A stretch of 64,000 bases of DNA from Oscillatoriales cyanobacterium SM2_2_1 (GTDB lineage: Bacteria; Cyanobacteriota; Cyanobacteriia; Pseudanabaenales; Pseudanabaenaceae), in the NCBI GenBank assembly GCA_012031145.1, contig JAAUUH010000001.1:1-64000 (forward strand), read 5' to 3'. Shown piece after piece: positions 1-64,000 of the stretch. Position numbers and translations under genes: made by a program. Under the pieces are notes generated by a model, which was not told the DNA's origin, searched no databases, and saw only the letters and a program-made list of their open reading frames with translations. Numbering within the stretch: position 1 is the stretch's first letter; each line of letters begins with the position of its first letter.

Positions 1-137
1 ATACCGTAAATAGCTTTAGTTACGGAGCGGGGTGGCAGGGGTGAGACCTGGCTGGGGGCTGCGCCCCCAGCCCCCCTTCCCGTCTATGTCCGAGCTCACT
101 TGAATACAGCTATGACAGTTCGCAAAAACGTTGCTTT

Positions 138-380
138 TTAATTGCGGGTGCGGGTAGTCGTTTGGGTATTACCGTCAACGGTGCGGTTGGTCGTTTGGGT
201 ATTACCGTTGGAACCAGTGCGAGTGGTGGTTTGGGTATTGCCGTTGACAGAGCGGTTGGTCGTTTGGGAATTACCGTTGGGACCGGTCCGAGTCGTGGTC
301 TGCTGGGCTAGGGCGATCGCGCTGGGGCTGAGGAATGCCACCAAGACCAAGGCGGCAAGTTTGTGAGTGCGTTGAATCAT
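138..380 (-). CDS. Small secreted protein with ~11-aa tandem repeats (QTTTRTGxNGNx / QTTNRxVxGNT)
   Basis: ORF track; N-terminal signal peptide-like segment then five degenerate repeats. Confidence 0.7.
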   Translation of the reverse strand: MIQRTHKLAALVLVAFLSPSAIALAQQTTTRTGPNGNSQTTNRSVNGNTQTTTRTGSNGNTQTTNRTVDGNTQTTTRTRN

Positions 381-504
381 GGTTGTTACTCCTAAATTTA
401 TGGGTGGTTGAGGTGAAAGCTATTGAATTGGTTTTCTAGCGATGCGTATCAATTCTTAGGCAACTTAGCTCCCTAGGGTTCCTAGAAGCTAGAGACCAAA
501 GTCC

Positions 505-906
505 CTAGAACCCCCTTACCCGAAGACGCCGGGCATTTTGCTGCAGTTGCTGCTTCTGCTCTGGGGTAAGAATTTGGGTGATGCTTCCCTGGGCACTCTG
601 GAGAATTTGCTGAGTTTGCCCCTGCTGGTCGGCGGTTAAGTTCAATCCCGAAACAGTACTGCGGATATCCGTGCCATTGGCAAGGGCTTGGCGCAATTGG
701 GCTTCCTGGGATGGATCGAGAACCTTCTCAATATCTGCAATCACCTGATCGCTGAGAGCCGTCAGTTGTTGCTGTTGTGTCGCAGTCAGGGTAATGCCCT
801 GGAGGACGGGAAACCGACTCGCAGCGGAGGAAGATTGGGCGATCGCCGCAGAACTGGAAACGGCCGTGATCGCCACGACTGCAAGGCTCCAAAGAATTTG
901 TTTCAT
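505..906 (-). CDS. Small exported Gln-rich protein, signal peptide at MKQILWSLAVVAITAVSSSAAIAQ
   Basis: Internal ATG at 906 gives a clean signal peptide; the longer ORF start is less likely. Confidence 0.65.
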   Translation of the reverse strand: MKQILWSLAVVAITAVSSSAAIAQSSSAASRFPVLQGITLTATQQQQLTALSDQVIADIEKVLDPSQEAQLRQALANGTDIRSTVSGLNLTADQQGQTQQILQSAQGSITQILTPEQKQQLQQNARRLRVRGF

Positions 907-1093
907 GACATCGCCTACGAATGAACTATGCTGGCAGCATAGGAAAATGACAACGGGAAGCCAAGGGAACATAGTCCCGCTTTCCAAAAAAGATTTAGCC
1001 TTCTTGTGGGACGATCGTCCCTTGACAACGCCGTCAGTCCGTTCTTTGATGTCGCTATGGAAGCTGTCGGACATCATAGGAACTGAAGTGAAG

Positions 1094-2254
1094 ATGCTCA
1101 GCCCATCCCTCAAATTGTTTGCTTGGCTAGAGTGGATTTTACTAGCGATGACGGTGATCGCCCAAGGGGCGGGTGCCCGCTATGTCCAGTGGCCATTGCC
1201 CCTAGTGATGGTATCCCTACTGGGAATCGCCCTCTGGATGACCATGGCCCCGCGCCGACAGTCGGTGGCATTTTTGTCGGTGATGGGTGCCACTGCCATA
1301 GTGGCTGTGATGACCTTCAGCGGGCTAATTCTTTTTTATCACTTGCTATTTGTCATTTTGATGATTCGGATTTCCCTCCTGCTGCATGGCTGGTGGCGAT
1401 CGCTAGGGCTTGGCATTTTTTACATCAACTATGCGCTCCTCCAGTATTGGCGGTTTGTGGTTCTCCAATCCCCCCATCAGTTCATTCTGAGGGAGCCCTA
1501 CGCCACGGGGATTGCATTTACGGTGGTGTTCGGTTTTTTGCTGTTATTCCTCCAACTATTGATGGATGCCCTAACCGCTGAGTCCCAAAGTCGCCGAGCC
1601 CTCGCCCTGGCTAATGGACAGTTGCGGGAATATGCCGAGCGCGTGGAGCACCTGTCTGCGGCCCAGGAGCGTAACCGTATTGCCCGGGAGATGCACGATG
1701 CCCTGGGTCATTCCCTGACCATTCTCAATCTGCATTTGGATGCAACCCTCAGACTATGGGATGCTGACCCCCAGGAAGCCCATGACTTGGTTGCCGAAGC
1801 CAAGCAAGTATCGGCCAAGGCATTGGGTGAAGTTCGTTCTGCGATTGCTTCCCTGCGTGAGGATCCCCTAGAGGGGCGTTCCCTATCCATGGGGATCGCC
1901 CGATTATCCCAGGAGTTCTGCCGGGCAACCGGAGTGGAACCCCAGGTAGATCTGGCCATCTTCCAGTCCCTTCCCCCCTCTGTTGAGCGCACAATTTTTC
2001 GGGTGGTTCAGGAAGGTCTGACCAACATTTGCAAACATGCCCATGCCAGCGCTGTGGCGATCGCCATTCGGGAAGGCGCCCAGCACATTGAGATCGACAT
2101 TCGTGACAATGGCAGGGGATTTGATGTGCAGCAAAATATCACAGGCTTTGGGTTACAGGGAATTCGCGAGCGTGTTGAGAGCCTCTGCGGAGCCGTGGAA
2201 TTTCACTCGGCTGTGGGCCAGGGGTGCCACCTCAGAGCAGTGGTGCCGCGATGA
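1094..2254 (+). CDS. NarL-type sensor histidine kinase (multi-TM, HisKA_3, HATPase)
   Basis: AQERNRIAREMHDALGHSLTILNLHL H-box; DNGRGFD and GFGLQGIRERV ATPase motifs; start trimmed to MLSPSLKL. Confidence 0.85.
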   Translation: MLSPSLKLFAWLEWILLAMTVIAQGAGARYVQWPLPLVMVSLLGIALWMTMAPRRQSVAFLSVMGATAIVAVMTFSGLILFYHLLFVILMIRISLLLHGWWRSLGLGIFYINYALLQYWRFVVLQSPHQFILREPYATGIAFTVVFGFLLLFLQLLMDALTAESQSRRALALANGQLREYAERVEHLSAAQERNRIAREMHDALGHSLTILNLHLDATLRLWDADPQEAHDLVAEAKQVSAKALGEVRSAIASLREDPLEGRSLSMGIARLSQEFCRATGVEPQVDLAIFQSLPPSVERTIFRVVQEGLTNICKHAHASAVAIAIREGAQHIEIDIRDNGRGFDVQQNITGFGLQGIRERVESLCGAVEFHSAVGQGCHLRAVVPR

Positions 2255-2886
2255 TTCGGCTCCTTCTGGCCGATGATCAAGACCTGATTCGCCGTGGGCT
2301 AAGGGCGCTCCTCAAAACCGATCCGGAACTCATGGTTGTCGGGGAGGCCGAGAACGGAGCCTTGGCGCACCAGCAGTGCCAAGCCCTTGCTCCGGATGTA
2401 GTGCTCATGGATGTGCGGATGCCGGTCATGGATGGGGTTGCGGCCACGCGCCTAATCCGCCAGGAATTTCCCCTAGTGCGGGTGCTGATCCTGACTACCT
2501 TTGCCGATCAAACCTACGTGGAGCAAGGAATCCGGGCGGGGGCCTCAGGATACCTGCTAAAGGATACCCCCTTTGAGGAACTGACCCAGGCCATTCGCTT
2601 TATTCACCGGGGGTACACCCAAATTGGCCCCGGACTGCTGGAATGCGTCCTCGAGAGCCCACGCCATCCCCAAGCGCCCCCCCAACCCGGCTGGGAGGAA
2701 CTCACCGATCGCGATCACCAAATTATCCAACTTATCGCCCAGGGCATGAGCAACCGCGAAATTGCCCAGACCCTATTCCTCTCCGAAAAGACGGTCAAAA
2801 ATCGCCTGACCCAGATTCTGAGTTGCCTTAACCTGCGCGATCGCACCCAGTTGGCCGTTTCCGTGTGGCAAAAGCGAGAACCCTAG
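2251..2886 (+). CDS. NarL/LuxR-family response regulator
   Basis: REC domain (LLADDQDLIRRGL, DVRMPVMDG) and LuxR HTH (GMSNREIAQTLFLSEKTVKNRL); ATGA overlap with the kinase. Confidence 0.9.
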   Translation: MIRLLLADDQDLIRRGLRALLKTDPELMVVGEAENGALAHQQCQALAPDVVLMDVRMPVMDGVAATRLIRQEFPLVRVLILTTFADQTYVEQGIRAGASGYLLKDTPFEELTQAIRFIHRGYTQIGPGLLECVLESPRHPQAPPQPGWEELTDRDHQIIQLIAQGMSNREIAQTLFLSEKTVKNRLTQILSCLNLRDRTQLAVSVWQKREP

Positions 2887-2954
2887 GCTAAAAATTTGAC
2901 GGGCGCAGTACCGCTGATCCCCCAGGGCTTCTAGGTTGATCTTGATGATGCGCC

Positions 2955-3833
2955 CTAACTAGGCTGTCCGCTATAAAGCCCATGGGCATGGTAAGAACTA
3001 CGCACCAACGGGCCCGACCGCACCTGGGCAAAACCAATCGACCGGGCGATCGCCGCTAACATCCCAAACTCCTCTGGAGTCCAGTATTTTTCCACCGGCA
3101 AATGGGCCAGGGACGGCCGCAAATATTGCCCCAAGGTCACGGCACGACAGCCCACAGAATAAAGATCCCGCAGCGCGGTTTCGATCTCGGCAACGGTTTC
3201 CCCATGGCCCACCATCAGTCCCGACTTCACCAAAATCCTAGGATCCAGCCGCGCCACCGTTGCCAGCACCGAGAGCGATCGCCCATACTTAGCGCCACGC
3301 CGCACCCGTCCCTGCAGCCGTTCTACGGTTTCCAGATTGTGGTTATAGCAAACCGGTTGCGCCGCCACCACGGTTTCGATACAGGTGCGATCGCCCCGAA
3401 AATCCGGCGTCAGCACCTCCAAAAGCACCCCCGGTCGCTCTGCCCGCACCGCCGCCATCACCCGCACAAACCAGCCTGCCCCCTGATCCGCCAAGTCATC
3501 CCGCGCCACCGAAGTCAGCACCACATAATCCAAACCTAGCAGAGCCACCGCCTCTGCCACCCGCTGTGGCTCCTCCGGATCCAACGGCATCGGCGCATGG
3601 CCCTTATCCACCTGACAAAAAGCACAGGCCCGGGTGCAGGTTGCCCCCATCAACAAAAACGTGGCCGTCCGCTGGGCGTAGCATTCCGCCCGGTTAGGGC
3701 ATCGCCCTTCCTCGCAGATGGTGTGAATCTGGCGCTGCTTTATAATTTGCTGCACCGCCGAAATGTCCTCCGTAGTGCCAATGGAGGGGCGCAGCCAGTC
3801 AGGAAGGCGAAGCGAAGCTTGGGAATTGGTCAT
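2955..3833 (-). CDS. lipA: Lipoyl synthase
   Basis: [12 protein letters not shown] and CTRACAFC radical-SAM motifs. Confidence 0.93.
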
Positions 3834-3989
3834 AGCAGCGGAAACACCAGAACAATGAACATCGCAGCAGGTTTTAGGTTCAGTGTACTGCACCAGCTCG
3901 AGTCCAAAAAAAACGCCTCAGATGTTCCCAAGATGGCCTGATGCGTGTAGAATCAGCCTCAAAAATCGCAAGGCAAGGGGACATCAGCA

Positions 3990-4595
3990 GTGGCAGCGTA
4001 TAAGATTCTGGTGATTGACGACAGCCGAGTGATCCGCAACATGGTGCGTGATCTTCTGCCCACCGCGCAGTTTGATGTAATTGAGGCCCCGGACGGGATT
4101 AAGGGTCTAGAAGCCGCTAAGAGTGAGCGCCCTTGGCTGATCATGTTAGATTTTTTGCTTCCCAAGATGAGCGGCTACGATGTCTATCAAAACCTGCAGC
4201 AGGATCCTGAGCTAGCCTACACGCCCCTGGTTTTGATGTCCGGTCGCAAGGAGGAAGTCACCAGCAAAATTTCTGAGCCTTTCAGTGATCACTTCTTAGC
4301 GTTCATTGAAAAACCCTTCGAGAAAAACGAGCTAGTGCAGGCCATTAAGATGGCCCGATCCCTAGCCGAGCGCAAGCCTCGAGTAACCCAGGTTCCTGCT
4401 GCTGCCCCTGCCCCAGTCGAAGCTCCCGCTGCTGCCGCCAGTTCGGAATTGGTGCAGCGTCTCCAGAAACTCGAAGAAAAGGTGACACTGATCGACGCGA
4501 TGGACAAGCGGATCAAAGCTCTAGAGCAGCAGATTGTTACCCAGCACAAGCAGTTGCAGCAGTTGGTGGACTACATCAAGCGCAAAGTGGGGTAA
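3990..4595 (+). CDS. CheY-like response regulator with C-terminal coiled coil; GTG start
   Basis: YKILVIDDSRVIRNMVRDLL, MLDFLLPKMSGYD; Ala/Pro linker then coiled coil. Confidence 0.85.
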   Translation: MAAYKILVIDDSRVIRNMVRDLLPTAQFDVIEAPDGIKGLEAAKSERPWLIMLDFLLPKMSGYDVYQNLQQDPELAYTPLVLMSGRKEEVTSKISEPFSDHFLAFIEKPFEKNELVQAIKMARSLAERKPRVTQVPAAAPAPVEAPAAAASSELVQRLQKLEEKVTLIDAMDKRIKALEQQIVTQHKQLQQLVDYIKRKVG

Positions 4596-4598
4596 TGA

Positions 4599-5039
4599 TT
4601 GATTTTAGCGGTGATTGCGGTGCTGCCAATAATTGCGGTTTTACCTTTGCCCAATGCTCAAGGGGATTATTTGCCGCCCATCCGTCGTACTCCTGTGCAT
4701 CGACTGTGGCAAGTCGTGGATCGCGACCCAGCGGGACTAAATTGCCGCATGGCTGCCGAATTTCCGCCGGGAACCCTCTGGTTTGAGACGGCACGAGGGC
4801 AAGTTTTGTTAACGAGCGATCGCCACCCCATCGGTCAATGGCCCGTAGTTGCGACCCTCAAGCGCGGGGCCATGGTTCAAGCCTTTAGTGGCAACCTCGG
4901 AGCCCAACTGATCATCCGCGATCGCCAGAAAAAGCCATGGCTGCCGGTACTGGTGGAACGTTCCAGGGGTGGGGTGCACTGCTTTGTGCGGGCCAATAGC
5001 AAATTGATCCAACCCGCTGGCAAAGAAACCCGTTTCTAG
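4599..5039 (+). CDS. Exported hypothetical protein, possibly SH3-like
   Basis: ORF with hydrophobic leader just after the upstream regulator; TTG or GTG start. Confidence 0.5.
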   Translation: MILAVIAVLPIIAVLPLPNAQGDYLPPIRRTPVHRLWQVVDRDPAGLNCRMAAEFPPGTLWFETARGQVLLTSDRHPIGQWPVVATLKRGAMVQAFSGNLGAQLIIRDRQKKPWLPVLVERSRGGVHCFVRANSKLIQPAGKETRF

Positions 5040-5136
5040 GGGTTGTGAGCACTGAGTTATACGGTTCATAGACTAGAACTATCTGTGTATCAAACTGTGT
5101 ATTAAAGTTCCATTTTTTGTAATGAGGTTGGACTTC

Positions 5137-5970
5137 ATGAACGGTGGTTATACCTCAAATGAACTTGCTCGGCACTTGGAAACAGCAAAGCGTATTTTAA
5201 ATAAAATTTATAGTTGGTGGGCTATCGGAGAACAAGTCCGTGGCGGTGCAGGAACAATTCCTCCTGTTGCTACTCTTATTCTTCCAGATACAGAATGGAA
5301 TGACTTGAATATAAACCAACAGATTAGCCTTACGTTCTACGCCGAAAACATGGTTGATGATGTACGAAGTAATCCTGAAAAGTATCTAACCATTTCACCT
5401 TCTGCACCCATTTATTCATCCATGCTTGCCAATTGTCGCCGTATCAATGATGGCTTCTGGGAAATTGTTATCAGCAGATTTGTCGATGAAGATTCTAGGA
5501 AATTAATGGTTGATAAAAGTATTGTTAGAGGTGACAAATTTTGGGATTATGAACAAGATAAGTTTGGAATTCGTGCTTCTACTTTTCGAGAAACCACAGA
5601 AGAATCAAATCCTCCAAACATAATTCCTAACCGGAAGGATGCGGTTGTTGATATTCGCAAAATTCGTGATTACTGCCTTAATCTAAACCATAATGAACTT
5701 AATCTAAACCATGATGAAGGTAAACACAAGGCACGATTATTTCCCTCGATTTTGGGTATGACTTCAGCTGATGCTGAAAAACTCCGCCAAATCCTTCTTG
5801 AAATCGTTGAATCACAAGTAGCTAAACCAGGACGACGCGATGAGTTTGGGCAACGTTACACTATAGATTTCAAGCTTGAATGGCAAGGCAAAAGTGCAAA
5901 TATAAGAAGTGGCCGGATTATTGAGCATGGTTCCAACATTCCAAAACTGACAACTTGCTATCCTTTATAG
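5137..5970 (+). CDS. Hypothetical protein with DUF6883-like C-terminal domain
   Basis: C-terminus GKHKARLFPSILGMTSADAEKLRQILLE...YTIDFKLEW...SGRIIEHGSNIPKLTTCYPL; SD-like ATGAGGTTGG before ATG 5137; AT-richer than surroundings. Confidence 0.65.
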   Translation: MNGGYTSNELARHLETAKRILNKIYSWWAIGEQVRGGAGTIPPVATLILPDTEWNDLNINQQISLTFYAENMVDDVRSNPEKYLTISPSAPIYSSMLANCRRINDGFWEIVISRFVDEDSRKLMVDKSIVRGDKFWDYEQDKFGIRASTFRETTEESNPPNIIPNRKDAVVDIRKIRDYCLNLNHNELNLNHDEGKHKARLFPSILGMTSADAEKLRQILLEIVESQVAKPGRRDEFGQRYTIDFKLEWQGKSANIRSGRIIEHGSNIPKLTTCYPL

Positions 5971-5989
5971 GCTCTAGGGGTAATATGCA

Positions 5990-6238
5990 ATGACAAACAA
6001 CACAATTAATTTGCTCGATGTAGTAGCGTTGATAACAGATCTTCCTGAATGTAATTTATGGCAAGGTCAAGTCGGTACAGTCGTTGAAATTCTAGCTACT
6101 GGAAAGGCTTTTGAAGTAGAGTTTAGCGACCGTAGTGGACGCACGTATGAATCCCTCGGTTTACGACCAGAACAAATTATGGTGCTACATTTCGAGCCAG
6201 TTTCTCCTAGTTCAACATCTGGAGTGGTTACGGCGTAA
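5990..6238 (+). CDS. DUF4926-like small protein
   Basis: LLDVVALITDLPECNLWQGQVGTVVEIL...FEVEFSDRSGRTYESLGLRPEQIMVL. Confidence 0.75.
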   Translation: MTNNTINLLDVVALITDLPECNLWQGQVGTVVEILATGKAFEVEFSDRSGRTYESLGLRPEQIMVLHFEPVSPSSTSGVVTA

Positions 6239-6241
6239 ACC

Positions 6242-6327
6242 GTATAACAAACGGGCTGGAGCGGACTTCTGGAAAATCTTGGTGTTGTTATCAAGGAATT
6301 TGTAGCCGCTCAGCCGGAACGTTGTAT
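6242..6327 (+). repeat. attC-like integron recombination site
   Basis: GTATAAC-AAACG-GGCTGGAGCGG ... CCGCTCAGCC-GGAAC-GTTGTAT: R and L boxes with one unpaired base in the L stem. Confidence 0.6.
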
Positions 6328-6436
6328 TGAGCTGTTAAATGCTCTCACGGTGGGGATCTCAGCCCTAACCCGTTAAACTCCACGGGCGCGGTACCACCTA
6401 TCCCCCAAGGCTTCTATCTGAAATTGATGGCGCACC

Positions 6437-6853
6437 CTAGGAAACGTCATCCGTCGGCTGTTCCCCGGAGCCTGCCTCGGGATCGGTTGGCTTTTGCAGC
6501 CGTTCCTGTTCAATTTGGCTCAGCAATGAAAGAATCCGCACCCCCCGGTCAAAGGATTGATCTATCTTGAAGCTGACTTCGGGAACGCGACGTAAGCTCA
6601 ACCGCTGCCCCAGTTGATGGCGGACAAACCCGGTCGCTGATGCTAGGGCGTTCATGGTTTCCTTTTGGGCCTCTTCGGTGCCGTAAATACTGACAAAAAT
6701 GCGGGCGTGTTGCAGGTCTCCCGAAACTTCGACGTCAGTGACGCTAACCATGCCCATGCCGACCCGATCATCCTTAATATCGCGCAGGATCATGCTGCTC
6801 ACTTCGCGCTTGATCTGCTCCGCAACTCTGGCAACGCGACGGGTAGTGGCCAT
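6437..6853 (-). CDS. rbfA: 30S ribosome-binding factor A
   Basis: [54 protein letters not shown]. Confidence 0.93.
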
Positions 6854-7013
6854 ATCTTTCTCCGGGGGGAAATCAACTGATCGAAAAGGTCTGGTATAGA
6901 AGATAACATCTTTAACTGAACAGACCGCTATGGTGGACGTAGCATTTATACTTAGCTTTCTAGGTGTTTTTAGGGCTTGGCGTAAATGTTAGCCAATGTT
7001 ATGAGGTTGTTCT

Positions 7014-7235
7014 ATGCAAACCCCCGAAGCTCTTCTGCGCTCATTTGAACAGTTGTACCTAAACATTACTGAGCCTCTAGATCCTTTTGTGGCTCTGGCG
7101 CTGACCAATTTAAGCTTGCGGGTGGTGGAGACAGCCTACACCATGGGATTTCAGGATGGTCAACGCGGCTCCGGATCTTCCTGCGCGGTGTGTGGGGATG
7201 GGCCATGCCTAGCGACAAAGCCTAGTGCAGTCTAA
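7014..7235 (+). CDS. Hypothetical small protein
   Basis: 73-aa ORF. Confidence 0.45.
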   Translation: MQTPEALLRSFEQLYLNITEPLDPFVALALTNLSLRVVETAYTMGFQDGQRGSGSSCAVCGDGPCLATKPSAV

Positions 7236-7671
7236 TGCTTTTGGGTGGTTTGGGAAGCTGCTCAACTGCCTTGGCCATGAAGCCTGTTATCTATGCCTTA
7301 ATTGGGGTTTGATCTAGGGGTTGTCATTACTTAGCTGTCAAAGGATTTCACGGGCTGCACCCCCAACCAAGGGTTTCACCCTGCACCCCGTCCCAACCAA
7401 ATTATTTACAGCTATAGCTGGAATTATGACGCGCCCTAGGGCTCCAAACCCCAGGAATGGAGTTCGATTCTGTGACCCGGATGGCCATGTTTTAGGTGTT
7501 GATGACTTCGTTAGTTGTTAGTTTGGTTCGTATAGTTCAGTAAGTTCATGGAAAATTGAGCGGCTGACTGAAGCGACTAACTGTAGCGACTTACTCATAG
7601 AGGGAGTTGGGCGGCGGCAGGGAGAACTATGGGGTGGAGCCAACGAAAAATAACAATCGTGGCGATCACTC

Positions 7672-8304
7672 CTAGGTAGGCGGGCCGGGCAAATTCAGCC
7701 AAAACCAACTTCTGTCTGCCTTGGGCGATCGCCCAAAGGGCAGGATGGAGGTGCGTTCCTTGAGGGCTAAAAAGGCTTCGCCATAGCGGGTTTCTAAACG
7801 GCGATCGCCATGCCATGCCCCAAAGAGGTGATATCCCACTAGGGCCAGGGCAGTCAGGAGGGCAAAGGAGGAGCCGATCCAGAGGGTGTGGGCCAAGCAC
7901 CAGAGGGTCATGCCCGTCAGTTGGGGATGGCGGGTGATGCGGGTGATGCCAGTTTCAAATAAATGGACCTGGGGTCGGGCGATCGCTGCCACTTCCAGCA
8001 GGTTAAATGTGGCTGGATATAAAAAGAAAAAGGCCAGGCTGGATACCGCCGAGATCAGGAGTTCCATCCCCGGCACATCCTGGACAAACCAGAGGGCTAT
8101 GCCAGCGTAGCGGTGGTTAAAGTAAAAGACAAACACCGGCACGGCCAAAATCAGGCTCACTAGGGCAAAAATCACCCGGTAGGCACGGGCTCCAAGGCGC
8201 TGCTCCGCTGGCAGGCGTAGGGCCGCCAGACCACTATGGGCGATCGCAAAGAGGCCAATTAATCCCACCATGGTGAGGTGGAGTTCAAGGTCATTTGGGG
8301 TCAT
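7672..8304 (-). CDS. NnrU-family / 15-cis-zeta-carotene isomerase (Z-ISO)-like membrane protein
   Basis: RITRHPQLTGMTLWCLAHTLWIGSSFALLTALALVGYHLFGAWHGDRRLETRYGEAF resembles remembered plant Z-ISO. Confidence 0.75.
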   Translation of the reverse strand: MTPNDLELHLTMVGLIGLFAIAHSGLAALRLPAEQRLGARAYRVIFALVSLILAVPVFVFYFNHRYAGIALWFVQDVPGMELLISAVSSLAFFFLYPATFNLLEVAAIARPQVHLFETGITRITRHPQLTGMTLWCLAHTLWIGSSFALLTALALVGYHLFGAWHGDRRLETRYGEAFLALKERTSILPFGRSPKADRSWFWLNLPGPPT

Positions 8305-8945
8305 GGCACTATGGGCAGGATGAGGGTTTCGGCGGCGGTGAATAACAGTCGGTAGCCCAGTTCCCGGAGCATCTCGCGCAGGAGGGGCAGGCTCAGTCCT
8401 AAAACATTGGTGTGGCAGCCATCGAGCCGTTCGATCAGGGAGCCGCCTAACCCCTCTAGGGTGAAGCAGCCGGAGCAGCAGACGGGCTCCCCGGTAGCAA
8501 CATAGCTGTGGACTTCCTCATCGGTGGCGGCGACAAAATAAACGGTGGTGACACGATGGCGCACAATCATCCGTTGCTTTTGCACATCTAGGAGGCAATG
8601 CCCCGTATACAGGTCGCCACTTTTGCCCCGCATTTGCTCCCAGGTGGCGATCGCCACGGTGGGCGAATCCGGTTTGCCCCGCACCTGGCCGTTGATAAAC
8701 AAAATCGAGTCACAGCCAAGAACCAGGGTGGGAACCTGGCGTAGCTCCATAGGCAAATCCCGTGCTACCACTTCGGCTTTGCACTGGGCTAAGGTGGTGA
8801 CATGGGCGGCCGGATCCTGGACGGTAACCAGGGATTCATCGAAATAACTCACCTGTACCCGGGGGCGGAATCCAGCATTTTCTAGGAGTTTTTTGCGGGT
8901 GGGGGAAGCGGAGGCCAGCAATAGCACCGGTGGGTTAGTCGCCAT
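8301..8945 (-). CDS. maf: Maf-family nucleoside triphosphate pyrophosphatase
   Basis: [33 protein letters not shown]; start trimmed to [14 protein letters not shown]. Confidence 0.88.
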
Positions 8946-10614
8946 CGGTGACGGCTCCCCGACTGCTGCTGGAGACCAAACGGGCATATTTAGCCAAGAC
9001 GCCGCGAGTGTAGCGGGGGACGGGTGGCTGCCACTGGGCGCGGCGCTGGGCAAGCTCCCCATCGGAGACATGGAGGCGGAGGAGCCGCTTGGGGGCATCA
9101 ATGGTAATCAGGTCGCCTTCTTGAATCAGGGCGATCGCACCGCCGACAAAGGCTTCGGGGGCTACATGGCCCACTACCAAACCGTAGGTGCCACCGGAAA
9201 AACGCCCATCGGTAATTAGCCCCACGGAGTCCCCCAAACCGGCACCGATGATCGCACTGGTGGGGGCGAGCATCTCCCGCATGCCGGGGCCGCCCTTGGG
9301 TCCTTCATAGCGCACGACCACCACATCTCCTTTTTGGATTCTACCGTCCAGAATCGCTGCCAGACAGGACTCCTCGGAGTCAAATACGCGGGCGGGACCA
9401 GTGATTTGGGGCACCTTAACGCCGCTGATCTTAGCTACGGAGCCTTCGGTGGCCAGATTGCCCTTGAGCACCGCTAGGTGTCCTTGGGCATAGAGAGGGC
9501 GATCCCAATGGCGAATCACATCTTGGGTAGTGGCAGGGATGTCAGGAATGGCGGTGAGCACCTCAGCGATGGTTTGCCCCGTAATGGTCAGGCAATCGCC
9601 ATGGAGGAGGTCGTGCGCCAAGAGCATTTTCATCACCTGGGGAATACCGCCGGCCCGATGTAGATCCGTGGCCACATAGCGACCGCTGGGCTTGAGGTCG
9701 CAGAGCACGGGGACGCGCTGACGGATGGTTTCGATATCGTCGAGGGTGAGGGGGACTTCGGCGGCATGGGCGATCGCCAAGAAGTGCAACACGGCATTGG
9801 TGGAGCCACCGACGGCCATGATTACTGAGAGGGCATTTTCTATGGAGCGCCGGGTAATGATATCGCGCGGGCAGAGGTTCTGGGCGATCGCCCGGTGCAG
9901 GACGACAGCGGATTGGGCGGTGCTGTCACTTTTTTCGTCATCCTCGGCAGCCATCGTTGAGGAATACATTAGACTCATGCCAAGGGCTTCAAAGGCTGAG
10001 GACATGGTGTTGGCGGTGAACATACCGCCGCAGGAGCCGGCACCGGGACAGGCATGGCGCTCAATTTCCAGCAAGGTTTGATCGTTGATTTTACCGGCGC
10101 TGTGCTGCCCAACAGCCTCAAAGGCACTAACCACCGTTAGGTCTTGTCCTTGGTAATGTCCGGGCTTAATCGTGCCGCCATAGACAAAAATGCTGGGGAT
10201 ATTCATCCGGGCGATCGCGATCATGGCTCCGGGCATATTTTTGTCACATCCCCCAATGGCCAGCAGCCCATCCATACTTTGCCCGTTGCAAACGGTTTCG
10301 ATGGCGTCAGCAATCACATCCCGCGACACTAGGGAATATTTCATCCCCTCGGTGCCCATGGAAATCCCATCACTGATGGTGATGGTGCCAAATATCTGGG
10401 GCATGGCACCCTGTTCTTTTAGGGTCACCATGGCCCGCTCGGCCAGTTGACCGATCCCCACATTGCAAGGGGTGAGGTTGCTGTGGGCGTTGGCCACACC
10501 CACAATTGGTTTGTGGAAGTCTTCATCCCCGAAGCCAACGGCTCGCATCATGGCACGGTTAGGCGAACGTGAGGCTCCAGCCGTCACCACATGGCTTCTG
10601 CGATTCAATGTCAT
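8935..10614 (-). CDS. ilvD: Dihydroxy-acid dehydratase
   Basis: [55 protein letters not shown]. Confidence 0.96.
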
Positions 10615-10679
10615 AGCGATAAAAATTCCGAAAATCTCTTAAAATTCTAATCATTCTTGGCAGAGGCGATCTTACCTCC

Positions 10680-11096
10680 ATGTTTTTTTTTAATAGAAGG
10701 AGCCTCGGACTTGGGCTGTTAATCGGAATGCTAGTGCTATTTGGCTGCACGGCGGAATCAAAAATCACCCAGTGCAATCGCTTAGCGGAAGTGATCAACC
10801 GGTTGCGGGCGGTGCAACCCCCCCAAACCCCAGAGGATCTGACTGTGCTGGCCACCACCTTTGAAGGGCTGCGGAAAGAACTGCGGGCGATCGCGATTCA
10901 GGATACCAAGCTCAAAACCCTGCAAGAGCAAATGGTAACCCTCTACACTGATGTGGTGGTGACGCTGCGGCTGCGGCTGAAATCGACCGCCGCCAACAAT
11001 GCTGAGGAAGTTCAGAAAGCCACTGCCGAACTGGAGCGCCTAGTTGCGGAGGAAGAAAAGTTTGTCACCGCCATGAATCAATTCTGTCAAGAGTAG
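10680..11096 (+). CDS. Predicted lipoprotein, hypothetical
   Basis: Lipobox-like LVLFGC after a hydrophobic leader; helical C-terminus. Confidence 0.65.
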   Translation: MFFFNRRSLGLGLLIGMLVLFGCTAESKITQCNRLAEVINRLRAVQPPQTPEDLTVLATTFEGLRKELRAIAIQDTKLKTLQEQMVTLYTDVVVTLRLRLKSTAANNAEEVQKATAELERLVAEEEKFVTAMNQFCQE

Positions 11097-11112
11097 GTCA
11101 GGAGCAATCATT

Positions 11113-11918
11113 ATGATTCCAGTTATTGTGGTCGGTGCCCTCGGCAAGATGGGGCGCGAAACGGTCAAGGCGATCGCCCAGAGTTCTGAGTGCCAGCTCA
11201 TTGGCGCGATCGCCCGGCAGCATCTGGGCGAAGATATTGGCGATGTATTGGGGCTGGGGGCCCTAGAAATTCCCATCACCAAGGATCTTGAAGTGATGTT
11301 GGCCCAGGGTGCCCAGGAACTACCCCCGCCGTCATGGTGGACTTTACCCATCCCCGGGCGGTCTACGACCATGTGCGCTCCAGCATTGCCTATGGCGTAC
11401 GCCCCGTAATCGGCACAACTGGACTTAGTGACGGCCAAATCCATGAACTGGCCATCTTTGCCGATAAGGCCAGCACTGGCTGCGTCATTGCTCCCAATTT
11501 TTCCCTAGGCATGGTTTTAATGCAGCAAGCGGCGATCGCCGCCAGTCGGTTTTATGACCATGTGGAAATCATCGAACTGCACCACAACCACAAAGCCGAT
11601 GCCCCCAGCGGCACCGCGATCAAAACCGCCCAGATGCTCTCTGAGCTAGGCAAAACCTACAACCCCGCCCCAGTCAAGGAAACGGAGCATATCCCTAGCG
11701 CTAGGGGTGCCACCGTTGGCGAAAACATCCGCATCCACAGCGTCCGCCTGCCTGGACTGATCGCCCACCAGGAGATTATGTTCGGCACCACCGGAGAGGT
11801 CTATCGCCTGCGCCATGACACCAGCGATCGCGCCTGCTACATGCCGGGGGTGCTCTTGGCTATCCGCCGCGTTATCGGTCTCAAAAGCCTCGTCTATGGC
11901 CTAGAAAAATTGGTGTAA
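11113..11918 (+). CDS. dapB: 4-hydroxy-tetrahydrodipicolinate reductase, split by a frameshift near 11323-11327
   Basis: 11113-11409 holds the N-terminus ([20 protein letters not shown]), 11334-11918 the rest ([29 protein letters not shown]); one extra C in the C5 run restores [11 protein letters not shown]. Confidence 0.9.
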
Positions 11919-12346
11919 TCCCACCTCGGCGATTAGCGCGAAGACCAATGCTTGCAGTTGTCATGGTGGCGTTCCTATTTCGTCATTGCGTTGGCGGTGC
12001 GGCCAGTTTCGGTTAAAAGCAGACACGTTCCCCTAAAAGTGTCACCAGTTAGGTGGAAACAGTCCTAGGGAGGGGCGATCGCCAACGGAAGTTGCAAGTT
12101 CTTGCGAAGTTCTGCGCGGTTAAGGGCTCAAGGCCACATGCCTTCGTTTTGTCTGGTTCCATGATCTTGACAGGTCAAGAAATTTTCTCGGAGATTCGAA
12201 CTTTGAGCTTGGGGTGCATCTACTGAAGAAGGCAGGGCACTAACCAAGGAATGAATTTGGCAAAAGCCGGGAAATGGGGTGGGGCGATCGCCAAGTTTGA
12301 AGAGTCTTTGCAGTTGGATGGCAACCACATAATCACTTTGAATACT

Positions 12347-12442
12347 TATAGTCAATTTAATTAAGAGCGACACAATTGTAGTTGTTTTGAGTACTATTAC
12401 TCCCCTCGCCCTTTATGGGAGAGGGGCTGGGGGTGAGGGCGA
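12347..12442 (+). repeat. 96-bp interspersed repeat, copy A
   Basis: About 94/96 identical to 53450-53545. Confidence 0.9.
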
Positions 12443-12516
12443 TCATCCACCAATCCCAACATATTCCAGCGTCCTTTCATCGACAACCTTGCCTACTCAA
12501 GATTTTGGGGCTGACA

Positions 12517-12604
12517 ACATAACGTCTGAACTCACCCGCCTGCAACAAGCTGGGAGCCCTGTCCAACAATCTACCCCAAGGTCGGGTGCAGTGACTTGTT
12601 ATGT
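12517..12604 (+). repeat. attC-like element
   Basis: ACATAAC-GTCTG-AACTCACCCGCC ... GGTCGGGTGCAGTGACTT-GTTATGT: paired arms with an unpaired C. Confidence 0.5.
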
Positions 12605-12939
12605 TGGGCCACCCATCTTTCCCAGAAGCATCAGGATCCTAATTGCCCAGCCCCCCAGGGATCCCTTATCCCATAAGTCAGCTATCTATCGGGGCTGGCA
12701 ACATAACTATGTATTAGCGGAAATATTCCGTATATAAACCCTAACAGAGGTAAACATATACAACCTCTCCGGATAAGACAACTAAAACAGTGAAATATCC
12801 AGAAACTTTCCGGGTATCACCCCCAAGCAGAGTGAATATGCTGAAACATACTGCGCAAAGTCTCTAGACCAACCCTTAAGGTTGTAAGCACTACTTATTT
12901 CGTGGTGCCTAAGTTATCTACCGTCGCCATCCAACTAAC

Positions 12940-13782
12940 TCACATCTCTTTCAGAAAAGCGGATATTTCGTCGGGCTCCACCGGATAATTGCAAATCAAT
13001 AATTCCCTCCCCTTCCCCGCTTTGCTCTGCTTGTAGTTATTCATGCCATATTGCAATTCCCAGGCATAAATGTGGGCAAAGGCAAAGTTCTGTCGCACCT
13101 CAGCACAGTCGTCGTAGGTGATGAGCCACTTGTGGGGACAGGCTACCATGAGTTTCGCAAACCGCCGATGATCAAAGCAAGTGTGTAAACTTCCTTTTTT
13201 GCCATACAGCTTAGAGTGGGGGTTACTGAGATAGGGTGGATCCAAAAATATAAACACATCCTCTCCTGCCTCTAGCAAAGGAATGCTGTAGTCAAAATTG
13301 GTAATGCGAGTCTGATCAAGACACCCCTGCAACGCTGCCAGCCGCTGAATTGAAGATGCGGTATATCTGCCCCGAAAAGAAGCATTGGAATAGCCACCGC
13401 TCTCAATCGTGCCAGAAAATGTAATTCTATTAAGAACAAAAAATCGAACTGCCCGTTCAAGGGTATTCAGGCTGATAGGATCTGCCGCCGCCAAGTGCGC
13501 AAACAAAACCCGCCCATCGTGCGCCTCTTGCTTCACCTGACCCACCCGGTCGACTAACTCCGGCAAGTTCGTTTTCACCTGTTGCCAAAAGCAGAATAAT
13601 TCAGGATTTAAATCGTTAATCCAGCAGGGTAATTGGGGATATTTTTGCAGAATATAGAACAGTACTGCGCCGCCGCCGACAAACGGTTCACGAAATTCCT
13701 GGAAAACTCTGGGGATGAAGTTGGCGATCTGGGGAATCGCCTTTTGCTTGCCACCGGGATAGCGTAGGGGGCTTTTGACCAT
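12940..13782 (-). CDS. D12-class (Dam-like) adenine-N6 DNA methyltransferase
   Basis: SPLRYPGGKQKAI; FREPFVGGGAV; FIFLDPPY. Confidence 0.9.
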   Translation of the reverse strand: MVKSPLRYPGGKQKAIPQIANFIPRVFQEFREPFVGGGAVLFYILQKYPQLPCWINDLNPELFCFWQQVKTNLPELVDRVGQVKQEAHDGRVLFAHLAAADPISLNTLERAVRFFVLNRITFSGTIESGGYSNASFRGRYTASSIQRLAALQGCLDQTRITNFDYSIPLLEAGEDVFIFLDPPYLSNPHSKLYGKKGSLHTCFDHRRFAKLMVACPHKWLITYDDCAEVRQNFAFAHIYAWELQYGMNNYKQSKAGKGRELLICNYPVEPDEISAFLKEM

Positions 13783-13830
13783 AACAGGATTTGCGGGGAC
13801 AGATCGGGGGTGTTACGTCATAGTTCCTGT

Positions 13831-15153
13831 CTAGGGACGGCGCTGCACCAGAAAGAAACCGCCCACGCCCAAACCGGCGATCGCCACAAACAACAGGATG
13901 CTGGTGAGCCAAAGGCGTTGGGTTTGACCCTGGAGTTGGGTTTGCAGGGTAGCAATTTCGGCTTCGGCGGTTTTTTGGGCTTTTTGCATCTGGGTGAGTT
14001 GCGATCGCACCAGGTTAAGCTGACCGCCATAGTGGGTATCTAGGGTTTGGAACTGCTCCTGAACTTGGCCGTGCTGCTGGCTAAAACGCTGGTTGAGAAT
14101 GTTGGTATTACGATTGAGGCGCAGTTGATCCTTTTGGGTGCCGTTGAGTACGAGGGCCTGGTGATTCAGAATCCGGTGGGTCAGGAGCCGGATTTGGGAA
14201 GAATCTTGGACTTGGGCTTCCCGCTGATGCTCCAGTTGGGATGTAAACAGCGTGCTCAGGCTGGTGAGCTTCTCATCGGTTTGGTTTTGTCCGGTGCGGA
14301 GTTGGTGTTGCAGCTCTTGATTTTGGGTTTGGAGGCTCTGAAACGCACGGTTGACTTCGTGTTGCTGCTGCTGCAATTGGCGATGCCAGTCGGCGCGTAG
14401 GGCTTCGAGGGTATCGGTCAGTTGGGTTTCTAGGTGCTGCTGAAGGGCGATCGTCTTCTGATCCAAGGATTGGCTTAACCCGATAATTTGGGCTTCGAGA
14501 CCAGCAGTGCGCTGGGGAAGCTCGTCTAGGGCCGACGTCATCCGTCCCTCAAGTTCGGCAATCTGGGCCTGCATCCTCGGAAGCAATTGGGTGAGCTCGC
14601 TTTGCAGCCCCGCAATCTGGCCAGCCAGTCCCTCACTGGTGCGGGAGTGTTGAACCAACTCAGCTTGGGTGCCGTGGAGTACCTGGGCTTGGTTGTTGAG
14701 AACATAATGCACCTGTTGCCGCAGCGAATCCCAGCTTTGGCTGATCTCGTCGAGCTTGCCATAGAGGGACTGCTGTTGCTGCTGAAGCTGGTGGAGATCG
14801 GTAGTATTTTGCTGCACTTGGCTAAATAGGGGAATTGCCCGTCCCAATTCCCCCTGGAGGGCGGCGGCGATCGCCTCACTGCTATGGGTCAGGGTCTGCC
14901 ACTGTAGGGTGTCCTGCTGGATGCTGTGGTGCAGGGCGCTCACGGTTTGCTCCAAAACGGCTACCTGATGGGCAATATCCGTCAGCACTGCGGAGTACTG
15001 CTCCGAAACCCTGGGAAGGCTGGATTCCACCTCCTGCACCTGATGGCTGAGGTGAAGGTCAATTTGCTGGGCGGAACGGAGCAGCTCGGCGAGGCGATCA
15101 CTCTCCCTTGTCGCCGACTGCACCAGTTCATTAAGGTTGGTGGGCTCCGTCAT
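13831..15153 (-). CDS. Long coiled-coil protein with C-terminal TM anchor
   Basis: Extensive Q/L/E heptad-like sequence; terminal hydrophobic helix WLTSILLFVAIAGLGVGGFFLV. Confidence 0.7.
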   Translation of the reverse strand: MTEPTNLNELVQSATRESDRLAELLRSAQQIDLHLSHQVQEVESSLPRVSEQYSAVLTDIAHQVAVLEQTVSALHHSIQQDTLQWQTLTHSSEAIAAALQGELGRAIPLFSQVQQNTTDLHQLQQQQQSLYGKLDEISQSWDSLRQQVHYVLNNQAQVLHGTQAELVQHSRTSEGLAGQIAGLQSELTQLLPRMQAQIAELEGRMTSALDELPQRTAGLEAQIIGLSQSLDQKTIALQQHLETQLTDTLEALRADWHRQLQQQQHEVNRAFQSLQTQNQELQHQLRTGQNQTDEKLTSLSTLFTSQLEHQREAQVQDSSQIRLLTHRILNHQALVLNGTQKDQLRLNRNTNILNQRFSQQHGQVQEQFQTLDTHYGGQLNLVRSQLTQMQKAQKTAEAEIATLQTQLQGQTQRLWLTSILLFVAIAGLGVGGFFLVQRRP

Positions 15154-15183
15154 GGCAGTTCCTCCACAGAAATTGAGCATAGT

Positions 15184-17013
15184 CTACTCAACTGTGACCG
15201 ATTTGGCGAGATTTCGTGGCTGATCCACATCGAGTCCTCGGCGGGCGGCAATGTGATAGGCCAAAAGTTGGAGGGGAATGACCGTCAAAATTGGCGATAG
15301 CATCTCATCGACGACCGGAATCGGCAAAATGCGATCAAAGGTATCGCGGGCAACGGGATCGGCTAGGGGGGCAATGCCAATGAGCTGGGCATCCCGGGCC
15401 TTGGCTTCCTGGGCATTAGACAGGACTTTTTCGTAAACAATGCCGGGGGTGGCGATCGCCACTACTGGCACATCCGCATCCAACAGAGCAATGGGGCCGT
15501 GTTTCATCTCCCCGGCAGGATAGCCTTCAGCGTGGATGTAGCTGATTTCCTTTAGTTTGAGCGCCCCTTCTAGGGCAATGGGAAAGTTGATCCCCCGCCC
15601 CAAATAGATAAAGTCCCGGGTGTGGGCGAACTGGTGGGACAGTTGCTCAATATAGCGCTCCTGGCTTTCAAGAATCCGCTCCACCTGGGCCGGCAACTGA
15701 TGCAGCCCCTCAATCAACGCTTGGTGGCGCTCCGGGGTGAGGGTTTGCCGCTCCTGGGCGTAAGTCAGGGCCAAAAGATAAAACAGCAGCAGTTGGGCGA
15801 CAAAGGTTTTGGTGGCCGCCACACCAATTTCAATGCCCGCCTGGGTATCCAAGATAAAGTCGGCAATGCGTCCGAGGGAGCTTTCAGGACGGTTGGTGAT
15901 CCCAAGGGTGCGATCGCCCCGGGATTTGGCTAACTCTAGGGCCGCTAGAGTATCGGCGGTTTCCCCAGACTGGGTGACGCCAATGACGAGGGTTTGGGGG
16001 CGGGTGGGAGGTGGGGCATAGCGGTACTCCGAAGCATAGTTCACCGTCGTGGGAATTTGGGCCAACTGCTCCAACAGATATTTCCCCACCAAAGCTGCGT
16101 GCCAACTGGTGCCACAGGCCAAAATCTGAATCTGGGCCGGCTCCCCAAGGACAACGCCGGGCAGCCCCAACTGGAGGTGCGACTCATCATCCAGGTACCG
16201 CGCCAAGCCAGAGCGAATCACTCCGGGCTGCTCATAGATCTCCTTGAGCATGTAGTGGCGAAACCCCTGCTTTTCCACCATCGTTGGGCTCCAGGCGAGG
16301 GTTTGGGGTTGGCGACGCAGCCGATCCCCGCCAAAGGAGTAGAGGGTCACCCCACCACGGGACAGCACCGCTACTTCCCCATTGTCGAGGGGTAAAACCG
16401 TCTTGGTGTAGCCAATCAGCGCCGGGGTGTCGGAGGCGCAAAACTGCTCTCCCTCTCCCAACCCAATCACCAGCGGGGCCTGTTGCCGCACCACGATCAG
16501 TTGGTCGGGCAGGTCGCTGTGGAGAATCGCCAAGGCAAAGGCTCCTTGCAACTGCCGCACCGCCTGCAATACCGCCGGGAGGAATTCCCCCGTGGCGGCA
16601 TAGGTGTCGGCTATGAGATGGGGAATCACCTCCGTATCCGTCTGGGTAACAAAGCAGTGCCCCCGGGACCTCAGATGCTCTCGCAGAGTGTGATAGTTCT
16701 CAATGATGCCGTTTTGCACGACTGCCAACTTGCCACCCATATCCGTATGGGGGTGGGCGTTGTACTCTTCTGGCTTACCGTGGGTGGCCCAACGGGTGTG
16801 ACCGATCCCCAAGTGGGAGTCCTCGGTCAACTCAGTGGCCAATTTAGCCTCCAAGTTCACCAGTTTGCCCTTAGCCCGGATCCGATACAGGTGGTTTTGA
16901 CCCATCAGGGCGATTCCTGCCGAATCATACCCCCGATATTCCAGCTTGCGCAGTCCCTGCAACAACACATCACTGGCGGCGCGATCGCCGATATAGCCCA
17001 CAATGCCACACAT
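15184..17013 (-). CDS. glmS: Glutamine-fructose-6-phosphate aminotransferase (isomerizing)
   Basis: MCGIVGYIGDRAA; GIGHTRWATHG; LACGTSWHAAL; C-terminal NLAKSVTVE. Confidence 0.96.
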   Translation of the reverse strand: MCGIVGYIGDRAASDVLLQGLRKLEYRGYDSAGIALMGQNHLYRIRAKGKLVNLEAKLATELTEDSHLGIGHTRWATHGKPEEYNAHPHTDMGGKLAVVQNGIIENYHTLREHLRSRGHCFVTQTDTEVIPHLIADTYAATGEFLPAVLQAVRQLQGAFALAILHSDLPDQLIVVRQQAPLVIGLGEGEQFCASDTPALIGYTKTVLPLDNGEVAVLSRGGVTLYSFGGDRLRRQPQTLAWSPTMVEKQGFRHYMLKEIYEQPGVIRSGLARYLDDESHLQLGLPGVVLGEPAQIQILACGTSWHAALVGKYLLEQLAQIPTTVNYASEYRYAPPPTRPQTLVIGVTQSGETADTLAALELAKSRGDRTLGITNRPESSLGRIADFILDTQAGIEIGVAATKTFVAQLLLFYLLALTYAQERQTLTPERHQALIEGLHQLPAQVERILESQERYIEQLSHQFAHTRDFIYLGRGINFPIALEGALKLKEISYIHAEGYPAGEMKHGPIALLDADVPVVAIATPGIVYEKVLSNAQEAKARDAQLIGIAPLADPVARDTFDRILPIPVVDEMLSPILTVIPLQLLAYHIAARRGLDVDQPRNLAKSVTVE

Positions 17014-17098
17014 ACACAACGTTGCCTAAAATTGCCCAGCATCGTAGCATAGGCGCGACAACCGAGTTTGATACCATAGGTTAACGTTAACTGTCCTT

Positions 17099-17443
17099 AT
17101 GGGGGGTGCCGTGCTCTGGACGGTGATCATCATTCAGATTTTGCTCAGTGTCGGGCTGTTCTGGGCCACATGGCAGATTTGGTTACTGCGTTCTGCCTTT
17201 GTCGCCACGGTGGTCTCAGTCGAAAGCTGGAACACCGCCTGTGAACAACTCGCCCTAGCACCCCCAGTGATCGCCCAAACCCAAATGGCCGGTCGGGCGG
17301 CACGCCAGAATTTAGGAGCGGCTCAAGCCCAGTGGCAGCGGGTGGTGGGGATTCTCGCTTTGATCAGGCAATTTCAATCATTCCTAGGCAATATCAGGCA
17401 GCAGCCAGCAAGGAGGACAGGTTATGGCAAACGATACAGGTAA
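17099..17443 (+). CDS. Hypothetical membrane protein
   Basis: N-terminal TM segment; adjacent to YtxH-like ORF. Confidence 0.5.
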   Translation: MGGAVLWTVIIIQILLSVGLFWATWQIWLLRSAFVATVVSVESWNTACEQLALAPPVIAQTQMAGRAARQNLGAAQAQWQRVVGILALIRQFQSFLGNIRQQPARRTGYGKRYR

Positions 17444-17711
17444 ATTTTGGGGTGGGCTGTTGCTCGGCAGCGGCATCGGGGTAGCCCTGGGGCTGATCCT
17501 TGCCCCCCGTTCTGGCAAAGAAACCCGCCAACTGCTGAAACAGTCGGCAGTTAACCTGCCCGCCAATGTCCAAGCAGCCCAAAAAACTGCCCAAAAAACC
17601 ATTGATGAAGCAGTGCAGCAACTCCAAGAGGCGATCGCCATTGGCCAAGAAGCGAGCCGGCGACTGCGCTATGAACTCACTGGCGATAACCGCAATGGAG
17701 AGCGCACTTAG
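17424..17711 (+). CDS. YtxH-domain protein
   Basis: FWGGLLLGSGIGVALGLILAPRSGKETRQLL. Confidence 0.8.
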   Translation: MANDTGKFWGGLLLGSGIGVALGLILAPRSGKETRQLLKQSAVNLPANVQAAQKTAQKTIDEAVQQLQEAIAIGQEASRRLRYELTGDNRNGERT

Positions 17712-18118
17712 TGGATCCAATTTTTCTACTGGGACTGTCTTTTCTCCTGGTGGTGGCCAGCCTCACGGCATTGTTGCTGACGGCTATCCCCGCCTTTGCG
17801 GAGCTTGGTCGCGCCGGTCGCAGTGTGGCCAAACTAGCAGCTACCCTTTCCCGAGAATTACCCCCCACCCTCGAAGCCATTCGCCTGACCGGACTGGAAT
17901 TTAGTGAACTTGGAGATGAATTGAACCAAGGGGCCCGCGGTGCCAGCGAAGCTGCGCAGCAGGTCGGTGAGAGCCTTAAGGGTGCCAGACGTCAAGCCAA
18001 GGAGGCCTCGATTGCCACCCGCAGTGCCTTTGCCGGAATCAAAGCCGGGCTTAAATCCCTAGGTCGCCCCCGTCGCCCCCGCCGTCCATTGTTGCCCCCC
18101 TCCTCCTCCGACTCCTGA
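17711..18118 (+). CDS. DUF948-like membrane protein, GTG start
   Basis: Single TM followed by an Ala-rich helix; start overlaps the upstream stop. Confidence 0.55.
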   Translation: MDPIFLLGLSFLLVVASLTALLLTAIPAFAELGRAGRSVAKLAATLSRELPPTLEAIRLTGLEFSELGDELNQGARGASEAAQQVGESLKGARRQAKEASIATRSAFAGIKAGLKSLGRPRRPRRPLLPPSSSDS

Positions 18119-18123
18119 AACCT

Positions 18124-19077
18124 ATGACCTGGCGTGACGAAGAAATCAACCTCCTCAAAACCCTCAGCTATCGCCTCCATGAACTGTCGGTGTTGGTGGT
18201 TGAAGACGACAAGGTGATGGCAACCATTACCTCAAAGATTCTGCTGCGGGAAGGCTACCGGGTAGAGGTGGTTACCAACGGGGATGAAGCTTGGCAAAAA
18301 ATTATGCACCAGCCACCCGACCTGATTATTAGTGACTGGTCAATGCCCCAAACTTCAGGACTGGCCCTGTGTCAACGGATTAAGCTCAACGTTGAGCATG
18401 TCCATCTCCAGTCGATCTATTTCATCATGCAAACAGTTCATGATAGTAGTCAACATCGGGAATTAGCGCTCCAAGCCGGGGCCGATGAATTTCTGACCAA
18501 GCCCGTCGATCCGACGGAGATTAAGGCGCGGGTGTTGGCAGGATTTCGCTACACACTGCTGCGTAAGTCCCTAGAAATTGCCAACGGGCGGATCAGTGCC
18601 TACCGATCGCAGCTTTTTGCCGTTCAGATGGTGTCGCCAGAGTGTCGGCTGCTGAACCTACGGGCCTTAACTAAGGCTTTGCCCCACTTCAAGGAGCGCA
18701 TGCAGATCCAACAGGGAACCTTGGGTGCGATGCGAGCTGTGGTGCAAGATTGGGGGGCGATCGCCCAGGGATATCCGTCCCATATTCAAAATGAGCTGGT
18801 GGAGGCCGTCTCCGGTCGGCTGCTCAACCAAATTCCTAGCCATGGACTAACCTATTATCTTCAACAGGGGGTGTTTCTCTGTCTAATCCCCGATGCTACG
18901 GAACTCCTTTGCGCCGAGACAACCCAACGCATTCACCACAGTATTTCTTCTCGCTCCGTGGTGGTGTCCTTTAATTTAAGTTTTTTGGTACTGGTGGAGG
19001 TCACCAGCACCCTTTATTTCGGCCCTAAGCTCGATGAACTCACCGTCGATCACTTGCTGGCGTCTGGGCCCCAGTAA
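18124..19077 (+). CDS. Response regulator with C-terminal extension
   Basis: LSVLVVEDDKVMATITSKILLREGY; LIISDWSMPQTSGL; FLTKPVDP. Confidence 0.85.
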   Translation: MTWRDEEINLLKTLSYRLHELSVLVVEDDKVMATITSKILLREGYRVEVVTNGDEAWQKIMHQPPDLIISDWSMPQTSGLALCQRIKLNVEHVHLQSIYFIMQTVHDSSQHRELALQAGADEFLTKPVDPTEIKARVLAGFRYTLLRKSLEIANGRISAYRSQLFAVQMVSPECRLLNLRALTKALPHFKERMQIQQGTLGAMRAVVQDWGAIAQGYPSHIQNELVEAVSGRLLNQIPSHGLTYYLQQGVFLCLIPDATELLCAETTQRIHHSISSRSVVVSFNLSFLVLVEVTSTLYFGPKLDELTVDHLLASGPQ

Positions 19078-19897
19078 ACCGCTCAATACCCGACCAATCA
19101 CGATAGCTGGCGATCGCCTCGTAACCTGCCTCCTGGAGCAGCAGTCGTACTGGTTCTGCCTGTCCAGCCATGTGCTCAATTAGCCAATAACCCTGGGGTT
19201 TCAGCAAAGTCTGTCCCGCTCCAATGAGGTGGCGAATCGCCGACAGTCCATCGACCCCGCCATCGAGGGCTAGGTGGGGTTCATGGTGCTGCACCTCCGG
19301 CGCTAAGCTGCTCACCATGGCCGTGGGAATGTAGGGCGGATTGGCTACGATCCCGGCAATCTGTCCGCGCCATGGCTCTAGGGGTGTGAACCAGTTGCCT
19401 TGGTGCAGGGTAATGCGATCGCCAAGACCGAAGTTCGTAATATTCTCTTGGGCGACCGCCAAGGCTGCGCCGCTAATATCAATGGCATGTACGCTCATTT
19501 GCCCAAAGACCCGTGCCAAACCCAAAGCGATCGCCCCGCTGCCCGTTCCCAAGTCTACCCATATCCCCGTGGCCACCAGTCCCACCCAGTCCGCCACGAG
19601 ATCAATCATTAATTCTGTCTCGGGGCGAGGAATTAAGACTGCGGGCGTTACCTTCAACCGCATATCCCGCCACTCACACCAGCCTAGGAGATACTGGACA
19701 GGCACCCGGTTTGCGACCCGCTGCTGCCACAGGTTTGGCAAGTTTTGCCATGGAACAGTATCCGGAACCGGTCGCCGCAATTTCAGATCTAGGCGGGACA
19801 AGCCCAGCCCTTGGGCTAGGTACTCCAATTCATATTCAGGAATACAATGAACCGCCGCCTCCGCAGCCGCCCGGTCCCACCACTGCCAAAACTCCAT
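19040..19897 (-). CDS. prmC: Release factor glutamine methyltransferase
   Basis: VLIPRPETELMIDL; DLGTGSGAIALGLA; VANPPYIP. Confidence 0.93.
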   Translation of the reverse strand: MEFWQWWDRAAAEAAVHCIPEYELEYLAQGLGLSRLDLKLRRPVPDTVPWQNLPNLWQQRVANRVPVQYLLGWCEWRDMRLKVTPAVLIPRPETELMIDLVADWVGLVATGIWVDLGTGSGAIALGLARVFGQMSVHAIDISGAALAVAQENITNFGLGDRITLHQGNWFTPLEPWRGQIAGIVANPPYIPTAMVSSLAPEVQHHEPHLALDGGVDGLSAIRHLIGAGQTLLKPQGYWLIEHMAGQAEPVRLLLQEAGYEAIASYRDWSGIERFTGAQTPASDRR

Positions 19898-19921
19898 CGT
19901 CCCAATGGGAAAGGGGTGCTC

Positions 19922-21244
19922 CTAGACAACGACCGTCTGCCACTCCAACCGCTCAAGGGTCTGGGAGCGCTCATAGGCCCGCTCAAAACTATCAAGCTTG
20001 GCTTCAATGTGTAACGGCTCACCAACATAGCCCTGCACTGCTTCTTGGGTCTTCAAGCCATTACCGGTAATATAAACCACCGTAACTTCGTCCGGGCGAA
20101 TCTTGCCTGCCTCTACTAACTTCTTCAGCACGGCGATCGTCGTCCCGCCAGCCGTCTCGGTAAAGATGCCCTCGGTCTCTGCTAGCAGTTTCATGGCATC
20201 AATGATTTCGGCGTCCGTAACCGACTCAATGGTTCCATCGGTCTTGCGCGCAATGTCTAGGGCGTAAACGCCATCGGCAGGGTTACCAATGGCAATGCTC
20301 TTGGCGATCGTGCTGGGTTTCACAGGTGACACAAAATCCCGTCCTTCCCGGAAGGCTTGGGCGATTGGTGAGCAGCCCTCCGCTTGGGCCCCACTAAAGC
20401 GCACCAACTTCTCGTCCACCAAACCAACCTTAATAAACTCTTGGAAACCCTTATAAATCTTAGTGAACAGCGATCCCGATGCCAAGGGTGCCACCACATG
20501 ATCCGGCAACTGCCAGCCAAGTTGCTCTGCCACCTCGTAGCCCAAGGTCTTGGAGCCCTCGGAATAATAGGGCCGCAAATTGATATTCACAAAACCCCAG
20601 CCATGGGTGTTGGCAACTTCAGAGCACAGGCGGTTCACCTGGTCATAGTTCCCCTGTACGGCAAATACCTTGGGCGCATAGACTACCGTGCCCAACACCT
20701 TTCCCGCCTCTAAATCTGCCGGAATAAAGACACAGCAGTCCAAACCCGCATGGGCGGCGATCGCCGCCGTTGAATTAGCCAAATTACCCGTACTGGCACA
20801 GGCCACCGTATCGAAGCCCAATTCTCGCGCCCGGCTCAAGGCCACGGATACCACCCGATCCTTAAAACTCAAGGTCGGCATATTGACAGCATCGTTTTTG
20901 ATGTACAGCGCCTTTAACCCCAGCCGCCGTGCCAGACGATTGGCCTTGAGTAGGGGCGTCATCCCGGTGCCCATATCAATATAGTTGTCGGTTTGCACCG
21001 GTAGAAATTCGCGGTAGCGCCAAATAGAATGGGGACCCGCCTCAATGGTCTGGCGACTGACCCGAGCCGCGATCGCCCCATAGTCATACGCCACTTCCAA
21101 GGGCCCAAAGCACAGCTCACATACGTGCATTGCCTTCGCCTCATAGGTCGCACCGCACTCCTTACACTGCAGGTGAGAGAACGTACCGTCGGTATGAATA
21201 GGGGAATGGGTGTGGATAGCCGGGGTCATAACGTGCCAATTCAT
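19922..21244 (-). CDS. thrC: Threonine synthase
   Basis: LQCKECGATYEAKAMHVCELCFGPLEVAYDY; PTLSFKDRVVSVALSRA; ACASTGNLANSTAA. Confidence 0.93.
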   Translation of the reverse strand: MNWHVMTPAIHTHSPIHTDGTFSHLQCKECGATYEAKAMHVCELCFGPLEVAYDYGAIAARVSRQTIEAGPHSIWRYREFLPVQTDNYIDMGTGMTPLLKANRLARRLGLKALYIKNDAVNMPTLSFKDRVVSVALSRARELGFDTVACASTGNLANSTAAIAAHAGLDCCVFIPADLEAGKVLGTVVYAPKVFAVQGNYDQVNRLCSEVANTHGWGFVNINLRPYYSEGSKTLGYEVAEQLGWQLPDHVVAPLASGSLFTKIYKGFQEFIKVGLVDEKLVRFSGAQAEGCSPIAQAFREGRDFVSPVKPSTIAKSIAIGNPADGVYALDIARKTDGTIESVTDAEIIDAMKLLAETEGIFTETAGGTTIAVLKKLVEAGKIRPDEVTVVYITGNGLKTQEAVQGYVGEPLHIEAKLDSFERAYERSQTLERLEWQTVVV

Positions 21245-21300
21245 TAGGGTGGTAGAACCCTAACATGCCCCCATAAACCCGTCAAATTAATCCGACTTTT

Positions 21301-22038
21301 TTAGTCGGGTATGGAGTCTAGCAGAGCAATACTCACTTCTAGTACCGAGTTCACCACTTGGATCGCCCCGGCGTTGCGCAACTGCTGGGTATAGGTCTGA
21401 CGCCTCTCTAGGGGGACGTGGGGTGGAATCACCCCAATTCCAATGAAACGTTGTTCCCGATCGCTCGTTTGGGCTCGACCCACGGTTAGCATATCCGCCA
21501 CCGTATCCCCGACATAGATCACTTGTCGGATCGGTCTCCCTTGCCCAGTCAGACCATCCACCGCCTGCCATAATCCCGCCGGTTCCGGTTTCCCCGGAGC
21601 ATCCTCCATCGCCACTAGAACAGCCCCATTGACCGCCAACCGGTTGAGGACAAACAGTGCCGAAGCCCGTGTCGCCCCACTGAAAAACCCCCAGCGCACC
21701 CCTGCTGCCGTTAAACCAGCAAAATATTCTGGAGTTGCCAACAGTGGCTCACCGGCAATATAGCCATTAAATCCATTTCCCCGGTAGCGCTGCTGAAAAA
21801 AGTCCACCACCCGTTCCCGGTCTGGCACGAGTCCGCGCCGTCGAATTAACTCACAGGAAGCATCCCAATCGTTATTCCACAGCCCCTCTGCCTTCAAGCA
21901 ATCAATTTCCTCTGCCGAGGGGCGATCGCCCGCAAACTCTGCCACCGTATCCGCTAGAGCTCGCCGGTAAGAACCAGAAACATCGCGAATTACTCCATCA
22001 ATATCAAAGATAAAAGCGGTATGTGATCGGACTACCAT
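21301..22038 (-). CDS. HAD-superfamily hydrolase
   Basis: AFIFDIDGVIRDVSGSYRRAL; FFSGATRASA; YVGDTVADM. Confidence 0.85.
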   Translation of the reverse strand: MVVRSHTAFIFDIDGVIRDVSGSYRRALADTVAEFAGDRPSAEEIDCLKAEGLWNNDWDASCELIRRRGLVPDRERVVDFFQQRYRGNGFNGYIAGEPLLATPEYFAGLTAAGVRWGFFSGATRASALFVLNRLAVNGAVLVAMEDAPGKPEPAGLWQAVDGLTGQGRPIRQVIYVGDTVADMLTVGRAQTSDREQRFIGIGVIPPHVPLERRQTYTQQLRNAGAIQVVNSVLEVSIALLDSIPD

Positions 22039-22102
22039 GTTAATATTTAAGATCGCAGATTATAGGAATATAACAGCGTCAGCACACAATTAAAGGTAGG
22101 TC

Positions 22103-22417
22103 ATGGAGGTACAACGTTTGTCTCAGTATGTGCTCAAGATTTTGTGGTTAGAAAGTAATGTTGCCCTTGCCGTTGATCAAATTGTTGGCAAAGGACACAG
22201 CCCACTCACTAAATATTTCTTTTGGCCCCGGGATGATGCTTGGGAACAACTGAAAGCAGAAATGGAAAGCAAGCCCTGGATTTCCGATCAAGATCGGATT
22301 GAAATCCTTAACAAAGCCACAGAAGTGATCAACTACTGGCAAGAAGAAGGTAAAAAACGCCCCATGTCTGAAGCTCAAGCCCGTTTCCCCGATGTGATAT
22401 TTACTGGCAGCAACTAG
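22103..22417 (+). CDS. ycf65: Ycf65 / PSRP-3 ribosomal protein
   Basis: [40 protein letters not shown]...[22 protein letters not shown]. Confidence 0.9.
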
Positions 22418-22449
22418 GCGATCACCGGCGATCATCCAGATAAGAAACA

Positions 22450-22479
22450 AAACCCCCAGTCTATTAAGAAAGGGGGTTT
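22450..22479. terminator. Bidirectional intrinsic terminator between ycf65 and psbC
   Basis: AAACCCCC-14 nt-GGGGGTTT stem with flanking T-rich tracts on each strand. Confidence 0.75.
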
Positions 22480-22520
22480 CGTTTTGCTAAACAATGAGCT
22501 GAAACAGTAACCTGAAAATC

Positions 22521-23915
22521 CTAGGACTGAGCGTCAATTTCGCCCATCTTCAACACTGGCTCCGTCTTGCGGTTGATGCCCTTTTCAAAGCCAGCCACTG
22601 CTGCTCGGGCACGTCCAGCATGCCACAGGTGACCGACCAAGAAAAAGAAGAACAACACGAAGTGAGAAGTGGATAACCAAGAGCGGGGAGACACAAAGTT
22701 CACCGCATTAATTTCCGTAATCACACCACCCACGGAGTTGAGCGAGCCCAAGGGCGCATGGGTCATATACTCCGCAGCGCGACGAATCTGCCATGGCTGA
22801 ACATCATTCTTCAGCTTGTCAATATCCAAACCACTGGGTCCCCGTAGGGGTTCTAACCAAGGGGCTCGTACATCCCAGAATCGCATGGTTTCTCCACCAA
22901 AGATAATTTCTCCAGAGGGAGAGCGCATCAAGTATTTACCCAAACCGGTCGGTCCTTGGGAGGTGCCAATGTTGGCACCCAACTTTTGGTCGCGAACTAG
23001 GTAGGTAAACGCTTGGGATTGGGAAGCTTCAGGGCCAGTAGGGCCGTAGAACTCACTGGGATACACAGTGTTGTTGAACCAGACGTAACAAGTAGCAATA
23101 AATGCCATCAAGGACAGCGCACCCAAGCTGTAGGAAAGGTAAGCCTCTCCAGACCACACGAAGGCTCGGCGAGCCCAAGCAAAGGGCTTGGTAGCAATGT
23201 GCCAAATGCCGCCGGAAATGCAGATAAATCCAATCCAAATGTGACCACCAACCACATCCTCAAGGTTGCTCACCCCGATAATGTTGCCAGAACCACCAAA
23301 GGGAGAGCTCAGCACATAGCCGAAAATCACAAGGGGGTTCAGGGTTGGATTGGTGATCACACGGACATCACCACCGCCGGGTGCCCATGTGTCATAAAGA
23401 CCACCAAAAAACATGGCCTTAAACACCAGAAGAAAAGCACCTAAGCCCAGCAAGATCAGGTGGTAACCCAAAATGTTGGTCATTTGGTTTTTGTCTTTCC
23501 AGTCGTAGCCAAAAAATGTCGAGTAGTTCTCTAGAATCTCTGGCCCGCGGATGGCATGGTAAATGCCACCTAAGCCCAGAACGGCAGAGGAGATTAGGTG
23601 AAGCACGCCAACGACAAAGAAGGGAAATGTGTCAACTACTTCACCACCGGGGCCCATGCCCCAGCCTTGGGTTGCTAGGTGGGGTAACAGAATTAAACCT
23701 TGCTCATACATCGGCTTTTCGGGCACGAAGTGAGCCAATTCAAATAGGGTCATCGCGCCAGCCCAAAACACAATCAGCCCAGCATGGGCCACATGGGCAC
23801 CAAGAAGCTTTCCAGAAAGGTTGATCAGGCGAGCATTTCCCGACCACCAAGCAAAACCTGTGGTGTCAATTGAGCGACCACCGACTCCTAGAGAGTTAAA
23901 ATTAGCTGTTGTCAC
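22521..23915 (-). CDS. psbC: Photosystem II CP43
   Basis: [71 protein letters not shown] start with own GGAG. Confidence 0.96.
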
Positions 23916-24014
23916 GAGAGAATATCTCCAACTTTTATTGCTTATGGTAAAGCTACCAGTAACAGGAAAGAAGATTCAAGCCCGTTACCGATAGCGTAAA
24001 AATTAAAGGAGGAA

Positions 24015-25075
24015 TTAGAGAGCGTTCCCGCGGGGCAACACTTCTTCAGGGAAGATGAACTTTTCGGCGGGCTGGTCTTGGGGGGCCATCCATGCACGAA
24101 TGCCTTCATTCAAAAGCAAGTTCTTGGTGTAAAAAGTTTCAAACTCAGGATCTTCTGCGGCACGCACCTCTTGGGAAACGAAGTCATAGGCACGTAGGTT
24201 CAGGGCCAGACCGACTACACCGACGCTGGAAAACCACAGACCAGTTACGGGTACAAAGAGCATGAAGAAGTGCAACCACCGCTTGTTAGAAAATGCAATC
24301 CCGAAGATTTGGCTCCAGTAACGGTTTGCAGTAACCATGGAGTAGGTCTCTTCCTCTTGGGTGGGGTTGAATGCCAAGAAGGTGTTGGCATTTTCGCCAT
24401 CCTTGTAAAGGGTGTTCTCTACTGTTGCACCGTGGATCGCGCAGAGCAAAGCGCCGCCCAAAATGCCCGCTACGCCCATCATGTGGAAGGGGTTAAGCGT
24501 CCAGTTGTGAAACCCTTGGAAGAAAAGAATGAAACGGAAAATACCGGCTACGCCAAAGCTAGGGGCAAAGAACCAACCAGCCTGCCCCAAGGATAGAGCA
24601 AGAATACAGAGACAAACACAGCAATGGGACCGGAGAAGGCGATCGCGTTGTAGGGGCGGAGACCAACCAGACGGGCAATCTCGAACTGACGCAACATGAA
24701 GCCGATCAGACCAAAAGCACCGTGCAATGCCACGAAAGTCCACAGACCACCAATTTGGCACCAACGGGTAAAGTCACCTTGGGCTTCAGGACCCCACAGA
24801 AGCAACAGGGAGTGACCCATGCTCAAAGCGGGAGTAGAAACTGCAGCGGTCAAGAAGTTGCAGCCTTCGATAAAACTAGAGGCTAAACCGTGGGTGTACC
24901 AGGAAGAAACAAACGTGATCCCGGTGAAGAAGCCGCCTAGGGCCAAAAAAGCGGTAGGGAACAGCAACAGGCCGCTCCAACCAACAAAGACAAAGCGATC
25001 GCGCTTTAGCCAGTCATCAAGGATGTCGAACCATCCACGCTCAACTTGCTGCGATCTTCCGATAGCAATCGTCAT
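24015..25075 (-). CDS. psbD: Photosystem II D2, split by a frameshift near 24591
   Basis: 24548-25075 = N-terminus to ..VSVFLLYP; 24015-24764 = [23 protein letters not shown]; one base restores [10 protein letters not shown]. Confidence 0.95.
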
Positions 25076-25591
25076 AGTAAATCCCTCTGTACAATCGTTT
25101 TGAACGGATTTTGCCTAAGCTTAACACATCTTTACTTTTGATCCCCGATGTTGACGAAGTTCATGGCAGATGCGGTGATACAACTATTTATCAACTTTTT
25201 TTCGGGGTAGTGCAAGGCATGGTTTCTAAAGAAAAGTAAAAGGATCTTTGGCTTCGCAACCAACTACAAACTAAGTAGAAATACTTAGTTTTTCGAGAAT
25301 CTTTTACCTACCCCTTAAGTGGGGCAGTCCGGCGCTATCGGGGGGACTATGGGTCAAGTTTTTATGGATCGATATATCGTCGGTGCGATTTGGGTGAGTT
25401 GCCTTTGGGGGCGGGCATAGGATTGCACTTTTCAGAAGGTTAATGCCCAAGAAGAAGTCCTAGCCCTAGACAAAAGAGGATTTGCGGTTCGGTGGCTCTA
25501 GAGTCTTAACAAAATGGGAAGACGGCATACTTTGGAGGGGGGATCGGGGATGATCGAGCCAAATTCGCAAGCTTTTAGGTAGGGGAGAACG

Positions 25592-26395
25592 ATGGACTTA
25601 CTCAATAATTTGTTAGTTCTTGGGGTGAATGCAGGGACTAAGGTACTGTTGGCGATCGCCCTTTGGTTTGTGGGACGGCGGCTGATCACCCTCGCCACAA
25701 CACTCACTTCAAGCACCCTCAAGGGGCAGCGGATTGACCAAACATTAATTAGTTATCTGATTACGGGTCTCTCAGTGCTACTGAATATTGTGCTGGTAGT
25801 GGCTATTTTGGGGTATTTCGGGATCGAGACCACCTCCTTTGCCGCCCTGTTGGCAGCGGCTGGGGTGGCAATTGGGGCAGCATGGAGTGGGTTGTTGGCC
25901 AACTTTGCGGCTGGGGCGTTTCTGATCGTGTTGCGTCCCTTCCAAGTGGGTGACTTCGTCTCGGCCGGTGGGATCACCGGTACGGTTGTGGAGATTGGTT
26001 TGTTCGTCACGGCAATTGATACCCCTGATCATGTCCGCACCTATGTAGCTAACAACAGGCTTTTTGGAGATAATATCCAGAATTTTTCAACTAACTCCTT
26101 TCGACGGGTTGATTTAGAAGCTCAAGTAGATCACACAGTGAATCCTAACGAAGCAGCGCGAATTTTGCGGGAACGCATCGTCAATATTCCTAATGTATTG
26201 AGCAACCCGGAGCCAAGTATTGAAGTTCTCGGGTTTAACCCAATGGGTGTGGTTTTGGCAGTGCGCCCATTTTGCAATAATAGTAACTACTGGCAAGTTT
26301 ACTTTGATACAAATCGTGTGATTAAGGAATCCTTTAGCGAGTCGGGCTTCCCTACGCCTAAGCAACATTTTGAGGTGCGCCAAGGATCGGTTTAG
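25592..26395 (+). CDS. MscS-family mechanosensitive channel
   Basis: AALLAAAGVAIGAAWSGLLANFAAGAFLIVLRPFQVGDFV. Confidence 0.9.
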   Translation: MDLLNNLLVLGVNAGTKVLLAIALWFVGRRLITLATTLTSSTLKGQRIDQTLISYLITGLSVLLNIVLVVAILGYFGIETTSFAALLAAAGVAIGAAWSGLLANFAAGAFLIVLRPFQVGDFVSAGGITGTVVEIGLFVTAIDTPDHVRTYVANNRLFGDNIQNFSTNSFRRVDLEAQVDHTVNPNEAARILRERIVNIPNVLSNPEPSIEVLGFNPMGVVLAVRPFCNNSNYWQVYFDTNRVIKESFSESGFPTPKQHFEVRQGSV

Positions 26396-26963
26396 GGTGT
26401 GCGCGATTTCAGGCGTAGATAGAGATGTTCTAAATTGCTCCGATTGGTTGATTTAAACCATGGCTAACTAACATTAGGGGTCGATGTCAGGGACTAGGGC
26501 TGACTTTTGTGTAGAACTTTAGAACGAGATGTTTTCGACTCTGACTGCAACGGCTGATTCCCTGGACGTTCTTCTAGGGTTAATTCTTGCCCTAAATGTA
26601 GCGATATTCGGGTAGGCTTGGACATCGAAGGAAAGGGGGTTTGGGGGCTGCGCCCTCAGCTAGGGGTTTCACCCCTGCACCCCGTCCTAACCAAGTTATT
26701 GACAACTACATATGGAGAGAAAAAGGTTTAGAGTCCCCATTCCTCCCATAGAAGCTGTCATTACTTTTGCAGTGAATCCGCAGTGAATCCATAGATGATG
26801 GATCGGAGGAATTCACAAAGGGTTCTGATCAGTTTGGGACATCTGTGCGACACCTGTGCGACACCTAGGACGGCACTACTCGCACCGCATCGGCTATTTC
26901 ATTAGCTATTTGTAGGCGTGCAACAGGGTTCCGTCTGCGGCAAACATCTTCCAATTGTATTTC

Positions 26964-29248
26964 CTAGGAGCTGGGAGGACGGTTGGCGATCCATTTCAGC
27001 CACTGCCCCAGGGAGCGCCATGGGGTCAAGGGATGCAGATGGGGGGTGTGGTGACGGGCCAGACTTTCCACCGATTGGAGGGCGGCATATTGCAACCCTA
27101 AAAAGCTATCTACCGCTGCGTAGGGCCCACCCAAGGTGGCGGCTCCAGCCGCATAGAAGCGTCCTGTTCCGTTGCGGAGCTGGGGAATTTCAAAGTCGTT
27201 GGCAACTTGGAGGCGTCCATTGGAATTCAGGGGCAGGTGATAACAATCCACTAAATCTTTGAGGAGGGGATTAGCCTCGGCCCGGGCATCTAGTCCTGTG
27301 GCATCGATGATGAAATCAGCGTGCAGCTCCCGGGTGGCGGGCATGGGCTGTTCAAGAATGCGGGTGACAAGGGTGTCATTGGGGCCCCTCTCGACACTTT
27401 GCACCGTGCCGAAGGCGATTTGATACCATCCTGCCCGCAATCCGGCGGCAACAATGCGCTGCCAATCTTGGCGGTCGGCGGTGGTGGTGCCTCCCCAGTC
27501 GGTCAGGAGCTGTTGGCGAAGCTCTGGGGAGGACTGCTCTAGGAGGTGTCGTAGGGTGCCGCCCCAACAGGCTTTGGGCCAATTAAAGGGTTGGAGCTCG
27601 TAATGGTTTTTGACGGGCCGCTGGGCACTACCATAGCGATTACCGTGCAGTTTGGGGCTGCGCATGAGGTGTAAAAGGGCGATCGCCGGTCGGGATGGGC
27701 TTGGCGCAGTTCATGGATCCGCTGGACAATGCGAGAGGCCACAATTCCCCGCCCCCGAATCAGGATTGTCCCCCCCCGTTGGCTCAGATGTTCATAAATA
27801 TGGTCGTGATCTTCGTAGGCATTGACGACGGTTTTTAGGTCATGGGTACGGAGACGATATTCTTGAAGATCGGGGAGGAACTGCACTGCGGCATAGCCTA
27901 AGGCTAAATGGAGAACCGGCGCAACTAGGAATCCATAGGTGCCACCGCCAGCGGAGTAGGCGATCGCATAGCGGTCATCGGTGGTTTGACGGATCGACAG
28001 CACCCGCCCAAAGCGGTAAATCTGCGGCCAGTTAATCCGGGCAGCCTCTCGATCAATGGATGCAAACACATTGCCAGAGCGGGGGGTGTAGGTTTCTGCC
28101 CCAGCCCACGCGCAGGGTTCGGCAAACACACGCCACAGATAGGACAGGGCGGCGACGATGTGCCCCTGGGTCAAATCGTGCCAACTTTCGCGCCAGGCGT
28201 AGCTGGGAAATCCCCAAATGTTGTCGGGGCAAGAGTCGGAATTGGAGCGCAGGCGTTCGTGGGCAGGAATTTGGGAGTGGCGACACAGCCGTTGATAGCG
28301 GGCATAGGGTCGGTCTTCAATGCCGAGGGCCGTGATCTGGTGTTGGGGTACGCCACCAATGCGCAGGTAGTCGATCCAAATAAAACTACCCAGTCCGCCG
28401 CCGATCGCCCCGTAGATGGTTTCCTGAATCGGTACGCCAGTGGCCCGGAGGTCGGAAAGGCTGACTTGGGGGCGGTCAAAGCAGGGCGGGGGAAAGGAAG
28501 GGGCGATCGCGTCGGGAATCCCATCGGGAATCAAAATCGTGGAATGGGGGCTAGGAATTCGGGTTATGGCAAGCTCCTGGGAAGGAGCGGCGGCAATGGC
28601 AATAGCGTAGGGGCCCATCTGGAGGCTGTCACCACTCTGGAGGCGACCTTGGGTTGTGGGAATCTGATTAATTTTCAGTCCAGTTTTGCCGTGATTAGTA
28701 ACAGTCAGCGGAAAGTCGCTGCCCTCTATAAGGGCGTGGTAGCGAGAAACTTGTAAGCTGTTGAATGTTGTGAGTTTGGTAACGGGTAGACCACTGACCG
28801 TGCTGGGCATCAGTTGAGGATCGCGGCCGAGGGCGAGGGGAAGGGTGCTGCGTTGCGCCATGGGTTCACCGGTGGCGGGGTCTTCCCACAACAGTTCCAC
28901 GGTTAGGGGATCAGCGGGCGCAGGCCCTAACGGATGCCAAACCACGTGCAGGGTGAATTGGCCCAGAGTCAGGTGATCGCCCGGTTGTAAGGGTGCCTCC
29001 CCAGGGATCTGCTTGCCATTCACCCCAGTCCCATTGGTGCTACGGCAATCTACCACCCACACTGCCCCTTGGCGTTCTTCCAGTTGACTGTGCAGTCCGG
29101 AAACGGAGCAACTGGGATCATCCAGCCAGCAGGGAGTTCCTAGGGTCAGCCGCTGGCGATCACGCCCGATGGACACCGGGAGTGCCCCTGCACACGTCCG
29201 CTCTGCACCAGTATGGGGATCTCGCCATTGCAGGGTGACATGAATCAT
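26964..29248 (-). CDS. Double FHA domain plus FAD/NAD(P)-binding oxidoreductase-like protein, frameshifted near 27686
   Basis: FHA motifs (SIGRDRQRLTLG..SGLHSQLE..DCRSTNGTGVNG; ALGRDPQ..SRYHALIE..NHGKTGLKIN); C-terminal FIIDATGLDARA; two overlapping ORFs joined by one inserted base. Confidence 0.8.
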
Positions 29249-29291
29249 GGTCTAAGCTGAACGTGAAGATGATGATTAGGAGTATATCGCC

Positions 29292-30662
29292 ATGAACGGT
29301 GACGACACGATCGCCGCCATTGCCACTGCGATCGCCCCCCAGCAGGGTAGCATTGGCATCGTCCGCCTTTCGGGGCCCAAGTCCTTGGCGATCGCCCAGC
29401 AAATCTTCCACCCCGCCCACAATGGCCCCTGGGAAAGCCATCGTCTGTCCTACGGCCATGCCTACGACCCCGGCACGGGTACCCTCCTAGATGAATGCCT
29501 AGCCGTTTGGATGCAGGCTCCCCGCTCCTACACCCGCCAAGATGTGGTGGAATTTCAGGGGCATGGCGGCATGATGGTGGTGCAAACCCTGCTGCACGCC
29601 TGCCTGTCCTTGGGGGCGCGACTGGCCGAACCCGGTGAATTCACCCTTCGGGCGTTTCTCAATGGTCGGATTGACCTGACTCAAGCCGAAGGCATCCAAG
29701 ACCTTGTGGGAGCCCATTCTCCCCAAGCCGCCCAGATGGCCCTGTCCGCTGTGCGGGGCAAGTTAGCCCAACCCCTGCGCCACCTGCGCCACACCTGTGT
29801 GAATCTCCTCGCCGAAATTGAGGCCCGCCTCGATTTTGAAGAAGACCTGCCGCCCCTAGATCTTGCCGATCTCCAAGCGCAGCTCACTGCCGCCCTGCAG
29901 CAAACCCACCACTGGCTGTCCACCGCCGATCGGGGGGCGCTGCTGCGCTCTGGGCTGAATGTGGCCATTGTCGGTCGTCCCAACGTGGGTAAATCCAGCC
30001 TCCTCAATGCCTGGAGTCGCTGTGATCGCGCGATCGTCACCGACTTACCCGGCACCACCCGCGATGTCATAGATTCCCATCTTGTGGTTCACGGCATCCC
30101 GATCCACGTTCTCGATACCGCTGGCATTCGCGACACTGAGGATCGGGTGGAGCAAATCGGCGTCCAGCGATCGCGCCAAACCGCCAGCCAAGCCGACCTC
30201 GTTCTGCTCGTCATCGATGCCCAGGCCGGATGGACTCCGGGCGATCGCCAGATCTACGACCAAATTCGGGCCCGGCCCCTATTGATTGTGGTCAATAAGA
30301 CTGACCTCAGCCCCCACATTCCTGCCAACCTCCCCACCGACATTTTAGGCACCATCGGCACCGCCGCCGCCCAAAACCAAGGCATTGAGGAGCTTGAATC
30401 CGCCATTCTCCACCATGCCCAGCGGGGTATCCTGCATACCAGCGACCTGGATATCGCCATCAACCAACGGCAAAAGGCTTGTCTCATTGAGGTCGAGCAA
30501 TCCCTAGAGCGCGTCCTAGGGGCGATCGCCCTAGCCCTACCCCTTGATTTTTGGACCATTGACCTCCGCGCTGCTATCAGCGCCCTCGGCACAATTACGG
30601 GCGAAGAACTCACCGAATCCATCCTCGACCAAATCTTCAGCCGCTTTTGCATTGGCAAGTGA
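29292..30662 (+). CDS. mnmE: tRNA modification GTPase MnmE
   Basis: [49 protein letters not shown]-terminal FCIGK. Confidence 0.96.
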
Positions 30663-30694
30663 TCATCCCACCCCCAGCAACTTCCCTAAAAGCT

Positions 30695-31201
30695 ATGATT
30701 TCTCTTCGCGCTGCCACCATTGGCGACTTGAGGCTCCTGCGCCACTGGGATCAGCAACCCCATGTGATCGCCTCCGATCCTAACGACGATTGGAACTGGG
30801 CGATGGAACTCACCCGCACCCCTGATTGGCGAGAGCAATTGATTGCCGAACTTGAGGGCCGTCCCATTGGGTTTGTGGAGATCATTGACCCAGCGCGGGA
30901 GGAGAATCACTATTGGGGTGCGGTCTCGGCCGATCTTCGTGCTATTGACATTTGGATTGGTGAAGCAACCGATTTGGGTAAGGGCTACGGAACCCAGATC
31001 ATGGGGCTGGCCATAGCCCGATGTTTTGCCGACCCCTCTGTAACGGCAATCCTGATTGATCCGCTGGTCAGCAATATACGCGCCCATCGCTTCTATGAAC
31101 GTTTTGGGTTCCAGTTTGTGGAGCACCGCCAGTTTGGTGATGATGATTGCTGTGTCTATCGCTTGAGCCGGACAGATTGGCATCAAACCCAGTCCCCCTA
31201 A
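30695..31201 (+). CDS. GNAT acetyltransferase, AAC(6')-like
   Basis: IDIWIGEATDLGKGYGTQIMGLAI...ILIDPLVSNIRAHRFYERFGFQFVEHR. Confidence 0.75.
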   Translation: MISLRAATIGDLRLLRHWDQQPHVIASDPNDDWNWAMELTRTPDWREQLIAELEGRPIGFVEIIDPAREENHYWGAVSADLRAIDIWIGEATDLGKGYGTQIMGLAIARCFADPSVTAILIDPLVSNIRAHRFYERFGFQFVEHRQFGDDDCCVYRLSRTDWHQTQSP

Positions 31202-31241
31202 CCCTTTCCACACCGCTCGCCAAAGCCCCGTGGTTAAAAAT

Positions 31242-32338
31242 TCATCGATTAGGCCCCGGGCAACGGTAGAAGGGTCGCTTCACCACCACCGCCCCATGGC
31301 GCTGCTGGCGGATTTCGATCATCAGTTTGGTGCCGATCGCCCCATACCCGGGGGACACATAGGCCAGGGCAATGGGATGCTGCAGGGTGGGCGAGAGCGT
31401 ACCACTGGTGACAATGCCTATGGGTTCGGTGGCTGTTTCCTCGGCAAAAACGGCATAGTCATGGCGGGCGATGTTACGTCCGGCAAGGCTTAGACCCACC
31501 AACCGTCGGGAAACCCCCTGTTCCCGTTGCCGCTCTAGGGCAGTTCGGCCGATAAACTCTTCCTTTTCCTGCCAGTGGATCACCCAACCCAAGCTGGCTT
31601 CTAGGGGAGAAATCGTGTCATGCAAATCCTGTCCGTATAGGTGCATCGCCGCTTCCAAACGCAGAGTATCGCGGCAGCCCAGACCACAGGGGATGGCCCC
31701 GCCCCCCAAACATTCTTGCCATAGTGCCCGGCCCGTCGCTGGATCAGTCATCACCTCCACACCGTCTTCGCCCGTATATCCCGTGCGGGCCACAAAGCAG
31801 GGTTGCTGCCGAAATGTAAAGACCCCATGGCCAAAGCGGGGTAAGTGATCCACGGACATCCCCGTAACGGAGTGCAATAGGGCGATCGCCCCGGCCCCTG
31901 AATTGCCATCAGAATGCGATCAGCCGAATGATCGGCAAAAGTTACGCCCTTGGGGAGGTGGGCGCTAATCCAATCCCGATCCCGATCCGTCGTCGCCGCA
32001 TTGACAATCCACGACCAATGATCCGCGCTGTGGCGATAGAGGATCACATCATCAATCACGCCGCCCTGGTCATTGAGCAGCAGCGTATATTGGGCTTGCC
32101 CATCCTGCAAGCGCTCCAGATTAGAGGGCACCAGTCGCTGCAGTGCCGCGGTTACCCCGCTGCCGGTCACGGTAAATTTCCCCATGTGGGATACATCAAA
32201 CAGCCCGACCCCCGAGCGCACGGCATGGTGCTCGGCGACGATGCCCTGGTACTGCACGGGCATCTCCCAGCCACCAAAGGGCACGAAACGGGCACTCAAA
32301 CCCTGGTGCAAATCAAACAGAGGGGTACGGCGATTCAT
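31242..32338 (-). CDS. gcvT: Aminomethyltransferase (glycine cleavage T protein), frameshifted near 31889-31892
   Basis: RTPLFDLHQGLSARFVPFGGWEMPVQYQGIVAEHHAVRSGVGLFDVSHMGKF; other frame holds TGYTGEDGVEV; one base restores IQGPGAIALLHSVTG. Confidence 0.93.
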
Positions 32339-32342
32339 GGGG

Positions 32343-33224
32343 CTAGGGTAAATATGGGCGCAGAATGGGAGCTAATTTCGTCTTGGTATCCGCTGGCACC
32401 CGATCTAATTGGGTTAAAATCGCGTCTTTCAAGGCTGTGTGGGCGATCGAGGTGGGGCGATCCTGGGCAATTAGGGCGATCGCCCCTAGGATCACCTTCT
32501 GGGCATTTTGGGCATTTTGGCGCAGGTTTTGAATCACCAAATCTACGGTCACGGAGTCATGGTGGTCATGCCAGCAATCAAAGTCGGTGACAAGGGCGAG
32601 GGTAGCATAGGCGATCTCGGCTTCCCGAGCCAGTTTCGCCTCCGGCAGGTTGGTCATGCCAATCACCTTAGCGCCCCAACTCCGATAGAGAAAGGATTCG
32701 GCCCGAGTTGAAAATGCTGGCCCTTCCATGCACAGGTAGGTGCCACCGCGGTGAATGTGGCTAGCACCGAGATCCACGCCCACAGCGGCCCGGTGCAACA
32801 GTTGGGACAGGGCAGGGCAGAAGGGCTCGGCAAAGGCTACGTGGGCGACAATTCCCGACCCAAAGAAGGTGCTGGGGCGATCTTTAGTGCGATCAATAAA
32901 CTGATCGGGAATCACCAAGTCGAGGGGTTTGGCATATTCCTGGAGGGAGCCCACGGCAGAAACGGAGATCACATACTCTACGCCGAGAAGTTTCATGGCA
33001 TAGATATTGGCGCGGTAAGGCACTTCACTGGGCAGGAGATGGTGCGATCGCCCGTGCCGAGCGAGGAATACCACCGGAGTTCCCCCCACCGTGCCATGGA
33101 TGAACGCATCGGAGGGCGGGCCAAAGGGAGTATCACACGTAACCTCTTGACGATCCTCGAGGGCGTCCATTTGGTATAGTCCACTGCCACCAATAATGCC
33201 AATCGTTGCTTGGGGGAGGGTCAT
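32343..33224 (-). CDS. mtaP: S-methyl-5'-thioadenosine phosphorylase
   Basis: [58 protein letters not shown]. Confidence 0.92.
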
Positions 33225-33225
33225 T

Positions 33226-33966
33226 TTAGGCAGCCGGTTTCAAGTTTTCTTTACCCTTGGTGAGGGTCATGGACACAATTGCGTCACCAACGGTGATTTG
33301 ATCCACCAACTCCATACCCTGAACCACCTTGCCAAACACCGCATAGGAGCCATCCAAAAAGCCAGTTTCCGCCAAGGTGATATAAAACTGGGAAGAAGCT
33401 GAATCAGGATTTTGCGATCGCGCCATGGCTAGGGCCCCACGGTTGTGGCGCAAGGCAATCTTGCTGGTATTGGGCAACACTTTGCTGTAGGTGGGAGCAG
33501 CCTCACCTTCTACCTTAATTTCTAGGGGAATGTTACGCGGCTGCTTGGTTTGGGGATCGGTAAACCCGCCTGTACCATTGCCGAGGGGATCGCCGCCCTG
33601 GGCCACGAAGGGAGACGGATCCTTAACCACCCGGTGGAAGGTTAGGTTGTCGTAAAACCCCCGGGACACGAGGTCGGCAAAATTTCCAGCGGTCACCGGG
33701 GCATTGGTTCCATCCAGTTCCAGCACCACAGTGCCATTTTTGAGGGTCATCTCTACCGTCGCACTGCCCTCCAGTTTGGGCAATTTAGCAAACAATTGGG
33801 TCATGGTCGGCTCCAAAGTCGGGGTGGGGGAAGCAGAGGGCTGGGCGATCGCCACTGGGGAGGACGTTGTCTCTGGGGCGGAGGCACCCGTCGGCGCACA
33901 ACTGGCTAAAAGAACCATCGCCACTAAAACCACGAACATCCTTGCTATCGAAAACCAGCGAGTCAT
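33226..33966 (-). CDS. Cyclophilin-type peptidyl-prolyl isomerase, predicted lipoprotein
   Basis: [35 protein letters not shown]; lipobox-like LLASC. Confidence 0.92.
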
Positions 33967-34069
33967 AGCACTTTCTCAATAAATCAGTAAGTTGGACAGA
34001 GTTACTCGTAACTCATCATACAAGCCCCGGGGGCGTCCCCATCATGGCAGAGTAACTCCGCCTAAAGAT

Positions 34070-35038
34070 TCAGATTGAGAAAAGGGAACCTAAAAAGGTC
34101 ATCTGCCCTGCTAAGAGAAACAAATAGATCACCGCTCGCCGCTGAAAAATGGTCAGAATCAGCCCGATCGCCTTAAGGTCAATCATGGGCCCAAACACCA
34201 AAAAACTCAGCAGCGAGCCGGTGGTAAAAATTCCGGCAAAGGAAAGCGCAAAGAACGCATCCACCGTCGAGCAAATTGACACCACCGCCGCCAAGGTCAT
34301 CATCGCCAAAATAGACGTGATCGGCCCCTGTCCCAAGCCTACGATCACATCCCGGGGCACCCACACTTGGACGATCGCCGCAATGGCACTGCCAAATATT
34401 AAAATCGCGCCCAACTCTCGCAGCTCCACTAGGGTATTAGTCAAAAACATCCTCCAGCGCTCCTCTTGGGGCGCGCAAACCGGACTGAGGGTCTGCTCTA
34501 AGGTCTTTTTTTCCTCGCCAACAAAGAAGGTTCCCGTGAGGCGGTCCAATGACTTAGGAACCTCAGCAGCACTGGCGATCGCCATGGCCAAGCGAGGTTG
34601 CAGCAGGGGACGGATGTCCTTTTGGACACTGAAAATTGTCCCCGTGGTCACCGCCACCACCAAAGACAGCACCACGCGCCACAGCACCAACTCTGGCTGG
34701 TCCCGAAACGCCGTCCATGTCGCCCAAATCACAATGGGGTTAATGGTTGGTGCGGCCAGCAGAAAAGCCACCGCCACCGAGGCGGGTGCCCCCTGGGTCA
34801 ACAATCGTCGCGCCACCGGCACGTTGCCACACTCACAGACCGGAAACAAAAAACCAATGAGGCTACCGGTCAGTGCCCCCAAGAACGGATGACGAGGAAT
34901 GGCACGGATCAGCCGACCTTCATCTACAAACACCATGAGTGCCCCCGAAAGCATGACCCCCAGCAGCAAAAATGGAATTGCCTCCACCAAAAGGCTTAAA
35001 AATAGCGTAAACGCACTCTGAAACTGGCCCATGGGCAC
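34070..35038 (-). CDS. Permease of the UPF0718/DUF318 family
   Basis: IGFLFPVCECGNVPVARRLLTQGAPASVAVAFLLAAPTINPIV. Confidence 0.85.
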   Translation of the reverse strand: MPMGQFQSAFTLFLSLLVEAIPFLLLGVMLSGALMVFVDEGRLIRAIPRHPFLGALTGSLIGFLFPVCECGNVPVARRLLTQGAPASVAVAFLLAAPTINPIVIWATWTAFRDQPELVLWRVVLSLVVAVTTGTIFSVQKDIRPLLQPRLAMAIASAAEVPKSLDRLTGTFFVGEEKKTLEQTLSPVCAPQEERWRMFLTNTLVELRELGAILIFGSAIAAIVQVWVPRDVIVGLGQGPITSILAMMTLAAVVSICSTVDAFFALSFAGIFTTGSLLSFLVFGPMIDLKAIGLILTIFQRRAVIYLFLLAGQMTFLGSLFSI

Positions 35039-36789
35039 CTACGCCGCCATCATTTCTAACGCATAGAGACTAGCATAGAGCCCATTGGTTGCCACCAAGT
35101 CTTCGTGGGAGCCTATCTCCACCAGTTCCCCTTTTTTTAGCACCAAAATCACATCGCTATGGCGAATGGTGGAAAGGCGATGGGCGATGGTAATGGCTGT
35201 GCGATCGCGCAGTAGCACCTCTAAGGCCTGCTGAACCGTATATTCCGTAGACACATCTAGGCTGGCCGTAGCCTCATCGAGGATTAAAATCCGTGGCTGT
35301 CGAATCGCCGCCCGAGCCAGGGCCAGCAACTGCTTTTGTCCACCCGAAAGGTTGGTGCCCCGTTGCCGTACCGAGGTCTGGTACCCATCGGCCAAGCCAG
35401 CAATAAAATCGTGGACATTGACACTCTTGGCTGCCGCCATCACCTGCTCTAGGTCGTACTCTTCCCCTAGGGTAACGTTGTCCACCACCGTCCCGGAAAA
35501 CAAAAATGCATCCTGCAAAATCACCCCCACACAGCGACGCAGTTCCATTTGCGTGAGGTCACGAATGTCCACGCCATCAATCAAAATTCGTCCACGGCTA
35601 GGCTCATACAAGCGAGTCAGCAGACGGATGATCGAACTTTTGCCCGCCCCCGTCGGACCGACGATCGCCACCTTTTGCCCCGGCTGAATCACGAAATTGA
35701 GATCCCTCAGCACATATTCATCGGGCTTGTAACCAAACCAAACTCCCTCAAAGCGCACCTCGCCCCGCCCATGACCGGGTAAGGTCTGGGGATGTTCGGG
35801 ATCACGAATTTCAATCGGTTCATTGAGGATCGCCGTGATCCGCTCGATGGCCGTAAACCCCGACTGCAGCACCGTAAACTTTTCCGCCAACTGGCGCAGG
35901 GGGTCGAAAATCTGCCGGGCAAACAAGACAAACGCCGATAATTCCCCAAAGGTGATCTGCCGGTTGGCCACCTGACCGCCACCCAGCCACAGCACCCCGG
36001 CGATCGCCACCAATGAAATCCACTCTAGGGTTGCCGACACAGCGGAGTCGTGGAAATGGTACGGTTGACCTCCTCCATGTAGTCGGCATTGACCCGCCGA
36101 TGCATCTGGGCATTGAGTCGCCCCCGCCCAAAAAGCTGCACAACATTGACGCCAATAATATTTTCCTGAACGATGGAATTGAGTTCGGAGAGGCGATCGC
36201 GGGCCTTAAAGTTGGCTTTGCGGTACTCGCGCTGAAAATAAATAATCAGTCCCGTCACCGGTACCACCAGCAGCAGCAACAGCAGCGCCAGATCCCAGCG
36301 CAGGGAAAACATGAAAATCGTCGTTACCACCAAGGAGGCAATATCACTGAGAATGCCTACCGCCCCAGTAGCAAACACATCCCCCAACGCCTCCACATCG
36401 CTGGTGAGGCGGGTGATCAACTTCCCTACGGGCGTGCGATCAAAATAACTAGTCGAAAGCAACGTCACATGGCGAAACAAGTCATCACGAATATCCGCCG
36501 TGATCTTTTGCCCCACCTCTTGAACAATGTAGGACTGCCATCCCTGAAAGGCAAACCGCACAACTAGGGTCAGAAGCACCCAAACACACACCCAACGGAA
36601 TCCCGCCAAGTCTCCCTGTTGAATCGGCCCGTCAATGCCCTGCTGCACCAACATAGGCTGGATGCCAAAGCTGATGGCCACGGGCACCAAAAGACCAAAG
36701 GACAGCAGAAACTGAGGCCACTGCCGCTTGAGGTAGGGCACCAAAAGCAACAACAGCCCAAAATCATTCGTTTTAGCCAATGGGGTCAC
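35039..36789 (-). CDS. ABC transporter, fused TMD-NBD, frameshifted near 36050; GTG start
   Basis: VAIVGPTGAGKSSIIRLLTRLYEP; NLSGGQKQLLALARA; ILDEATASLD; one base restores RTISTDSAVSATLEWISL. Confidence 0.9.
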
Positions 36790-36796
36790 CGGAGGA

Positions 36797-36913
36797 TTAC
36801 TCCAAGTCCTTGCTGCCGGGGTTCCGGGAGGGGTCGCTGTTAAGGAAGCCAAACACAAAGAGGCTTACAAAAAAGATCACGACGATATAAACGACAATTT
36901 TAAGCGTCAGCAT
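36797..36913 (-). CDS. psbI: Photosystem II reaction center protein PsbI (38 aa)
   Basis: Hand translation [38 protein letters not shown]; not in the supplied ORF track. Confidence 0.93.
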
Positions 36914-37024
36914 GGAAAAAGATTCTCCTCAAGGGCTTTTTATCGGGAATGGCACCATTCTATCGAATAACATCGGACAGCAAACCGTTACATTTGCTTT
37001 ACATTTGAGGGGAAGTCTCTGAGC

Positions 37025-38074
37025 GTGATGATGTCACCCGATTCCTACCAGCCTCCCTTGCTCCTCAAAAACGGCTTGGCCATGACCCTCTATGCCGCTC
37101 TTAAGGCCAGTCAGCGATGGCAAACAACGATCGCCCTTCCGGAGCCCCCCTACTATTCCTGCGTCTTTGCGGGGGCGGGTGGGGTGCCGATTTTTGGCAA
37201 AATGGCCCTGCCAGAGCGGGCCCGGGCGACGATCGTGGCCACCTATGGGATCACGGGCACCCTAGAGAACCAGTGGTATCTATCGCTGTTGGGACGTAAG
37301 GCCTATGCCCAAGGCTATGGGGTGGTGCTGTTCGATTGGCGGGCCCACGGACACACGGCGGTGCTCTCCCCGACCCTCACCTCCGATGGGCTGCACGAGG
37401 GGGAAGATTTTGTCCGCATTGCTGCTCAAGCTCAGAAGCTGGGCTTTCCGGCTCCTTTTTGGTTCTCGGGCTACTCCCTCGGAGGGCAGTTGGCCCTGTG
37501 GGCTGTGGCCTACGGGCAGAATCGTGAACTGGGGTTGCCCCTCGATCCGGCGGACGTGGGGGGCGGTTTTGTGATTTGTCCTAACTTGGATTCGGAGCGA
37601 TCGCTGTCCTATATCGTGGGGCATCCCCTGGGGCGACGGCTGGAGCAATCCGTAGCTAAGGAGTTAGGACGGCTGGCGGCCGAGCTGTCGACCTACCACC
37701 CCGAGTCCTTCGATCCGGCGGCGATCGCCCGGGCTAAGACCATTTGGGGCTTCGATCATGAGCTTACGATTGGCCAGTTGGGCTTTGCAACTGTGTCGGA
37801 CTACTATACGGCCACCAATGGGCTGCGGCTTTTGCCTACTTTGACAAAACCAGTCTTTTTGCTCTATGCCGCCGACGACCCCATGTTCGATCCGGCGATT
37901 GTCTCGGATTTGCGTCGCCTTGCTCCCCAAAGCCCCCATCTCTCCCTGCATGTCACAGACCATGGCGGTCATGTGGGATATATCAGCAGTGAAGCCTGTC
38001 AACGAACTTGGGGCGATCCCGACCAGTGGTGGGCCTGGAACCGCGCCCTAGACTGGCTGGAGCCCCAGGGGTAA
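37025..38074 (+). CDS. YheT-like alpha/beta hydrolase
   Basis: VVLFDWRAHGHTAVLSPTLTSDGLHEGEDFVRIA; FWFSGYSLGGQLAL; DHGGHVGYI. Confidence 0.85.
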   Translation: MMMSPDSYQPPLLLKNGLAMTLYAALKASQRWQTTIALPEPPYYSCVFAGAGGVPIFGKMALPERARATIVATYGITGTLENQWYLSLLGRKAYAQGYGVVLFDWRAHGHTAVLSPTLTSDGLHEGEDFVRIAAQAQKLGFPAPFWFSGYSLGGQLALWAVAYGQNRELGLPLDPADVGGGFVICPNLDSERSLSYIVGHPLGRRLEQSVAKELGRLAAELSTYHPESFDPAAIARAKTIWGFDHELTIGQLGFATVSDYYTATNGLRLLPTLTKPVFLLYAADDPMFDPAIVSDLRRLAPQSPHLSLHVTDHGGHVGYISSEACQRTWGDPDQWWAWNRALDWLEPQG

Positions 38075-38133
38075 AAAACTAGATTTAGCGTTTATCTATG
38101 GTAAAGTGACCGAGAAGAACACTACGTCTGATT

Positions 38134-38719
38134 ATGGTTGCACAAATCAAAGCCGACCGCTCGCCCGCAACACTCCTCCCTGTTCAACGAGGCAAAGCGC
38201 CCATGCACATCATTACTGCGCCCCATCGCTCCCTCTATGCAGAAGTCAAGGCCCAGGCCTTGCGGTTGGCCGGCCAAGGCACTCCAGTTCTAATTGTGGA
38301 ATTTTTTCAGGGCGGGGCTCAGCAGGGGCTGGCATTACCGCGCGTCCTTGGGCAGAACCTAACTTGGATGCGCTGCAACACCCAGCGTCGCCTGGATCGG
38401 CTCCCTCCCGATACCCCCCCTCACCGATGCCGAAACCAGCTCCTTTCAAGCCCTGTGGCAAGTGACCCGCCAAGCGCTCAGCGATGGCACCTTTGAGCTG
38501 TTCATTCTCGACGAACTGGATCGGGCGATCGCTCGCCACCTGATCACCGAAGCCGAGCTATTGTCCAGTCTTGACGCCCGTTCTGAACGGGTAGAAGTGA
38601 TTCTCACCGGCACCGCTATGCCCCAAAACCTTCTAGAGCAGGCCGATCAGGTTACCCATTACCGCAATTTCAAAGGATGTGCAGGGGAATCCAAGCTAGG
38701 GGCAACGCCGCCAGCATAG
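38134..38719 (+). CDS. CobO/CobA-like corrinoid adenosyltransferase family (P-loop), frameshifted near 38414-38420
   Basis: Second frame FELFILDELDRAIARHLITEAELL...VEVILTGTAMPQNLLEQADQVT; removing one C from the C7 run restores the frame. Confidence 0.75.
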
Positions 38720-39548
38720 ATTCCAGAGGCTCTAGATATGGCCAACGGCAAGCGTCCTGAATTTCGTCTGGCGACCGTAACATAGCCTTGATGCGCTCTT
38801 CGAGGCGATCGCCCACCGCCGCGCAGACACCGCTTTTTTGATCAGCAATTCGACGGGTCAAAACTGGGGATGCCATAGCATGAAGGTGCTGCTGCACCAA
38901 CACCAAAGCTTCGGCTAGCAATAACCCACTAGTTTGGGCTTGGGCAAAGCGATCCGCCCGCACCTCCTGCTGAAATAGCATCTCTTGCCAGAGGGACTCA
39001 CCGTGGGGAAAACCCGGCGCACATCGCATCAACCATTCCCACACTTGGAACCACATTGGGTCACGGAACTGGCCGTGGCCCGCTTCGTGGGCCAACACCG
39101 CCTTCAAATGTTCTGGCGACAGCAAATCCACCATGCCGCGACTGATTACAATGCGCGATCGCCACAGCCCGACTTGGGCCGCCCATGGCATTGACTCCTC
39201 CCACAGCCAGACGGAATAGCCCTGCACCACCGCCGGAGTCGTCATCCGCTGCCAAAGCTCGCGGGCTTGCCCCGCCCGCAACAATATCCGTAGTCCCTGC
39301 AGACCAGCCCACAGCAGCCAACCCCAGGCCCACCAGCCGCTGAATGACCCCAACCACCCCGCCGCACAGTGGATGCCCATGAGGTGACCGTGGGGGCCCA
39401 TACCCACGATGGCGATCGCCGTACAGGTGAGCCACACTGCGGGAAATATCAGCAGTCCCAACACCCGCTTCCTTCCAAAGGAGGGAGCGCCCCAATGGCG
39501 TACCATCCAGGGAACCCAGAGCCCCAAAATCACCAGCATCCCATGCAT
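38670..39548 (-). CDS. M56-family membrane metalloprotease, PetP-like candidate
   Basis: VLAHEAGHGQFRDP HExxH motif, several TM segments; adjacent to BlaI-type regulator. Confidence 0.85.
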   Translation of the reverse strand: MHGMLVILGLWVPWMVRHWGAPSFGRKRVLGLLIFPAVWLTCTAIAIVGMGPHGHLMGIHCAAGWLGSFSGWWAWGWLLWAGLQGLRILLRAGQARELWQRMTTPAVVQGYSVWLWEESMPWAAQVGLWRSRIVISRGMVDLLSPEHLKAVLAHEAGHGQFRDPMWFQVWEWLMRCAPGFPHGESLWQEMLFQQEVRADRFAQAQTSGLLLAEALVLVQQHLHAMASPVLTRRIADQKSGVCAAVGDRLEERIKAMLRSPDEIQDACRWPYLEPLESMLAALPLAWIPLHIL

Positions 39549-39976
39549 CAGGACTTTTCCTCCCGCGCTTGTGCTGCCCGTAGGGCTTGCAACTGCTGGG
39601 CGATCGCCGCTAATTTATCGACACTAGCCGCATCCATCTCCGAGGCAAAGGTCGCAACCGCCGCCTCATTGCCCACGGCCAAAAAGCGATGTAACTGCTG
39701 ATAGGCTTCTAGGGCTTGGGTTTCTTGGGCCGAAATTAACGCCCGCCACACCAGCGATCGCCCCTGCTTTTCCACTGCCAGCCAGCCTTTCTTCTCCAGC
39801 CGCCGCAGGACAGTCGTCAAGGAACTGTAGGCCAATTCTCGCTCCGGATCCGCCAATAGCTGCTCATAGATCTCTTTAACCGACGGAGCCCCCAATCGCC
39901 ACACCCATTCCAAAACCTCACGCTCTAGGTGACCAAGGGATAACTTGTGGGGACGGTGAAAGGGGAATGCTGCCAT
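39548..39976 (-). CDS. BlaI/MecI/CopY-family repressor, PetR-like candidate
   Basis: LGHLEREVLEWVWRLGAPSVKEIYEQLLADPERELAYSSLTTVLRRLEKKGWL. Confidence 0.9.
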   Translation of the reverse strand: MAAFPFHRPHKLSLGHLEREVLEWVWRLGAPSVKEIYEQLLADPERELAYSSLTTVLRRLEKKGWLAVEKQGRSLVWRALISAQETQALEAYQQLHRFLAVGNEAAVATFASEMDAASVDKLAAIAQQLQALRAAQAREEKS

Positions 39977-40124
39977 AGAACCATCAGGATCAAATAAGTG
40001 ACATGTCTACCATCTTGGCAAATATTTGGGTCAATTGTTTGGGTCAGGGGCGATCGGAACCGCGATTTTTTTCCAGTCCGCCTATGTCTTAGGATCTTTT
40101 CGGGTTTTCCATTGCCTAAGCCTC

Positions 40125-40709
40125 CTAGCGGCGGAGTTTCACGCCACGGGGAACCGTAACCCCATGGCTGCGATGGAAATCATCCTGCACCTTGGCAGTC
40201 AAGCTTTTAGAAACCCGCTTGACCACAAAGGCTAGGACGCCATCACCGGTATTTTGAATCGATTCCTGGGGCAATTTAAGAATAAAGGATGGAAACTGGA
40301 GCGTTACCGTCAGATCCAAGTCCCACTCTATGGCGGTCATGGGCCCCTTTTCGGCACCATCTATCACCAAGGGTTGCTCGAGAAGCCGCATCTCCGCCTG
40401 AAAGTCCACCTCATAGCCCTGGGGCTCTTGGTCGGGAATGGGAATGGTGCGAATGCGATAGATGCCGTTTTCTTGGGGCAGCAGGTCAAGCCCAACCCGA
40501 GGATCCACATAAAACCCGAAGGCTCCCACCCGTCCCACCCCCATGGCATAGCCCGTAGCTCCGATGGGATCGGCCCGGAAGGGCTTAGCACAACGACGGA
40601 ACCAGCCCTCGTGGCGATCAAGGTATTCCATAACGGTCGCTTGGGGAGACAGCAAATCCATATGTCCCACATAGTGGTTACGAAATACGGTTGGCTGCGG
40701 CTCGGTCAT
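40125..40709 (-). CDS. DUF1997-family protein
   Basis: Cyanobacterial DUF1997-like sequence, FGFYVDPRVGLDLLPQENGIYRI. Confidence 0.75.
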   Translation of the reverse strand: MTEPQPTVFRNHYVGHMDLLSPQATVMEYLDRHEGWFRRCAKPFRADPIGATGYAMGVGRVGAFGFYVDPRVGLDLLPQENGIYRIRTIPIPDQEPQGYEVDFQAEMRLLEQPLVIDGAEKGPMTAIEWDLDLTVTLQFPSFILKLPQESIQNTGDGVLAFVVKRVSKSLTAKVQDDFHRSHGVTVPRGVKLRR

Positions 40710-40730
40710 GGTAAGAGAGCAAAGAGATCG

Positions 40731-41801
40731 TCAGCATTGTGACACACTTCTCCCAGCATCTCCCAGTATGTAGACGCGGTTACGCCCCAGCTCCTTGGCA
40801 CGATAAAGGGCGTAGTCGGCGGAGGTAATCAATATCGCTGGTTCTGAGTTGGGCACCGGTTGCAAGGTGGCCACGCCGATACTAATCGTCACATGGTGGG
40901 CGATCGCCGAATCCTCATGGAGAATCTGGAGTTGTGCCACCTGTTGACGCATCTGCTCGGCGATCACCGCTGCCCCCGACGTATCGGTGTTGGGCATGAG
41001 GATGGCAAATTCCTCACCGCCATAGCGGGCCACCAAGTCGGCCGGACGACGCACCGCCTCCCGCAGTGCCCCAGCTACCCGCTGCAAGCAGTGATCGCCC
41101 TCTAGGTGTCCATAGGTGTCGTTATAGTTCTTAAAAAAATCAATGTCGCACATCAACAGGGATAGGGGAGACTGCTCCCGGGTCAGACGGAGCCACTCTT
41201 GATGGAGTTGCTGATCGAACCGTCGGCGATTGGCCACCTCGGTCAGCCCATCCTGATGGGCCAGTCGCTGGAATTCATCATTGGCCCCTTGCAAGGCCTG
41301 CTCCACTTCCCGCCGCTGCTGAATCTCTTGGCGGAGGAGTTCATTTTGGGATTCCAATTGTTTTTGCAGCCGTCGCAGGGAGAGCTGGTTTTCGATTCGC
41401 GCCATCACCTCCGCCATCTGAAAGGGACGGGAGAGGTAATCAACCCCCCCGGACTCAAAGGCTCTCACCTGGGTAAGCACATCATCACGTCCGCCCATAA
41501 AAATAATAGGGATAGACTGGGTGACCGGTTCAGACTTGAGGTGATCACACAGCACAAACCCATCGATGGTCGGCATCCGGGTATCTACGACGATCAGATC
41601 GGGCAACACGTCTAAGGCTTCCTGCCATGCCTCCATCCCATCCCGGACGCAGATGACCCGGTAACCGCGTCGCAGTAGCAGGTTGGACAGCAACCGCAGG
41701 CTATGGGGATTTGGGTCAGCCACCAGAATTTGCTCTCTGGCGGGAGCTTCGTCCGGAGGGCAAATCATAGGGATCCTGAGAGGTGCGGTGGCAGTGGTCA
41801 T
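40731..41801 (-). CDS. REC-GGDEF diguanylate cyclase
   Basis: LVADPNPHSLRLLSNLLLRRGYRV, VDTRMPTIDGF; RYGGEEFAILMP. Confidence 0.93.
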   Translation of the reverse strand: MTTATAPLRIPMICPPDEAPAREQILVADPNPHSLRLLSNLLLRRGYRVICVRDGMEAWQEALDVLPDLIVVDTRMPTIDGFVLCDHLKSEPVTQSIPIIFMGGRDDVLTQVRAFESGGVDYLSRPFQMAEVMARIENQLSLRRLQKQLESQNELLRQEIQQRREVEQALQGANDEFQRLAHQDGLTEVANRRRFDQQLHQEWLRLTREQSPLSLLMCDIDFFKNYNDTYGHLEGDHCLQRVAGALREAVRRPADLVARYGGEEFAILMPNTDTSGAAVIAEQMRQQVAQLQILHEDSAIAHHVTISIGVATLQPVPNSEPAILITSADYALYRAKELGRNRVYILGDAGRSVSQC

Positions 41802-42083
41802 GGGCGACTCCGATGGCAGGGCACAGGAAAAGTTTGGAATTGTAACACGTTGAGTAATGTTAAGAACCGCTCGAGGCAAATGCCAAGGGTTTTATAAGTT
41901 CTTAAGGTGTCCAGAGTTACATGCAGCCAAATTCTTGATGAATTATGACCCAAGAGTCAAGAAAAGGTTCGTAATCCAAGTCTTAGTGCCCTATTGATTT
42001 ATTTTGCCCGTTTTTCTCTGTTAGTAGCCAAGAATACGAAAATCAACAGAAAAATAGCAGTTTTTATGGGGTCGGTGGTGCCC

Positions 42084-42659
42084 CTAGGGCTGGCTAGCGG
42101 GTTTTCGCGGTGGGGGAGTTGGTTGGGCGGCACGGGGGCGGCGTGGGGTGGGAGCGGTGGGCACGGCTTGGGTTTGGAGCCCGCCGAAAAAGTCTTGGGC
42201 CTTGAGGAAACTGAAGTAGCCGATAGTGGCCATGATGGCGATCGCCCCGGCAATGGTCATGAGGGTTTCCAGCTCCTCGGGCAGCCCGTAGTAGCTTCGG
42301 TAGGGGTCGATGGCGCAGAGGTGATCCTGCTCCCGGGCAGCAAGGGGACGTCGGAAGCGCAACCGATGGTTGTCAAGTTTTTCAAGCAAAATCCAGCCTG
42401 CCTGGGCTTCTTCTTGGCAGACCCGTCTCAGGGTTTTAATCCCTCGAAAACCGTTGCCACTGGTGCGGAGTATTTTGAACTCCCACCCCTTGGCCTGTTC
42501 CGCCGGGGGCATGGTGTCGTAGCGGGTAAGCTGTTCCTCTTCGTGGAGTTCTTGTTGCATTTTGTGTTTGCGCGATCGCCAAATTCGGTTCAATATCACC
42601 AACTGTATGCCGACATCAACGGTGAGAACGCTGAGCATCAGGGCGCTTAGGGGAACCAT
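42084..42659 (-). CDS. Hypothetical membrane protein
   Basis: N- and C-terminal hydrophobic segments, Pro-rich tail. Confidence 0.6.
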   Translation of the reverse strand: MVPLSALMLSVLTVDVGIQLVILNRIWRSRKHKMQQELHEEEQLTRYDTMPPAEQAKGWEFKILRTSGNGFRGIKTLRRVCQEEAQAGWILLEKLDNHRLRFRRPLAAREQDHLCAIDPYRSYYGLPEELETLMTIAGAIAIMATIGYFSFLKAQDFFGGLQTQAVPTAPTPRRPRAAQPTPPPRKPASQP

Positions 42660-42670
42660 ACCAGCGAGCC

Positions 42671-42727
42671 GCCTAGAATTTGCTCATGAAACTAGAATTT
42701 TCTGATCAAACTAGAATTTTCTGATGA
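42671..42727. repeat. Three tandem 19-bp units upstream of the ssb-like gene
   Basis: gcctagaatttgctcatga / aactagaattttctgatca / aactagaattttctgatga. Confidence 0.85.
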
Positions 42728-42810
42728 AAACTTTAGCACCTGAAGTTGTTTCTAGCTTTAAGAAAATCAGAATGTTATTGTAGGCGGCAACAGGACTGTA
42801 GGAGAACCCG

Positions 42811-43253
42811 ATGAATTCTTGCATTCTCATGGCTGAGGTGGTGTCGGAACCGGAACTACGCCGCACTCCCGACAGTGGCAACGCGATCGCTCATTCATCG
42901 TCCATCTGCCATCTAACAAGGCGGAAGAAGCACCCCAAAAGCTGCGGGTGGTGGGTTGGAATAATTTGGCGGAGGAGATCATCAGCACCTACCACATGGG
43001 CGATCACGTGGTGATTGAAGGACGCCTACGGATTGACTCGGTGGATCGGGGCACCCACAAAGAGAAGCGGACAGAACTTGTGGCCCAGCGGATCCATGCG
43101 GTGTCAGGGCGATCGCCCATGGCCATGGGTTCCCCTACTAGCGGTGTTCATGTATTCTCCATGGGCGCCCCTTTGCCCGTGGCCCAACCCGCCTATACGC
43201 CCCCACCGGCACCGCAGCCAATGCCAGAATTTGATGACAACATTCCTTTTTAG
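42811..43253 (+). CDS. Single-stranded DNA-binding protein-like, frameshifted near 42885-42895
   Basis: MNSCILMAEVVSEPELRRTPDSGNAIA + RVVGWNNLAEEIISTYHMGDHVVIEGRLRID; one base restores the frame. Confidence 0.8.
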
Positions 43254-43286
43254 GTCAACTTCTTTGCATCCTGTTACAACCAAGCG

Positions 43287-45881
43287 ATGACCATGGTGCA
43301 GACACGGCGTGAAAGCCTCGTCCGGCGAGTATTGGTGGGTCTGGCCCTCAGTGTGGTGCTGTTGACCACGGCAACGATGCTGCTGCTATCGCTAGAATAT
43401 TTTGACTTGGGCGATCGCGCGGCCATGGTTGTGCGTATTGCCGTAACGATTCTGTTCCTTGGTCTGGGAGCCGGCACCTACGTGGCGTTTGCCATTACCC
43501 GTAGCATCCAACCTTCCCTGGCTGAGTTATCGCGAGTTGCCGAAGCGATTTCAGGTGGCGACTTGCGGGTGCGGGCAATCCTAGACCGCTATGACGAACT
43601 AGGGCAGTTCACGGCCGTGTTTAACCGCATGGCGGAGCAGTTGGAATCTAAAACTGCCAAGCTGGAGGCACGGGATATTCAGTTTGCCCTCCAGTCCCTC
43701 GATCAGGTATTGGTCAACACCACCGATCAGGCCAAACTGATGCAGAGCAGCTTGGAAAAAGTTTGTCAGCTCACCAATGCCCAGTTGGGCAGCATTTACC
43801 TTTGGCACGCGGAAAACAACAAGCTCGGGCTGGCGGCGGAATGGGGTGGGCGCACCCAGCCCCAAGCCCAAGACATCACCCTTGGAGAAGGGATGATCGG
43901 CCAGGCCGCCCAATTAGGGGAGCCCATTGTTTGGGAGGGACAGCCCAGCCAGCCCCTGGTCTATCGCACTCCGGCGGGAGACCTAGTGCCCCAAAGCTTG
44001 GCGGCGGTGCCCCTGATGCTCAAGCGCAGTCTGATTGGGGTTTTATTTTTGGGCAGCTTGACCTCATTTTCGGCCCAGAGCCGCAACCTCCTTAAATCCA
44101 TTGACCGCCGTCTGGCCACGGCGATCGCCAATGCCCAAAGTGTGGAAACCATTGCCCGGCAGCGGGAAGAACTGACTACCGTATTTGAACAACTGGCCGA
44201 TGGTGTCCTCCTGAGTGATCCCGCCGGTCGCATTCTCAAGATCAACTCCGCCGGTCGGGCCATGCTGGGGTTTCCTGAGGGGAATGATGCCCTGGGGCGC
44301 GCCTCACCGGTGGTGGCCAAATCCCTCGCGGAGGTGATCAAGCAATTTGATATTCGCAATCCCGATGGTGTGCCCTTGGCGCTGAGCGATCTGGTGATTT
44401 TTCAAGCCATGGCCCATAACACCGTGGTGGAGTCCCAAATGTTGCTGTGTCGCCCCGACGGTCGAGAAGTGATTCTCAGCACTAAGGCCGCTCCCTTGGT
44501 GGGTACAGAATCGGAGTTAATGGGCAGCGTTATGATTGTGCGGGATGTGACGGAGGAGCGCAACCGGGACACGGTGATGCAGGAAACCAACCGGATCATG
44601 ATCGAGCAGCAGAAACGGATGAGCATCCTCCAACGGCTGACCAACCTGATTAACCAGCAACTGCAAGACCTGAATGTATTGCTGGAGTCCATTGTCGAAG
44701 CCACCAGCGATGCGATCGCCTGGGTGGAAATTTGCATCTTGGCCCTGTTTGATGCCCCCAAGCAACATCTGGTATTTTCGGCGACCCGTGGGCTGCCTGC
44801 CAACTTTCTTCCCCTCGACGGCTATACCCTCGACCAGGAGAACCTACTGGCCCGGGTCTTTCGGGAGGGCATTCCCATTGAAATCAAAAATGGGGAGGCG
44901 ATTTTAGTAGACGATCTACCTGTGCAAAGCGCCCTTTGCGTCCCGATTGAATCCAATCGTTCCGGGCGGCTTGGGGTACTGGCCATTGCCCATACCACCC
45001 TTTCCCGCGCCAGTTCCCGCGAGGATTCCAATCTCCTGGCATCCTTTGGCGTTCAGGCGGCGATCGCCATTGGCAATGCCCAACTGATCAACCAAATCGA
45101 GGCCCAAAACGCCCAGCTCATGGAGGCCACCCAGCTTAAAAGTCAGTTTCTGGCTAACATGAGCCACGAACTCCGCACCCCGATGAATGCCATTATCGGC
45201 TTCTCTCAAGTTTTGCTGCGGCAGCGCCGCGACCCCCTCACACCGGCCCAGTTGGATATGGTGGAGCGGATTTTACGCAACGGCAAAAGTCTTTTAGAGC
45301 TGATCAACGACATCCTTGACCTATCTAAAATTGAAGCCGGTCATATGGAGCCACAACCGGAATATTTCCATGTCAATGAGCTCATCACCTATGCTTGCGA
45401 AAGTCTCCAACCCCTCGCCGCCACCAAATCCCTCGACTTCTCGTTCGAGAATGACCTCGGCAACTGCACCATCTACCAAGACCCCCTACGTCTTAAGCAG
45501 GTGCTGAACAACCTTATTTCCAACGCCATTAAGTTTACCGATCACGGCAGCGTTTCAGTGCATCTCAAATCTTGGGAGCATGATCGGATTGCCATTGCCG
45601 TGCAAGACACCGGTATCGGAATTGACTCAGAATATCAGCGGGCCATTTTTGAGCAGTTTCGCCAAGTCGATCAATCCTCCACCCGCCGCTACGGCGGCAC
45701 TGGTTTGGGGCTGTCCATTACGGAGCAACTGGTGCACCTTATGGGTGGCGAAATTATTGTTGCCAGTGAAGTTGGTGTTGGCTCCACCTTTACGGCTGTT
45801 CTGCCGGTTCGCTTTCCGTCCGGTTCAGATTTGGATCAAGCTCCGGTTTCTGAGCCCGAAAGGATGATTCCGTTCCCCTAA
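43287..45881 (+). CDS. Sensor histidine kinase, HAMP-GAF-PAS-GAF-HisKA-HATPase
   Basis: FLANMSHELRTPMNAIIGFSQ; NNLISNAIKFT; DTGIGID; GGTGLGLSI. Confidence 0.93.
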   Translation: MTMVQTRRESLVRRVLVGLALSVVLLTTATMLLLSLEYFDLGDRAAMVVRIAVTILFLGLGAGTYVAFAITRSIQPSLAELSRVAEAISGGDLRVRAILDRYDELGQFTAVFNRMAEQLESKTAKLEARDIQFALQSLDQVLVNTTDQAKLMQSSLEKVCQLTNAQLGSIYLWHAENNKLGLAAEWGGRTQPQAQDITLGEGMIGQAAQLGEPIVWEGQPSQPLVYRTPAGDLVPQSLAAVPLMLKRSLIGVLFLGSLTSFSAQSRNLLKSIDRRLATAIANAQSVETIARQREELTTVFEQLADGVLLSDPAGRILKINSAGRAMLGFPEGNDALGRASPVVAKSLAEVIKQFDIRNPDGVPLALSDLVIFQAMAHNTVVESQMLLCRPDGREVILSTKAAPLVGTESELMGSVMIVRDVTEERNRDTVMQETNRIMIEQQKRMSILQRLTNLINQQLQDLNVLLESIVEATSDAIAWVEICILALFDAPKQHLVFSATRGLPANFLPLDGYTLDQENLLARVFREGIPIEIKNGEAILVDDLPVQSALCVPIESNRSGRLGVLAIAHTTLSRASSREDSNLLASFGVQAAIAIGNAQLINQIEAQNAQLMEATQLKSQFLANMSHELRTPMNAIIGFSQVLLRQRRDPLTPAQLDMVERILRNGKSLLELINDILDLSKIEAGHMEPQPEYFHVNELITYACESLQPLAATKSLDFSFENDLGNCTIYQDPLRLKQVLNNLISNAIKFTDHGSVSVHLKSWEHDRIAIAVQDTGIGIDSEYQRAIFEQFRQVDQSSTRRYGGTGLGLSITEQLVHLMGGEIIVASEVGVGSTFTAVLPVRFPSGSDLDQAPVSEPERMIPFP

Positions 45882-46446
45882 GCAAGCGATCAATATTGCT
45901 GCGATGGGTCCAAAAAATATAGCTGCCGCCCACCACGGCAAACACCTTGAACACTGGGGAATCGCTCACAACAATCATTAGCGCCATCGTGGCGATCGCC
46001 GCCACCAAGGAACTCAGGGACACAATCCGACTCAGGGTCATCGTCACTAACCAACACCCTAAAGCCCCAAGTGCCACCTGCCACTGCAGCACCAACAGCA
46101 CGCCCAGACCCGTAGCCACCGATTTACCGCCCCTAAAGCCCAGCCACACTGGACAGCTATGACCCAGCAGGGCCGCCATAGCGGCCCCCACAACCCAGAA
46201 ATCAAAGGGTAAATCTGCTCCGGTCACCCCAAGCCGCTGCATTAAACCCACTGCCAGCGCTCCCTTGAGCAAGTCCACCGTAAACACCCCCGCTCCCGCT
46301 GCCTTTCCCACCGTGCGCCAGATATTGGTCGCCCCCGTCGAGCCGGAGCCATGTTCGCGAATGTCAATGCCGGCCCATTTGCCCACCAGATAACCAGTGG
46401 GAATTGAACCTAGCCCGTAGGCGATCGCCAGCCAGAGGAAGTTCAT
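45790..46446 (-). CDS. plsY: Glycerol-3-phosphate acyltransferase PlsY
   Basis: GLGSIPTGYLVGKWAGIDIREHGSGSTGATNIWRTVG; GHSCPVWLGFRGGKSVATGLG. Confidence 0.93.
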   Translation of the reverse strand: MNFLWLAIAYGLGSIPTGYLVGKWAGIDIREHGSGSTGATNIWRTVGKAAGAGVFTVDLLKGALAVGLMQRLGVTGADLPFDFWVVGAAMAALLGHSCPVWLGFRGGKSVATGLGVLLVLQWQVALGALGCWLVTMTLSRIVSLSSLVAAIATMALMIVVSDSPVFKVFAVVGGSYIFWTHRSNIDRLLRGTESSFRAQKPELDPNLNRTESEPAEQP

Positions 46447-46463
46447 AAATTTCTATTGGTGCC

Positions 46464-46667
46464 CTAGTCAATGGAAATGGACTGGGGCCCCGCAGCCGAT
46501 GGTGGTGCACCGGGTGGGTCGATTTTGGCCCCTTGCTGCTCCAGCCAAGACTTGAGCGGATCTTGGGCCAAATCTAGGCGCAGGAGCCCGGCTACAAAGC
46601 CACCACAAAACGCTACCGGTTGGCGTAGCAATTCCTCAAAAATGGGTTTGAGTTCATCCATAGTCAA
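46464..46667 (-). CDS. Small hypothetical protein
   Basis: MDELKPIFEELLRQPVAFCGGFVAGLLRLDLAQDPLKSWLEQQG. Confidence 0.6.
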   Translation of the reverse strand: MTMDELKPIFEELLRQPVAFCGGFVAGLLRLDLAQDPLKSWLEQQGAKIDPPGAPPSAAGPQSISID

Positions 46668-46851
46668 TGTTCCTCAATAGTTCTGTAGCTTTACAGTCGC
46701 CCCTAAAATTGTACATCCCCCACGCGAGGTGACGCACAGCCCCCATGGGGCCTGGCTGACAGACAACAAGTTTTTTTGCAACCCCCAAATCCGTCCTTTG
46801 ACCCAGGTATGCCAGCCGCGGATCGGGTTAGGATGAAATTAAAAATATCTT

Positions 46852-46980
46852 ATGGCTATGCCGTCTACGCCCACCCCCCCACCCCGGCCCCCGGAACCTA
46901 TTCTGTGCCCCCACTGCCAGCGCACTGCCACGAATGGCATCAAGTGCCAAGGCATCTGCGTTGCTGACAGCAGTTATTAG
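46852..46980 (+). CDS. 42-aa CxxC...CxxxC small protein
   Basis: Hand translation MAMPSTPTPPPRPPEPILCPHCQRTATNGIKCQGICVADSSY. Confidence 0.5.
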   Translation: MAMPSTPTPPPRPPEPILCPHCQRTATNGIKCQGICVADSSY

Positions 46981-47022
46981 GAGTTATTAGTTAGGATGGA
47001 TAGAATTTGAGGCCTACCTAAT

Positions 47023-47310
47023 ATGGATCGTGACCAAGTTCAGCACATTGCCCACCTGGCCCGTTTACACCTCACGGAGACTGAGGCTGAGGCTTTTACG
47101 GAGCAATTGGGGCGAATTGTGACCTATTTTGAGCAACTGAGGGAGCTTGACCCACTTTTAGAAAACGTCGAGCCAACCACCCGCGCCATTGAAATGGTAA
47201 ATGTGTCACGCCCGGATGTTTTGCAGCCCGAGGGCGATCGTGAAGCCTTACTCGACTGTGCCCCAGACCGCGAGGGAGAATTTTTCCGGGTGCCACGGTT
47301 GATTGGCTAG
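47023..47310 (+). CDS. gatC: Asp/Glu-tRNA amidotransferase subunit C
   Basis: VQHIAHLARLHLTETEAEAFTEQLGRIVTYFEQL...NVSRPDVLQPE. Confidence 0.93.
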   Translation: MDRDQVQHIAHLARLHLTETEAEAFTEQLGRIVTYFEQLRELDPLLENVEPTTRAIEMVNVSRPDVLQPEGDREALLDCAPDREGEFFRVPRLIG

Positions 47311-47423
47311 TGATGGGCTAGGAATAGGAATGTTTCCCATGCCTTTCAATGTGTTGCCAAGTGATGCCAAGATATTATTCCTAAGGGCAATTTCAGTTCC
47401 GTAGTCCGCAGGAGCATGAGCTG

Positions 47424-48210
47424 AGCAAGGTCTTAGCTATTGCGTTAATTCAGCTTATTGTGTCTTCCACATTTTTCGCCCAACCTTTTACTGGCGCAAA
47501 TCCTCCCCTATCTTCCTGCCAAATTCATTTCCAAGAACTAGGCATCAAAGGCTCTATGATTCCTCTCGGACTGAATTCGGGTGCAACTTGCGAGCACAAC
47601 CAGCGATTCCTATCTGCTTCCACCTTCAAGATTCTCAAGGCTTTGATTGGATTAGAAACAAAAGTCATTCCCAGTTCAAAGACGATTCCCCCCTGGATGG
47701 GGTGACCCAATCCATTCCAGAATGAAACCAGGATCGGGACATCGCAGTGGTTTTTAGTTTTCTGCAATCTGTGCGATTAAATCCTCGCCCAAAGCATTGG
47801 CCATTCCAGGATACAAGCCTGCGTTGGAACAGTCGGCTACGGCAAAAAAATATTGGTACAGAGAAAGACCTTGATCGGTTTTGGCTGGAAAAACCATCAA
47901 CCATTGGCCCTTGCAACAGATCGTTTTTTCAAAAGACGTCTAGAGAAAAATTACCCTTTTCTTGGGATGCTATTTCAACTGTTAAAAATATGATGGCGAT
48001 TGAGAGAAGCAATTTCCATGCAATGGAGTGAAAATCGGCTGGGTTGGCGGTGGTACCGACAAATCCCAAATTGGTTGGCATGTTGGCTATTTAGAAAAAG
48101 AAATCCATGCCCACCTTTTTGCTACTAACATAGACATAAACAAAAATGCCAATCACGCAAGTTGTAAAAAGGTGACATACGGATGCCTCAAAACCCTCGG
48201 ATATCTGTAA
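47424..48210 (+). pseudogene. Decayed class D (OXA-type) beta-lactamase
   Basis: Motifs in order across frames: SASTFKILKALIGLE; WDGVTQSIPEWNQDRDIAVVF; LAQSIGHSRIQACVGTVGYGKK; NIGTEKDLDRFWLEKP; REKLPFSWDAISTVKNMM; KIGWVGGGTDKSQIGWHVGYLEK..FATNIDI. Confidence 0.85.
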
Positions 48211-48291
48211 GTTCTAGGGAGCGCACAGGCAATCACTGACTGGTCTTTGGACTGGGAACGGATGATCTAGTATGGCAGCAAATTAAGGTGG

Positions 48292-49410
48292 GTGAGTTTA
48301 ACCGGTATGGAATTTATACTCGATGGGCGTTGCCCGGAGACTGGAGCCCGAGCAGGCCGGTGGGTGACGCCCCACGGAGTGGTGGAAACGCCGCGCTTTA
48401 TGCCGGTCGGCACGCTGGCCAATGTCAAAACCCTGACGCCGGATCAGGTGGCGGACTGTGGTGCTCAGATGGTCTTAGCTAACACCTACCACCTCCATTT
48501 ACAACCTGGGGAAGACCTAGTGGCAGCCGCAGGGGGACTGCACCGATTTATGCAGTGGTCGGGGCCGATTTTGACCGATTCTGGCGGTTTTCAGGTGTTT
48601 AGCCTGAGTGATATTCGCGAAATTTCTGACCATGGGGTGGAGTTTCGCTCCCCCCGCGATGGGCAACTGCTGACCTTGACACCGGAGAAGTCGATCACGA
48701 TTCAAAATGACCTCGGGGCCGATGTGATCATGGCCTTTGATGAATGTGCTCCCTATCCCGCAACCTACGCCCAGATTGCATCGGCGAGCGATCGCACAAC
48801 CCGATGGCTGGAGCGGTGCCTCCGGGCCCATCAGCGCCCTCGGGATCAATCCCTGTTTGGCATCGTTCAGGGGGGGATATTTTTGGATTTGCGGCAACAA
48901 TCGGCGCGGGAGTTGGTAGCCTTTGATCTGCCGGGCTATGCCATTGGCGGCGTAAGTGTCGGGGAACCGCCGGAGTTGATTGCCAAAATTGTGCAGGCGA
49001 CCACACCTTTGTTGCCGGAGCATAAGCCCCGTTATCTCATGGGGGTGGGTACCCACCGGGAGATGGTGCAGGCCGTGGCGGCGGGTATGGATTTATTTGA
49101 CTGTGTGATTCCAACTCGGTTGGCCCGTCATGGCATGGCAGTGGTGGGGGGCGATCGCTGGAATATGAAAAACAATCGCTTTCGACGGGAGCTGGGGCCG
49201 CTGGATTCCTCCTGCCCGTGCTACACCTGCCAGCATTTTTCCATCGCCTACCTTAGCCATTTGGTGCGATCGCAGGAAGCGCTGGGGGCAACGTTGCTGG
49301 CGATCCATAACCTGACAGAGTTGATCCGGCTAACGGAGCGAATGCGGCGGGCAATTTTGGCGGGCACCTTTGCGGTTGAATTTGGGGCATGGCTCAATGA
49401 CGGGGCTTAG
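48292..49410 (+). CDS. tgt: Queuine tRNA-ribosyltransferase
   Basis: [49 protein letters not shown]. Confidence 0.95.
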
Positions 49411-49720
49411 GCTAGGGCTGCTGGTATGCCTGTGGGTCTTGCTGATGGGGGTGGCAATTTTTGCAACCCAAAATCAGGAGTTGGTGACCGTGCACTTCCT
49501 CTATGCCGAGTCAATTCGGGTTCCCTTGGGGTTGGTGCTGATCGGTTTTGGCGGCGGCGGTGGGGTGTTGTGGGCCCTTGGTGCACTGGGGCGATCGCCT
49601 CAAATTGCCGTTCCCGCTCAAAAAATTACCCCGCCTGGGGAACCCGTGCGCGATCGCCCAAAACCCAGTCCTAGGATAGTCAACGACTGGGACGAGGGAC
49701 TAGATGACGACTGGGGATGA
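49397..49720 (+). CDS. LapA-domain (DUF1049) membrane protein
   Basis: [43 protein letters not shown]. Confidence 0.75.
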
Positions 49721-49741
49721 GCCACAAATTAGGATTACAGC

Positions 49742-51019
49742 TTAGGTTTGCAGCCAGGTATGCACCCATTGGCACGCCGCCGCGCGATCGCCCATGGGTA
49801 GGGTTCCATCTAGGACAGCGGCGCGAAGCTGCCAAAGGACGGTGCCCATGGCCTTACCCCTAGGGCAACCCAAGGCAATCAGGTCGTGGCCGGTGAGGGG
49901 CGCAGCTACATGGCGATAGGTGCTCAGGTAGCGCCAAACCGCCGGTCGCCATTGGAGCGATTGCCCCGTCAGCAAAAGGGTCGGGATGGAGCAGTTTTGC
50001 AACCACAGCACCACCTGACTGGGGCTGTGGGGTGGAGTGGCGTCCATGAGGCGCTGACAGTCCCGGAGGTCGCTGAGCCATGGGGGTGGAAAGTTCCGCT
50101 CCAAATCCGTGGGGGATGCGGTTAAAGCCGCTGCTGGCAAACCCGCCAGCACCCAGCGGCCGATTAGATCCGCCAGCTCTTCCTGGGGAGTAAAGTACCG
50201 CTGCCAGCGCCGGAGCCGACTTACACCCCGGGTAAAGTTTTGGGGTAAGGCTAGGTGGGGATGGAAGCAGCGCAGCGCTCCGAGGGATGCCAAACCGGTA
50301 AAGATCTTTGCGGCGCGGGGCTCCCGGGCACAGTAGGTCAGTTCCGCCCGCAGACGACTGCCCCCCAAACCCACAAAATCATCGCTGGCAAGGGTGGTAT
50401 GGATTTCGGTAAGGGCTTCCGGGGCGATCGCCAGTCCCAAACGTACCGCAAACCGCACCGCCCGAAAAATCCGCCGGGGATCTTCCCTAAAACTGCCGGC
50501 CCGCAGCGGTCGCAGTATTTTGAACCTTAAATCGGCCAATCCCCCAAAACGATCCACTACCTCGGGCTCCGCCCCCGCCAACACTGCCGGGGTCAGGGCG
50601 ATCGCGAGGGCATTGATCGTAAAGTCCCGCCGTGCCAGATCCTGCCACAGGGATGCGGCACAAACCTGGGGATTGGCCCCCGGATAGGCATAGGTTTCTT
50701 GGCGGGCCGTGGCCAGGTCGAGGGTGAATTCGGGGAACAGTAACTCGGCGGTTTGAAATTTTTCGTGGCGCACCAGCCGACAGCCCATCTCCTCGCCCAA
50801 AGCCCAATCCAGCGCCACAGCCAGATGGATGCCCGCCTGTTCGCCCCCAGCAACTACCAGATCCAGATCCGTTGGGGGCCCAGGGGTATGGCCCAAGACC
50901 CAATCCCGGACGATGCCGCCGATCGCATAAAGTTCGGTCTTTTGATCTTGGGCGATCGCCACCGCTTGGGTCAGCACCTGCCGCTGCGTCGCCGAAAACC
51001 ACAGCCCAAAGTGCGTCAT
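49742..51019 (-). CDS. CCA-adding / poly(A)-type tRNA nucleotidyltransferase
   Basis: LYAIGGIVRDWVLGHTPGPPTDLDLVV; RRDFTINALAI; FREDPRRIFRAVRFAVRL. Confidence 0.92.
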   Translation of the reverse strand: MTHFGLWFSATQRQVLTQAVAIAQDQKTELYAIGGIVRDWVLGHTPGPPTDLDLVVAGGEQAGIHLAVALDWALGEEMGCRLVRHEKFQTAELLFPEFTLDLATARQETYAYPGANPQVCAASLWQDLARRDFTINALAIALTPAVLAGAEPEVVDRFGGLADLRFKILRPLRAGSFREDPRRIFRAVRFAVRLGLAIAPEALTEIHTTLASDDFVGLGGSRLRAELTYCAREPRAAKIFTGLASLGALRCFHPHLALPQNFTRGVSRLRRWQRYFTPQEELADLIGRWVLAGLPAAALTASPTDLERNFPPPWLSDLRDCQRLMDATPPHSPSQVVLWLQNCSIPTLLLTGQSLQWRPAVWRYLSTYRHVAAPLTGHDLIALGCPRGKAMGTVLWQLRAAVLDGTLPMGDRAAACQWVHTWLQT

Positions 51020-51022
51020 CCC

Positions 51023-51846
51023 CTAAAACCGCACCCCATCATTCAGCTTGCCACTGCGAAACCCCTCCAGATCTAGGGTGATGCTCTGGAAGCCGAACTG
51101 GCGAAACGCCGCCGTCAATTCCGGCAGATCAAAAAATTGCACAAATTCCCCTAGGCGATCGCCCGACACCTCAATTTTGGCTGTTTCCCCCAGCGATCGC
51201 ACCCGCAAATCCCCACGCCAGCCCCGTTGTCGCAGATAGGACTCCGCTGCGCCCACCCGTTGCAATTTAGCTACCGTGATGGTCTCCCCGTAGGGAAAGC
51301 GAGAACTCAGGCAGGGCTGGGCCGGCTTATCCCACCACGGCAATCCCAAAAGCCGTGAAATCATCCGCACCTCCAGCTTGGTGATGCCCACCTCCGCTAG
51401 GGGCGATCGCACCCCCCGCTCCTGGGCCGCCTGAATCCCGGGACGGTAATCGTGGAGGTCATCGGCATTCAAGCCATCCACCAAATAGGCATAGCCCCAG
51501 GCCTGGGCCAGGGGTCGCAATGTATCGTGCAGCTCGCTTTGCAAAAGTAACATCGGTTCACTGGGTTCGCCGCATAATTGGGGTTTTCCAGCTCATGGGT
51601 GGTCACCACCTCGTGGCGCATCCCAATAACCTGCGCTTGGGACTTGGCCGCAGCTAAATCCTCCGGCAGCAACGAGGGCGACTGGGCGGTCACCGCCACC
51701 ATGCGATCGCCAAGGACGGCAAAGGCAACTTGGGCCACGAGGGTACTGTCAATTCCGCCGGAATAGGCCACCAGCACCCGCCCGGATTCCCTCAGCAAAG
51801 CTCGTAGCTGCTCATATTTTGCTTGGGTGGATGGATCCAGAGTCAT
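51023..51846 (-). CDS. larE: LarE-family ATP-dependent sulfurtransferase, frameshifted near 51538-51540
   Basis: VLVAYSGGIDSTLVAQVA; NPVNRCYFCK; one base restores CYFCKSELHDTLRPLA. Confidence 0.88.
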
Positions 51847-52020
51847 AGGTATGGTTAGGAATTCACAATTTCTATCATATAGATTAGATTCCGACAGCAG
51901 AGTTTTTAGGAACGTCGGTCTGGGGCTAACCGTAGCCAGCTAGATGATTTTACAATTTTCATTGGCTCGTTTTAAGGATGCCCTTTATACTTAACTCTTG
52001 CGTTATTAGGAATTCCCCCC

Positions 52021-53316
52021 TTGATTGAGCGTTACACCCACCCCGCCATGGGAGCCCTCTGGACTGAGGAGGCCAAATACCAAACTTGGCTGCAAGTCGA
52101 GATCGCCGTTTGCGAAGCCCAAGCAGAGTTAGGTTACATTCCCGCGGCGGCAGTGGAAGAAATTAAAGCCAAAGCCCAATTTTCCGCCCAGCGAATTCAG
52201 GAACTTGAGTCCGAGGTGCGCCACGATGTAATTGCTTTTTTAACCAATGTCAATGAGCATGTCGGTGCCGCAGGGCGCTTCATTCACTTGGGGTTAACCA
52301 GTTCCGATATTCTCGACACCGCCCTCGCCCTCCAACTGGTGCAGAGTCTGCAACTGATTCAGTTCCAGGTCGAGATCCTCAGCCAAACCCTGCGCTACCA
52401 AGCCCAACAGCATCGCCACACCTTGATGGCCGGACGAACCCACGGCATCCATGCCGAACCGATCACCTTTGGCTTCAAGCTCGCCGGATGGCTGGCAGAA
52501 CTTCTGCGCCACCGCGATCGCCTGACTGTTCTATCAAAGCGCATCGCCGTCGGTAAAATTTCCGGGGCCGTTGGCACCTATGCCCACCTTGACCCCCAAG
52601 TGGAGGCAATCGCCTGCCGCAACCTGGGATTGATGCCCGACTGTGCCTCGACCCAAGTGATTTCCCGCGATCGCCATGCCGAATTCACCCAAACCCTAGC
52701 GCTGATTGGAGCTAGCATTGAGCGATTTGCCGTTGAGATCCGCAACCTACAACGCACCGATGTTCTGGAGGTGGAGGAGTTCTTTGCCCAGGGACAAAAG
52801 GGATCTTCAGCCATGCCCCACAAGCGCAACCCCATTCGCTCCGAGCGGTTAACCGGCATGGCCCGGATGCTGCGCGGTTATGCCAGCACGATGATCGAAA
52901 ATGTTGCCCTTTGGCATGAGCGGGACATTTCCCATAGTGCCGCCGAGCGGGTTATGCTGCCCGATGCCTGCATTGTGCTGCACTTCATGCTTACAGAAAT
53001 TAACGACTTGATGCAGCATTTGCTCATCCATCCTGAGAACATGGCACAAAACCTGTTTTGTTACGGCGGCGTGGTGTTTAGCCAGCAGGTATTGCTGGCC
53101 TTGGTGGATAAAGGTCTGAGCCGAGAAGAAAGCTATGCCATTGTTCAGGGAGCCGCTATGGCGGCATGGAATCGTGCCGATGGGAACTTCCGCGCCCAAA
53201 TCAGCCAAGATCCCCAGGCGCGATCGCTCTTGACAGCGGCGGAATTAGACCAATGCTTTGACCCCCAGCGCCACCTTAAGAACCTCGACACCATCTACCA
53301 GCGCCTCGGCATTTAG
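52021..53316 (+). CDS. purB: Adenylosuccinate lyase, TTG start
   Basis: MERYTHPAMGALW-like start; GRTHGIHAEPITFG; QKGSSAMPHKRNPIRSERLTG. Confidence 0.96.
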   Translation: MIERYTHPAMGALWTEEAKYQTWLQVEIAVCEAQAELGYIPAAAVEEIKAKAQFSAQRIQELESEVRHDVIAFLTNVNEHVGAAGRFIHLGLTSSDILDTALALQLVQSLQLIQFQVEILSQTLRYQAQQHRHTLMAGRTHGIHAEPITFGFKLAGWLAELLRHRDRLTVLSKRIAVGKISGAVGTYAHLDPQVEAIACRNLGLMPDCASTQVISRDRHAEFTQTLALIGASIERFAVEIRNLQRTDVLEVEEFFAQGQKGSSAMPHKRNPIRSERLTGMARMLRGYASTMIENVALWHERDISHSAAERVMLPDACIVLHFMLTEINDLMQHLLIHPENMAQNLFCYGGVVFSQQVLLALVDKGLSREESYAIVQGAAMAAWNRADGNFRAQISQDPQARSLLTAAELDQCFDPQRHLKNLDTIYQRLGI

Positions 53317-53449
53317 GGAAGCACGATCAGGGGATTGCCATCAGGAAACCCCGCATCCTAATTAGATGCTAGGGGCTGACATCACCTTAATAATTAGCTC
53401 GAGCAGTCGGTTGAACTAACCCGCTATCAAAAATGTTGAATTGTGCATG

Positions 53450-53545
53450 TATAGTCAATTTAATTAAGAGCGACACAATTATAGTTGTTTTGAGTACTAT
53501 TACTCCCCTCGCCCCTTATGGGAGAGGGGCTGGGGGTGAGGGCGA
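53450..53545 (+). repeat. 96-bp interspersed repeat, copy B
   Basis: Near identical to 12347-12442. Confidence 0.9.
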
Positions 53546-53640
53546 GATTGTCTCAAATAAATCTGAAATAGCTATAAGCTTAGTATACGGTCGAGTGCAG
53601 TGATTTATCAGCTATTTCTTCGATACTCACAAAGTAATTT

Positions 53641-54078
53641 TCAGTCTGATATAGCAAATAAGATCCTAAGTTTAAGAGATTCACTGAAATCATCTTCGTA
53701 AATCAATGATTCAATAATGTATGCTAGCAGTTGTTTGCTAATTTTCCCCTCTGCTACCCAAACTGCAATATTCTCCATTTCTAGTAAAATTTTTTTTACT
53801 GAATAATCATATCCATTCAATTCCAAAAAATAGCTGCCTAATGCAATACTAGAACGCTTATTACCATCTACAAAAGCATGGAATTTAATTATAGAAAGTA
53901 CCAAGTGAGTTAATTTATCTTCTATTTTCGGATAGTAGTTATCATTTTGAATATGTTCAAGGGGACTTTCTAATAATCCTAGGTTATTGATTCCAGCTAG
54001 ACCACCTGAATTCTCGATAATCCAATCATGAAACTCAACTGCATGGGCAATATCAAAATATAAAATTATTTCATCCAT
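53641..54078 (-). CDS. Doc/Fic-family toxin-like protein
   Basis: IIKFHAFVDGNKRSSIALGSYFLELNGY Fic motif. Confidence 0.85.
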   Translation of the reverse strand: MDEIILYFDIAHAVEFHDWIIENSGGLAGINNLGLLESPLEHIQNDNYYPKIEDKLTHLVLSIIKFHAFVDGNKRSSIALGSYFLELNGYDYSVKKILLEMENIAVWVAEGKISKQLLAYIIESLIYEDDFSESLKLRILFAISD

Positions 54079-54080
54079 TC

Positions 54081-55094
54081 CTATCTATCTTTGAGTCTCT
54101 GAGAAACTGCCAGTGCTTCGGGATCGGATAGCTGCTCTTGTAGCGATCTACTAGCTTCACCTAAAAATTTCTCAAAATCAGATTCTGGAATAGTTTGGAT
54201 ATAGGATATTAGTTTTTGATGCAGGGCATCTCTAAAGCTTAGATCTCGACTTGCCATTTTAGTACGAGCATCTTCGATAATAGGCTTGAGATAAGAATTA
54301 TTTTCTGCAAGTTCGACCAAGCGATCTAATTCCGAAGGCTGAAGTTTACGCCCTGCTTGCTCTGACTTAACTTTCATTTCTTCAGCAAGACCATTTTCTA
54401 TACTAGCGATTGCCTTGAGAACTTCAGCGTACAAAGTATCGCGAACTTTGTCTTTTTTCTCCAATTTTAGGATTTGTCTGTATTCTTGAGCATTTTCTCG
54501 AAATACCAGTTGGTAAATTTTATTTGTGTAAAAGCCATACTTAGCTTTTCCCATCTCCAAATAATCATCTAAGGCTTTAGTAAAAACTTGTCTATAGCTA
54601 AACTCTCGATAAGCAGAAGGCAAATAATTGCAGTCCCGCTGATTAATATATCTAGTGTGCCCCCCCGATCGCTCCGCGACTACTTCAATCACGATATCAA
54701 GGATGCGAGAACGGATCAAACGGGCACGATCGCTTTCTGTGAGCAGCATTGCAATATTGAGGGCTGCTCGAAAAGTAAATACACCTAAGACAGTTATTTT
54801 GGTACCCTCATTGATGAGGATACCACCTGTAGTGTTTAGAAAATCCTTGAGGGCTTGCCCTTTCAGAACTCTATAACCATTATTTTTCAGTTCTTCGCCA
54901 TGATTTGCTACATATCTTTCTATGGTGACATTATTAATATTAAAAAGCTCTGCTAACTGTTGCTTGGTAAAAACAACGGTGTCTTGATAGGGAATCCCCC
55001 CTAAGCCTAAATGCTCTTCAATTTTTTCTATGGCATAGCGATTATTGAGAATGTTTTAGCGATCAAGTTTAGAGTTGGGAAGGTCATTGGTCAC
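54081..55094 (-). pseudogene. DNA-binding partner of the Doc-like toxin, interrupted by TAA at 55056-55058
   Basis: Continuous frame VTNDLPNSKLDR*NILNNRYAIEKIEEHLGLGGIPYQDTVVFTKQQLAELFNINNVTIERYV...; the supplied ORF starts only at 54749. Confidence 0.6.
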
Positions 55095-55346
55095 GTTAGT
55101 TATTTCCAAATAATTATTTCATTCTAAACACTATCATTCATCAGTAAAAGTAGACAGATAACTAATGCCTTTACCGCAAGAGGTTCATCCATTAGCCAGT
55201 AAAGTTAATGGGCGTGACAACGCTTATCCTCAAAGCGTCCAGCTTGAATTACTGGCACATCCAAATTAGTGTTCCCAGCACGGAGAGGAGTGGATAATCA
55301 AATCCACTATTGAGCCTATCTGTATGGTCGATAGATCCAGAACTTA

Positions 55347-55430
55347 TAGGGATAGCGAGACTCGAACTCGCACGACCTTATCGGTCAACGGATTTTAAGT
55401 CCGTAGCGTCTACCATTCCGCCACATCCCC
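55347..55430 (-). tRNA. tRNA-Leu(UAA), intron-less
   Basis: GGGGATGTGGCGGAATGGTAGACGC..CGGACTTAAAATCCG..GTTCGAGTCTCGC; CCA not encoded. Confidence 0.92.
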
Positions 55431-55461
55431 AAAAAAGCGATTCTCATCTTAACGTGGATCG

Positions 55462-56640
55462 CTATGGTTTGGCTAATGGGTTCAGGAGCCGCCCGTAGAC
55501 TTCCAAGAGGGTAGCAGTGGCGTGCTGCCATGTGAAGTGTTCAGCAATGTGTTGCCGGGCCCGCTGGGCGATCGCCTTGGCGTGGTCGGAGTGTTGGGAC
55601 AGGCCGAGGATTTTGGCGGCCAGATCGGAACTGGAGCCGGGTTCGGTGAGGACAAAATGCACTTGGTCTTGGCCGAGGTCGGTGACGGCGGGAATGCGGG
55701 AACTGACGACGGGGATGCCCGTGGCCATGCCTTCTAGCACCTTAAGCGGACAGCAGCCCTGGACGAGGTTGCGATCGCACGGGGCCAGGGGAGCCACAAT
55801 CACATCGGCTTGGTGGAGGTGATGCACCAGTTGGGGTTGGGGCATGGGCGGTAAAATGTGTAGGCGATCGCCATGGCAGAGTTTTTCGGCCAGACGGGTG
55901 TAGGCCCGCAGTTGGGGTTTGGGGCCATAACCAATCAGGGTAAGGTGGGTGGGCATAGCCGCGTTGAGAAGGGCAAAGGCGCGGATCATCGTGTCAATGC
56001 CCTGCCACGGAGAAAGGGTGCCGAAATAGACGAGGTGGAGGCTGGCAGCACCAAAAAGTGGGCGATCGCAGTAGGGGAAGCAGTCGAGGTCAACACCGTT
56101 GGGAATGGTGGTGATCTGCTCCGGGGGCAGTCCGCGCTGCACCAGATAGCGCTGGGTAACCCGGCTGGGGGTCAGGAGATGATCGCTGGCCCGCAGACAG
56201 AGATCCTCTTGGGTGCGCAGTTTGGAATTGAGTACTTCGTCATCGGCAACGGCAGGATAACGATACTTCAATTCGATGGAGGGCAATCCATTGACTTCAA
56301 ACAGAAGGAGCCTGGTCCAGCGATCGCGCTCCATGGCAATAGGCAGTCCCTCAAAAATCGAGCGGATATGGAACAGGTCATAGGGGGCATAGGGCCATTG
56401 GGCCAGGGCTTGGCGAAAGGACAGGACGCGCTGAATCAGGGTTTTACCCGTGGCCGGTAGGGTGTGGTGCTGGTATCCGTCGGGATGACGTTCTACTTGG
56501 GGCTGACCCGTCGCCGAAACAGTCATTAGGTCGAGGGTGCCGAGGGTGGCGATCGCCCGGGCAAAGGCTTGAATGTGAATTGCGGCCCCCTTAGGAGCGG
56601 GAACAGTGTCGTAGGAGCAGTAGCCAAGGCGATAATTCAT
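55462..56640 (-). CDS. GT4-family glycosyltransferase
   Basis: LVYFGTLSPWQGIDTMIRAFALL; NLVQGCCPLKVLEGMATGIPVV. Confidence 0.88.
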   Translation of the reverse strand: MNYRLGYCSYDTVPAPKGAAIHIQAFARAIATLGTLDLMTVSATGQPQVERHPDGYQHHTLPATGKTLIQRVLSFRQALAQWPYAPYDLFHIRSIFEGLPIAMERDRWTRLLLFEVNGLPSIELKYRYPAVADDEVLNSKLRTQEDLCLRASDHLLTPSRVTQRYLVQRGLPPEQITTIPNGVDLDCFPYCDRPLFGAASLHLVYFGTLSPWQGIDTMIRAFALLNAAMPTHLTLIGYGPKPQLRAYTRLAEKLCHGDRLHILPPMPQPQLVHHLHQADVIVAPLAPCDRNLVQGCCPLKVLEGMATGIPVVSSRIPAVTDLGQDQVHFVLTEPGSSSDLAAKILGLSQHSDHAKAIAQRARQHIAEHFTWQHATATLLEVYGRLLNPLAKP

Positions 56641-56688
56641 GCGACTGTCAGGTATGATGCATAGATTATTTAGCGTGCAAAAATCCCT

Positions 56689-57639
56689 ATGCGTGTGCTA
56701 GTTATGGGCGGAACGCGATTTATTGGTGTCGCCCTCACCAAATTACTCGTAGCTCGCGGCCTTGAGGTGGTGCTGTTCAATCGTGGCAATCGACCGGCTC
56801 CCCTCGAAGGGGTAACAACCATTGTGGGCGATCGCACCGATCCCCAGCAACTGAAGGAGAAACTAGCACGGGAATCCTTTGATGTCATCTTTGATAACAA
56901 TGGACGGGAATTGAGCGATACCCAGCCACTGGCAGAAATTTTTCGCGGACGGATTCGGCATTTCGTCTATATGAGTTCGGCAGGAGTTTATAAAGAGTCG
57001 GAAATTCTGCCCTACTTTGAAACCGATGCCACCGATCCCCAAAGTCGCCATCGGGGTAAGCGGGACACCGAAGAGTACCTGTCCGCCGCCTATGCCGAAC
57101 ACGGCTTTCCCTTCACAGCCCTGCGGCCGGTTTATATCTATGGCCCCCAAAACTATAACGATGTGGAAGCTTGGTTTTTTGATCGCATTGTGCGCGATCG
57201 CCCCTTGCCCATTCCCGGCCATGGTCAGTGGATTACCCAACTCGGCCATGTGGAGGATCTGGCCGCCGCCATGGCCGCTGTAATGCAAGAAAAACGGGCA
57301 ATTGGGGAAATCTACAATATCTCTGACCTGCGCTATGTCACCTACCAAGGCCTAGCTCGGGCCTGTGCGATCGCCGCTGGCAAATCTCCCGATCACCTGC
57401 AATTTTGTTTCTACAACCCCAAGGATTTTGACTTCGGCAAACAAAAAGCCTTCCCCTTCCGGCGGCAACACTTCTTTGCCTCCATTGATAAAGCCATGAG
57501 CGACCTCGACTGGGAGCCCGAATACGACTTAGTCAGCGGACTGGAAACCTCCTTCCGCCAAGACTATCTTCTCTCCGGTCGGCACCAAGCAGCCCTCGAT
57601 TTCAGCCTCGACGACCTGATTCTCCAGCGAAAAGGCTAG
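56689..57639 (+). CDS. NAD-dependent epimerase, CSP41-like
   Basis: MRVLVMGGTRFIGVALTKLL; YMSSAGVYKESEILPYFE; RPVYIYGPQNYND. Confidence 0.88.
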   Translation: MRVLVMGGTRFIGVALTKLLVARGLEVVLFNRGNRPAPLEGVTTIVGDRTDPQQLKEKLARESFDVIFDNNGRELSDTQPLAEIFRGRIRHFVYMSSAGVYKESEILPYFETDATDPQSRHRGKRDTEEYLSAAYAEHGFPFTALRPVYIYGPQNYNDVEAWFFDRIVRDRPLPIPGHGQWITQLGHVEDLAAAMAAVMQEKRAIGEIYNISDLRYVTYQGLARACAIAAGKSPDHLQFCFYNPKDFDFGKQKAFPFRRQHFFASIDKAMSDLDWEPEYDLVSGLETSFRQDYLLSGRHQAALDFSLDDLILQRKG

Positions 57640-57647
57640 GGAGAACC

Positions 57648-58261
57648 ATGGATGAAGGCGTTATCACCTTTGCGATCGCCCAGTGGCAACAGCAGTCCCT
57701 TGGGGAATTTGTGGGGTACCCCATCCTCGAGCATTGGCGACAAACCCTACGACGGCACCATCTGATCGGTCTTGATGCCCAGGGCATCAGCTATGGCAAC
57801 GTCAGTCTCCGTCATCCCGCGGGGGCTTTGTGATTACCAGCAGCCAACAATCCCACCACCCGATGCTCACTCCCGCCCAATACACCTGGGTTACCGGCTA
57901 CCACCTAGAAGCCCATACCCTTACTTGCATCGGCGAACAGCCTCCCAGCAGCGAATCGGGCACCCACCACGCCCTCTACCAAATGCATCCCGCCATCGGT
58001 GCCGTCTTCCACATCCACAACATCGCACTCTGGCATGACCTGATCGATCGCCACCGTTGGCACACTAGCCCAACCATTCCCTACGGCACTGCTGCCATGG
58101 CTGTCGAAGTGGCCCAAATCTATGGGGCGATCGCCGACCCCTTCTCCCGATCCGTGTTAGCCATGGGTGGGCATCAAGATGGCGTGCTTTCCTTTGGTCG
58201 CACCTGTGATGATGCGGGAAGTTCCCTTTTGGCCCTGTGGAACCAAGCCTATTCCTCGTAG
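57648..58261 (+). CDS. Class II aldolase/adducin-like protein, frameshifted near 57821-57825
   Basis: GISYGNVSLRHPAG / VITSSQQSHHP ... HPAIGAVFHIHN; one G in the G5 run restores PAGGFVITSS. Confidence 0.82.
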
Positions 58262-60449
58262 TCCTCTTCGTCCTCCTCATCATCATCAATGTCTAACACC
58301 GTTGCCGCCCGCTGGGAGAAACGGACTTTTTGCGCTCCATTGGCGATCGCCCCAATCAGGTTAAGGCTTTGGAGCACGGCCATGGCCTGCTGGAACTCAC
58401 TGCGGGTGACATGGCTGATTCGCCCCACCAGAATCACTCCACGACAAACTGAAGCAGCTTCTAGGGCATCGACGGTTTCTAAAACCGGTGGCGTGTCAAG
58501 GATAATTAGATCGTAGGCATGCTCCAAATGGGCAATCAGCTTCCGTAGTGCCGGCGAACTCAGTAATCGTGCTGGATCCTCAGGCACGGGCCCCGCCGTC
58601 AGCACATCAATGCCACCCTCGGTCTTGCGGATCACATCATCAACATGGCTTCCTAGGGGATCCATGAGCAGCGTCGATAGACCCTGCTTATTAGGCAGTC
58701 GCAACAGGCGGTGTAAGCTCGGGGTGGTCAAATCGCCATCCACCAGCAGCACCCGTTGGTGCATCCGCACGGCGCTACTGGCCAATCCCAAAGAAATAGT
58801 GGACTTGCCTTCCCCCCGCAGGGCAGAGGTGATCGTGACGGAGCGGAGCAACTCCCGTGGCTCCAAAAGTCGAATATTTTTGTAAATTAAATCCATGGCC
58901 GCCCGGAACGGTGTCCATTGCAAAACCTCACTGGTTCCCCGACGCGCCAGGGCACTGCTGCTTTGCCCCTTCAGGAACGGCGGCAAGAACTTACCAGAGC
59001 TGGAAGCAGACAGAGCAGCCGACTGGGGGGTAATCCCTAGCAGGGTAAGAGTAGATTGCTGCTCTAGCTCGGCAGTGGTGCGTACGGTGTCGTCCTGGAG
59101 ATCTCGCAAAAAGGCCAGACCACAGCCAATAAAGGCACCGGCAATCACACCCAGCAACAGATTGCGTCGGTGGCTAGGCTCCTCTGGGGTGCCTTCCCGT
59201 GGTTGCTCAATTACTTGCCAGTCAAAGCCGCCCCTGGCCTGCTCGACGCTGAGTTGCTGCCGCAGTTTCAGTAGTTCTTCGAGGGCAGATTGCTCCACTT
59301 GCAGGCGGGGTTTGAGGGATTCAAATTCGCTCAACAACTTGGGCAGGCGCTTGATTTCAGTTCTGAGTTCCTGCTCTTGGCGGTTTAGGACTTGCTGGCG
59401 GACTTGGAGTTGGCGCAGGGTGGCCGCAGCCTCAATTAACTGACTGGCTAGCCCTTGATCAAGGCCAGAGGTGGCAGCTTCCGCGCCTTGGGTGAGGCGT
59501 TGACGCTCGCGGCCTTGGGCGGTTTCTAGCTGTCTGAGGCGTTCACGCAGGGCACGAACGGTGGGTGAAGCAGTAGTAAAGCGGGTTTCCTCCTGGATCA
59601 GTTGAACTTTAGCCTTTTGAATTTCAGCTTCAAGGGCTTGGAAGGTACTGGACTGGGCCAGACGCGTGGCTTGGGCCGCTTGCACGGGCGATCGCCCAAA
59701 CTTTGCTGCAAGGTGTCGTAGCGGGACTGTACCTGCTGGAGTTCCAAGGATGTGGCCCGCCGCTGTTGTTCAATACTGGATAGGGCCGCTGTCACCTCAG
59801 TCATCCGCTGACTGGCATCAAAGAGGTTGTGCTTGCGGCGAAAGGCTTCGAGGTCGTTGGTCGCTTCGGCAATTTTTTTCCGGGCTTTAGGGATTTGCTG
59901 GTCAATAAACTCCAGTCCACTGGTCAGGCGCTTTTCCTGCTGCTCCCGGTTATATTCCAAATACACCTGCTCAAAGGCCTGAAGCACGTCCCGCGTTTTG
60001 GTGGGGCTATCGCTGGTATATTCCACGGCAATAATCTTGGTTGCCGTCTGCCCGCGGGAAATCTGCTCCACCCTCAGGGATTGCCCCAATTCCCTGCCAA
60101 TGCCGGGGTAGCGGGGGGCCAGGATCTGTCGCGCCCGCTCGAACATTTGGGAAGAGCGCATCAGGGTCAGTTGGGTGGCATAGTCGATCTGAACGTTGGT
60201 CTCGGCCGTGATTGGGCTTTCGTCCTTACTGCGGGAACGATAGTTGGGTTCCACCAACAATTGCATTTGACTGCGATAGGAAGATTTAGAAAGTAGATTC
60301 ACCACCAAGGCCCCGGCGATGCCCAGGCCTACACAGCCAATCACCCACCATTTGCGCCGCCCAAGCACCGCAAACAGCTTGCCGTAGCCCATATCGGTTT
60401 CGGTGGGAGTCGAGGTTGTGCCGGAGAGTAGGGGTTGGCTAGAAGTCAT
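58249..60449 (-). CDS. Wzc-like polysaccharide chain-length/tyrosine kinase protein, frameshifted near 59694
   Basis: Wzz-like N-terminus; SALRGEGKSTISLGLASSAV, VLLVDGDLTTPSLHRLL, LIILDTPPVLE; one base restores SLGRSPVQAAQATRLAQSS. Confidence 0.9.
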
Positions 60450-60496
60450 AGCTAGGGGTTCCTCATCAGGGGTAACAAGTGGATAACACGTCAAAA

Positions 60497-61633
60497 TTAG
60501 GTAATGAATTCTGATGTCAACGGGGCAGTCCGAGTGGTACACACCTCCGCAATCAGCCGATCAAGCTTTTGGAAGAACACCGGACGGGAAAAGTTCTCGA
60601 GGGCGTGCTGGCGAATCGCTGCGGGGTGCCACGATCGCCCCTCAAAGGCACGCACTGCCTCAATAATTGCCGCAGGTGTTTGCTGCCTAAAAAACAACCC
60701 CGTCTCCCCCTCCCGCTGGGTATCCAGGACACCGCCACAGCCATAGCTGAGCACCGGGGTGCCGCTGACATTGGCCTCGATGGGCACCAAGCCATAGTCT
60801 TCCACGGCAGCGACGATCACCGCCTTGGCGTTGGCCATCCACTGGGTGCGGGCCGTGTCGCTCACCTCGCCTAGAAACTCGATCTGGGGCGATCGCACGA
60901 GGGACTCCAACCGCCGCCGTTCTGGGCCATCCCCCATAATCTTGAGGGGCAAGCCTAAGGCATTAAAAGCCTCAATGACACAGTCCACCCGCTTGTAGCC
61001 CAGCAAACGGGCTGCCACCAAATAAAACTCCTGCTTTTGCTCACCATAGGTAAATTTAGTTTCGTCAATGGGGTAATGGAGCACGACCGCTGGCTTGTGG
61101 TAGACCGACTCAATGCGTTGTTTCACCGTTGTCGAGTTAGCCACATAGAGGTCAGGCCCCTGGGCAATGGCATAGTCCTGCTGACGCATCAGGGCAAAGA
61201 TTGGCTCCAGCAGGGGGCGAATCCGCCGGTAGCGGGGAAATTCCCGCAGATAGGTGGTGGTGTCCCACAAAAAGCGGGTGATATTGTGACAAAAACAGAT
61301 ATGTTTGGCATCAGGTCGCCGCCGGACTGCCTTGGCAAAACTGGTTGTGCTGGTGAGCAGCAAGTCATAGGCCGTCAAATCGAGGGACTGGAACGCCCCG
61401 TAGTAGAGCGGGGCCAACAGGCGAAAGTAACGGGTAGCTCCCGGTAGATGCTGGAGGTAGGTAGTCTGCACCGGGCGATCGCCGAGGTCAATCGTTCGTG
61501 CCGGGTCGTAGAGGGAGGTCAGAACATCCGCCTCGGGGAGATGATGACAAAAAAGCTCAAAAACCCGCTCGGCACCACCCCGTTGGGTGAGGTAGTCGTG
61601 GATGAGGGCAATATTTATCGGCTTTTGGGTCAT
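60497..61633 (-). CDS. GT4-family glycosyltransferase, WbaZ-like
   Basis: IALIHDYLTQRGGAERVFELFCHHLPEADVLTSLY; FCHNITRFLWD. Confidence 0.9.
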   Translation of the reverse strand: MTQKPINIALIHDYLTQRGGAERVFELFCHHLPEADVLTSLYDPARTIDLGDRPVQTTYLQHLPGATRYFRLLAPLYYGAFQSLDLTAYDLLLTSTTSFAKAVRRRPDAKHICFCHNITRFLWDTTTYLREFPRYRRIRPLLEPIFALMRQQDYAIAQGPDLYVANSTTVKQRIESVYHKPAVVLHYPIDETKFTYGEQKQEFYLVAARLLGYKRVDCVIEAFNALGLPLKIMGDGPERRRLESLVRSPQIEFLGEVSDTARTQWMANAKAVIVAAVEDYGLVPIEANVSGTPVLSYGCGGVLDTQREGETGLFFRQQTPAAIIEAVRAFEGRSWHPAAIRQHALENFSRPVFFQKLDRLIAEVCTTRTAPLTSEFIT

Positions 61634-61936
61634 ATCGTGATCATTACGGCAATTGAAGGGGAGTGGTAGGGGCTTAATTTTTTTTCTACATTTCCTAAAT
61701 GTTGCCCTTTGTAGCTATTGGTCAATTTTTATGGCGCTGGAGCTAACCCTAGCAAACGCTGACTTTTTAGCTATTTTTGGCGTCATTGGCGGATGATCAC
61801 GCTTTTTATCCCTAGTGTACGCGCCCCCTTCCGCGACTTTTGAAATTGGGGGGAATCGAAAAGTTATATTTATTGGAGGATTTTGGATAACTAGGTTATT
61901 TTTGGCCCATACTTTGGTTACACCCTTCTCAGCAAA

Positions 61937-64000
61937 ATGACCGCCGAAGAGCAACTCGAAGCCCTAGAGAGCCACTTTAGTAACCATACCTTGACCACCG
62001 TGGAGCGCTCAGTATTTCTTGGGGTTTGGCGAGGCTTGTCCTATGCCGAAATCGCTAAGGAAACCGGGTATAACGCTGGCTACATCAAGCTGGTGAGTCA
62101 TAAACTCTGGCATAAAATTTCGGAGCTGGTGGGGGAAAAGGTCACAAAATCCAATCTTCCGGCGGCGGTGCGTCACTTTTTGCTGCAGCAGGGGGCAACA
62201 TCACCGCCTGTAGTAGAGTCGATGCCCCAATTAACTCCCCAGAATCAAGATTGGGGGGAGGTGGCGGATGTATCGGTTTTTTATGGTCGAGAAAGGGAAC
62301 TAGAGACCCTCGTCCAGTGGATTGAGGGCGATCGCTGCAGGCTGGTGGCGCTCCATGGCATGGGGGGGCTGGGCAAAACGTCCCTTTCCGTCAAAATGAC
62401 CCAGAGTCTCCAGTCCCATTTCGAGTTTCTGTCCTGGCGCTCGTTCAATAATGTCAAGCCGCCGGCCGAAATTTTAGCCCAGTGGATTCACTTTGTCTCG
62501 AAGCAGCAGGAGACAGAGTTTGATGACGATGTGGAGACCTTGCTCTCGCGGCTGTTGGAATATTTGCGCCGACACCGGTGTCTGCTAGTGGCGGATAATT
62601 TTGAGTCCGTGCTTCAGGGTGGAGAACATGTCGGCACCTACAACAAGGATTACGAGCAGTATGGGCTGATTCTTAAACGTTTGGGGGAAGTGTCCCACCG
62701 TAGTTGTCTGGTGGTCACCACTCGAGAACTGCCGGCCGAAATTGCCAACCTAGAGGGCGATCGCCTACCAGTGAGGGTGCTACGGCTGGCAGGGTTAGAG
62801 GAGGCGGCTGCGGAGCAAATGCTGGCAGCCAAGGGGTTGGTGGGTGACCAACGGGATATTCACCGACTGGTGGAATGGTATCGGGGTAATCCCTTGGCAC
62901 TCAAAATTGCGGCGACGTCGATTAAGGAAATTTTTGCTGATAGCATCAATCGCTTTTTAGAGCACCGCACCATTAGTTTTAGTGGCGTCAGCAAACTATT
63001 GGAGCAGCAGTTTAAGCGCCTCTCGGCGATTGAAAAGCAGGTGATGTACTGGTTGGCGATCAACCGCGAACCCTGCTCAGAGCAAGAATTACAGTCGGAT
63101 ATTGTGCCCCAAGTGGAGCTTGCTGATCTCATGCACGCCCTCAGCTCCCTGAAACGGCGATCGCTCCTAGAACAGAGTGGGCGCGGCTTCACCCAACAGC
63201 CCGTGGTGATGGAGTACGTCTCGACGCTGTTGGTGGAGCAGTTTTACTATGAAATCTCCCAGGATCAGCCCATTGGCGTGCTTTCAGCGATCCAGGCACG
63301 GTTGCAAAAGCAATTATTTTATTTGCGCCACTACGCCCTAGTAAAGGCCTCGGCCAAGGATTACATTCGCCAGACTCAGGAGCGGATACTGCTGGAACCT
63401 TTGATCTCGAAGCTGCTGACCAAGCTGGAGAGCAAAACGGTGATCGCCGAGCAAATCAATGACCTTTTATTGGAACTGCGGCGGCGTGATCGCCGTGGCG
63501 GGCAGGAGGGGGGCAGCGACTATGCCGCGGGGAATATGCTTAACCTGCTGGGGTGGCTGAGGGCCGATCTGCGGGGAGCAGACTTTTCCACCATGCCGAT
63601 CCGCCAGGCCTATTTGGCTGAGGTGCCCCTGCACAATGTTTCGTTCCGAAATTCCAAATTCCAAAAAACCGTCTTTGCCGAAGTGATTGGCGGCGTGCTT
63701 TGCACAGCCTTTAGCCCCGATGGGAACCACTTGGCCGTGGGAGACTCCAAGGGGGAAATTCATTTGTGGCGAGTGCGGGACGGACGCCCTTTGCTGACCC
63801 TGAAGGGCCATGGCGGCTGGGTGTCAACCCTGGCTTTTAGTCCCGACAGTCAGCTTTTGGTCAGTGGCAGCTATGACCAGACTCTGAAGCTTTGGGATGT
63901 ATCTACTGGTTCCTGCCAGCGGACACTGCGGGGCTTTATTGGTCAGGTGACAGCAGTAGTCTATAGCCCCGACGGACAATTTTTGGCCAGCGGCCATGCC
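61937..64000 (+). CDS. STAND (NB-ARC) NTPase with N-terminal HTH-like domain and C-terminal WD40 repeats; 3' truncated by window
   Basis: Hand translation from ATG 61937: LTTVERSVFLGVWRGLSYAEIAKETGYNAGYIKLV; LVALHGMGGLGKTSLSVKM; CLLVADNFESVL; pentapeptide-like LRADLRGADFS; WD40 FSPDSQLLVSGSYDQTLKLWDV. Confidence 0.9.
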   Translation, partial: MTAEEQLEALESHFSNHTLTTVERSVFLGVWRGLSYAEIAKETGYNAGYIKLVSHKLWHKISELVGEKVTKSNLPAAVRHFLLQQGATSPPVVESMPQLTPQNQDWGEVADVSVFYGRERELETLVQWIEGDRCRLVALHGMGGLGKTSLSVKMTQSLQSHFEFLSWRSFNNVKPPAEILAQWIHFVSKQQETEFDDDVETLLSRLLEYLRRHRCLLVADNFESVLQGGEHVGTYNKDYEQYGLILKRLGEVSHRSCLVVTTRELPAEIANLEGDRLPVRVLRLAGLEEAAAEQMLAAKGLVGDQRDIHRLVEWYRGNPLALKIAATSIKEIFADSINRFLEHRTISFSGVSKLLEQQFKRLSAIEKQVMYWLAINREPCSEQELQSDIVPQVELADLMHALSSLKRRSLLEQSGRGFTQQPVVMEYVSTLLVEQFYYEISQDQPIGVLSAIQARLQKQLFYLRHYALVKASAKDYIRQTQERILLEPLISKLLTKLESKTVIAEQINDLLLELRRRDRRGGQEGGSDYAAGNMLNLLGWLRADLRGADFSTMPIRQAYLAEVPLHNVSFRNSKFQKTVFAEVIGGVLCTAFSPDGNHLAVGDSKGEIHLWRVRDGRPLLTLKGHGGWVSTLAFSPDSQLLVSGSYDQTLKLWDVSTGSCQRTLRGFIGQVTAVVYSPDGQFLASGHA

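What the first reader, a model, noticed from the sequence alone, without database searches (positions are those of the whole stretch)
5056..6327. Integron-like gene cassette carrying a DUF6883-like/DUF4926-like pair
Seen directly: downstream of 6238, an 86-nt element GTATAAC-AAACG-GGCTGGAGCGG ... CCGCTCAGCC-GGAAC-GTTGTAT has attC architecture (R, spacer and L boxes, one unpaired base in the L stem). About 1.2 kb upstream, GTTATACGG (5056-5064) is the exact reverse complement of CCGTATAAC (6240-6248), as expected for a cassette that starts with its own split attC end. The enclosed DNA is AT-richer and carries two co-directional small genes. No integrase is visible, so it would be a solitary chromosomal cassette. 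Inference: the pair is a mobile, possibly toxin/immunity-type unit.
Basis: partly seen in the sequence, partly recalled or inferred. Interest (0 to 1): 0.82.

Follow-up and report, generated by a model that had tools for sequence, protein, structure and literature searches.

The report
Lone integron cassette with toxin-like pair
A cyanobacterial chromosome carries a single mobile integron gene cassette, inserted on its own between two ordinary genes, whose two tightly linked genes look like an RNA-cutting toxin and its partner; the mobility is well supported by sequence, the toxin function is a prediction.

Summary
Window 6242-6327 is an attC site: a covariance model built only from other attC sites finds it at 53 bits (E=1e-11), while the best non-attC match in the window scores 10.5 bits. 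The left end (5056-5066) matches the attC end over 11 nt. The cassette is 40% GC in a 55% GC window and is absent between the same genes in a same-genus genome, UBA999. This is a solitary integron cassette, probably inserted at an attG-type genomic site.

The gene pair is a real module: DUF4926 follows DUF6883 in 81 of 81 testable loci, and an attC directly follows the pair in at least 10 other genomes. The predicted DUF6883 fold best matches the tRNase toxin CdiA-CT of Klebsiella 342 (TM 0.60-0.70). An RNase toxin with DUF4926 as antitoxin or immunity protein is the best guess; activity is untested, and this copy has a unique in-frame 21-bp duplication at the predicted catalytic histidine.

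The parts
5057..6321 (+). integron gene cassette (recombination points G^TT at 5056/5057 and 6321/6322)
   Evidence: attC model, 11-nt inverse match of the two ends and GC 40% against 55%, absent in G001
5056..5066 (+). left cassette end GTTATACGGTT, inverse match of 6238-6248
   Evidence: GTTATACGG is unique in the window
5122..5970 (+). ORF1, 282 aa: rare N-terminal part plus C-terminal DUF6883
   Evidence: (PF21814, E=1.5e-20)
5626..5964 (+). DUF6883 domain, predicted BECR-type RNase toxin fold
5677..5718 (+). 21-bp in-frame tandem duplication (20 of 21 bases alike) in the predicted catalytic histidine loop, seen only in this copy
   Evidence: sequence; alignments
5990..6238 (+). ORF2, 82 aa, DUF4926, proposed antitoxin/immunity partner
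   Evidence: PF16277, E=2.2e-26; adjacent in 81 of 81 loci
6242..6327 (+). attC site (R' 6242-6248, L'' 6254-6264, L' 6306-6315, R'' 6321-6327)

Best explanation
5057-6321 is a complete integron gene cassette sitting alone in the chromosome of a Pseudanabaenaceae-type cyanobacterium (GTDB family), a relative of UBA999. Most likely mechanism: the genome's integron integrase excised the cassette as a circle from an array, or received it from outside. It then recombined the folded bottom strand of attC with a simple genomic G^TT site (an attG-type target) in the gap between an SH3-like gene (4599-5039) and rbfA (6437-6853, minus strand), breaking neither. The cargo is a two-gene DUF6883-DUF4926 module, common in cyanobacteria and present in a few other phyla, that has repeatedly been a cassette. 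DUF6883 most likely is a BECR-fold (colicin D / CdiA-CT-like) RNase toxin domain and DUF4926 its antitoxin or immunity protein; such a pair would stabilise the cassette or protect against neighbours. Shown by computation: attC, cassette ends, integrase gene in the genome, empty locus in a relative, strict linkage, recurrence as a cassette, fold similarity. Inferred: insertion by IntI at an attG-type site, present mobility, toxicity, tRNA as target, neutralisation by DUF4926.
For: attC by an independent model with covarying stems. Matching cassette ends and GC contrast. intI on contig C121, about 34 attC sites on 18 contigs. Gene order without cassette in G001 and no attC on that contig. DUF4926 next to DUF6883 in 81 of 81 loci. 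attC right after the pair in G001, G020 and G042 and in 9-10 of 80 named loci; half attC in 16 of 82, 0.09 expected. DUF6883 model, pLDDT 82, best PDB match CdiA-CT Kp342, TM 0.60-0.70. Residue order K-x3-Y, H, [RK]-x2-T resembles the Kp342 and EC3006 active sites (PMC9086364).
Against: No excision or circle observed. The exact empty junction is not aligned base by base. Foldseek E-values are modest (1.7e-3), no PDB sequence match exists, and residue correspondence rests on order and spacing only. The 21-bp duplication may impair this copy. No trafficking domain or clear promoter was found.
Confidence: 0.78

Rival explanations
1. The cassette is the last remnant of an old integron array that once stood here (a decayed CALIN), not a single insertion at an attG-type site.
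For: The genome has real arrays and clusters, and half-decayed attC sites are seen behind the same gene pair elsewhere.
Against: One attC only, close to ordinary genes on both sides (17 nt and 115 nt), and an empty gap of about 30 nt in G001; the window's second attC lies 6 kb away on the other strand.
Confidence: 0.12
2. The pair is not a toxin and its partner but an RNA-binding or RNA-processing housekeeping pair that happens to travel as a cassette.
For: DUF6883 is only fold-similar to toxins; DUF4926 has no known function; no experiment exists. Stand-alone short pairs are common in cyanobacteria.
Against: Strict toxin-then-small-partner linkage, plasmid and cassette carriage, scattered tree, top fold match to a tRNase toxin twice.
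Confidence: 0.3
3. The cassette is real but dead: the ends are intact, yet it no longer moves and the toxin is inactivated by the 21-bp duplication.
For: Unique in-frame duplication in the predicted catalytic loop; R boxes of the right end are imperfectly paired with G-T pairs.
Against: Both ORFs are open; the bottom strand still folds well; the duplication keeps the histidine motif.
Confidence: 0.3
4. Chance hairpin or transcription terminator between convergent genes.
For: It lies between genes on opposite strands.
Against: Independent model E=1e-11, covarying stems, no terminator-like pattern there, matching left end 1.2 kb away, same arrangement behind the same pair elsewhere.
Confidence: 0.01

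Closest known systems
Single attC lacking integrase (SALIN; term in PMC12690207) / cassette at a genomic attG site (Loot et al. 2024, doi 10.1038/s41564-023-01548-y, not held here; cited in PMC12444791, PMC12901181, PMC11023631)
   Same: One cassette with its attC between ordinary chromosomal genes, G^TT at the junction.
   Different: Natural cyanobacterial case with a two-gene DUF6883-DUF4926 cargo; insertion inferred, not observed.
Cyanobacterial attC sites (taxon-specific model in PMC8352920)
   Same: Same two-box attC architecture; a phylum-specific attC model for Cyanobacteria was published.
   Different: That model was not available here; I built my own from this genome and one relative.
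CdiA-CT/CdiI of Klebsiella pneumoniae 342 (PDB 6cp9) and of E. coli 3006 (6cp8, 6vek), BECR-fold tRNases
   Same: Predicted fold over nearly the whole domain, helices then four strands; similar order of conserved K, Y, H, R/K, T; small partner gene directly downstream.
   Different: About 15-17% identity; no CdiA-type secretion module; partner is DUF4926, not CdiI; activity unknown.
RelE/HigB/BrnT-type toxin-antitoxin cassettes of integrons (my knowledge)
   Same: Small toxin-partner pairs carried as cassettes, toxin gene first as in HigBA and BrnTA.
   Different: DUF6883 and DUF4926 belong to no such described family; only weak fold matches to HigB2 and RelE.

Membership tests
Integron gene cassette | attC with R and L boxes, unpaired base, foldable bottom strand | tested here: met
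Integron gene cassette | left end derived from its own attC (G^TT plus inverse match to R') | tested here: met
   11-nt match
Integron gene cassette | gene(s) oriented towards and ending close to attC | tested here: met
   ORF2 stops at 6238, attC starts at 6242
Integron gene cassette | integron integrase available in the cell | tested here: met
   TIGR02249 445 bits on C121
Integron gene cassette | excision and integration by IntI | not testable with these tools
   needs bench assay or reads
SALIN / attG-type insertion | single attC away from other attC and from intI | tested here: met
   only other attC in the window is 6 kb away on the other strand; intI on another contig; linkage of contigs unknown
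SALIN / attG-type insertion | cassette-free homologous locus in relatives | tested here: met
   G001 gene order without cassette
SALIN / attG-type insertion | exact recipient site with G^TT seen empty | tested here: inconclusive
   intergenic region too diverged in G001
Type II toxin-antitoxin / toxin-immunity pair | conserved tightly linked two-gene unit | tested here: met
   81 of 81 loci, gap about 18 nt
Type II toxin-antitoxin / toxin-immunity pair | toxicity relieved by the partner | not testable with these tools
   bench assay needed
BECR-fold RNase toxin | BECR fold | tested here: met
   predicted model only; best PDB matches CdiA-CT Kp342
BECR-fold RNase toxin | catalytic residues | tested here: inconclusive
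   conserved K, Y, H, [RK], T in similar order; not superposed; histidine loop duplicated in this copy
Polymorphic (secreted, contact-delivered) toxin | N-terminal trafficking module | tested here: not met
   ORF1 and the other fusions examined show no Pfam domain but DUF6883 over cut-off; stand-alone forms of about 110 aa are common

The most novel reading that the evidence does not exclude
DUF6883-DUF4926 is an undescribed family of BECR-fold tRNase toxin-antitoxin pairs that integrons have picked up many times in cyanobacteria. Its toxin gene gains alternative N-terminal domains, and single cassettes carrying it settle at attG-type sites across cyanobacterial chromosomes.
Probability: 0.5. 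Interest if true: 0.62.

Novelty: new member of a known kind. Interest (0 to 1): 0.5.

Why it matters
It is a clean natural example of a solitary integron cassette in a cyanobacterium whose genome also keeps a full-length integron integrase gene, a setting in which attG-type insertion outside the laboratory can be tested. It also gives two widespread, unstudied protein families (DUF6883, DUF4926) a testable function: RNase toxin and partner. If right, a common cyanobacterial gene pair becomes a known toxin-antitoxin family, and its repeated appearance as a cassette ties the spread of such pairs to integrons in this phylum.

Tried and rejected
Chance hairpin or terminator: rejected. 'No integrase': true of the window only. 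Rfam: only IsrR and a tRNA in the window, no attC match. A test of left ends of all 35 candidate attC sites by longest inverse match was noisy for array members, where only 7-9 nt pair; it was clear for the window cassette and several others (one search failed part-way). A first regular expression for half attC sites was badly written (1 of 82) and was replaced (16 of 82). The replacement was written after looking at the sequences, so its excess is descriptive. Weak Pfam match of ORF1 to Glyco_hydro_98C (E=0.044) and weak PDB sequence matches were taken as noise. PADLOC: no match for either ORF. Structure of the N-terminal part: low confidence, not interpreted. No held paper on DUF6883, one passing mention of DUF4926. 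The attG paper itself is not held; only citing papers were read.

Full report
OBSERVATION. It has the two-box attC architecture, with equal 5-nt spacers and one unpaired G in the L stem; that G is invariant in all nine attC sites aligned. The bottom strand folds better than all 200 shuffles, the top strand less clearly. The left end matches the attC end over 11 nt, not 9. The DNA between is 40% GC in a 55% GC window.

INDEPENDENT attC TEST. I scanned the sequence then held with a descriptor of R and L boxes. The window site came first, and sites were found on two other contigs of the same genome, C121 and C38. From seven sites outside the window (six from this genome, one from a Pseudanabaena) I built a covariance model. 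It finds exactly two strong sites in the window: 6242-6327 plus strand (53.3 bits, E=1e-11) and 12517-12604 minus strand (55 bits); the third match has 10.5 bits. The stems covary: 91.5% of cells pair, 22 double changes against 8.7 in shuffles, and sliding the pairing by one base destroys it.

THE GENOME HAS AN INTEGRON. The held assembly (3.1 Mb, 185 contigs) encodes an integron integrase on contig C121: TIGR02249 445 bits against a cut-off of 265. It stands next to a cassette with a reverse transcriptase matching the defence-associated class UG21 (484 bits) that ends in an attC. The model finds 34 attC sites at E<=1e-3 on 18 contigs: an array of nine on C38, smaller clusters on C39, C79, C32, C54 and C182, and several solitary ones. 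Because the assembly is fragmented, sites near contig ends may belong to arrays. Relatives are similar: 30 of 34 have attC sites and 25 of 59 have an integrase match over the cut-off.

EMPTY LOCUS. In the same-genus genome G001 the order response regulator - SH3-like protein - rbfA is kept, with about 30 nt between the last two genes and no cassette, and no attC in the 8.7-kb contig. Joined window flanks align across the genes, but not base by base inside the gap. So presence/absence is shown; the exact recipient junction is inferred (CACTGAG|TTGTATTGAG). G001 itself carries the DUF6883-DUF4926 pair at another place, followed by an attC and with a different N-terminal part.

THE GENE PAIR. ORF1 ends in DUF6883 and ORF2 is DUF4926. 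In 81 of 81 loci with room for it, DUF4926 follows DUF6883, usually after about 18 nt. The loci include Chloroflexota, Planctomycetota, Gemmatimonadota and plasmids of Stanieria and Rubrobacter. An attC begins within about 35 nt of the DUF4926 stop in G001, G020 and G042 and in nine to ten of 80 named loci (UBA999 and 'Roaring Creek' occur in both sets). The 5' half of an attC is there in 16 of 82 loci, 0.09 expected. In G020 the pair sits in a stretch with five attC sites. On a tree of 83 pairs the cassette label is scattered: 11 changes for 11 cassettes, at least 5 forced by well-supported branches. This suggests repeated capture or loss; attC sites missed by my small model would lower that number.

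N-TERMINAL PART. The first 165 aa of ORF1 occur in 7 of 393 genomes of the class. One of them (L191, G086) has the same fusion plus DUF4926 without a detectable attC. At least three unrelated N-terminal parts are fused to DUF6883 in different genomes; none is a trafficking module recognised by Pfam. A separate small gene on the G020 cassette resembles Imm33 weakly (20.5 bits, below the cut-off).

FOLD. AlphaFold2 models DUF6883 with pLDDT 82. The four best PDB matches are chains of 6cp9, the CdiA-CT/CdiI complex of Klebsiella pneumoniae 342 (TM 0.60-0.70, probability 1.00, E from 1.7e-3), then EC3006; HigB2 and RelE appear lower. The listing does not name the molecule of each chain; length (109-119) and topology fit the toxin. 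A second model gave the same top match. A review (PMC9086364) gives Kp342 as a BECR-fold tRNase with active site K157, Y160, H170, R252, T255 and EC3006 with K204, Y208, H256, R260, T330. The DUF6883 family keeps K-x3-Y, then H, then [RK]-x2-T near the C terminus; in ORF1 these are K180, Y184, H197, K275, T278. That assignment rests on order and spacing only. The window copy alone has a 21-bp tandem duplication (5677-5718) that repeats the histidine loop in frame, so this copy may be changed in activity.

EXPRESSION. No sigma-70-like promoter was found on the plus strand of the cassette. The pair is co-directional with the SH3-like gene upstream and might be read from there; the scan is too simple to exclude a promoter.

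VERDICT. The cassette is about as sure as sequence can make it; SALIN / attG-type insertion is the natural reading. Toxin-antitoxin or toxin-immunity function is likely but unproven. It is a new member of known kinds (integron cassettes, BECR toxin pairs) with a so far unstudied protein pair.

Noticed in passing
window 12517-12707, minus strand: A second attC (12517-12604, 55 bits) with a 9-nt inverse match about 100 nt upstream: it looks like a tiny cassette of about 190 bp without an ORF, inserted alone near the dam-like methylase gene.
   Followed up: partly
L030 (G000:C121) 408-3784: The integron integrase gene of this genome is followed by a cassette with a reverse transcriptase of the defence-associated class RT_UG21 (484 bits), ending in an attC.
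   Followed up: partly
L032/L094 (G000:C38) 65-22207: An array of nine attC sites, no integrase seen on the stretch read. By my reading the cassettes include a histidine-methyltransferase (EgtD-like) operon of 3 kb, PIN/VapBC-like pairs and a DUF433/DUF5615-like pair.
   Followed up: no
L088 (G000:C51) contig 18925-19872: An N-terminal fragment of an integron integrase gene lies beside a solitary attC at 19787-19872: remnant of a second integron.
   Followed up: no
window 5677-5718: 21-bp in-frame tandem duplication at the predicted catalytic histidine, absent from all aligned relatives.
   Followed up: partly
L133, L147, L164 against L008, L150 against window, L191: At least three unrelated N-terminal parts are fused to DUF6883, without known domains.
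   Followed up: partly
window 23315-23501: IsrR antisense RNA (Rfam RF01419, 180 bits), consistent with a cyanobacterium.
   Followed up: no
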